DNA of 41,220 nucleotides from Coemansia sp. RSA 922 (lineage: Eukaryota > Kickxellomycota > Kickxellomycetes > Kickxellales > Kickxellaceae). The stretch lies in NCBI GenBank assembly GCA_027577415.1, contig JANBQS010000069.1:1-41220 (forward strand), in the 5' to 3' direction. Under the pieces are notes generated by a model. It saw only the letters and a list, made by a program, of their open reading frames with translations, ran no database searches and was not told the DNA's origin. Each line of letters begins with the position of its first letter. Position 1 is the first letter of the stretch. Below, in pieces: positions 1-41,220 of the stretch. The position numbers and the translations under genes were made by a program.

Positions 1-200
1 TTAATGAATAGAGAAGAAAGACACGATGCCTTGACAATGCCAGTAGCATGAAGAAGGACCCACGTCACGAGAATGGTACTGCATTCTCACGCCCAGAGGT
101 CCAGAGAAACATAGCAACCTCCCTTCCCCCCAGATTATCTCAGAATATAAAGAAACAAAATGCGTATATGAAATAAAATAGATCAAAAAAAGGAGACCAC
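1..200. other. Left edge, 3' flank of the Tem1/Spg1 gene
   Basis: No coding sequence can be supported here. A 61-codon open frame on the minus strand has no recognisable motif. The stretch probably holds the 3' UTR of the GTPase gene and the flank of whatever lies outside the window. Confidence 0.4.
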
Positions 201-948
201 TCAGACGTTTTTAAACTCAAGAATAGGCTCACCAAACTGCGAGATTTCGTCAAAATTAGGTCGGAGGTCAAAGGTCTTGCTAAGAGCAATTTTGAATATC
301 CTCTGCACATTGATGCTCCTCAACGACGAACAAAACACCAAAGACGCGTGCATAGCCCTAGCAATAACTCGTGCCCGTTTCGTAATAACTATCTGCTCCT
401 CCTTTGACGTAAACTCCTCATCCGCAAACTGGTCATACTTTGTCCCCACCAAAATAGGCACCGCCGTACTATTAAACGCCCGCGCCTGCCGATACCACTG
501 CTCAATTGAATTTAGCGTCCGACGCTGCGTCAAATCAAACAGAAACAATATTGCCGCCGATTCCGAACACACCAGGGGCAACATGTTCAGAAACTCTCGC
601 TCGCCGCCCAAGTCCCAGATACTAAATCGCACCCGAGTGTTACGCAGGTGTATCGACTTTTCCAAATAATTTACTCCCAATGTTTGCACAATGTTCGGGT
701 CATACTCACCGAATACGTATCGCACCATTAGTGTTGTCTTTCCTATCTGTGCATCCCCCAGCATCCCGACCTTTAGAACGATTCTACACATGTTTCCCGG
801 AACAATAAGCAATTAGCTGTGATCATTGACACTTCCAAAAAGGAGTAGGGGGAGGGTAGAAGCCTCACGAGACCCAGTGCATATGCGCACTATTCACTTA
901 CTCATCCTCGGAGCCGGTATCGTCCTCGCGCTTTTCCTCAGAAGACAT
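201..948 (-). CDS. TEM1: Tem1/Spg1-type septation GTPase, two exons
   Basis: Ras-like GTPase that starts the mitotic-exit/septation-initiation network at the spindle pole body. The protein has the P-loop GDAQIGKT, switch II WDLGGEREF and the family's TKYD in place of NKxD, followed by the Tem1/Spg1 block MLPLVCSESAAILFLFDLT. The open frame alone would begin at an artificial ATG. A better model has exon 1 at 948..902 (ATG, a short acidic Ser/Glu/Asp leader), a GTAAGT donor at 901, a TAG acceptor ending at 784, and exon 2 at 783..201. The phase-2 join gives Glu followed directly by IVLKVGMLGD, as in Spg1. The model gives 209 aa, normal for the family. It lies downstream of INO80 on the same strand, with separate promoters likely. 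Family assignment is very firm; the splice model is inferred but in frame. Confidence 0.93.
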
Positions 949-1372
949 ACGTGCCCGTAGTCCCAAACAGCGAATAGTTCAAGAGTAGAAAAGAAAAGTG
1001 AAAGAGTGACTGAATGCGAGAGAGATGTGTAGATGTGTGTTTGGATTGCGCGTAAAGACTGCTGCTATTTTGTGACTCTTCCTCCTCGGTGAAAGGCGAA
1101 ATCCGACGTGCGCAATTCCGCTCCACACTACGGGTACGTTAAATGCCCAGCCAAGTCCAGCTGTATAGCTTCGGTAAAAACAAAATTTACAGAAAAATAC
1201 AAAAAAAAAAAAAACAAACAGAGGGAAGGAAAAGGGGCGCAAAGCTCACCACACTCAATCACAGGCGAGGAGTAGGAAATCAAAGGAAATTGGACATCAT
1301 CACTTCTATCCCACTTTATAAAATTTTAATACTAGCTAAGAGACTCGCGTCAATTATGTAAAAATAAATAAT
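949..1372. other. Intergenic: Tem1 promoter and INO80 3' flank
   Basis: This 424 bp gap has no supportable ORF. It contains an A-run near 1201-1213 and A+T-rich sequence just after the INO80 stop. It should hold the Tem1 promoter and 5' UTR and the INO80 3' UTR. I see no repeat or RNA gene. Confidence 0.4.
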
Positions 1373-4300
1373 CTAGATATTTGTAGTAGGGGCTGCTGGT
1401 TCAGTCGCTGGGGAATCCACAGGTATCTCGTCAACTCGAGGCCGCTTAGTGCTATTCGGGTCAGGAGTGTCAGGCCTCGGCGACGGTGCCACACTGCCAT
1501 CGTCCTTTCCTGGCTTAGTCTTTGGCTTGCGCTTCTGCGGCACCACTCCACCTCCACGCTTGCCGCCACGTCCACTGGATCCATTAGCAGCACTGCTGCT
1601 GCCGCCGCCACGACCTCTGGACGACTTTTGTCTGGTCGCCTGCTCTATTGCCAAGCGTTCTTTGTTTCGAATCTGAGTCGTGATTCCAGCGTCGATAGCC
1701 ATCTGCGCCGCAAAACTCGGCTCAGGACGATACATTTCAATCCGGGGTTGCGGCAGCAATACCACAGAGTCGGCATCTTCAGACAGAGCCTCCCACACAG
1801 CCGCACTGATGCCAGGATACGCACCAACACAGTGGCCATATATGCGGTTAGAAGTCTCCTGAGCCGATCTGGCCATACACAGGCGTTCGCTTTGCGCAGT
1901 GCTCTCGTCGTCCAGGGGCTTGCCGAGCAGCAAAGATACAATCTCCTTCGAGCTCGGCTCAAAGTTTGACGAAAAGCCCTCCGCCATAACCTCGCTGCCC
2001 TCCTCGCCCTCACCGTGCGAGTCACCGCCAGCAATGACGATCCGATGGATCTCGTTCTTCTGCTGGGCGCGCTGCAATATCCGTTCTTCCACGGTACCAC
2101 GAGTAATAAGCCGATAAACAACGACCTGCTTAGTCTGACCCAGCCGATGCGCACGATCCATAGCCTGGCTATCCACAGTAGGGTTCCAGTCGCTCTCAAA
2201 AAAGATAACCGTGTCAGCCGCCGTCAAATTGATACCCAGACCACCAGCCCTAGTACTCAGCAAGAATATGAAGATATCGTCGCGCGTCTGCCAGTCCATG
2301 ACCATATCACGGCGATCCGAGATCTTTGACGCTCCGTCCAACCGCAAGTATGTGTACTTGCGATACGTCAGGTACTCCTCAAACAGGTCAATTGTCTTGG
2401 TCATCTGGAAGTACAAAAGGACGCGGTGGCCCTCTTGCTTGAGCTTGATGAGCAACCGGTCTAGCGCCGCCATTTTGCCCGAGTACCTGATGAGCTTGTC
2501 GACAGAGGGCATCCAGATGTCAGACATACCCTGAGCGCGGAACGGCTTCGTCCAGTCCTCTGCCGCCACGCGACCACACGACAGCCGAGAGGCCAGCGGG
2601 TGCTCCAACAACGCTTGCCGATTCTCCCAGGCAGCCGACCGGTCGCTAATAACCAAGTCGGCGGGTGGCGACACGGCCGGCGGCTTGAATGCAGGCGCAA
2701 TGGCACTCATATACGAGTGCGCAAACTCGTTCAGCGTCAGCCGTGCCAAGCCCGCTAGATTGCTAGACACGCGAAGGTTGGCCTCAGCCATCACGTTGGA
2801 CAGCGCATGCAGTACCGATCCAGGCTGAGCAAGCTCCCGCGCGTTACCGCTATTCTCCTCGCGCGACATTAGTAGATGCTGGTGGAACCCATCCACACGG
2901 TCCGACTCCTCGCTAAGCAAGTCCAAGCGCTCAGTCAACGAGCCCTTAAACGCGCCAATAGCACTTCCAGCCGATGGTGTGCACAGGCGCAGCAAAGAAA
3001 ACAGTCCGTCAGATTCTTCACTGGAGTAGTTCTCGCCAGTCCACAGCGATAGGCGATCGAGCACGTTGCGGCGCTGAGTGGGCATGTGGGGCAGTTCCAG
3101 CGACTCGCGGTACACGAGCTTAGGCATGTCATAGGCGACGAGACTGCGAGTGGCATAGCTGCAAGCCAAGTCATCGCCCTCACGAGCCAACGAGCCAGTC
3201 ACCGGATAAGTGGCGAGTACATAGGGGCTATCGACTTCGGCACGCTCAAACAGCTCCGGGTGGCTACACACCTTGCGGAACTGCATAACGAGGTTCATCA
3301 GGTTCTCATCCGGCTCATCCTTATTCGAAGAGCTACCACCGTTTTGTACGCGGTCAAGAAGATCAGTCACGGAAATCTTGCTCATCAGTCCGCGGTACAT
3401 GGCCTTTTGGCGCTGAGTCAGATCGCAGGACACCAAGTGCTCAATCTTCTCGCCGAGCTCGTGCTGCACATGACGCTTGTTACGCCGCAGCATAAAGGGC
3501 TTGAGAATGACGTGCAGGCGCTGTAGCTGGTGTTGGTTGAGGTTCGAGCGGTTTTCGGCGTGGGCCTCAATGTCGCGCGAGAACCATTCGCTAAACTCTT
3601 CATGCGAGTCGAAGAGCATAGGCATGATAAAGTGCAGCAGCGCCCACAGCTCTTGCATGCTGTTCTGGATAGGCGTACCCGTCAGCAGCAAGCGATTGCG
3701 GCAATGGAAGCCCAGCAGGGTCTTCCACCGCGCCGACGACGAGCTCTTGATAGCCTGGGCCTCGTCCAGCACCATGTACTGCCAGTTGACGCGGTTCAAA
3801 TAGGCCTCGTCCTGCACAACCAACTGGTAGGACGTCACCAGCACGTGGAAATCCGAATCCCGCCTAGACAGGCTGCTGGGATTCCACAACGACTTGCGCA
3901 GAACCTTGCGGTCCTTTGGCGTGCCCCAGTAGGGCAAGACTTTGAACTCTGGTACAAAGCGCGTCAGCTCCTGCTGCCAGTTATGCAGCGTCGACGCCGG
4001 GGCAACCACCATAAATGGCCCCCAGATATTGTGCGTCTCCGCCAAGTACGCGAGCAACGAGATGGACTGCACAGTCTTGCCCAGACCCATCTCGTCAGCC
4101 AAGATGCCGTTGATGCCTTGCTCGTACAGGTGCGCTAGCCAGGTTAGACCCTTGAGCTGGTACTCCTTGAGCTGGCACATAAGCATGCGCGGCTGGGGAA
4201 TATCGGCTCCGGCCATATTCTCGGGGTCCTGGAAGTTCATAGAGTCTAGAACCTCAGCGACATTGGCATCGTGGGGCGCATCGCCATTAGTAGCTAGCTC

Positions 4301-7300
4301 GGAGGCGTGCTTGTCGCGCTGGCGACGCTGGGTCTCATCAAAGTCGCGAGTAAGCGCTTGTTGCTGAGCGAGGGCGTTCTTTGCGCTCTGGCGGGCATGA
4401 GCCACGAGCGCAGCCTCGTCGTCGTCGTCAAAGTCGATAGCACCAAGCCCCGCAGCTTCCTTTGCCGCAGCATCGACAATCTTGTCGCCAACAAAGGTGC
4501 TGTACAGCTCAGTTTGGGTGATAAGGAAATTGAGCTTGCGAGCTTGGCGGCGGGACTCGCGTGCGTCTTCCTCCTGTTTCAACCGCTCCGCAGCCTCCTT
4601 TTCAGCGCGCTTTCTCAAGTCGCGCTCTTCCTTCTCGTGGCGCTTCCAGAAGCCCAGCATCTCGCGCAGGCTACGACGCGTGCGCGCAATAAGCTCCTTG
4701 GGCGGGCGCACTACAATCATTGGCTTCATGGCGTTGAGCTGCGCAGTGCGAGGCGCTGGAGGACCTAGGACCCGACGTGACTCACGCTTGCATAGCTCCA
4801 CGACCTTTTGCATGTTGGCATTGCGCACTTGCACGTTGGCTTGCATGTGGAGGAATGCGAGAGGCACATGCTCCACCGCTAACTGCGTCCACAGCGATGG
4901 TGAGTATGAGGATCCATTTTGAGCCAGAGCGCCCTCCTCAGCCAACAGCGCAAGTGGCTCGCTGTCGTCCGACTCGGGTGTGGCGCCCTCCCTTGCATAC
5001 TGATGACCGTAGCCCATGACAGGCGATATTTCTCGCGACGGCGGTGAAAAGTAGCCCATGGGCGGCGGCTGCCTCTGGATGTCGTAGTCGCTAGCTGCGC
5101 CAACGTTCTCAAAGTAGCCGCGCAGGTATGGCCCGTAGCGCTGCACTACGTGCTCGTGCATGCGCTGGGACTTGCGGCGCTCCTGCTCTTCATATTTGGC
5201 CACAGCGCGGTCAGTGCGCTGCTTGACGTGGTGTATGTACGCCTGCACATGCTCGTCGACACTATAGTCCTCCTCCGCTGCAGCTGTGTCGGGTGCTGCG
5301 CCGCTGCTAGGCACTGCCACATCATGGTCGCCCGAGGAGTCGCGCGGGAACCCACCACCGTTGCTGTTGAGGCTGGCGGTGCTAAGCTCTAGCGGCGCGT
5401 CATCCTCGTCGTCGTCATCGTCAGACACATATTCGCGGCTCAGCTCAATCTTTTTGGACGCACGAGCGCGACGCGCTGGTCGCCGCTTGTCGCCATTGCC
5501 AGCCTCCTCGGCATTAAACTCGCCAGCAAACTTGCGACGCCTGGCAGGGCGGTTTGCAGTCGCACCAGCACCAGCCGTGCGCCTCTTCTTGGGCAGCGCA
5601 ATGACCGGCGTCGTCTCCACCGTCCCCGGTCTGGGCCGGATCGCCCGGTTTGGCCGCGCAGCCAGCGGCCGGCTGTCGTCCTCAGACTCTGACGCTTCAG
5701 CCTTGCTTCTACCAGGACCCGGAAGCGCATGCCCAGCGTGATCTGCCTCGTTGTCGTCGTCGCTCACCACAATAACGGGTTCATGCGCCATAGTCTGCTG
5801 AGGATACCCTGAGTGCTGCCTGCTGTGCGTGTATCCGTTGTCAATGCCCTCGTCACGGTACGCGCCAACTTCACCACCAACCAGCTGCGAGATTGACATC
5901 ACAGCGTGCGATTCAGGGTACCCGCCACCCGACCCTTCCTCGTAGACATGACCATAGCGCCCTGGAGGCGTGTCGTAGTTCCTGTGCCGATGCCGGTCAA
6001 ACGAAACCTCATGCGCTGCTGGCGAATCGGCTAGCAGCGACTTTATGCCAATTCCAGCCAATCGATGCGTACGCCCATGTGCCTCTGACTCGTCGGGGTA
6101 CGCTGACTCGTAGCCCGCGGTATCACGTCGGAACACCTGCATATGGGAGCCCTGAGATGGTGAGCGGTAGTCCGTCCCAGCCGTGTAAGTCGCAGGTACT
6201 GGCGATCTCTGGTGATAATGCGTCTGCGCCGCCTCAGCACTGCCCCCTTGCTCATACGCGTAGCCTGGCGTCTCACTGGTGCCATACCTGTACGTCTGGG
6301 ACTTTGACTGCTGCCGACTCAAGTGCGTGTCAAGGTTGTACGCGTGGTCATGAGCACGTCCACCAGTTTGCTCATACGCGTCTGAACGACCCTGGCTCCG
6401 GTACGCAGTCGCCTCAGCTGCAGTGGCACGCTGAGGGTCAGCGTCGCGGGAGCCAACGCGCTCAGCGTGTGCGGCATAGTCATACTGCGGAGTAGCAGTC
6501 TGCGACGAGTACTTGTGTCGGCCTTGCTGCTGCTGCTGCACTTGAGCGCTCGGCGACCGCAGGGAGTCAGATCGATCGGCAGCAACTTGCTGGTAGTCGT
6601 ACTGCTGCTGATGCTGCTGATAGCGGTGGTGTCTATCATAGTACGCCGCATCAGTTGCGCCAGCAGAGTGTTGAACGTACCCACTAGCTGCGGCGGGATC
6701 TTGTGCGTACCCTGGCTGGTCCGCATACGCATACTGGCGTGAGTAATACTCATCATGTGCTGCCGTTGGATGGTGCTGGTCGTGGTACTGGTACCGGCGG
6801 ACATCGGTACCCGCATACTGCGCTTGATCATATGCTGACTGGTCATACTCGTACTCGTACGATACTGGCTGTCTCGACCGATGACTATGAGATGCCCCCT
6901 GTTGCTGCGCAGGCATCCCGTAGTTATACTCTTGCCGCGTATATCCATCGCGGTAGTCAGCATACTCCGCCCGCCCAGTGTGCCCGTCATAGGAATGGTG
7001 CTGCCCTGCTGTGGCGTACTGGTACTGGTAGTGTTGATCAGACGGCGCGTACTCGCCACCACCAGCCTCGGGCCGAGTTGGGTAGTCGTAGGCGGCATCG
7101 TACCGTGAGTATTCAGCCCCACGGGCTGAGCCCTGATGCGTGCCTGCGGCCTGGTAAGCAGGGTCACCTGCATGGTACGCTGCTGACGTAGCATACGGGT
7201 CTTCTTGCTCTGCCGCGTCTGCTGCTGGATCCTCTGCGTTTGCTCCACCAGACCTACCGCCTCGCGGGGACAAGAGGCTGTTTACGTTATGCGGATTTGG

Positions 7301-7321
7301 CTTTGAATGGTCGTACGCCAT
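1373..7321 (-). CDS. INO80: INO80 chromatin-remodelling ATPase
   Basis: Catalytic Snf2-family subunit of the INO80 nucleosome-sliding/H2A.Z-editing complex in the nucleus. The single open frame is 1982 aa, longer than the roughly 1500 aa common in the family. The first 500 or so residues are Tyr/Gln/His/Ala-rich low complexity, followed by acidic and basic tracts. A DBINO-type region (LNFLITQTELYSTFVGDK) lies near residue 935. Motif I DEMGLGKT is near 1077, DEAQ near 1187 and LTGTPIQNS near 1215. A long INO80-type insertion separates the two lobes, and motif VI DRAHRLGQT is near 1724. The C-terminus is Gly/Arg- and Pro-rich. The start is the ATG at 7321; no in-frame intron is needed. Several long open frames on the other strand and in other frames here are shadows. 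Confidence 0.97.
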   Translation of the reverse strand: MAYDHSKPNPHNVNSLLSPRGGRSGGANAEDPAADAAEQEDPYATSAAYHAGDPAYQAAGTHQGSARGAEYSRYDAAYDYPTRPEAGGGEYAPSDQHYQYQYATAGQHHSYDGHTGRAEYADYRDGYTRQEYNYGMPAQQQGASHSHRSRQPVSYEYEYDQSAYDQAQYAGTDVRRYQYHDQHHPTAAHDEYYSRQYAYADQPGYAQDPAAASGYVQHSAGATDAAYYDRHHRYQQHQQQYDYQQVAADRSDSLRSPSAQVQQQQQGRHKYSSQTATPQYDYAAHAERVGSRDADPQRATAAEATAYRSQGRSDAYEQTGGRAHDHAYNLDTHLSRQQSKSQTYRYGTSETPGYAYEQGGSAEAAQTHYHQRSPVPATYTAGTDYRSPSQGSHMQVFRRDTAGYESAYPDESEAHGRTHRLAGIGIKSLLADSPAAHEVSFDRHRHRNYDTPPGRYGHVYEEGSGGGYPESHAVMSISQLVGGEVGAYRDEGIDNGYTHSRQHSGYPQQTMAHEPVIVVSDDDNEADHAGHALPGPGRSKAEASESEDDSRPLAARPNRAIRPRPGTVETTPVIALPKKRRTAGAGATANRPARRRKFAGEFNAEEAGNGDKRRPARRARASKKIELSREYVSDDDDDEDDAPLELSTASLNSNGGGFPRDSSGDHDVAVPSSGAAPDTAAAEEDYSVDEHVQAYIHHVKQRTDRAVAKYEEQERRKSQRMHEHVVQRYGPYLRGYFENVGAASDYDIQRQPPPMGYFSPPSREISPVMGYGHQYAREGATPESDDSEPLALLAEEGALAQNGSSYSPSLWTQLAVEHVPLAFLHMQANVQVRNANMQKVVELCKRESRRVLGPPAPRTAQLNAMKPMIVVRPPKELIARTRRSLREMLGFWKRHEKEERDLRKRAEKEAAERLKQEEDARESRRQARKLNFLITQTELYSTFVGDKIVDAAAKEAAGLGAIDFDDDDEAALVAHARQSAKNALAQQQALTRDFDETQRRQRDKHASELATNGDAPHDANVAEVLDSMNFQDPENMAGADIPQPRMLMCQLKEYQLKGLTWLAHLYEQGINGILADEMGLGKTVQSISLLAYLAETHNIWGPFMVVAPASTLHNWQQELTRFVPEFKVLPYWGTPKDRKVLRKSLWNPSSLSRRDSDFHVLVTSYQLVVQDEAYLNRVNWQYMVLDEAQAIKSSSSARWKTLLGFHCRNRLLLTGTPIQNSMQELWALLHFIMPMLFDSHEEFSEWFSRDIEAHAENRSNLNQHQLQRLHVILKPFMLRRNKRHVQHELGEKIEHLVSCDLTQRQKAMYRGLMSKISVTDLLDRVQNGGSSSNKDEPDENLMNLVMQFRKVCSHPELFERAEVDSPYVLATYPVTGSLAREGDDLACSYATRSLVAYDMPKLVYRESLELPHMPTQRRNVLDRLSLWTGENYSSEESDGLFSLLRLCTPSAGSAIGAFKGSLTERLDLLSEESDRVDGFHQHLLMSREENSGNARELAQPGSVLHALSNVMAEANLRVSSNLAGLARLTLNEFAHSYMSAIAPAFKPPAVSPPADLVISDRSAAWENRQALLEHPLASRLSCGRVAAEDWTKPFRAQGMSDIWMPSVDKLIRYSGKMAALDRLLIKLKQEGHRVLLYFQMTKTIDLFEEYLTYRKYTYLRLDGASKISDRRDMVMDWQTRDDIFIFLLSTRAGGLGINLTAADTVIFFESDWNPTVDSQAMDRAHRLGQTKQVVVYRLITRGTVEERILQRAQQKNEIHRIVIAGGDSHGEGEEGSEVMAEGFSSNFEPSSKEIVSLLLGKPLDDESTAQSERLCMARSAQETSNRIYGHCVGAYPGISAAVWEALSEDADSVVLLPQPRIEMYRPEPSFAAQMAIDAGITTQIRNKERLAIEQATRQKSSRGRGGGSSSAANGSSGRGGKRGGGVVPQKRKPKTKPGKDDGSVAPSPRPDTPDPNSTKRPRVDEIPVDSPATEPAAPTTNI

Positions 7322-8199
7322 GTTCGCAACCTAAAAAAAGAACCAGCCCGCGTCTAATTAAGCAAAAATAAAAATAAAAAATATAATAGCGTGAGGATTT
7401 AGTCGGGCAATAGAAAAAGGGAAAAAGAAAGAAAGGAAGGAATTGGATGGGATTGATTTCCGGTTGTCCTTTTAATACACTTGGGACTTGTTCGGCCTCC
7501 CCCATCTTTTTGTTTTTGTACGCGCGCCATCTCTTTTAAAGCGCATATGACGCGGAGCAACGGCATAATTTTTCCTAGTCGCTTGTCTTTCAACTAGCTT
7601 GACATTTCCCTGACAAATGCCATGTGAAATTGAAGTAAACACTGTGTGCGTGACTTACCTATACTCCTGGTTAAGGAAGATATATATAAAATACGAACTC
7701 GTACAAGTGTAATAGATAGACCACTCGTCGAAAATACAGCTGCTGAGATTCAGCTTGAATTTCGAAAGAGGGGTTTAAGAAATGCACACAAGTTCCAGGA
7801 ACAGAGCCAGAAAAAAAAGTGGAGAAAAGAAAATAGAAAAAAAAATAAAAGAGAAGGGGAGTTGGCGAGCGGAGAAAAAAAGAAGAAAGAAAAGGCGAGG
7901 GAGGAATGCGAGCGAGCTGAGCAATGGTTAGGAGCCTCCCTCAGCCTCAACTGGGACTGGTTTGGCGAGAGAGAGGGAAGGATTTCCTAACATATAGCCG
8001 CCCGGGTCATATGCGGGTTGGAGAGAGAGGGTACGTACACCCCCCTTAACACTCCAAAAAAAAAAAAAAAAAAACATGAATCGGCACCAAGTTGCATGGG
8101 AACATCTCCTCCCAACCGACCATGCACACGACGAAAAAAATAAAACAAAATGAGATTGTACTTTGATAACAAAAAGCAAAAATAGCGTCCTGAAACCAT
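7322..8199. other. Long intergenic region upstream of INO80
   Basis: This 878 bp gap lies between the INO80 start and the RPF1 stop. It contains a purine-rich stretch (about 7790-7925, mostly A/G on the plus strand), an A-run at about 8057-8074 and several T/A-rich blocks. Short open frames here are low complexity and unsupported. It probably carries the INO80 promoter and 5' UTR and the RPF1 3' UTR. Confidence 0.4.
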
Positions 8200-9123
8200 T
8201 CACAGGAAAACCCTCCGGCGACTAGTCTCCAGATCAGCCTTATACATCCACTCGTACTCGCCGTTCGCCGGGTCATAAAGACCCTTTTGCAGCCATCTCA
8301 GCCTGAGCGTAAACCTAGGCCCAATTTCCTGCAAATCGACACGCTTTCCACTCCTAAACACGTACCGATGCCGCCGGAAAAAGATAAAATCACGCTGGTT
8401 ATGAAACGTCGCCACCTGCCGCCCCTGGAACTCTGGCACCTGGGGGAACAACGCGGCAAACATCCTGCCAATCGTATGGCCCAGCCGAGTGGTAAACTGG
8501 TTCAAAATAAGCTCTGGGTAATGAGAAGTAGCTCTGGCATGGCCCGAGATCTCCTTGCCGCCCTTGATTCTCGTCAACCTAAAGTGCGCCGTCGGACCCT
8601 CAGGCAGATGAATCAGCGTGACATGAGTCGGCTCCTTATGATCCTCGGTAACAACAATCAGATCCGTGTATTCGCGGTTCTTGCAAAAGCCAATAATCTT
8701 TTGCAGCTCGAATTTCTTGCCCCGCTTCACGTACTCCAAATTGGGAATAACCGATATCAGCTCCTTCACAAAACTAACAGTGGATTTGCCAGCATTCGGC
8801 GTAGTCGTGATCAGGACTTTGGGCGCCTGTCCGTTAAAGTACTGTGCAAACTCGTCCTCCTCCTCTTCCTTGGCCATTTCCTCGTCGCCATCGCCGATCA
8901 CTGCTTCGTCAAACTCTCGAGTGTTTTCTTGCGTCGCTGGAATGTTCTCGCGCAAACGAGCTTCACGCAGCTCCGGGTTCTTATCCTCCTCTTTCTTCTG
9001 GTCCTTCCGCTTCTGCCGCTTGGCTTTGGCCTTTTCCAGCTTTTGCTTGCCGTACACTTCCTCGCGCTTGGCCTTGTTCTTGATCTCAGACGTCGCCACC
9101 ATGGGCACCTTTCTCTCCGACAT
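8200..9123 (-). CDS. RPF1: Ribosome production factor 1 (Brix domain)
   Basis: Nucleolar assembly factor for the 60S subunit; in yeast Rpf1 acts in 27S pre-rRNA processing. The 307 aa protein has a lysine/glutamate-rich, probably coiled N-terminus (residues 10-75). A Brix domain follows from about residue 97, opening with PKVLITTTPNAGKST. Its internal hallmarks are LIHLPEGPTAHF, then the segment FTTRLGHTIGRMFAALFP and finally HNQRDFIFFRRHRY. It ends in GPRFTLRLRWLQKG, the RNA-binding signature of the Rpf1/Imp4 family. Length is close to yeast Rpf1 (295 aa). It is a single exon with its start at 9123. Confidence 0.96.
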   Translation of the reverse strand: MSERKVPMVATSEIKNKAKREEVYGKQKLEKAKAKRQKRKDQKKEEDKNPELREARLRENIPATQENTREFDEAVIGDGDEEMAKEEEEDEFAQYFNGQAPKVLITTTPNAGKSTVSFVKELISVIPNLEYVKRGKKFELQKIIGFCKNREYTDLIVVTEDHKEPTHVTLIHLPEGPTAHFRLTRIKGGKEISGHARATSHYPELILNQFTTRLGHTIGRMFAALFPQVPEFQGRQVATFHNQRDFIFFRRHRYVFRSGKRVDLQEIGPRFTLRLRWLQKGLYDPANGEYEWMYKADLETSRRRVFL

Positions 9124-9300
9124 TATTTATCAAGTGTGAATATAAGCAAAATGAAATGGATAAATAAGTTGGTCAATTTACGAAGAAAGACAAAAAAAAA
9201 AAGACGACACACAAAAAAGGCAGTGGACACAAAAAAAAAGCTATGATCAGGTTGAACAATCATCCTAGATCAAATCACGGGCTTTATGTAAGTACCGTTT

Positions 9301-10869
9301 TCACCGACGACCGCCCATGGCTCCTCCCAAGCCACCCATCATCTGGGACATCATCTCTTGCATGTTGCCCATTCCGCCGCCGCCACCACCGCCGCCCATC
9401 ATCTGCTTCATCATGTCCTGGACGCCGCTCATGCCACCCATCTGCTGGATCATCTTTTGCATACCGCCCATGCCGCCCATCTGCTTGAGCATATTCGGGT
9501 TCATAGCGCCAGGGTTCTTCGCCATCTGCTGCATCGCGGCGGGGTTCATCTTGCTCAGCATGCCATTCGGACCGCCCATCTTCTTGACCATCTGCCCGAA
9601 CTGTCCATGCTGCATCAACAAGGCCTGAATCTCGACCATCCGCACGCCAGATCCACGCGCCACACGACGCAGCCGCTTCTCATCGTCAAACAGCTTACCG
9701 TCGCTGTTCAGTTCGCCCTCAGTCATACTGTCAAAGACACACATATAGCTGCGCAGCTTCTTGGTACTCTCGTCCGCATCCATGCTCTTGAGCATTTCGG
9801 GCGACATACCAGGCATCATGCCCATGAGTTTGCTGAGCGGTCCTAGCTTCATGATATTCTGCAGTTGATCGCGCATATCCTTCAGCGTAAACACGCCCTT
9901 GGCGATGTTCTTCATCATGTCCTCGTTCTTGTCCAACTGCAGGTCCTGCACGGTCTCGACTAGACCCGAGATGTCGCCCATACCGAGCATCTTGCTGATG
10001 AATGGCCGTGCCGAAAACTTGTCCAAGTCGTGCATATGCTCGCCCGTACCGATAAACACAATAGGACTACCAGTAGCAGCCACCGCGCTGATAGCACCAC
10101 CACCCTTAGCATGGCCGTCCATCTTGGTTATGATGATAGAGCCAATATCGACCGACTCCTTAAACGCCCTAGCCTGCGAGTCGGCAGCCTGGCCAATAGT
10201 TCCATCCATAACAAAGATAGTGTTGTCCGGTTTGACCGCCGCAGCGATCTGTTCCATCTCAGCAAACAGCTCGACCTCCTGCTTGTGACGACCACTAGTA
10301 TCGACGATAATAAGGTCGAATTTGTCCTTTTTAAACTGCGCAACACCGTCCGCAGCAATCTGCACCGGGTCAGCCTCCGTATAACTACCATAGTACGGAA
10401 TATGCGCCCTCGATGCGTTCTGCTTAAGCTGGTCAAAGGCTCCTGCACGGAAAGTATCCGCACACACCAAACCGACCTTCATACCCTTATGCTTATAATA
10501 TGCTGCTAGCTTTGTACACGACGTGGTCTTGCCGCTTCCCTGCAATCCGACAAACATGACAATGTTCTGCTTGCCCTTGCGTGGCTGCCAGGGCTCGATT
10601 CCGGGGTCAACCAGACTGCATAGTTCGTCGAATACAGAGTTTTGGATCACTTTGCGTTTGTTGGTGCTGGATGCTAGCTCTTCCATGTTTACTCGCTTTT
10701 TGACGTTTACACGTAGCTGTTGTACTAGTCGCACATTTACGTCAGACTCGAGGAGCGCTCCGCAAATCTCGCGTAACAGCGCATCCAAAGCCTTGTCGTC
10801 AATGACCGACTCTTTGGATAGCGCCTGGAGGGCGCCATTGATTCGCGCACCGAGTTCGTTCAGCACCAT
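9301..10869 (-). CDS. SRP54: Signal recognition particle 54 kDa subunit
   Basis: GTPase subunit of the cytosolic SRP; it binds signal peptides and the SRP receptor to target ribosomes to the ER. The N domain (about 1-90) contains ALLESDVNVRLV. The G domain has the P-loop GLQGSGKTT near residue 108, DTFRAGAFDQL, the G3 motif DTSGRHKQE and TKMDGHAKGGG. The M domain from about residue 325 is very rich in Met and Gly and contains PGMSPEML, the box MVEIQALLMQHGQFGQMVKKM near 405 in shortened form, and a C-terminal Gly-Gly-Met tail with an eight-Gly run. At 522 aa it matches other SRP54 proteins. Single exon, start at 10869. Confidence 0.98.
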   Translation of the reverse strand: MVLNELGARINGALQALSKESVIDDKALDALLREICGALLESDVNVRLVQQLRVNVKKRVNMEELASSTNKRKVIQNSVFDELCSLVDPGIEPWQPRKGKQNIVMFVGLQGSGKTTSCTKLAAYYKHKGMKVGLVCADTFRAGAFDQLKQNASRAHIPYYGSYTEADPVQIAADGVAQFKKDKFDLIIVDTSGRHKQEVELFAEMEQIAAAVKPDNTIFVMDGTIGQAADSQARAFKESVDIGSIIITKMDGHAKGGGAISAVAATGSPIVFIGTGEHMHDLDKFSARPFISKMLGMGDISGLVETVQDLQLDKNEDMMKNIAKGVFTLKDMRDQLQNIMKLGPLSKLMGMMPGMSPEMLKSMDADESTKKLRSYMCVFDSMTEGELNSDGKLFDDEKRLRRVARGSGVRMVEIQALLMQHGQFGQMVKKMGGPNGMLSKMNPAAMQQMAKNPGAMNPNMLKQMGGMGGMQKMIQQMGGMSGVQDMMKQMMGGGGGGGGMGNMQEMMSQMMGGLGGAMGGRR

Positions 10870-11017
10870 CTATGCTTGGTAAAATTATAGAACGTTAAAA
10901 TGAAGTATGTTAAATAAAAAAGGAGGGAGACAAGGAAAGCAAGTGTAAAATTCATATTGGAGTCGACAGAGACGAGTTTTCAAGAGTACACTCAGAATCT
11001 CACGTGATTGATATCAT

Positions 11018-12442
11018 TTATTGGGTACGAGAGATGGGCGAGTCAATCCACTGGCCGTGAGGCTTCTTTGAGAATCCATTCTCCCAAGTGTCGCTATTAT
11101 CGACTTGCGAGATGTCGTAGACGGTGGAGCCACGGACAATAGTCTGGTGGACGAGGCCCTTGCAAGAGCGCTCATGATAGGGAGTCAGCTTATTACGGAA
11201 GTGCAGCTTCTCAGCATCGATATGGCTATTCTCCTCTGGATCCCAGACGACAAAGTCAGCATCCAAGCCAACAGCAATCTGTCCCTTGCGGTCGCAAAGT
11301 CCCGCATGCTTAGCAGTGCGTTCACAGACCAGACGTGTGACGTCCTGGAGGCTCAGACCACGGCTTTTGCCCTCAGTCCACAATAGAGGCAGGCCAATGC
11401 CAACCGAGGCAATACCGCCCCAGGCGCTGACAAAGTCGCCCTCAGTAGCGCCATGAGCGATTTTGCCACCACAGCACGGGTGTAGTTTGAGATCAGGTGT
11501 GCACGGCGAGTGATCCGATACAATAAAGTCAATGGTACCGTCCAGCACAGCCTCCCACAGCAAGTCGCGGTTGGTTTGGCCGCGGATAGGCGGACAGCAC
11601 TTGTACTCGGTACTGCAAGTAGGCACGTCCTCTGCACTAATAGTCAAGTAATGGAAGCACGTCTCCACAGTCAACGGCAAACCCTCAGCCTTGGCAGCAC
11701 GAATAGCGGGCAGTGCATCGGCAGCCGACAAGTGCACGATATGGCAGGGCACAGTGGCAAACTCGCGGCACATTTTAACTACAAGGTCAATGGCTCTGAC
11801 TTCCATGGCGGGCGGGCGCGAGTCCAAAAAAGTCTTATAGTCCGTCGGGTCATCAGCCTCATTGACCGAAGCGCCGGTCTCCATCTCCGCATGGAACATG
11901 AGCATGCCATTGACACGCTTCAACTCAGTCATAGCAACACGCAGCTGTGCCTCGTCGACTGGTGGGAATTCGTCAACACCGCTGTCGCAGAGGAAACACT
12001 TGAATCCACGCGCGCCTTCAGCCAACATCGGCACCAGCGAGTCTGCGTTTCCCGGTACCACACCGCCCCAAGTTCCGACATCAACCCACATGCCGTCAGC
12101 AAAGCTCTTGCGTTTCTGCTCATAGGCCTCGACAGTGACTGTCGACGGAATGCAGTTCAGTGGCATGTCAATAATGGTCGTTACGCCGCCAGATGCCGCG
12201 GCGTGAGATGCTGTCACTACGCCCTCCCACTGCGTGCGACCGGGCTGGTTGATGTGGACGTGGCTGTCGACTACTCCGGCCATTAGCAGTCGCTGTCCTG
12301 CGTCGAACGTGGCTCCCTCAGCCAAGTACTCGTTCTCGATGCGAGTCACCTTGCCCGCTTTGACGTAGATAGTGGCTGGCCCGATTGTAGAGGCCGAGCT
12401 AAGCAGCACGCGCTTGCCTGTGAAGGAGGTTTCTTGGCTCAT
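11018..12442 (-). CDS. DAL1: Allantoinase
   Basis: Hydrolyses allantoin to allantoate in the ureide (purine nitrogen) catabolic pathway. This amidohydrolase has a binuclear metal site whose ligands can all be seen: HVH in DSHVHINQPGRTQWEG (near residue 61), the carbamylated Lys in GFKCFL (near 147), His in FHAEM (near 184), His in CHIVHLS (near 234) and Asp in SDHSPC (near 311). DMPLNCIPST and GRTQWEG distinguish allantoinase from dihydropyrimidinase and dihydroorotase. At 474 aa it has the usual length. No other DAL-pathway gene is in the window, so clustering is not evident. Confidence 0.94.
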   Translation of the reverse strand: MSQETSFTGKRVLLSSASTIGPATIYVKAGKVTRIENEYLAEGATFDAGQRLLMAGVVDSHVHINQPGRTQWEGVVTASHAAASGGVTTIIDMPLNCIPSTVTVEAYEQKRKSFADGMWVDVGTWGGVVPGNADSLVPMLAEGARGFKCFLCDSGVDEFPPVDEAQLRVAMTELKRVNGMLMFHAEMETGASVNEADDPTDYKTFLDSRPPAMEVRAIDLVVKMCREFATVPCHIVHLSAADALPAIRAAKAEGLPLTVETCFHYLTISAEDVPTCSTEYKCCPPIRGQTNRDLLWEAVLDGTIDFIVSDHSPCTPDLKLHPCCGGKIAHGATEGDFVSAWGGIASVGIGLPLLWTEGKSRGLSLQDVTRLVCERTAKHAGLCDRKGQIAVGLDADFVVWDPEENSHIDAEKLHFRNKLTPYHERSCKGLVHQTIVRGSTVYDISQVDNSDTWENGFSKKPHGQWIDSPISRTQ

Positions 12443-12664
12443 CGTCTTGGTATTCTAATATTATGTAAAAAAGATGTGTTTGAAAAGGCAGAAAAAAGAT
12501 AACGCGAAGCGGAGCAGGGGGACAAAAAGGAGACAGAGGCACATGTATGCTCTAAAGTGCGGCGAATATTCCAGGCCTAGTCCTTCTTTAAAGGAGCTGT
12601 GAATCGAAATAATTCCCCGCATATGCACAATTAGTTCCATATTCGGGTATTACTAAGGAATAGT

Positions 12665-14176
12665 CTATTCGGTCTGCTCGCTTGAAGTTTTGACCCGCTT
12701 GCCGTCTCCCTTGCGCTCAAACCATTTCTTGTTGCGCGAATGGACTGGGTCGGCTCTCCTGCGTTTCACCATTGGTTGGTAAACTTTAACATGCTTGATA
12801 TCACCGCCACCTAGTACAATACGAGAGCGGCTAGCCAGCTCTGACCGAATGAGCTTATCTCTGCACTGTGTCCACGGAGTCAGCTCCAACTGGTCAGCGC
12901 CTTCGCTATTCTCGCTCTGCATCGGAACAGCCGTATTACGCAAGTTCTGCAACAGCGCACTAGCAATCACCGCCCGAGTATTGAGCTGCCCCCATTCGTG
13001 CGAAATCGCGCGGTCCAGGCCCATCATATTACCGAAATCGACTCCCGGGTTACGCATATGGATCCACTGCACATCGGCCGCGTCAAAAGAACAGTCAGCT
13101 AATACCAGCGGCACGTCGCAGGCCATCTCGTATTCGGGCTTGCCATCCATATTCTCCACGTCCAACATCTTGTCGACAATACTCGGCTCCTCCAGCCCTT
13201 GTCCAACGTGGAACAGAATCGCCATCATACACCGCACCTGGTGCCAGAGAAACGCCGACCCTTTTAGCTCTAGCTGCCACCACCGTCCCTGCGCGCTCTG
13301 CCCGTCGCCAACAAACGACACTTGCGCAGCCACTGGGTTAATGGCGATATCCAGGACGTTGCGCTCAAAGTTGCTGATCTGCTTGGCCGGATCCAAGCGG
13401 CAAAAGTTGCGGAAATCATGCACGCCCAGGTACTTCAGAGCTGCCTCTTTCATTGCGCCAATGTCCAGCCCCTCTTCGCTGAAAAAGTACCGATAGAACC
13501 GCGATCTGCACGAGAACCGCGCGTTGAATTCAGGCATGACAGGAGACCAAGCCAAGATGCGGATAGCCGGCGGCAGAGTCTTGTTCAGCATATTCACATA
13601 AGGTAGCTCGCGCTCTACCAAGGGCAGCAGCACAGCCCGGCCACCGTTTTGCTCATCCCGCGTAATCCGACTAGCGTCTGTTCCTTTCGCAAGCTCAGCC
13701 TCTACCTCCTCGTCGCTAATGTACTGGCCAGCCGAGCGTACATAGAGCGCAATAACTTGGCCAAACCCACTAACTCCACGATCTGTGCGCCCGCACCGCG
13801 AGTAATCGCACGACGACTCGTCCTCTATCAATTTGCAAGCAGCTAAAGCGCGGAAGACCTCGCCCTCGATCGTTGGGAACTCACTCTCGACAAGTCGCTT
13901 CTCCTCAGACTCGAGCGCATTGCCCTGTCGCGCTAGTCCGTGGTACGCCCAGCCAAAATAGCTGAATTTGAACGCTACCTTGCGCTTGGGGAAATTGGAA
14001 AAGTCAAACTTCATTGGTGGCCGGCTACGTTTGGGTGTTGTGGAGTCCACTTCACCAGTGGTGACCATTACGATATCGGTGTTTGTGGCGGTTTCTGGCT
14101 CCAGAGTGCCGACAAGCTTGTCCAGGTTCTGTAGGCGCTCAATCAGCGCCCGCTTCGACCAGCGACTGTAGTCCAT
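12665..14176 (-). CDS. PUS3: tRNA pseudouridine38/39 synthase (Deg1/Pus3)
   Basis: TruA-family enzyme that isomerises U38/U39 in the tRNA anticodon arm. The fold begins at VAFKFSYFGWAYHGLARQ. The catalytic Asp lies in SRCGRTDRGVSGFGQV (about residue 129), and RFSCRSRFYRYFF and HDFRNFCRLDP follow, as in Deg1 rather than Pus1. The C-terminus is basic (KRRRADP). I chose the ATG at 14176 because family members begin shortly before a helix like WSKRALIERLQNLDKLV. The frame is open to another ATG at 14221, which would add 15 residues. The expected length is 503 aa. Confidence 0.93.
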   Translation of the reverse strand: MDYSRWSKRALIERLQNLDKLVGTLEPETATNTDIVMVTTGEVDSTTPKRSRPPMKFDFSNFPKRKVAFKFSYFGWAYHGLARQGNALESEEKRLVESEFPTIEGEVFRALAACKLIEDESSCDYSRCGRTDRGVSGFGQVIALYVRSAGQYISDEEVEAELAKGTDASRITRDEQNGGRAVLLPLVERELPYVNMLNKTLPPAIRILAWSPVMPEFNARFSCRSRFYRYFFSEEGLDIGAMKEAALKYLGVHDFRNFCRLDPAKQISNFERNVLDIAINPVAAQVSFVGDGQSAQGRWWQLELKGSAFLWHQVRCMMAILFHVGQGLEEPSIVDKMLDVENMDGKPEYEMACDVPLVLADCSFDAADVQWIHMRNPGVDFGNMMGLDRAISHEWGQLNTRAVIASALLQNLRNTAVPMQSENSEGADQLELTPWTQCRDKLIRSELASRSRIVLGGGDIKHVKVYQPMVKRRRADPVHSRNKKWFERKGDGKRVKTSSEQTE

Positions 14177-14370
14177 TGGTGCACGAGATCTTAAAATAAC
14201 AAATGAAGACGAAATACGCATGAAGCAAGAAGAGTATGAGTGAAATATTGAGCTTTGGGGCTGACAGCCGGCCCTGCCTAGTTCTCAGCATCGCCTAGTC
14301 GTCGATCATCTAGAGGTATGGGCGATATCATTGCAGTTTGGGCTTCACATATTTATTAAGGCTTTACAGA

Positions 14371-14703
14371 TCAAAATCCAGTTGGCGTGGTACGAGGGAT
14401 CGGGCGCTTAGTAAAGTGAGGTACCTTGTGCACGCCCTTGCGGTGGTTCTTTGTTGTCCGCGAGAACGTTGTGTACTTGTCGCGAGTATTCATTTCATGC
14501 TCCTTGGGCAGTGCTTGCGCCAACACTAGCTGCTTGCACTCGATTCCAGACGCTGACAATACATCGATAACGTCGTCTACTTCACGCAGTCTCTTGCGAA
14601 CGTTGGCCTTGCGCGTCTTGCTCAGTCTCCATGGAATTCGCCATGCTTTTCCGCCTAGCGCCGCAAACGACGGTGTAAATGCACCCAGAACAGAGCCAAA
14701 CAT
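14371..14703 (-). CDS. MRPL31: Mitochondrial large-subunit ribosomal protein mL60 (Mrpl31)
   Basis: Fungal-specific protein of the mitochondrial large ribosomal subunit. The 110 aa protein has the family's pattern throughout: MFGSVLGAF at the start, GGKAWRIPWRLSKTRKANVR, an L-R-x-V-D motif, E-M-x-x-x-D-K-Y-T-x-F, and a C-terminus with GVHKVPHFT and a final P-x-G-F. Small, basic and single-exon. It lies just downstream of the uncharacterised gene at 14736-15327 on the same strand, with only about 30 bp between them. Confidence 0.92.
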   Translation of the reverse strand: MFGSVLGAFTPSFAALGGKAWRIPWRLSKTRKANVRKRLREVDDVIDVLSASGIECKQLVLAQALPKEHEMNTRDKYTTFSRTTKNHRKGVHKVPHFTKRPIPRTTPTGF

Positions 14704-14735
14704 TGTAAATAATATAATATAATTGAATTTACTAC

Positions 14736-15327
14736 TTACGATTGAAGAAAAGTCGCTGGGATTGACCAGCGAAAAACTAACACGCTCATATCTAATCGTA
14801 GATCACCAAATCATCACATCGTATTACGATCGTCATTCGATGGCGATAATTAACATAAGAGCAAAAAAATGTATATATCAAGGGACATATATACATGACT
14901 TACCATCGCTATCTACCGAGAATAACCCACATACTTCCTCAACAATCTCATCCCCTTCAGGTTGCCTAAATCTCCTTTCATTTATAGAGCTAATTGGCGG
15001 ACACTTTGATAGCAGTTCTTGTAAATTATTCGGACCATCGTCGTCTGTAAGAGCTTTTGGGTAAATAATAACATGAGATCCCTTTTCAATGTCACCACTA
15101 TAGTTAGTTGCCTCGTCTACGGCATAAAACTCAAAGTAATTACGTGCAATCTTACCAATATAATGCGTTTCTGTGGTGGCTTCAGGCATGTATTTCTTAA
15201 GGTAGTTTAAGAAAGTGACATTGGAAATAATCCCAGGTGCCGAAATCCGGTGTGACTGAAAGCCAACGTCTTTTGTGTAATAGTAGACATAAACTACGTG
15301 GCACAGTTGGTAGGTAGCTGTCTCCAT
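14736..15327 (-). CDS. Uncharacterised two-exon gene, accessory family copy 1
   Basis: I do not recognise this protein. Exon 1 (15327..14904) encodes 141 residues beginning METATYQLCHVVYVYYYT. It reads as folded protein, with alternating hydrophobic strands, a YFEFYAVDEATNYSG segment and HVIIYPK. A GTAAGT donor sits at 14903. A TTAG acceptor ending at 14792 and a short exon 2 (14791..14736) keep the frame and give about 159 aa; exon 2 is only a proposal. The N-terminal pattern V-Y-x-x-x-x-T-x-D-[IV]-G recurs in the gene at 15995-16458. Both genes share an upstream leader motif, so they look like duplicates. A ubiquitin-like fold is conceivable but not shown. Confidence 0.5.
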
Positions 15328-15994
15328 ATTAGAACAACGGTTGGAATAAGGATAGTTCAGTACTAAAGAATATGAATGGAGTGGATGCTGGTATAACGAA
15401 GAAAAATATTGGGCAAGAGGGCAAAATATATACCAGAATTATTCTTTCACCCCTCCAACAATGGCATATCCTTCCCACCTCATACATATAGTTCTACCCC
15501 AACCAAAAAATTATTCTTATAAAGCAGAAGCTCTTTGAAATATACCAGGACATGGAATAAGAAACAATCGACTGCACCTTTCACTTGGATATGCACTTTT
15601 CAAAGCTACCCTTCTTTGAAGCAGGCTTCTCCTTTCATGGTGTAGGACATTTGGACTATTATCTGGTTCCGATAGTGCCTCAACCGAAAGTGCCTGGATA
15701 AACACTGATATTTGGAATCATGAAAGATTAAGCACAAATAGACCTAGTGTGTTACAATAGTAGTTTTTGCAATGTTAAAACAATAAATTCTGAAAATACA
15801 AGAGAGAAAACTCCCCGATTCCTCAGCCTAGTGCTGAGCGGGATAAACATATAAATACTAGTGAGAAATGCTATAATAATCTCAGTCAATCAGTGTTACG
15901 TCACATACGATGGCTATGTGATAGTAATCCCAAAGTTGGCCAGTAATCTGTGAGTCTCGAAAGAGTCAATTGACTTGCTGAGCTGCAAACCCAA
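15328..15994. other. Promoter and flank of accessory copy 1, spacer
   Basis: This 667 bp A+T-rich stretch holds the leader and TATA-like element of copy 1 (15380-15432) and a block near 15570-15620 that resembles sequence upstream of copy 2. It also has a TACGTCA at 15897. A 62-codon minus-strand frame at 15517-15705 has no recognisable features and is not called. Confidence 0.4.
15380..15432 (-). promoter_or_regulatory. Duplicated promoter/leader, copy 1
   Basis: On the minus strand a TATATA box (15432..15427) is followed after about 32 bp by ATACCAGCATCCACT (15394..15380). The identical 15-mer and a similar CTTGCC..TTTTTCTTC stretch occur in the same order upstream of the gene at 15995-16458. 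Confidence 0.6.
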
Positions 15995-16458
15995 CTACAA
16001 GATACTACAACATATTTCATCGCTGATGGGGCTTTGTAGAGACACAATAGCATTAGGGCCATTGATAGCGTATTTTCCGCATTTATTATACCACTCAGGT
16101 GTATTAAGTTTGTCCATAGTCAATTCTGTTACACCATGGCTCCAATGAGGAAGTAGGAGTATACATTTGACCGATATATTAACAACCCGTGGGGTGATGG
16201 ATTCTGCTAATGTTCTATATTTATTTGTATCAGATATCAAATTTATTATAGTCTTTTTTTTAAAAATCGCTTTATATACATACCTTGAAAGAACGCCATT
16301 TTACTAATATCAACATCTCCAGACCAATTAAAGAGATCAATAGTAGGGGTTCTTTTGCCTATGTCGTCTGTAATAACAAATGTGTAGTACACAGTTGGCT
16401 GACTTTCATTACTCATACCGGAAGTTTGAAGTGCTGGATGCAGAATAATGGAAGACAT
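15995..16458 (-). CDS. Uncharacterised two-exon gene, accessory family copy 2
   Basis: I do not recognise this protein. Exon 1 is 16458..16284. It is followed by a GTATGT donor at 16283, a TTAG acceptor ending at 16207, and exon 2 at 16206..15995. The 77 bp intron is phase 1 and the join is in frame, giving 128 aa. The N-terminal half has PTVYYTFVITDDIG, similar in pattern to copy 1 (YVYYYTKDVG). The C-terminal half contains LLLPHWSHGVTELTMDKL and ends CCSIL. No transmembrane segment is obvious. Apart from the N-terminus the two proteins have diverged strongly, but they share promoter sequence. This copy could be expressed or a remodelled relic. Confidence 0.5.
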
Positions 16459-16471
16459 GAGAAAATATTGT

Positions 16472-16536
16472 AGTGGATGCTGGTATGTAGAAGAAAAAAC
16501 TATGGCAAGGAGCAGGGCCACCATGCTCTTTTTATA
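16472..16536 (-). promoter_or_regulatory. Duplicated promoter/leader, copy 2
   Basis: On the minus strand a TATAAAAA box (16536..16529) is followed by CTTGCC, a T-rich TTTTTTCTTC stretch and ATACCAGCATCCACT (16486..16472), and the ATG follows at 16458. It matches the element at 15380-15432. Confidence 0.6.
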
Positions 16537-17339
16537 GCAGAAAATGCCTTCCCGCGCCAGTGTGTTTTTGAGGCAAATCGTCTCTCCTTCCTCCAGCTGA
16601 AAGTGCATTCATCAGGTGTCTGGTTCTTTGAAGCAAAGCATCGAAGGCCAAAGAACCTTCCAAAAACACGTCTGACGTCATTTGTTCTTTGTAAAATAGA
16701 TATTACGTCATTTTTCTATTAGAAAAAACACCAAGGAAAAATTGGGAAACAACAAATTGCTTGTCCAATTCAAATTCTCACCCGTCAAAGCCATCATCTC
16801 CTCTTTGAAATCACAATTGTGGAAAAGAAAGTTGTCCAAAAAGACATTTGTTCAAAGGGAATTACGTCAGAACAAACACCTAAAGCGAATGTCGCTTTGT
16901 GTGTCAGAAAACTGCTTTTTTTCTTTTTACCTTTCTCTCGTCAATGTTTCCAAAAAGGCTGCACTAAAGCTATTGCTGCAGACATCCCAAACAACCTTTA
17001 TTGCTGCCAGAGGTTTTTCAGCATCCCTTCCCAACTGCCCCACATCCATTCCACCCTTACTTATAATTGCGCCATTGAAATTTTGCTAATAGGAGTTCAA
17101 ATCCATTCTTAACTGGCTCATATCTGAATCCAGTCGCTGTTTATTGAGGGGACCTTCTTGCCAGCCGACAGCTTCATCTAATAATGACACTTACACCTTG
17201 AAAGGAACTTTAATTTTCACACGTCATCATTGAATAATTTTGGTGTAAAATGGTGAAACTGGAACAGAGATTGTCCAACAAGATACTTTATTACCCTCAT
17301 TCACTTGTCAAGTGCAGCAAAATGACGCAATAATTTAGA
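16537..17339. other. A+T-rich spacer with repeated ACGTCA motifs
   Basis: No ORF is supported. Two overlapping plus-strand frames of about 100 codons (16742-17112) are T/K-rich and look fortuitous. The stretch holds TGACGTCA at 16673 and ACGTCA cores near 16705, 16864 and 17220. It also holds the presumed promoter of the zinc-finger ORF at 17340: a TATA-like TGTAAAA near 17244 and a leader ATACTTTATT...CACTTGTCAAGTG at about 17283-17315. Confidence 0.4.
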
Positions 17340-17471
17340 ATGTCACGCTATGGAGCACCACACCCATGGGACGAACCCAAGCTTCCTATCAAATGCCGTA
17401 ATTGCAGGCATGAGTCATGGTCGAGTTTTGAATCACATATGCATACTGCGAGAGGGCACTGGAATAGATAA
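17340..17471 (+). CDS. Zinc-finger microprotein Z1 (single C2H2)
   Basis: A 43-residue ORF that is too short for most gene finders. Its zinc ligands would be C19, C22, H35 and H40 (C-x2-C-x12-H-x4-H), in the context KCRNC...SWSSFESHMH...GHW. It aligns without gaps over the finger with the ORF at 19067, sharing W27, S28, E31, both His and the following Trp. Its leader (ATACTTTATT, then CACTTGTCAAGTG) resembles the leaders of array units at 35-37 kb (for example TATACTTTGCTTTATTC and TTGACTAGTGCCAC). It may be a transcription-factor-like or decoy microprotein; the function is unknown. Chance occurrence is unlikely given the array, but expression is unproven. Confidence 0.5.
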   Translation: MSRYGAPHPWDEPKLPIKCRNCRHESWSSFESHMHTARGHWNR

Positions 17472-17902
17472 TCTCGTAGAACTCATATTCTTGCAGCAGC
17501 GTTTCTCATTCTCTCCATGTTATAGTCAGTCCACAGGACAAAATGCATAGACGCTAGTTGCCTAATAAACTCTTTTATGACAGGATACTTTTTGGCACAA
17601 CAATATGTTACGATTAGTTATGTATCACTTTAAAAAGCCTACAGATGATGCGGCAACTTGGTTAGAGGAAACAACTTTATTCTTCACTGTTTTTGTTTGT
17701 AGCTGAGGTGTGATGATACTGAATAATGTGATGTAGGCAGACAGCCATTTGTTGCAATTCATTGCAGAAATAGGTTTTCCCATCGAGCTCGTCTTCACGA
17801 GGATCAAAGTGGTGCCACCAGTTAGACACTGCCAACTTGCATTTCTCAAAAAATGTGTAAGGGGTCTTAATTATAGAATACAAGTCATGTAGAATAGGAG
17901 AG
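17472..17902. other. Spacer with an unexplained minus-strand open frame
   Basis: This stretch includes most of a 117-codon minus-strand open frame (17677-18030) whose translation (for example NWWHHFDPREDELDGKTYF) looks protein-like but matches no family I know. It overlaps the kinase remnant on the other strand, so both cannot be intact genes. Confidence 0.35.
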
Positions 17903-18030
17903 ATGGCAGGAAGCAAAGAAACCAGAACGCTTCGCACTGCAGTGGCTCTGCGCAATTTGTGGTTTCTATTAAGCTTGCCTGCCAATGAGTTTGGGCTATT
18001 CAACGCATTTCCTTTTTTGTTCAAGCTCAT
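17677..18030 (-). CDS. Possible small protein or gene fragment, unrecognised
   Basis: A 117-residue open frame with balanced composition. It contains an acidic/aromatic stretch NWWHHFDPREDELDGK, two Cys and a His-rich CLHHIIQYHH near the end. I do not recognise it, and no promoter stands out. It overlaps the antisense kinase remnant, of which only the downstream part (about 18290-18400) has a signature, so this frame could be a real gene or the fragment of one. Confidence 0.25.
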   Translation of the reverse strand: MSLNKKGNALNSPNSLAGKLNRNHKLRRATAVRSVLVSLLPAISPILHDLYSIIKTPYTFFEKCKLAVSNWWHHFDPREDELDGKTYFCNELQQMAVCLHHIIQYHHTSATNKNSEE

Positions 18031-18439
18031 GTACCTCCATCATCATGCTCTGCCTGCTGCATTAAAGGTTGTGGAAGATAAGAACTCTGCTAATGTCTTA
18101 GTAAAATACCCTACTGAACAGAGGATGCTGCTCACTGGATATTGCACTCACCTGTACAGAGACTGCTATAATAACTACAATACTATTCTCAAGCTATCCT
18201 ATACTCACACAAAGAGGCTACCTGCTGCCGAGATTGCCAAATAGGCCAAGACGTGCATCATACAAGTTTTGTAGATATTGGAAAATGTGCACCACATCAG
18301 CATGCTACACTGGGACATTTCAGTTGGGAACATTATGCCTAAGGACGTCAGCATAAATGTAATTGACTGAGGCTATGTGAAGATCTATGGCCCTTTGAAC
18401 AATCCTATTGATAGAATTACCACCATACACTTAAAGTGA
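17903..18439 (+). pseudogene. FunK1-like fungal protein kinase remnant
   Basis: One reading frame carries a kinase catalytic-loop signature, LHWDISVGNIM (18305-18337, H-x-D-x4-N), followed 30 nt later by a metal-binding-loop equivalent, VID-stop-GYVKI. In FunK1-type fungal kinases these read roughly LHRDISVGNI and LIDWGYAKI, so the TGA at 18368 probably replaces a TGG. Further in-frame stops lie at 18242 and 18272, and the frame ends at 18439. The N-lobe part (17903-18244) is open but has no motif I can name. Most likely a dead kinase gene; the N-terminal boundary is uncertain. It sits between the two zinc-finger ORFs Z1 and Z2. Confidence 0.5.
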
Positions 18440-19066
18440 AAGCAGGTTGTCTACAATTTCAAGTAGGGGAGACATTTACTTGGCCAAGTCACTAAAACAA
18501 ATAGACAAAATTACATACTGGTACTCGTACTAAGCGTATAAAAATCCAAACACAGGGGTAGTATGACCTCTTTGATTCCCCAATTGAGTCTGGGGCGGGC
18601 TATAAATACCTAAAACTTGAGCATTTATACCGCAGCGTGGCGTTTGAGACAAACAAGCATTAATCTGATATCTGTCGTGCATATAAGACAGCTTATAGGC
18701 TGTTGCAGGATAGCAGGAAAGGTGTGGAAAACCGTCTTTAGACATGTATGTGGATTCAGAAATTGATCAACTGTCAGATAGCGACAAGTGCTAGCCAATT
18801 TCTGTAATCACACGTTGTTTTTTGCAACCTGCCAAGCATGCCAGGCAACTTGTAATATGCAAGGACGTTTCAGGGGGATAATGATGTGATTGTTTCCAAT
18901 TAATTTTGATGTTTTGAAGGGAATATAAAAGAGACAGTGCTTTGGCGCTACCTCTGTTGTTTCCTTATAAAGTATCATCTCTATAAACTCCATATTACTT
19001 GGCATTTTATATCCTACTATAGCATTTTCCCTCTCCGCTTGCTATCCATTGTCACTGAATCTCGCT
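18440..19066. other. A+T-rich spacer with several TATA boxes; Z2 promoter
   Basis: This region holds TATA-like elements near 18537, 18601 (TATAAATA), 18924 (TATAAAAG) and 18965. The one at 18924 lies 143 bp before the Z2 ATG, the spacing seen in the 35-38 kb array. The one at 18601 lies 143 bp before an ATG at 18744 that opens only a 16-codon frame. No other gene is seen. Confidence 0.4.
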
Positions 19067-19201
19067 ATGCCGACATTTAATACGCAAGAGTGGCCAAATA
19101 AGGTTAAAGAAGCCCAGTACCTATGCAATTTTTGCAATGTTGGTTTCTGGTCGAGGTCAGAATTGGATTCACATTTGTTAATGAGCCACTGGAGGATATA
19201 G
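19067..19201 (+). CDS. Zinc-finger microprotein Z2 (single C2H2)
   Basis: A 44-residue ORF with a textbook C2H2 finger: ligands C20, C23, H36 and H41, plus the classical core Phe at +4 after the second Cys and Leu three before the first His (CNFCNVGFWSRSELDSH). The ORF ends four residues after the last His. A TATAAAAG at 18924 is 143 bp upstream of the ATG, matching array units B, C, E and F (139-144 bp). It is closest to Z1 at 17340, with a shared Trp-Ser, Glu and His-Trp. Probably a free-standing single-finger microprotein; the target is unknown. Confidence 0.55.
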   Translation: MPTFNTQEWPNKVKEAQYLCNFCNVGFWSRSELDSHLLMSHWRI

Positions 19202-19593
19202 ATAACTTCAAGTATGTAGACCATTGCACTGGCGATTTACACTAGCTCTAGCAATTGTCTTGCTCGAATATCTCTTAAATAGATTTACACATATATAAAG
19301 CTGAAGCTTGATTCTAGAATACCCTGCAAAAGCATCGAGGGGGACGATGCCCAGAGCATGATGTAGTACAAGTAATGCGCAGCCATTGACGAATGGACAG
19401 AGGAGTCATGCTTATGTCACTCTATTCATGCCCGTGTTGTGCATAAAACAGTAACAAGCGGGCTTACCTCGCTCTTCTTCTCTTCATCCTTCGCGTCTTT
19501 GCAACAACTCTAAAAGCTGATTTCTCAAAATAAGCGACTCTATAGTCTGAATACTTTTTTGTCCTTTTATTCTTCGTTAAAAGTTGTGTGTAA
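19202..19593. other. eL41 promoter region
   Basis: A 392 bp gap without a supportable ORF. A pyrimidine-rich tract at about 19466-19500 and T-rich sequence just before the ATG at 19594 are typical of ribosomal-protein gene start regions. Confidence 0.4.
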
Positions 19594-19671
19594 ATGAGGG
19601 CTAAATGGCGCAAGAAGCGCGTGCGTCGCTTGAAGCGCAAGCGCAGAAAGATGCGCGCGCGCAACAAGTAA
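19594..19671 (+). CDS. RPL41: Cytosolic ribosomal protein eL41
   Basis: A 25-residue ORF, almost entirely Lys and Arg (MRAKWRKKRVRRLKRKRR followed by KMRARNK). This is the near-invariant sequence of eL41, the smallest eukaryotic ribosomal protein, which forms one helix bridging the subunits. Length is exactly as expected. A CT-rich tract about 100-130 bp upstream fits a ribosomal-protein promoter. No intron interrupts the coding sequence. A larger antisense open frame over it is a shadow of the Arg/Lys codons. Confidence 0.95.
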   Translation: MRAKWRKKRVRRLKRKRRKMRARNK

Positions 19672-19803
19672 GCGCGGACAAAAATCCATTTCTATCAGCG
19701 CGAATCTGGCGATGAACCGTCGTGGATTCATTTCCGAGTATTCCCTTTTTCCTTCAAATAAATAAATATTTGTTTTCCACTTTTTGTTTCCGAATAATAC
19801 GCA

Positions 19804-20859
19804 ATGCTCAATTCGCACAGCAATGGCAATGACGACAGTGATCCTTGGAGCGTAGTTGCCGAGTACTTACGATCTACGCCAACCAACAGCAACCACTTGC
19901 CGTACACACTGAACTCGGAACTACCTAAAGGAAATGAGCAAATGCTCTCGCTTAGTGCTGGCGAAACCGCGCTAAGTGCTATTAGAAGGAAAACATGGCA
20001 GCAGCAGCAAAACACAGTTAGTGTCACTGACGGACCGCTGTCAGACTCAGCTCCCACGCCAAGTACCAACGACAATGCAAGTGATCTTGAGTGGGCAGCC
20101 AAGCAGCTCCGTACACTCTCTGATCTCGATTCGCCCGACTTTGCTAGCGCCTCTCGGATATGGCAGTTGCCAAACGCCGAACTCTCGCGACTCTGCCAGG
20201 CGCATTTGTCGCTCAACAACTGCAACGGCGCAGCGCTAGCGGGGTTTATCAGCGCCGCTGTGAACAACCCAGAGGTGAGCCTCGAGAATCAGCACTTGCT
20301 CTTGCAGTGTGCTGCTTCTAGCACATGGTTCACGAACGAGGACGCAGTATCCGCTATTGTACAGAGTCAAGTATTGGCAATACTTCGAACACACTCTCAG
20401 ATAGTTGCTTCAGGCCTGCTTCTCTCATTGCTGGAGCGTTCGCGGAATCTGTCGCCGTCAGCTGTGGCAATGATTGTAAAGGTCGTAAAGGCAGAAATGT
20501 CATCGACAGCATTGGAGGCTGTGTGCTCAGGGCTGGCTTCTCTGGCAATAAAGACGCCCGCTGTGGTTTGCGACTCCTTGTTCCAGGTAATGGAGGCGCT
20601 CGTGGGTGTAGTACCCGCCGACCGAACGACGTTAGAGTGGATCATGGCCTGGGTCGATGTTTTGGAGGTTGCTGCTCGAACAAATGGCGACTCGAAGAAA
20701 CTAGGTGCCTTGATGCTTCACTTGCTCAACAAGTTTGGCAGCAGGCTGGACAGTATGGAGCTGGATCGTATTGCCGCAGCTGCCAGTGTTCTCAACATGC
20801 CGCTTAAAAAGGCAATAATAGCCGCAGCTCAGCGCAAGAAGGCAAAAGTAATCAGCTAG
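19804..20859 (+). CDS. FANCE-like protein (Fanconi anaemia group E C-terminal domain)
   Basis: A 351 aa protein. The first 90 residues are Ser/Gln/Asn-rich and probably disordered; the rest (about 95-351) is all-helical repeats. The end resembles the FANCE C-terminal domain that binds FANCD2. It has a helix LLSLLERSRNLSPSAV (human FANCE has LQSLLERQVEMTP), and later LMLHLLNKF, then L-x3-E-x4 and MPLKKAIIAAAQR, where FANCE has F-L-R-K-S-L-K-A-A. FANCE is the substrate adaptor of the nuclear FA core complex in crosslink repair. The similarity is judged by eye, so another helical-repeat protein is possible. It starts 132 bp after eL41 and converges on SEC8. Confidence 0.6.
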   Translation: MLNSHSNGNDDSDPWSVVAEYLRSTPTNSNHLPYTLNSELPKGNEQMLSLSAGETALSAIRRKTWQQQQNTVSVTDGPLSDSAPTPSTNDNASDLEWAAKQLRTLSDLDSPDFASASRIWQLPNAELSRLCQAHLSLNNCNGAALAGFISAAVNNPEVSLENQHLLLQCAASSTWFTNEDAVSAIVQSQVLAILRTHSQIVASGLLLSLLERSRNLSPSAVAMIVKVVKAEMSSTALEAVCSGLASLAIKTPAVVCDSLFQVMEALVGVVPADRTTLEWIMAWVDVLEVAARTNGDSKKLGALMLHLLNKFGSRLDSMELDRIAAAASVLNMPLKKAIIAAAQRKKAKVIS

Positions 20860-20926
20860 TGTCATATAACGCAGAAAAAGTGTAATATTAGAATGCTGTG
20901 GTACAGAGTAAAAAAGTTGTTGGCAG

Positions 20927-23900
20927 TTAGGCCATCATGTTGGGTACCCGCGCCGAGGCTGGGCGCTGAGCTGCCACAGGTGGACCGGCTTGAGTGGGTT
21001 GAGCTTGTGAAAGCAGTTCGCGCAGCCGGCGCACATGGTTTTCATACTGGTCGCTCTGCCTGGCCTCTGTCAGGCTTGCAGCACGTCCCGCTCCCAAATC
21101 GCCAGTCTGGCCACTGCCGCTGTAGATAAAGTCCAACACGCGACGGTAGTTGTCAAACGAAAATGAAGCGCCGTGCTCGGCAATGTGCTTGAGGATACCG
21201 TCGGCACCCAAGTCGTACATTTCGTAGAACCTACGAGCCTTGTCCAGACCGCTCTCCTCAGGCAATGCAATGTTTGTTAGGTTCTGCTGCAGCGCGAGTA
21301 TGTTGCGCACCATCTTGCGGTTACCAGCATCGTTAAAGTGCCGGATATAGCGAGTATTTGCAATCAAAATGTGCGCCATCAGCACGGATATTCCGCCAAA
21401 GACCAGATTGAGTCTGTCGGCCGGCAAGCAGCTCTCCATTTTCTCCTCGATCGTAGAGATGTCGGCGTTCAGTGCTTGGATGTACTGGTCAGGCTCAACT
21501 GCGTCGGTGTCCAGGTTGTAGCTGCCCTCGCGTGTCGCCAAATCGAGGTAATAAGTGCAGTGCGCGCGAACCTCAATGCGCAGAGTCATCAAACACTGTG
21601 TCGACAGGGTGTGGTAGCGGCTAACCACTTTGACCTTGTCGGCTTCATGCCGCTTAAGAAGTGCCGCAGCTGTAGTGCTGTCGTAGCTGCTCAATACCTT
21701 GGCACGGTCAGCGGCGACCTTGTTGAGCTGCACCAACAGCCACTCTAGTGTTTGGTGCAATTGGGCAGCGCAGACCAAGCGCTTAACGTCGAATATAAGC
21801 TCAGTAAGATGTAAAGACCGTTCTGTCTTGAGCGCCTCCTCGAGGCGAATCTCTTTATCCATGTCGGCGCCTAGATCGCTGGGTGTCCGAGAGCCAGCCT
21901 GCTTGAGCTTGCGACCGAATAGCTGCAGCATATCTGGCGTCTCTGACCACTTGGCGCTAGTGTATACTTGATTATCGGGAGACCGAATGGTGTCGCGGAA
22001 CAAAGCCCAGCACTTTTCATAGTACTTTGTCGATAGCTGGAGCAAGATCCCCCAGTTCTCGCCTCGGAACGAGTGCAAGTCGTTTAGCAAGTGACCAAAG
22101 CTGTGTAGCAAAGGTACGATTGCCGCGGCACTGCGAAAGATCGGCCGACCGTTAAAGTAGGTATTCAGGTCAATGTCAAAGGCGTCGCTGGCTGAGGTAA
22201 CGGCGTCAAATAGCTGCATGGCATAAGCCTCGGTGCGAGGCAAGAATACCTTTTTGAAAAAGGCTTGCAAGTACTCGTCGGCATCCAAATCGCTAGTCGA
22301 CAGTCCCTGGCTGGGCGAGGTGGGGTTAAGCATGGACGTCATCTCGCCAGCCATGCTGCGTCTGACCGAGGGCGACAGTGCGCTGGGCGAGCTGTTCACA
22401 GCCGATCCCAGCAAGGGAGCAACGCGTTTCGTAAACGAAAGAGCCATGTTGAGCATGACCGGTGCATGCTCAATGTTCGACTCAACCAGCAGTTTGTGGC
22501 GTAGGCTGTGTTGGTGGTCAGCGTATTCGTCGATAACCGCTGGCGCACTGGTATCCCTCTTCTTGCTGGATACCGAGACAGTCAGATCCTGGAACTGACT
22601 GTCGATCTGCGCATATAGAGCCTCAACTGCATCGGACACCTCGCCGATTCTCTCAATGTGGAACAGGTCTCTGGTGCCTGGCTTGGCACCCGCACTGCCA
22701 CCAGCACTGGGAGTAATGTCAATCGCCTGTGTTTCAGCGGGAATCAAGTAGTCCTTGAGCAAGACGAGTACTTCAGCCTTGATCGCGCTCCACACGTCGC
22801 CAATCGTGTACGGCCTCGTTCGGCGTGTCCGGTCATTGGATGCGTTGGCCGTGGGCGAGAGCGAGTACCGCTCGCGGCGATCCAGGCTATTCACCACATC
22901 TAATACGTAGTCGTGATACTCTAGCACTGTCTCCAGTCGGGCAAAGAGAATGCGGGTAAAGTCGAACAAAACTTCACGGTCAGTATCTTGCGCTAGCACG
23001 TCGTCTTGTTGGTCAGCGGCTTTGGACTTGTATATCAGCGCCTTATTGCGCTCTTCGACCTCGTTGACTACACCATCGATGAGCCGACCCAGCTCGAGGT
23101 TGATCGAGCTCTTGACTTCTTGCATAGCCTCGTTGGTGTTGTCCAGCGCCACCAAGCTCTCGATCAGCATCTCGACGTACGAAAACGAGTCGGCTTCAGG
23201 GTTGTTTTGATCGCCATCATCCAGTACACGCTTGGTCTTACGTGCTCCCTTTGCTTTCCGCCGTCCCAAGCCATCGGCACCTCTTGCTAGCGACTTTTGG
23301 CCTGTACCGCCTTCGTCAGCCCCAATACCAGCCGCAGGACCACCACCGCCAATATCACCGTCTTCGTCCTCGCCTTCAATACCCATCTTGCGCTCGCAAT
23401 AAGGGCTTTTAAGGTAAATGTGGTTGTGCAACTCGTCGATAATCAGGCGTAGCAAGTCGCCCTTCTCCTTCTCCAACTGCTGCCGCAATCCCGATAGTGC
23501 CTCTATGGGGTTGAGCTCTGGGTCAAAGACAAACTGCATATCTTGTACAAGCTTGCTAGCAGCCGTCAGAAACTTTTTCTCGCGCGCATACCCCGCCAAC
23601 TCATCAGGTAGTCGCTTCACTTCCTCAAAGCGGTTGAGAATCGACACAATGGCGCCCAACTGATTGCTCTTAGTGTACAGCTGGTCCAGGCTGCCGCGCT
23701 CCTCCAGAATCATGCGACGCACCTTTTGCAAGTTGTTTTTAACGTGGTTGACTGACCCCGACGCGCCTTGGATTTTGTCGTGCAAGCCGCTAAACGTCAA
23801 TATGGAATCGTTGAAGCCGCCATAGTATTCGTTGACAATGCCGTCGAGCGACTCGTTAAGCTGGTTGTAGTAGTAGCAGAACTCTTCGTAGCTCTTGCCC

Positions 23901-24213
23901 AACGAGCTAGAGTCCATCATCTGCAGGGCCAGCGATACGGGGTTAAAGTCTGTGCGCTTTATCCCATCGAGTGTCCGCGGAAGCTGCCACAACGCATCTA
24001 GCGAGGAAATGTGCAAATGGAAAAGTATTGGCATAATTAGCGGGTGTCGTTCGTCATCACTTACTCAAAATTGGTACACGTGTGTTTTTTTTGAGACTGT
24101 TGCGCTTAAATACCTTCAGCTTGTCTCAGTGCCAGTTCCTTGCGTTGCTCGCCATTTGCAGTCTCTTGAGGCTTGGCCGCAGCAGAATTCTTGCGTGGCC
24201 GCGAACGATGCAT
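20927..24213 (-). CDS. SEC8: Exocyst subunit Sec8 (EXOC4), two exons
   Basis: Subunit of the exocyst, which tethers secretory vesicles at sites of polarised growth. After a short basic leader it reads FNPVSLALQMMDSSSLGKSY, then VNEYYGGFN, EKKFLTA and ELHNHIYLKSPYC, all Sec8 hallmarks (human has ELHDHLYLKSPYC). The N-terminus is coiled coil, followed by CATCHR-type helices. The uninterrupted frame (to 24034) would start inside an intron. My model has exon 1 at 24213..24114 (33 codons plus 1 nt, start MHRSRPRKNSAAAKP), intron 24113..23998 (GT..TAG, 116 bp, phase 1) and exon 2 at 23997..20927, giving 1056 aa. The donor GTATTT is weak but the join keeps the frame. Confidence 0.93.
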
Positions 24214-24518
24214 GACTTCAAATGCAACTGAATTCTAGCAAGAGTGCGAATTACTGAATTCCTTCACGATATATGAAATATGAAAAAACGTACATAAGCA
24301 GTCTGTTTTGGCAATGAGAAAAAGCACGGCACGAGCTTCTGAATTTGCACACACTACTTTCCCCCCCCCAATCCTAGCAAATATCTGGTGGTTTTTTTTT
24401 TCTCAGTTACACCGATCACAAACATCTTGCATCTCGCTTGCATATCATTTTTCATTTATATCCTTCTAAATAAAAAAAGTCAACTGGCTCTTCTGTTCAC
24501 ATACATTTTCCTCAACTA
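24214..24518. promoter_or_regulatory. Divergent promoter region of SEC8 and the first IPK1
   Basis: A 305 bp gap between divergent starts. It contains a C-run at 24361-24369, a T-run at about 24391-24402 and A+T-rich sequence before the IPK1 ATG. I cannot assign factor sites. Confidence 0.45.
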
Positions 24519-25766
24519 ATGGCTGTCCCGTCCTCTGTCGACTTGCCCGAGAGCATACCCTTTGAGCCCAGCGACTGGAACTACAAGGGCGAGGGAAACG
24601 AAAACATTGTGTTCTCGTATGGAGGAAGCAACACCGACATAAGCGGATGGCTCTTGCGACTGTCAAAGTGCGATGTAGCTACGAGCGTCAATGGCTGTAC
24701 CGCGCACCAGCTGGACGACACTCAGAGAAAGCGAGACAACGCCACTTACACAACCAGCGTCATTGGTCCTCTACTTGGGCCAGAGTACATATTGCCACAG
24801 CGTCTGGTGGCACTTGAGCCGGACTTTCTTCGCCGGCTGCAGGCAAAGAGCGAGCCATTGCGTCCAGCCCACCGGCTCCATAGACAAGTAGACCTGAGCC
24901 AAGAAGTGGGCGTTCTAATGCCAAACGCTTTTCGTGGTACGCCGCCCGTCAGCAGCAGTGGTCGGCTAAGACAGTCAGTCACGGTAGAGTTAAAGCCAAA
25001 ATGGGGGTTCCTGCCCAGCCTATCGTCAGTTTCCCCGCGCAACTCTGTGAAAAGTCGGGTGTGTCGATATTGCATGCACCAGTTCACAAAGCACGCGTCA
25101 CAAGACATCAGCGGCTTTTGTCCACTTGATTTGTACTCGGGCGACTGCCACCGCATAGTGCGAGCTTTGGACAGCCTAGCACAGTCTCCTCAGAATAACT
25201 TGCGTGTGTTTGTCAATGACCATATTGCCATTGACAGACATGGTAAGATTAGTGATGAGTGTGTGTCTCAATGGGAGGCTCTTCGCGACTGTATCGCCGA
25301 TATCGTGCTCAAAGAACCCTTGTTTTCTCGGCTCAAGCAGTGTCAGCGAATGTTGGACTCGCTTGATATAGAAGGTATTCTACCATTGTATAGACGCGCA
25401 GTGGAGTCGGGGTCTCTAGCTAACGTGCAGCCGTCTATTGGCGACTGGCTCACCACTGTCACCGACTTTCTCCATCGCACTGAGCGCGCGGATTCAACTG
25501 TGACCGATAAGCAGGTGATCTTAGAGTTTCTAATATCCACTACGCTGAAGGACGTATCGGTGCTAATTACACTGCCAGAGTGGCCTGTACACAGGACCTC
25601 GCTTGACAGTGTGCCTACTGAACCGCAATATGCAATTGCGGTGATCGATTCGGACCCCAAAAAGCTGGCAAAAATCCCCGACTACTTTAGCAAAGACGAA
25701 AAGATCGTCAAGCACTATCTCAAGCATTGCCCCGACCTTGGCAGCCAACGACAGTGCATCGAGTAG
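24519..25766 (+). CDS. IPK1: Inositol-pentakisphosphate 2-kinase, copy a
   Basis: Phosphorylates the 2-position of inositol 1,3,4,5,6-pentakisphosphate to make phytate (IP6), needed for mRNA export and as the inositol pyrophosphate precursor. The 415 aa protein shows WNYKGEGNENIVFSY (nucleotide-binding glycine loop, residues 25-39) and VELKPKWGFLP near 155 (the EIKPK motif). RVCRYCMHQ and CPLDLYSGD follow (near 180-205), then QNNLRVFVN, LKDVSVLI and a late catalytic-type Asp in VIDSDPKKL near 376. A single-exon gene with ATG at 24519. The gene 283 bp downstream is a paralogue in the same direction. Confidence 0.92.
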   Translation: MAVPSSVDLPESIPFEPSDWNYKGEGNENIVFSYGGSNTDISGWLLRLSKCDVATSVNGCTAHQLDDTQRKRDNATYTTSVIGPLLGPEYILPQRLVALEPDFLRRLQAKSEPLRPAHRLHRQVDLSQEVGVLMPNAFRGTPPVSSSGRLRQSVTVELKPKWGFLPSLSSVSPRNSVKSRVCRYCMHQFTKHASQDISGFCPLDLYSGDCHRIVRALDSLAQSPQNNLRVFVNDHIAIDRHGKISDECVSQWEALRDCIADIVLKEPLFSRLKQCQRMLDSLDIEGILPLYRRAVESGSLANVQPSIGDWLTTVTDFLHRTERADSTVTDKQVILEFLISTTLKDVSVLITLPEWPVHRTSLDSVPTEPQYAIAVIDSDPKKLAKIPDYFSKDEKIVKHYLKHCPDLGSQRQCIE

Positions 25767-26049
25767 CCTTCTTGCTAGCAGTGCGCGTGAGTTCTTTGCG
25801 GCCATTGCGTAGAGGCCAGTCAAAGAAGGCGCCTTACAAAAAGGTTGTGTTTCCCCACCCTTGAGCAAAGACACTCAAAGAAAGCGCGAGCTTTGCAGGT
25901 CTACCCATTCGAAGGTCGATATCCGGAAGCGACAAGCTGGGCAAGTTTTACGCGTACTCACTTCTTGCTTTTGTAAATTTTTTTCTCCACCTCCATCTAT
26001 TAACACAAGAACCACATATTGCATCTATTTCGCGCGAGGAACATAAAAC
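25767..26049. other. Spacer between the tandem IPK1 genes
   Basis: A 283 bp gap holding the 3' UTR of copy a and the promoter of copy b. It has T-rich and pyrimidine-rich sequence at 25965-26000. No ORF or repeat is supported. Confidence 0.35.
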
Positions 26050-27303
26050 ATGCCTATTTCCAAGGAGCTCGTCGATATTCCGCTTGTACCAGGCGACTGG
26101 GACTATATAGAAGAGGGAATAGAAAATGTGATTGTGTCGTACCACGGTAACGATCCCGAGTTGCAAGGCTGGGTACTTCGACTGACAAAATGTGACGTTG
26201 GCGCTGATGCAGATGTCGACAGCCACGAAGCCTCGCTATTCCGCAACAAGGAGCTACAGAGAAAGCAAGACGCACTCGAGTTTGCAGCAAACATCGTCAG
26301 TCCGATAGTTGGAGACGAGTATGTTCTACCACAGCGGCTGGTCACTGTGACTAGCGAGTTTCTTCTCCAAGTCCGAAAGAACATCGAGTCCCGGCGGCCC
26401 AAGAACAGACTAGCCAAGTATATTGATTCCAGGCAGAGTGCAAGCATGCTAACCAGGGAAATGATATCCCGGACGCCAGCCAACGACAAAGGTAGACATT
26501 CGGTGACTGTAGAGTTGAAGCCAAAGTGTATGACTCTGCCAAGATCCGAGTTTGCTGCGCCCGAGAGCTCGGTAAAGCACCGGGTATGCTGGTTTTGTAT
26601 GAATCAATACATTTTGCACAAGGACGGCAACGTTAGCAAGTTCTGCCCGCTCGAGCTCTTCTCCGGAGACCGCGACAGGATAGCCATATCTCTGGACCAT
26701 TTTGCGCAATTGCCTCACAACAACTTTGTCATCTTCGTGGATGGTCGCAGCGTCGTCGACGACCAAGGGGAAATTAGCGACAAGTGCGTGCCTCATTGGG
26801 ACTTGCTCCGGGATACCGTCGCTGATATTGTGCAGAAAGAGGAGCTTTTCTCGAGGCTGCAACTGATACAGCGCGAGCTGGATTCGTTCAACATTGAGAG
26901 CGTCCTGCCAAAGTACCAGCATGCTTTGGAAACTGGTGTGCTTACTACTGAGGAACCTGGGATTGGTGCTTGGCTCGAGGCATATGCCGAGTTTAGAAGG
27001 CGCCTGGATTCGGGAAGCATCGATAAATCCATGGTCAGCGACTGTCAGGCGGTATTGGAGCTCATACTCGCCACCACACTTAGAGACGTCTCGGTTCTAA
27101 TCAAGTTTGACAACTGGCCAGCACGCAGCGTGACGGACACTGGTTCTTTGGATTACTCTCAGTACACTATCGGCGTCGTCGACCATGACCCGAAAAAGCT
27201 GAGCAACATACCAAAGTACCACAGACTTGACCGCGACATTGTCGCTACATACCTTCGACACAACCCCGACGAAGCCGACCAGCGACCATGCCGCGAGGAG
27301 TAA
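26050..27303 (+). CDS. Inositol-pentakisphosphate 2-kinase paralogue, copy b
   Basis: A 417 aa paralogue of the gene at 24519, alignable end to end (WDYIEEGIENVIVSY, VELKPK, RVCWFCMNQY, CPLELFSGD, NNFVIFVDG, LRDVSVLI, VVDHDPKKL). The KPK lysines and the late Asp remain. The glycine loop is altered: copy a has GEG-N-EN where this copy has EEG-I-EN, so the first Gly is lost, and the WGFLP after KPK is replaced by CMTLP. It may be a kinase with changed activity, or a paralogue with another role. Tandem duplication is clear; divergence suggests it is old. Confidence 0.85.
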   Translation: MPISKELVDIPLVPGDWDYIEEGIENVIVSYHGNDPELQGWVLRLTKCDVGADADVDSHEASLFRNKELQRKQDALEFAANIVSPIVGDEYVLPQRLVTVTSEFLLQVRKNIESRRPKNRLAKYIDSRQSASMLTREMISRTPANDKGRHSVTVELKPKCMTLPRSEFAAPESSVKHRVCWFCMNQYILHKDGNVSKFCPLELFSGDRDRIAISLDHFAQLPHNNFVIFVDGRSVVDDQGEISDKCVPHWDLLRDTVADIVQKEELFSRLQLIQRELDSFNIESVLPKYQHALETGVLTTEEPGIGAWLEAYAEFRRRLDSGSIDKSMVSDCQAVLELILATTLRDVSVLIKFDNWPARSVTDTGSLDYSQYTIGVVDHDPKKLSNIPKYHRLDRDIVATYLRHNPDEADQRPCREE

Positions 27304-27418
27304 CTTTTTTTTTTTTTTCATCGACATGGAACATGCTCTTTTATATTCAAACTCTACTAAACAAAAAAAAATAACAACAACTCTGAACTACATGTATTTC
27401 ATACAAAAGTTATAACAA

Positions 27419-30400
27419 CTAAGAGGGCCGTTTAGCGGCACGGCGGATCTCATAGTGCATTTGCTGGCTACGCACATCGAGTTGTGTTTGCACAAACTTG
27501 CTAGCCTCCTTGTCAAAGCGCAAGCGAAGGATGCGCAGGATAAGGTCGCCTCTGTCCGTAACCATGCGGTGTTTGCGCTTGAATCGACTCAGCGTTTCGG
27601 CGTTCTTGTGAGCCCACACCGAGCGACTGCGGTTCACGCCAGATTGCTTAGCAGGCATTGGCACAATAGCCGTGCGTATATCCATAGCAGGCATGGGCAG
27701 TGTGTCCGTCGACGAGTTGTGCCCACCGTCTTCATGTTCGCCGAACCGATGGGCACTTAGCCTGTCCATGCTATCGACTCTCGTTCGAATGGGCGGTGGC
27801 GGCGGAGGAACTGGACGCCGACCAGGAGGCAGACCAAAGGCCCCAGCTGCAGTCTCGCTATATTTTGGCGGAGCCGGAGTCAGCGTCGGAGAGAGTCGTG
27901 TTGGCGGGAACGCCATATCGCCCTTTTCTTGCGGAGTGGATGGTAGAGGCCGCCGATGTCCAGGCGAAGTGTTGACACTGGAGGGCGAGTCAGCCGTCGT
28001 CAAAGTCGGCACCTCGTTCAGCTCGATCGCCGATCGACGCAATTCATGCAAGTACGCGTCGATCAGCTCCTTGGACAGCATAAAGTACATCTCGCGGACC
28101 ATCAGCAGCTCCTGATACTTGCGAGTGACCAGAGCCTCCTCTGGAATGCCGTCCTTGTCCGTGCCGCCCTCAAAGTACCACTTTAGGAAATCCAAGCAAT
28201 CGAATATGTTTTGCATATCGGTCTCAGTCAACGCCTTGGCACTGCCCTTTGACGCGCCAAGCAGCGGCGGCAGCAATATGTCCTCCAGCGACAACAGTAC
28301 CTCATGCCACACCTTGCAGATAACGCCATTAGCCGTGTCCTCGTACAAGTGCACAAACAGGGTATGTAGACTGTCTTCGAGATAGTCGACCAGCGGGATA
28401 AGCGCCTCACAGCAGCTCTCTTGGGTCACTCGAATGGTAGCAGGCGCCTGATGTCCGCCGCGCTTGAGGAACTGGATGCTGCGCTCGATACTACGATCCA
28501 TGTTCACATAACTGCTACCACCGCCTCCCAGGATGCGCGACGCACGATAGCGCGCAGGCTGGGCCACTAGAATCTGCCGCAAATACTCTCGTATGCCACA
28601 AGACACCTGCTCCACAATGCGATGCTGCATATCAGACATTGCCCGCTCCAAGAAGCGGAACATGCGCCCGCTGTAAAACTCTACATCATCACGCTCGCCG
28701 TCCATTGTGACCTGTAGCAAAAGGTATCCCGAGGGCTCAAGATCCAGCACGACATCGACAGAGCCGTCAATTCCAAATGCAAGTTCCGAAGGAGGTGCGA
28801 AGAACGCCCGCGCTCGCGTCTTTTCGCGGTACCCCAGCCGTTTTGGCCCATCGCGAGTGCAGATGCGAGCCTCAAGCGGCGCCAAAAACTCTTCTCGCGA
28901 GTCAACCTGCAAGTCGAATGACTCGTTCCACCGTGGGTTGGCCGATCCAATGGGTGCTGGCCTGGTCTTTCCAAACGTCGAGCGCTTGGTCACCTCGCTA
29001 TCTACTTGCCGCGTAACCGCAAGTTTGACATAGGGCCGAGCTCCCGCGTCGACAGCCGCGCCATACTGCTCCTTGTAGATTTCCAAGCTTTCGGCACGGA
29101 TAACCTTGAACGACAAAAGAAACGTCTCGGGTCGCGGACCCTTGATTGACGGCCGATTATCGCCGCCCAATGCCTCCACTGTCTCGCGCACGCCCAAGTC
29201 GTCTTGCAACTCGTGCAGTTTCTCCAAAGCGATCGCCAGGTTGTTGAGCTTTATACACGCCTCGGCGTTTATCTCGACGGCTTGCGACTGGTCCAGCTTG
29301 GATATCGCGGCTTGTGTCGACGAGTTCAAGTTGAGCGACTGTTCCTTGTACTTTCGGCGGTTCCACATGCTGTTCCAGCCTGGACTCTTGGCGTCTTCGT
29401 CCTCCGCCGGTAGACTCAGACAAGCCATAAACTGCTTTAGCATCACCGTGGCATACACCTTGAAGCTAATGTCGACGTACTTCATAAACTCGGCCAGGAA
29501 CCACGCCTTGGTTTCCATGTCGGGCCACTCGAGCCGCTGCACTGTCGCCGCCTGCTGCGAAAAGCAACTGACCAAGTCGATGACCGACGTAGAGTGCTTG
29601 CCGATATCCAACTCCCGAGGCGAGCTGTCTTGCTTGAGAGCGTTCTCAGCCCACTTTGACTTTTCGCGATCAATGCCCTTGAGCCAAATCGCCACGGTCT
29701 CCTTGAACAGTCGCCGGTTGTCAACACCTGTAAGCGGTCGGGCGCTATATCGAGCGTGGAGCCTCTCGATCTTTGAAACCAGTTTGCATAGCTCCAGAGT
29801 AGTCTCGATATCAGCATTCTCGACGGTGTACCCGAATTGGTCGATATGACGCTTCAAGTTGGCGTAAAAGTACTCCGTCTCAATCTCCGCGACAATCCCA
29901 GCAATGTCAAAGCGGCGGTCTCCGTCTTCAAGCAGTGGCATAGAGAACATCAGTAGGCACCGCTCGTAGTCGCGCAAAACCAACCCGGCCAACTGCGCAT
30001 GCCCATCGACGCTGGGCGCTACTGATGAGTCGTCGCCAAAGCACTGTCTGAGCAAGCAATCGCAGCGGTAAACGATTGACGGCTCAAGAACAGCGACTAC
30101 CTCTTCGCGTCTGCTCTGGATACTGGGCATAGGTTTGTTAATCGCGACGGGGCAGGCAGCATCGTTTATAACCAGCGCCCTTAAGATGCGCTTCAAGTGG
30201 TCGACTTTTTCGGGCCGCTGCTGATCGAGCTCCTCGATGACATCTTGGGTGCATCCCAGTGCGCGATATTCGATCCGTCCCTCGACATCGACCAAGTACT
30301 GATACTGGGGGATCAGCCACTCCATCGGGTTCATGAGATGAATGATTCTCTCAATCTTGCCAAACGCATCCAACAAGTATGAATAGGGCAAGACGTCCTG

Positions 30401-32339
30401 CTCGTAGTAGTCGTTGATAATGTCCAAATAGCACGTTTCGCGATACGACGCGCTTATACGCCAGGCGATAGAAAGCTGCTTGAGCAAGTCTTTGGCACGA
30501 TTAGACAGCTGGAGCGGCGTAGCAGGGTTGGCTGTATCTATTCGGTCGACGATATCGTGCGTGATAGCCTTGTAAACAAGCATTCGATAGTGCTGCGCGG
30601 CCTTGGCTGGAATATACTCGAAAGCAGCAGCGATCTCCTCATCGCCCATGGACTCTATTGCACTGGCCTCCAATTTCAGTCGCCCAGCGCCGATTTGCTC
30701 TCCCGACATGTAACTCTGCCTCATGGCGTACGTGTGTATGAGCTGTTCCAGCGATGTGATCTCGCGCTCCTTCCAAATGCTGTAAGCGTGTGGCGTTCGA
30801 AAGTTCTCAGGCTTGCCAGCAAAGCTCTGGTCCTTCTTCAGCACCAGCAAACACATACGCAAGTCGTACGTCGCCGTCTACATAATAATAAAAACACAAG
30901 TAATACAGAGCAACATTAGCAACACTCCAAGGGTCATATGTAGGCAAGCAGTTGGTTGACAAAGACATTTCACAAATAGAGCCTACCTCTTGATTCACTT
31001 CGTTCTTGAGCTCGGCAACTAACTGCCGGTGCTCGCTATCCGGGACATTAAATGCGTCTTTGAGCCAGTTGCTAATTAGCTTGCTCTCTGTTGCCGCGTT
31101 ATCGAGGATCAAAGACTGACGCTGCGCGCTATTCCTAGCTGACGACAGCTCCGAATTGGAGCGCATACGACCACCACTAGCAAACGGCGCGGTCTGATAA
31201 TCGTCAAGCTTCAGCAGCGCCAGTCCCGCCTCGCGCGAAGCCTGAGCCCTTGTTTGCAAAGTCGACCGGAAAAGCTTTACAAACCCGTCCACCTGGCTAT
31301 CGACAGTGCGTATGATAGCCTCGTTGGTCGTAATTCCGTGGCGATGACAGATAGTGCGTGCTGTATCGGTAAACAACTCCATTATATCGCCAATGGTACC
31401 GTGCTCGGCCAGCGTCTCGCTATGTTCCTTGACTCGCAAATAGCCATACATCTCCAGGTAGCAATCCTTGGTGATTGGATGCACCGAGGACGAGCCAGCA
31501 GACGTTTTGAGCTGCTGCTGTAGGGCCTTGATAATGTTGGACGTCATGCCGCCGTTCTTGGTAGGCGATTTAGGCGCGAACCCACTACTCGATTTGCCCT
31601 TGGCAAGTTGCTTGAGCTTTCCCGCGCTGCCAATTTCGGCCTTTAACCGACGTGCGGCGCTGTCGCTAAACTCAAGCAAGCTTGTTTTCCATCCTCTAGA
31701 TTTTCCAGAGGTAGAACTGAGCTCCGTTGGACTCACACTGGATACTGCTCTCGTCCTGTTTGTGACAATTAGAGTTGGTGTGCGGTTGTTGAGATTGGGT
31801 GCGCCGCTGGCTCGGCCCACGGTCTTTACAGCAAACCCGTTTGGACCCGGAGACCCTGATCGTCCTTCGGCTGAGTCCAATAAGGCATCGAACCCACCCA
31901 AACTGCGTGTGCGGGCCGCTAGCAGCGCGCTATCCGCGTCTAGCAGCATTGCATACCTTAGCGCGTACTGGTAAGTGATTTGTTCGCTGTCGGCGGGATG
32001 GCGGTCAGGACTACTAGCTCTGCCGTGAATATCAACCGACGACGCGGCAAGCGGAGTAGCACTCTGCTGCGTAATGGCCTGTGTACTTGAAACAGCACTA
32101 ACGCTACCAGTGGCTGCGTCAAAGGGCCAATGCATCGCACCGCCATCGACAAAGTCGTTCTGTAGGCTTAGAGACGATAGTTGCTGTTCTGTAGCGCTTA
32201 ATCTAGTAGGTGCATAGTCGGAGTATAGTTGCTGGTCATAGCTCATCATCTGCGAGCTACTCTGTGGGTCCATGGGCGTGGTGAACGGCGAGTTCCGCCC
32301 CTCAGGAACTGGGCGCGTGGGTAGTGGACGCGGTGGCAT
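27419..32339 (-). CDS. Unc13/Ync13-like C2-MUN domain protein, two exons
   Basis: Relative of Munc13/Unc13 and fission yeast Ync13, which act in vesicle priming and exocytosis/endocytosis at the plasma membrane. Exon 1 (32339..30987, 451 codons) starts MPPRPLPTRPVPEGRNS and is Ser-rich and largely disordered. A GT..TAG intron (30986..30878, 109 bp, phase 0) joins it to exon 2 (30877..27419), giving about 1603 aa. The middle is helical (MUN/MHD1-like). A C2 domain begins near residue 1038 (TFLLSFKVIRAESLEIY ... ANPRWNESFDLQVD). An MHD2-type helix ANGVICKVWHEVLLSLEDIL lies near 1310. The C-terminus has a seven-Pro run in RRPVPPPPPP and a basic end. Single open frames upstream of the ATG at 32339 run into T-rich non-coding sequence, so I reject the longer start. 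Confidence 0.85.
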
Positions 32340-32607
32340 TCTTCTCTTTTGGGCAATTGCAAGCCTATTATAAGACGTGTGGAATTCCAGTTGTCGCGCG
32401 AGTGCGTACTTTGTCAAAAAAAAAAGCCAGGAATAAATTAAAGAGAAATGCAGAGTATTGCCAAAGTACGAAATCAGCTCCGAGAGCGAGAAGGAAAGCG
32501 CGGGCCACATGCGCTTTGATACGCGGAAAACGGCTTCGCCTTCCCCCCAAATGGCCCTGTGCTTCTCGACTGCAAGTATTCCTGGAACAACTGTCATGAC
32601 CACCGGG

Positions 32608-33042
32608 CTAAATATAGCATTGGGACGTCATTGCGGTAGCGCCAATAAGTGCCTGAGCCAGTTCCTCAAAATCCGGACGCTGTCGCAAAGCGCGAATGGC
32701 CTCGACTGGATTGGGATCTTTGCGCACGGCCTCTAGCAGCGCTCGCGTATTTGGGTTCATCAATAATTGCTTGACCTTGGTCGACTCGTCCAATTTTTGC
32801 AAGTCACCGGGTGTCAGTCTGTACTTTTCTTCTTCGTCATCGTCACCAATACGATCTTGCTCGCTTTGTTTTAAGACTCGGCCCTTGCTTGGTGCTGCTG
32901 CCGGCGTGCTGTGGTCTGGTGGAGCGCATGGCTCGAGTTTGTGCAGCTTGAAGCATTTAACCGAGCAGTAGCCCGCCCGACATGTGGGGCACTTGTATTT
33001 GGAGACTGCCTCGCTACAAACAGTGCATGTTTCGCCGCGCAT
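32608..33042 (-). CDS. HIT1: Zinc-finger HIT protein (ZNHIT3/Hit1)
   Basis: Assembly factor for box C/D snoRNPs, acting with Rsa1/NUFIP in the nucleus. The 144 aa protein opens with a zf-HIT domain (CTVCSEAVSKYKCPTC, then YCSVKCFKLHKLEPC), residues 6-40, with all Cys/His ligands present. After an acidic linker (DDDEEE) comes the Hit1-like C-terminal helix pair with LLMNPNTRALLEAV and DPNPVEAIRALRQRPDF. I start at the ATG at 33042 (MRGETCTVC) because the family begins right at the finger. It is divergent from FIBP with 221 bp between them. Confidence 0.88.
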   Translation of the reverse strand: MRGETCTVCSEAVSKYKCPTCRAGYCSVKCFKLHKLEPCAPPDHSTPAAAPSKGRVLKQSEQDRIGDDDEEEKYRLTPGDLQKLDESTKVKQLLMNPNTRALLEAVRKDPNPVEAIRALRQRPDFEELAQALIGATAMTSQCYI

Positions 33043-33263
33043 GGTAGTTGAAAAAAAGGTAAAGCTACACACGTTCTCCTGTGCGGGTCTATGCGCCAAA
33101 GTATCCAGCCGTCAAGGCTCGACGATTGTCACCAGCAGGGCTTTATGGGGGGAGGTCCAGACACCAAGCTCTCGTTTCTCCTTTTTTATTCGATTATTCA
33201 ACATTTTCTTACTTTGTACTCATTTGTCTCAATTCCAGCCTCTTTTATTTTGAAAACTACCAT

Positions 33264-34656
33264 ATGCGCGACTTTGCCTCGGCTAGCTTCCAGCTCTCAA
33301 ATTTGCGCTTGCCTCACCCGAACCTAGACTTTTTGCGCTTCAACCGGCACGAGGAGCAAGCAGACGATGCAAACTTTACAGCTATAGTGTCGACGCCAGT
33401 CGTGGTAGACAACATGATATTTAGCGAGTACATATTAGGTCGACCAGGTACGAGGAGAATCACTGATACTGGCACCTCAAAGGTTGGTTGTCGTCACTTG
33501 GACCAACACTAAGCGTATCTACAAATGCTCTTGCTCTATAGTTCACGAAATGGTAACCCGGATGCGCAGCGAGCCGGACATGGTAGGCGCACAAGAGTCA
33601 GCAGTGACCGAGTATGTCAGGGGACAGCTTCACCTGATGCAGTACCTAGAGTACTACATGTGCCGTCCACGGTACTTTCTCGAGCAACGCCATCTCTTGC
33701 CGCTAGGCGATAAGGCACGCATGGGTCTAGTCGAGCAGTACTATTCGTTTGACGAGCCAGTGATGCTTGAATTCCTCAGCCGCAAGCTCAACTCCCGTAC
33801 TCGCACATATCTGCCCGAAGTGGCAACAAAGACAGGCATCCCTGTAGCCAGCTGCAAGCGCCAGTTTGAGAATATCAAACGCATTGCCAAGCAGTCAGAA
33901 GACGAGGAAGGCGTGCCGCTAGTCAATGAGATTATGGAAAGGTTTTCATTGTCCGAGCCACTAGCGACACACTACGCGCATATCCTGTTTTTGAACATTA
34001 ACAGAGTTGACACGACAAAGCGTTGTCTGGCACACTTCAAGTTTGCCGACTTTGACTTTTGTGCTTCGATACTCATACAGTACTGGACTACTCCGACTAG
34101 CACGATGACGCTAGACGATATCGACCAACCGCTTACCCAGCACGCTCAGCAGTTGAAGAGTCTTTTAGTTGAAAACAAGGCCAATTTTGACTGTTTGTGT
34201 ACAGCAGTGCGCGTTCACATCAGTTCGCTTATACCCAAAACGCCCAGCGGATCTTCGGCCTCTACCTCTACAGTTCCCTCATCAGCTTTGCTGGCGCTAC
34301 TGGAGAATCGCATCGTACGTGGAAGTACACAAATTCGAGCAATCTTGCGGGTTTCGTTTAGTATAGTTGCCGACATTGGCGCTTCGTCAACGTTGCGCAG
34401 CGTATTAGGAATTATAGTGGAGAAGATTGTCGATTCGTTTGCCAGCATGGGTCTGCGATCCGAGGACATGGAGCTGTTTTACGACTCTGTCATTATCCAC
34501 TCCATTGGCATTGTCACTGAGCAGATTCCCGATTCGGCGCCTGCCATTGAGGCCCTCAGTCGTACTCTGACAGGAACCAAGCTTATTGGGCGCAGACTGT
34601 TTAGACAGAAATCTAGCATTTTCGGCCCGCTAAACAAAATCAGACCCGCACAATAG
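33264..34656 (+). CDS. FGF1 intracellular-binding protein homologue (FIBP), two exons
   Basis: The long open frame from 33542 onward contains VEQYYSFDEPVMLEFLSRKL, then LPEVATKTGIPVASCKRQFEN and FKFADFDFCASILIQYW. The matching human FIBP blocks are [32 protein letters not shown] and LSFGDFAFCAEMMIQNW. Exon 1 is 33264..33447 (ATG, then ...EYILGRP). The intron is 33448..33541 (GTACGA donor, ATAG acceptor, 94 bp, phase 1), and exon 2 is 33542..34656. The join gives GRPVHEMV and a 432 aa protein, longer than the roughly 360 aa animal form. FIBP's molecular role is poorly known outside animals. The separate start inside the intron (33484) is an artefact. Confidence 0.85.
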
Positions 34657-34900
34657 CAAAATCTGCGAAGATATTAAAATGACGAGATGACTTGAGGATG
34701 TGCTGTTGCGGAGGTTGGAGCCTTGTGGAGACAGCTCGTACAATTGCTTGAATAAGATGTTTATTTGTCCAAAAAAACCCCTTTCAACCAATAAATACAT
34801 GATTTCTCATTAATAAAGTCTATTTGAGCAATAGATACGGGTCATTTGACATCATCCCTTTCAGCATATTTCTTTTTTTTTTTTTGAAATTTTTTTATAG
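34657..34900. other. FIBP 3' flank, start of second A+T-rich island
   Basis: A 244 bp A+T-rich stretch without a supportable ORF, containing a T-run near 34871-34885. It leads into the promoter of array unit A. Confidence 0.35.
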
Positions 34901-34986
34901 CACAATTGTGCAATTGTTCCAATATACTTTAATGTTGAGTACTCTTTGCTCGACATGATCCACTTCAAACCAGTCTTGCTATAAAA
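34901..34986 (+). promoter_or_regulatory. Promoter of unit A
   Basis: The palindrome CACAATTGTG (34901-34910) is followed 70 bp later by TATAAAA (34980-34986). The ATG is at 35107. Confidence 0.6.
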
Positions 34987-35106
34987 TGGCAATGATATGG
35001 CATCTACATCCTTGGAGGAACTTCGTCACACCTTGCTTATATTCTAATTCTCATCTGACAAGTGTCACAACTAATAAAACGTCAGCTCATAATATCAGCT
35101 CGAGCC

Positions 35107-35271
35107 ATGCATCGTATTTACTCAAAATCTGATCCATATCCTGGAAATTGCTGCTACTGTTGGGCATATATTCTGACTGTTGAAGACGCGGTAAAACATT
35201 TTCGAGATAAACACAATGTTACATTGGTTGGCAAAGGCTGCCCTCCAAAGAAACCCTATTGGCTGCTCTGA
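35107..35271 (+). CDS. Zinc-finger microprotein, unit A
   Basis: A 54 aa ORF, the longest of the array. Zinc ligands would be C15, C18, H31 and H36 (C-x2-C-x12-H-x4-H). A Tyr-Pro pair precedes the finger, as in units D, E and F. It alone has a C-terminal extension after the finger, with GKGCPPKKPYWLL at its end. TATAAAA lies 127 bp upstream. No transmembrane segment or signal peptide is seen. A single finger seldom binds DNA tightly alone, so protein or RNA binding, or a decoy role, is as likely. Confidence 0.6.
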   Translation: MHRIYSKSDPYPGNCCYCWAYILTVEDAVKHFRDKHNVTLVGKGCPPKKPYWLL

Positions 35272-35518
35272 GCCCGGCGAGTGCTGAGTCGAAAGCAGAT
35301 CTCGTTGTTTGGACAGCTAACAACGCGACTGGGCACCTTGGGATATATGAGAGCCCTTATGTGCGATGTCGACGTGATGGCTATAATTGTACATGTATGC
35401 TCCAGGCTTACATGCGGGTGGAAAATTGCATACGTGAACAGCATTCCTAAAGCAACTATTCTAACAATATACTTCTGTATTTTGCATTCGCATATAGAGC
35501 TGACCATCTTCTCACTCA

Positions 35519-35600
35519 ATTGTACAATCACAGAAACATACTTCATTGTTGGTCATTTGCATATTGTTTTAATCTATTTTGAGTCTAATATGCTATAAAA
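35519..35600 (+). promoter_or_regulatory. Promoter of unit B
   Basis: The palindrome ATTGTACAAT (35519-35528) is followed by TATAAAA (35594-35600), 75 bp from start to start, and a leader with TATACTTTGCTTTATTC and TTGACTAGTGCCAC. The ATG is at 35736. Confidence 0.6.
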
Positions 35601-35735
35601 AGACAAGGGCAAAACACCCATTCGCTCGCAGGAATACTGCTATACTTTGCTTTATTCTAACTCTCGCTTGACTAGTGCCACTTTAACTACGTCTTACTTT
35701 ATCACCAGCCTGTACTGTTGTGCTACATTTGCATA

Positions 35736-35846
35736 ATGGCGGTAATGGATACCCGAATTTGTTATCTTTGTGGGATGATGGTAGTATCGGTACAAGAAGC
35801 AAAGCTACATTTGTTAATATGTCATAATATTAACGTAGTCGACTGA
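35736..35846 (+). CDS. Zinc-finger microprotein, unit B
   Basis: A 36 aa ORF with ligands C9, C12, H25 and H30 (ICYLCGMMVV ... KLHLLICH). It ends six residues after the last His. It is colinear with unit C without a gap: the two proteins have the same length and share 16 of 36 residues. TATA lies 142 bp upstream. It is too short for standard annotation but is supported by its paralogues. Confidence 0.6.
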   Translation: MAVMDTRICYLCGMMVVSVQEAKLHLLICHNINVVD

Positions 35847-36130
35847 ATCTGCTATCCCTAGTGTGTATAGCCCTTTCATTTGCTTAATAAAAAAGCATTT
35901 ATACTATTTAAAAAAACAAGGCATTCTCTCCTTATTCCTCATATATACCACTGAAAAGTCACTGACCATCTACAGCAAGAAGGTGGGCAGAAACTTGCTA
36001 CTCAAATAGAAACTGATGTACGTAAGCTCTTGTGTATTTTCCAAACTTGCACGTGAGTGGTATTCACAAAGATTTGGGAATAAGAATATACGCACGTCAG
36101 TGGTTAACAAGCCAACCATCTTCGCACTTA

Positions 36131-36216
36131 ATTGTATAATTAATAAACTCTGTTTTAATGCTGAGCATTCACGTAATGCCTGGGTTGAACCACTTAGAGC
36201 CAGCGCTGTTATAAAA
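36131..36216 (+). promoter_or_regulatory. Promoter of unit C
   Basis: ATTGTATAAT (36131-36140), one base from the ATTGTACAAT palindrome of unit B, precedes TATAAAA (36210-36216) by about 70 bp. The leader has CTTGACAAGCACTG. The ATG is at 36350. Confidence 0.55.
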
Positions 36217-36349
36217 GGCAATCCTAGGACGCCCACCCACTCTGAGGGATTTCATAATATCTCGTCAATATTACAAATCCGCTCTTGACAAGCACTGTAA
36301 TTACCACGCCGTAGTTTGAAACCAATCTGTATTTTTCTGCTTTAACGTA

Positions 36350-36460
36350 ATGGCGGCGACGAATGGCAGAACATGTAAAATTTGTGGGGCGGTGGTAGCA
36401 TCAGTAGAAGAAGGGAAGGGAAATTTGCTAATTTATCACAGTATTGTGTTGTCTGGCTAA
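36350..36460 (+). CDS. Zinc-finger microprotein, unit C, one ligand lost
   Basis: A 36 aa ORF, the same length as unit B. C9, C12 and H30 are present, but the first His is Asn25 (GKGNLLIYH against AKLHLLICH in unit B). Zinc binding should be weakened or lost, so this copy may be decaying or doing something else. TATA lies 140 bp upstream and the ATG context (GTAATGGCGGC) resembles that of unit B. Confidence 0.5.
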   Translation: MAATNGRTCKICGAVVASVEEGKGNLLIYHSIVLSG

Positions 36461-36757
36461 AGATGCACTCCCCAGTTGGTATAGCCTCCTCCATTAAGTT
36501 TAATAACTAATTACATTATTAAATTACTAAACAAGAAACGTCATCTCTTTTCATACCTATTGATTGTTATTAAAAGGGTATAAGTTGTTTACAGAGAATA
36601 GGTGAGTGGGACCTCACTATTCCATTAGATAACTTATGTACGTGAACTCTTGTGTATATTCAAAACTTGTACGTGGCTGGCATTCCTATAGCAATTGTAC
36701 ATAAAACCTTATTTCGGCATGTGTCAACTTCATTCAGAGCCGACCTCCAGTGCACAT

Positions 36758-36843
36758 ATTGTACAATTGCGCGAATGTCCTTGAATGAGGAATGTTCGTG
36801 CACTGCTCAATATGATTTTATCTAGGCTAGAATTGTTATAAAC
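36758..36843 (+). promoter_or_regulatory. Promoter of unit D
   Basis: ATTGTACAAT (36758-36767) lies about 70 bp before TATAAAC (36837-36843). GGCAACGG and CTCGCTCGGAGGAACTTCG follow; unit A has CTTGGAGGAACTTCG in the same place. The ATG is at 36931. Confidence 0.55.
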
Positions 36844-36930
36844 ATGGCAACGGTTTGACATTCACTCGCTCGGAGGAACTTCGTTTTATCTTGTTTTATT
36901 TTAAAATCTGCCTGATACATGCTAGATATC

Positions 36931-37041
36931 ATGTCGGTAACCAAGTTATATCCCAGTTACTGCAAAATATGCGAGAGGCTGCTAAAATCGGTGAAAGCCA
37001 AGTTCTATCACTTTGAATAACACACCTTTAAGCCAACATAG
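36931..37041 (+). pseudogene. Zinc-finger microprotein, unit D, premature stop
   Basis: The ORF opens MSVTKLYPSYCKICERLL with C11, C14 and H27, then TAA at 37018-37020. The next codon is CAC (His) and the frame continues six codons to TAG at 37041. The stop therefore falls immediately before the last zinc ligand, giving a 29 aa product without a complete finger. The total length with readthrough would be the same as units B and C. Either a nonsense mutation or, less likely, readthrough. It has the shortest TATA-to-ATG distance in the array (94 bp). Confidence 0.55.
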
Positions 37042-37615
37042 TATTTATTATTATACCAAATAGTAGGCAGTATAAAAGAATGCAACCCAATTAGTATACC
37101 TCATTGTATGGTATTTCGTTATCGTCTAATGATAATACGGTACTTGAATGCCACAAGAACAAATAACTGGCTTGACAATTGACTCTCACTGAACAACTCA
37201 CTATCACTGAAAGGCCTGACAAAATTAACCTATTTATCTATAATTACCTTACCCTGGACATTGTGTTACCATTTCATTTCAAGATTATAAATTTGTGGCT
37301 GTATTAATTAGCAATTAAAATTAAAAAATGGATTTTTTGTAAATACTTGTAGTAAAATTTAAAAGAAAGCAATATGCAATAGTAATATAATTGCCTGAGT
37401 TGCCTATAGGATATATGTGAGCTGTTATGCATGTTCTAAGCATATACATGGGCGGCATTCAAATAATAAAATTATATGCTAAGAAACGAATGTTCATAAT
37501 TGACAATTACATAAATAGCCAGACATTGGTAAACGCAATTATGCAATGATCGTCAGATACTTTCTCCGATATTCACAAGTTGCTTGGCTTGGTCTGCTCG
37601 AAAATGGCCTTTTTA
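37042..37615. other. Spacer between units D and E
   Basis: A very A+T-rich stretch. It contains a lone TATAAAAG at about 37071 with no zinc-finger ORF after it (possibly a degraded unit), the recurring block near 37410-37460 (ATATATGTGAGCTGTTATGC), and TAATTGACAATTA at about 37497-37509. Confidence 0.4.
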
Positions 37616-37624
37616 TATATAAAG
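37616..37624 (+). promoter_or_regulatory. TATA box of unit E
   Basis: TATATAAAG at 37616-37624, preceded by GCTTGGCTTGGTCT, a block shared with unit F. It lies 144 bp before the ATG. Confidence 0.55.
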
Positions 37625-37759
37625 GCATTGTTGTAGGTCCTTTTCTTGGAGAGAGCTCGCTATACTTTACTTCATCCAATTTTCTCCGGACAAACACCGC
37701 AATATTTACTCCAAACTATAAACTCTGCTTGGATTTTGCATCATATTTCTTTGGCAGTG

Positions 37760-37855
37760 ATGAATTACCCCACTGAATGCAAGGTGTGTGGAATGTATCT
37801 AGAATCGGCTGATCAGGATTTTACCCACTATATAAAGGACCACCTTGTCGCGTGA
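37760..37855 (+). CDS. Zinc-finger microprotein, unit E
   Basis: A 31 aa ORF that is nothing but a finger: MNYP, then C7, C10, H23 and H28, with three residues after the last His. It shares MNYPxxCxxCGxxLxS with unit F, 12 identities over 28 residues, at the same start position. The TATA-to-ATG distance is 144 bp. A longer open frame overlapping the leader in another phase is a shadow. Confidence 0.55.
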   Translation: MNYPTECKVCGMYLESADQDFTHYIKDHLVA

Positions 37856-38109
37856 CACAATACTTTTTTGTCCCAATGGTTTCAAATATGTTACTCTGCA
37901 CGTCAATTGTGTAATGTACATGACACGATATTTGTAAAAGCTAGCTTTCTTAAATGTGCAGACCTACAAGTATAACGCGGGATTCCAATCCAGTAATATA
38001 ATATTAAATTTTTATTATACTTTTGAATATTCCTCATTTGGTCAATTAAATGTGCTGCTAATTGTATTCATATTCCGCTTGGTTTGGTCTTTCCAAGTGT
38101 TGTTTGCCG

Positions 38110-38118
38110 TATATAAAG
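38110..38118 (+). promoter_or_regulatory. TATA box of unit F
   Basis: TATATAAAG at 38110-38118, preceded by GCTTGGTTTGGTCT as in unit E. It lies 139 bp before the ATG. Confidence 0.55.
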
Positions 38119-38248
38119 GGCTAGTCAGCCAGGAGATAACACAAGGAGCTAAATCGCATATTTTAAAATTATCACTTCCATCTCAACAGGCGCTAAAGAA
38201 AACTACTGCAAGACACATTAAATTGTTCCAAGGATTAAATTGTTGATA

Positions 38249-38353
38249 ATGAATTATCCACGCAATTGCCATATATGTGGGCAGTTTCTAGCATCAGAAA
38301 TAGACGGGTATTATCACTTTATAAGGATCCACTCTCTGTGGCGGATCGGATGA
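38249..38353 (+). CDS. Zinc-finger microprotein, unit F
   Basis: A 34 aa ORF with MNYP, C7, C10, H23 and H28 (CHICGQFLAS ... YYHFIRIH) and a short tail SLWRIG. It is the sister of unit E. All four ligands are intact. It is the last unit of the array; the next gene is on the opposite strand. Confidence 0.55.
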   Translation: MNYPRNCHICGQFLASEIDGYYHFIRIHSLWRIG

Positions 38354-38661
38354 GCCGCTACTACCTGAGAAAAAACAAGCCGATACCCACGACTAGCTAA
38401 AGCCTGCTCCTACATGCAAGAGATATCACGCCACCAGCTCTCAGCAACGACCCCACCACCGCAGACAAGCTATTGTATTATGTCTCCCCAGCTATACACC
38501 TATTCTCGTGGGCGTGCTTACTCTAAGCTAGAGGCATCTACCTTATACCATATCCAGGCTCTCACATTAAAAGTAATTTACTAGAACAAATAAAGAGATA
38601 AAGATAGACAAAGACCAAAAAACTACACACAATCCAAGGATGGAGATTAATGAACGTTGCC
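38354..38661. other. Spacer between array and F-box-like gene
   Basis: A 308 bp stretch without a supportable ORF. It is less A+T-rich than the array between about 38380 and 38530 and contains no further zinc-finger pattern. Confidence 0.35.
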
Positions 38662-40365
38662 TCAATTATACATAGCGTGAAGAAGTCGATTAAGTTGCAA
38701 GGCATACTTGCTATATGGTTTACGCTCAAGCGTTTCTACCACTATGGCATTAAATTCAAGAGCTGCCTCACAACCCACATCAAGTCGGCGAAGCCTTGGA
38801 CAACAAAGGGCAAGTAGCAAAACATATTCAGTAGTAACGACACTCTTGCCGTGAAACCCTGATATATACCAGGCCTGAAGGCATTTTTCAGTTTCTTTGT
38901 ACGTAGAAGCTATGTAGTCAGGCAAGTCATCAGCATCAATCTGTGCAAGCTCTGAACCTAGATTAAGAACACCACATGTAAGCTTCACAAGGGCTGGAAA
39001 TGCCTTTAACAGGCGCAAAATGTCATAGAAATAGAGTTGTTTGTAGGACATATTCAACACTTGGACATTCATGAACCCATGACCACCTGGCGCTGCTGCT
39101 ATTATAGGTTTGGCTTGAACTGAGTATGATAGTACCAACTTACGAGCAGGTTCTATGAGATCCCTCAAAAATGTGTTCCAAACAGTTTCCAAGGTGAGAG
39201 AGATACCGCCAGCTCGGATGTTCTCACAAAGTTTGACTGTATGCAAAACTCTATTCTTGTTTTTAAACACTCGACTGTCGTGTAGCACATGTGCAGAATC
39301 CGTGTCGATTTTAAAATCCAGGTATTTTAAGGTGGTACTATTGCCTCGGAAAACTACATCATCAGCAAATGGATACGGCATGTTTATTCTCAGGCTTGCC
39401 AATAAAGGAAATGGCACCATGCCTGGGGCCAAAACTCGTCCTTCAGAGTAATCATGGACGGCACAATACAATACCAGATGTTTTATATTCGGATAAACGA
39501 TAGAGTTACCATGAATATCATACAGCAGTGCTCTTGCATTACGCAACCCAATATACAAGAATTGGAGTGATGAGGAACACTTATGAACAAGCTCGGTGTT
39601 TAAATCAAATGCTGTTGTGCAGCGCACGCTTAGTGAAGAAAGCTGAGGAGTATTTTCAACAGTTGACGTATGCTTGATTTTCAGATCTCTCAGTTCGAGT
39701 CCTGGGCTTTTTATGTTGCCACATAGTAAATTCATAAACATCCCTAATATTTCTTCATCAAACTTACCTATGAGTCTATTAGTACCAGCGAATATCACAT
39801 TCATCGTTGCTATGCCTAGAGTAACTGACTGAATCAGTTGAGCAAACTTGAGAGCATTGCCAATGGCCTCATCCTTTGAGCATGGCGAGGTGATGGTCCA
39901 ATCGCCAACCACTATAGTAAGCTTGTTGACCAAAGGAAATCCTTCTGTATCTCCCATGAAGTCGGACAAAAGCCTGTGGGCAACCCCATTTACAATGATA
40001 TCCATGGGTACATACAGTTTAACCTTCCTGACCAGAGGTGCAATGCCATGAGGAAGATAGAACAGGTTTTTCCATAGTGACCCCGAGATAATCATCTTGG
40101 TCCCTTCAATGTTGGCACATAGGGTAAGGTCCTTCCAAATATATTCCAAAGAGGCTTGTCGCCAAGAGGAGCACACATACAACATCTCTTCCATCTTTCC
40201 TTTCGTGTCTTCTGATTTATCATGTGGTGACATTAGTCCCCTTACCACAAAGTGTCTAACTTGGTGTATGATAATAGATGGAGCAGTCTGTGCTGGAGAT
40301 ACATGTTTGGAAATATTGGCAAACGGCAATTTGCATGGAAGAAGAGAAGTTAAGTAGTGTAGCAT
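38662..40365 (-). CDS. F-box-like/leucine-rich lineage-specific protein
   Basis: A 567 aa single-exon protein. Near residues 60-80 it has YVCSSWRQASLEYIWKDL, the cysteine-Ser-Trp/Leu pattern that ends many fungal F-box-like N-terminal domains. The rest is irregular leucine-rich repeats (LELRDLKIKH, LSSLSVRC, IKHLVLYC, LLASLRINMPYPFADD, LKYLDFKID, PRLRRLDVGC). Such proteins are often SCF ubiquitin-ligase substrate receptors. The F-box itself is weak, so the assignment rests on architecture. The gene flanks the zinc-finger array, an accessory setting. Confidence 0.6.
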   Translation of the reverse strand: MLHYLTSLLPCKLPFANISKHVSPAQTAPSIIIHQVRHFVVRGLMSPHDKSEDTKGKMEEMLYVCSSWRQASLEYIWKDLTLCANIEGTKMIISGSLWKNLFYLPHGIAPLVRKVKLYVPMDIIVNGVAHRLLSDFMGDTEGFPLVNKLTIVVGDWTITSPCSKDEAIGNALKFAQLIQSVTLGIATMNVIFAGTNRLIGKFDEEILGMFMNLLCGNIKSPGLELRDLKIKHTSTVENTPQLSSLSVRCTTAFDLNTELVHKCSSSLQFLYIGLRNARALLYDIHGNSIVYPNIKHLVLYCAVHDYSEGRVLAPGMVPFPLLASLRINMPYPFADDVVFRGNSTTLKYLDFKIDTDSAHVLHDSRVFKNKNRVLHTVKLCENIRAGGISLTLETVWNTFLRDLIEPARKLVLSYSVQAKPIIAAAPGGHGFMNVQVLNMSYKQLYFYDILRLLKAFPALVKLTCGVLNLGSELAQIDADDLPDYIASTYKETEKCLQAWYISGFHGKSVVTTEYVLLLALCCPRLRRLDVGCEAALEFNAIVVETLERKPYSKYALQLNRLLHAMYN

Positions 40366-40788
40366 GATGGAAGAAGAAAATAATAATTGGGTGAAGTGAG
40401 AGGGAAAGCGAGAAAGTGGTTGAAAAAAGAAAAACTTTGCCTCTTAATGCTATCCAGGTCTTTGACCGCTTTATCTTGCCTCCATTGGGACACAAAGCGT
40501 CTTAACATTTTTATTTTATTTTATTTTTTTAAAAAAAAAAAAGCCTTTGTACTTGGCCTGTCAAAGCTGAATGACAGTGCTTTTAAACATCATGTCTCGG
40601 GTTCTTGATCAGCTAATGCCAATTTAGACAAGCCAAAAAGCAATTGGCGGTTAATAAAATGTTACATCTTACATACGTATAATGACAAAAAAGCCATTAT
40701 TAAATATATCAGATACTACTGAGGATGTCTTGAAACTGACAGTCCAGTATTACAGGAGAATAAAGCTAAGATAGTGGACGACAACGAC
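40366..40788. other. Intergenic, F-box-like promoter and delta-COP 3' flank
   Basis: A 423 bp A+T-rich gap with a T-rich then A-rich tract at about 40508-40541. The only frames are short and featureless. Confidence 0.35.
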
Positions 40789-41220
40789 TTAGATAACCGC
40801 ATATTGGTCGGGCACCAGCAACACGAGCTGCGAAAAGTCAACTTCTTGGCCGTCAGGGGTAGTGACACTAGTTACGGCAATGTCGTAGTAAGGCTTCTTG
40901 CATACAAACGACACGACCACAGGGAAGAACGCACCAGCATCGTTTCCGGGAATGCTAAAGTCAAGGCTGCCATTCTTGTTGCTCGCGTCGATGGTCGGAA
41001 TCTCCCAGTCAAGTGTGCCGCGAGTGCGGTTGACATCGTAAGCGCCATCGACATCACTGACACTAGGCTGAGCGCCATGCGGAATCGGAATAGACACAAC
41101 GACATTGTCAAGCTCAAGTCTGGTATCGTTCAGCTCGTACTCGATATTCACGTCAACAGAGCCGCTGCCATTGGGCGACGGCCAGCAGTTGATTGTGAGC
41201 GGGATATCGTCTTCGTTGGA
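40789..41220 (-). CDS. RET2: Coatomer delta subunit, C-terminal part (5' end outside window)
   Basis: The end of delta-COP of the COPI coat, which returns proteins from Golgi to ER. The visible 143 residues belong to the mu-homology domain: DIPLTINCWPSPNGSG, VNIEYELNDTRLELDNVVVS, IPIPHGAQPSV, G-T-L-D-W-E-I-P, FFPVVVSFVCKKPYYDIAV and the terminal PDQYAVI. The reading frame is open through the right edge, so the N-terminal three quarters lie beyond the window. Confidence 0.95.
   Translation of the reverse strand, partial: SNEDDIPLTINCWPSPNGSGSVDVNIEYELNDTRLELDNVVVSIPIPHGAQPSVSDVDGAYDVNRTRGTLDWEIPTIDASNKNGSLDFSIPGNDAGAFFPVVVSFVCKKPYYDIAVTSVTTPDGQEVDFSQLVLLVPDQYAVI

Follow-up and report, generated by a model that had tools for sequence, protein, structure and literature searches.

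Putative single C2H2 zinc-finger microprotein genes in a tandem array and elsewhere in the genome of Coemansia sp. RSA 922

Six short open reading frames (ORFs) of 29-54 aa lie head to tail on the + strand at positions 35107-38353 of a 41,220-nucleotide stretch of DNA from Coemansia sp. RSA 922 (contig JANBQS010000069.1, positions 1 to 41,220; the whole stretch is called the window here). They raise the question of whether ORFs so short are genes and, if so, what their products would do. The units are laid out as follows.

34980-34987, + strand: TATA box of unit 1, at -127 from the ATG
35107-35271, + strand: unit 1 ORF, 54 aa, C-x2-C-x12-H-x4-H
35594-35601, + strand: TATA box of unit 2, at -142 from the ATG
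35736-35846, + strand: unit 2 ORF, 36 aa, C-x2-C-x12-H-x4-H
36210-36217, + strand: TATA box of unit 3, at -140 from the ATG
36350-36460, + strand: unit 3 ORF, 36 aa, C-x2-C-x12-N-x4-H
36837-36843, + strand: weak TATA-like box (TATAAAC) of unit 4, at -94 from the ATG
36931-37020, + strand: unit 4 ORF, 29 aa, ending two residues past the first His
37616-37623, + strand: TATA box of unit 5, at -144 from the ATG
37760-37855, + strand: unit 5 ORF, 31 aa, C-x2-C-x12-H-x4-H
38110-38117, + strand: TATA box of unit 6, at -139 from the ATG
38249-38353, + strand: unit 6 ORF, 34 aa, C-x2-C-x12-H-x4-H

The preliminary description of this DNA had reported six head-to-tail units, each with a TATA box and an ORF of 29-54 codons, five of them carrying C-x2-C-x12-[H/N]-x4-H and the sixth cut before its last His. 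All six are present, separated by 393-739 nt from stop to following ATG. Units 1, 2, 5, and 6 have H at the first His position and unit 3 has N; unit 4 is truncated (an alternative in-frame ATG at 36919 would give 33 aa), and its weak box does not fit the stricter TATA[AT]A[AT] pattern. The array is thus as described, but it is not the full extent of the family: two more members lie in the window, at 17340-17471 and 19067-19201, and many lie elsewhere in the genome. The window's finger members sit in AT-rich stretches.

In the Coemansia genome we tabulated 44 copies on 20 contigs, a count without the three copies on C945, C77, and C161 that resemble 17340; the family occurs on many contigs both in tandem arrays and as single copies. 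The strict motif C-x2-C-x12-H-x4-H is found in 36 of the 44, the other eight being two with H-x3-C, two without the first His, one frameshifted, two truncated, and one (C44) in which the second His position is lost. Paralogues on other contigs have the same 12- and 4-residue spacing while their remaining sequence has diverged. A search of the genome with unit 1 matched only itself and its copy on C279, and several tandem neighbours (11565, 12153, and 13921 on C538; 12411-12527 and 13257-13370 on C72) were matched by no query at the time and were found by scanning around the arrays. All 27 members surveyed are 29-55 aa long with a single finger each.

The window contains six strict-motif ORFs of 25-80 aa beginning with ATG, whereas 200 third-order Markov shuffles averaged 0.005 and never exceeded 1; the array contains four, and 1000 shuffles gave none. 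Across the regions tested, one to six were seen where shuffle means were 0.000-0.005. Since the motif was derived from the array ORFs, the independent weight of this comparison rests on the other contigs, where the same pattern repeats. The preliminary description had taken the recurring 12/4 spacing as something chance ORFs would not give. Although the AT-rich DNA here abounds in ORFs of 30-50 codons, the shuffle controls already refute chance as an explanation, and we give it next to no credence.

We compared the upstream regions of 21 non-allelic members, out of 37 tabulated copies, with those of 59 control ORFs. The first set leaves out C85-type, C636, and C660 (whose start coordinate did not pass a check) and reads the C538:12738 ORF from an internal ATG; the controls come from both strands of the two window islands and C538, and the truncated unit 4 is perhaps among them. 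A TATA-like box lies 85-175 nt upstream of the ATG in 19 of 21 finger ORFs and 12 of 59 controls (P = 1.7e-8); where a leader had several boxes the one closest to -140 was taken, and 14 of the 19 boxes are at -126 to -146. The start was by rule the first in-frame ATG, so we relied on out-of-frame upstream ATGs. The 21 leaders contain two of these against 18.3 expected, a count that 0 of 5000 shuffles equalled or fell below, and 90% of the 21 finger ORFs are free of them compared to 25% of the 59 others (P = 2e-7). With in-frame ATGs included, the leaders hold 7 against 26.0 expected.

Promoter and leader stretches are detectably alike among array genes of C69 (the window's contig), C538, C72, and C3. 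At E 0.01, three of 19 array leaders (unit 6 at 38249, and 13303 and 13921 on C538) had no match to any other leader, and neither did those of the 19067, 17340, and C3:b genes. A by-eye consensus of the array leaders, TGACAAGCRCYACAA, is resembled by one element of unit 1.

35056-35070, + strand: leader element of unit 1, resembling TGACAAGCRCYACAA

Allowing one mismatch, TGACAAGCRCYACAA was found at 27 places in the genome and its reversed control at 3. Five of the 27 (on C3, C72, C248, and twice on C538) stand before a finger ORF, all in known arrays. No finger ORF was seen after the remaining 22, one of which (C424) is at a contig end and does not allow a judgement, and four of the 22 had nothing notable in common with the known arrays. 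The element belongs with the arrays and is an unreliable marker of the family; its use as a family finder was dropped since 22 of the 27 places showed no finger ORF.

Comparison of haplotypes revealed both presence/absence differences and decay. The N at the first His of unit 3 is H in the other haplotype (C279); unit 4 is truncated in both and is probably a degenerate copy; in unit 5 the other haplotype is shifted in frame by 2 bp, and one copy of C248:5156 also has a damaged first His. Part of the family is visibly in decay, with units 3, 4, and 5 damaged in one or both haplotypes. The finger core of unit 1 differs from the other haplotype at 0 of 66 bases. In the array taken alone, 26 of 676 ORF positions were changed compared to 182 of 3227 non-coding positions, a marginal deficit of substitutions in the ORFs (P = 0.06). 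We also pooled ten haplotype pairs with intact frames, among which C72/C61 may be either diverged haplotypes or paralogues; units 4 (truncated) and 5 (frameshifted) were excluded, as were the pairs C3/C44, C150/C42, C85-type, and MPTFN. The pooled pN/pS was 0.43, from 19.5 synonymous and 32.5 non-synonymous changes (P = 0.003 relative to the expectation from sites), which indicates net purifying selection across these pairs.

The family's ligands agree with the C-x2-4-C-x12-H-x3-5-H pattern of C2H2 fingers. Of 24 aligned cores, being those of the 27 members that match C-x2-C-x12-[HN]-x4-H, 23 have a hydrophobic residue at x4, 19 have Ser at x6, and 18 have Glu/Asp at x9; x10, which is usually Leu in classical C2H2 fingers, is variable, with Ala the commonest. 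Helix positions -1 and 3, which read bases in DNA-binding fingers, are accordingly mostly Ser (19/24) and Glu/Asp (18/24), as in a helix capping box. AlphaFold2 models of unit 6 (beta hairpin plus helix, ββα; pLDDT 86.9) and of the 19067 product (hairpin plus helix; pLDDT 78.1) were made with zinc absent, the input alignments comprising 6 and 5 sequences of the window, respectively. A profile built from 22 members (A3) matched solved C2H2 fingers, among them Aart (E = 2.5e-9, a sum over several fingers), ZBTB24 (E = 6.9e-8), CTCF, and, at E = 2.3e-4, the finger of EEA1 that binds Rab5. None of 16 members scanned reached the Pfam gathering cut-off, the best C2H2 match being 20.3 bits against 27. 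A Foldseek search of the PDB with a 34-residue chain gave no match at E ≤0.001; most of the 50 rows shown were C2H2 fingers by title, with the GAGA-factor finger at rank 50, and the EEA1 finger was recovered by both profile and fold search. The capping box, the ββα model, and the profile matches support a C2H2 fold, and we predict with high confidence that it is stabilized by zinc.

In the protein database, the 22-member alignment found six word-sharing candidates, none at E 0.01, in a non-exhaustive search using at most 100 words; unit 1 alone found no candidate with three words in common, the search again being word-limited and not exhaustive. ORFs of this shortness would escape annotation anyway. 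A scan of prokaryote genomes with unit 1 gave one 9-residue match in Oscillatoria, which we judged to be chance. Among the matches listed from protein searches of the family's own genome (the best candidates scored), all lie in open frames of ≤84 aa and none is a larger parent or ancestral gene with the same domain, although such searches could overlook a parent that is spliced or has diverged strongly.

The proposal of the preliminary description, that the units are genes for single-finger microproteins too short for normal annotation, is supported by the paralogues, the upstream-ATG depletion, the TATA spacing, and the pN/pS of 0.43, and further by the predicted ββα fold, the profile match to solved C2H2 fingers, and the failure of the word-limited protein-database searches to find a homologue. 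We hold it very likely that the units are real translated genes, and we favor, with some confidence, the fuller view that each is a single-exon gene and that together they form a lineage-specific family of microproteins made of one free-standing C2H2 zinc finger. Two other origins have to be considered. The units could be decayed, scattered, duplicated fragments of a former protein with several fingers, or of a mobile element that carried a finger, with no protein product; this would accommodate the truncation of unit 4, the frameshift of unit 5 and the missing ligand of unit 3 in one haplotype each, the damage to the 17340 ORF in three related copies, and the location of the window members in AT-rich stretches. 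However, fragments would not predict upstream-ATG depletion or the placement of TATA boxes, the full motif is retained in 36 of 44 copies, the haplotype pN/pS is 0.43, and no parent gene appears among the short-framed matches listed, so that we regard this origin as improbable. It is highly unlikely that the units are exons of larger spliced genes whose ORF ends are artefacts of read-through into introns. GT-AG introns occur generally in fungi, and the donor motif GTRNGT is found in two of 11 array ORFs, but its absence from the other nine makes exons of one gene unlikely; moreover, every window unit has its own TATA-like box, stops close the ORFs shortly past the finger, and the main neighboring genes are long single ORFs.

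The array unit consists of its own TATA-like box, a leader poor in upstream AUGs, and an ORF of ~30-55 codons that holds barely more than the finger. If the units are microprotein genes, each mRNA would be translated mainly from the first AUG, and the peptide would fold round one zinc ion as a ββα mini-domain. Most likely this would serve as a compact protein-binding surface rather than a DNA reader, working by occupying a partner or by competing with a larger zinc-finger protein, and we put the chance that protein binding is the main mode at about even. It is favored over DNA reading because the finger is alone, net charge is zero or negative in 16 of 27 members (range -8 to +4), and positions -1 and 3 are Ser and Glu/Asp. 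Another possibility is that the products are single-finger regulators that bind DNA with help from residues beside the finger, as is possible for a lone finger carrying a basic arm. The profile matches to Aart, CTCF, and similar DNA-binding C2H2 arrays, the GAGA-factor finger among the structural neighbors, and the basic charge of some members (+4 in unit 1 and C3:a) are consistent with this, and the basic members may bind nucleic acid. On the other hand, the flanks are short, most members are neutral or acidic, and diversifying DNA readers should vary at positions -1 and 3; such regulators are therefore rather unlikely.

To our knowledge no fungal family of free-standing single C2H2 microproteins has been described, and a limited literature search found none; within those limits, the suggested novelty holds. 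The family resembles classical C2H2 fingers (Pfam zf-C2H2) in its C-x2-C-x12-H-x4-H spacing, hydrophobic x4, predicted ββα fold, and profile match, but differs in being free-standing single fingers of 29-55 aa, in its variable x10, in the Ser and Glu/Asp at most base-reading positions, and in the 16 scanned members falling below Pfam cut-offs. The finger of EEA1 is a domain within a large endosomal protein. Like the family it is a single C2H2 finger, and its solved complex (PDB 3mjh) is with a protein, Rab5A, and not with DNA. The resemblance lies in the possible mode only, and we do not claim membership. AVR-Pii-type effectors of the blast fungus are likewise small fungal proteins of zinc-finger fold, but they are secreted. 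In the six window units the stretch ahead of the finger is 6-14 residues long, which puts the first Cys of the finger at residue 7 to 15 and, by reading, is apparently too short to hold a signal peptide; in other members it reaches up to 22 residues. Human ZNF706 contains a C2H2 finger and is longer, with another domain; the family is tandem and diverse, and ZNF706 is not. The likeness lies in ZNF706 being a small zinc-finger protein. It is described as a microprotein and RNA chaperone (PMC13082076).

A paper covering plants and animals states that most known microProteins derive from large ancestral genes (Straub and Wenkel 2017, PMC5381583). The family shares with them its small, single-domain form (27 members, 29-55 aa, one finger each) and a possible action through protein interaction, but no larger relative of it was found. 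In Haloferax volcanii, one-domain zinc finger u-proteins of <70 aa are many and largely unstudied, and 12 of 16 deletions had a phenotype (PMC6562870); the family is similar in placing many single-domain zinc-finger proteins in one genome. Those proteins are archaeal, and two further papers describe haloarchaeal zinc finger u-proteins by two C(P)XCG motifs (PMC11241148, PMC10716476), whereas each of the family's 24 aligned cores has a single CxxC and then HxxxxH. The family numbers at least tens of copies in a single fungal genome, and their length of <60 codons would hide them from standard annotation. It would provide a naturally occurring collection of minimal, diversified zinc-finger scaffolds from a fungal lineage that diverged early.

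The second AT-rich island of the window contains the two further members.

17340-17471, + strand: single-finger ORF, 43 aa; no TATA box found, two upstream ATGs
18924-18931, + strand: TATA box of the 19067 gene, at -143 from the ATG
19067-19201, + strand: MPTFN-type member, 44 aa, C-x2-C-x12-H-x4-H

Between C69 and C945, 40 of the 123 coding bases of the 19067 gene differ, compared with 2 of the 150 in the leader and 20 of the 376 downstream, and the proteins are 46% identical. Identity over the whole 3.5 kb is 87%, more diverged than the main-array haplotypes. The two look like copies of one locus because of their common downstream DNA with an eL41-like ORF, and they could be alleles of long standing or, in part, paralogues. 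In the MPTFN branch pN exceeded pS in six of six pairwise comparisons, which are non-independent, and the two within-locus pairs pooled gave P = 0.11 (one-sided); we therefore claim hypervariability and not positive selection (dN/dS above 1). Within-locus pS was 0.15-0.16, higher than flank divergence, and old allelic lineages or conversion between loci would explain the variability equally well. In this branch the fold residues are retained and most others altered, a pattern expected of a recognition surface. It could be speculated, though we think it doubtful, that the family is a fast-turnover recognition system on a minimal zinc-finger scaffold, like self/non-self, mating, or conflict genes. 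In that tentative picture, promoter, leader, Cys/His, and capping-box residues would stay constant while the others diversify between copies of one locus, and if diversifying or balancing selection acts on the hypervariable branch, its product would be a polymorphic recognition protein of very small size. The 17340 gene was considered as a constant partner of MPTFN, an idea dropped upon a four-copy alignment: in its three relatives the ATG is absent from two and the last His from all three, and the 17340 ORF is probably decaying.

The window makes up the whole of one contig (C69) in a genome of 20.4 Mb and 960 contigs. The preliminary description claimed six head-to-tail short ORFs with single zinc fingers, and all six were located between a FIBP gene (33550-34656), whose identity with the FIBP of Coemansia sp. 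RSA 2675 is 93%, and a 567-aa ORF on the opposite strand (38662-40365). The FIBP match places the host in Coemansia or very close to it. The units of this main array (35107-38353, + strand) and a nearby gene are as follows:

Units 1, 2, 5 and 6, main array: motif C-x2-C-x12-H-x4-H
Unit 3, main array: first His replaced by Asn in C69
Unit 4, main array: ORF ends directly past the first His
32608-33042, minus strand: ORF that encodes a HIT zinc finger plus a ZNHIT3 C-terminal domain

This agrees with the pattern claimed, five motifs with [H/N] and a sixth cut short. The claim that the motif recurs beyond chance was also upheld, as the whole window has six strict-motif ORFs, whereas 200 shuffles under a third-order Markov model average 0.005. 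A 55-nt repeat (65-84% alike) lies between array units at 36011-36065, 36631-36685 and 37406-37460 and might serve as an upstream control element.

Ten protein-level searches within this genome, combined with scans of stretches of its contigs, identified relatives with identical 12- and 4-residue finger spacing:

C538, 10524-14055: tandem array of six
C248: array of five, corresponding to the C538 array minus one unit
C72: three tandem members
C61: one member
C3, C20, C44, C77, C161, C945, C85, C199, C90, C894, C150, C42, C636, C660: further members

At least 44 copies were tabulated on at least 20 contigs, a lower bound given that late queries kept yielding new members (two own-genome queries yielded none) and a number in which certain pairs are haplotypes of one locus. 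The strict motif is found in 36 copies, and all 36 sequences are distinct. No long parent gene is apparent, because every match listed in the own-genome protein searches falls in an open frame of 84 aa or less. The MSDKSS-type members were found in stretches L041 (C44), L042 (C20) and L040 (C3), two of them with H-x3-C. By eye, the upstream DNA of the C44 copy is C20-like but its ORF and downstream DNA are C3-like; it looks like a chimera, which points to exchange between loci.

Several lines of evidence support the claim that these ORFs are genes. A TATA-like box is present 85-175 nt before the ATG in 19 of 21 non-allelic members (at -126 to -146 in 14 of those 19) compared with 12 of 59 control ORFs of 28-60 aa drawn from three islands. 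Between box and start, only two out-of-frame ATGs occur where 18.3 are expected, and none of 5000 shuffles was this low; 90% of finger ORFs have no out-of-frame upstream ATG compared with 25% of control ORFs, and when in-frame ATGs are counted too the figures are 7 observed and 26.0 expected. Selection for translation from the first AUG would produce such a depletion, which is not to be expected of chance ORFs or fragments. Finally, pN/pS between haplotypes is 0.43 (P 0.003; ten pairs with intact frames), while constraint in the window array alone is marginal (26/676 ORF bases changed vs 182/3227 non-coding bases, P 0.06). Leaders of array genes on C69, C538, C72 and C3 have detectable mutual similarity; six of the 19 leaders compared (unit 6, C538 13303, C538 13921, the ORFs at 19067 and 17340 and C3:b) had no match at E 0.01.

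Over window 19849-41220, contig C279 is collinear with C69 (94-97% identity), so the assembly contains both haplotypes, or else two near-identical strains. In C279, unit 3 has His at the position where C69 has Asn, unit 4 is truncated like the C69 copy, unit 5 is frameshifted by 2 bp, and none of the 66 bases in the unit 1 finger core has changed. Presence/absence polymorphism was seen as well: the array unit at C538:12153-12266 has no counterpart in the C248 array (C538:9024-14895 vs C248:1918-7312).

The MPTFN branch, to which the 44-aa gene at 19067-19201 belongs, is hypervariable. This gene lies upstream of an eL41-like ORF, and C945 has the same DNA downstream. C69 and C945 have 148/150 bases in common before the ATG and 356/376 aligned bases downstream, whereas 40/123 coding bases differ and protein identity is 46%; identity is 88% farther upstream and 87% over the whole 3.5 kb. 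The divergence between C69 and C945 therefore exceeds that between C69 and C279 around the main array; the two could be either old alleles or paralogues. A second MPTFN locus (C77, C161), with a leader nearly identical to that of the first, shows a milder contrast, with 19/123 coding, 6/150 leader and 23/376 downstream bases differing. The four copies all have an intact reading frame and intact ligands, and all retain the residues at x4 (F), x6 (S) and x9 (E). pN exceeds pS in every pairwise comparison, which does not prove selection (P 0.11, two within-locus pairs pooled). The 150-nt leader (18917-19066 and counterparts in stretches L027, L028 and L029; 96-99% identical among four copies) is better conserved than both the ORF and the farther-upstream DNA.

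The 24 finger cores compared also show conservation at positions that played no part in their detection: Gly after the second Cys in 14, a hydrophobic residue at x4 in 23, Ser at x6 in 19 and Glu/Asp at x9 in 18. Ser-x-x-Glu where a helix begins is a capping box. AlphaFold2 models of unit 6 (pLDDT 86.9) and, likewise, the 19067 protein (pLDDT 78.1) show a hairpin and a helix. A 22-member profile matched solved C2H2 fingers of the multi-finger protein Aart (E 2.5e-9) and ZBTB24 (E 6.9e-8). None of 16 members scanned singly reached Pfam cut-offs, and Foldseek returned no match with E ≤0.001 for a 34-residue chain.

What the sequence shows is a repeated unit with a TATA-like box, a translation-ready leader and a finger under constraint. 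Transcription would be TATA-driven and possibly stage-specific, and the peptide would form a mini-domain, stabilised by zinc, that may act through protein binding. DNA reading is argued against because helix positions -1 and 3 hold mostly capping residues that vary little among members, and net charge (-8 to +4) is zero or negative in 16 of 27 members.

The C2H2 domain itself is already known; what is new, as far as can be told, is its arrangement as a large fungal family of free-standing single C2H2 microproteins. Word-limited searches of the protein database, with a 22-member alignment and with unit 1, found no homologue, and a limited literature search showed no such fungal family. The systems that come closest are the zinc finger u-proteins of haloarchaea (PMC6562870), the microProteins of plants and animals (PMC5381583) and human ZNF706 (PMC13082076); by membership tests, none is the same family as these ORFs.

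Two other observations concern the window. The ORF downstream of the 19067 gene (19594-19671, + strand, 25 codons) reads like ribosomal protein eL41, and could serve as a positive control for a real microgene overlooked by length-limited ORF lists. The neighboring ORFs 24519-25766 and 26050-27303 are alike by eye; 24519-25766 matches inositol-pentakisphosphate 2-kinase, so the pair may have arisen by tandem duplication.
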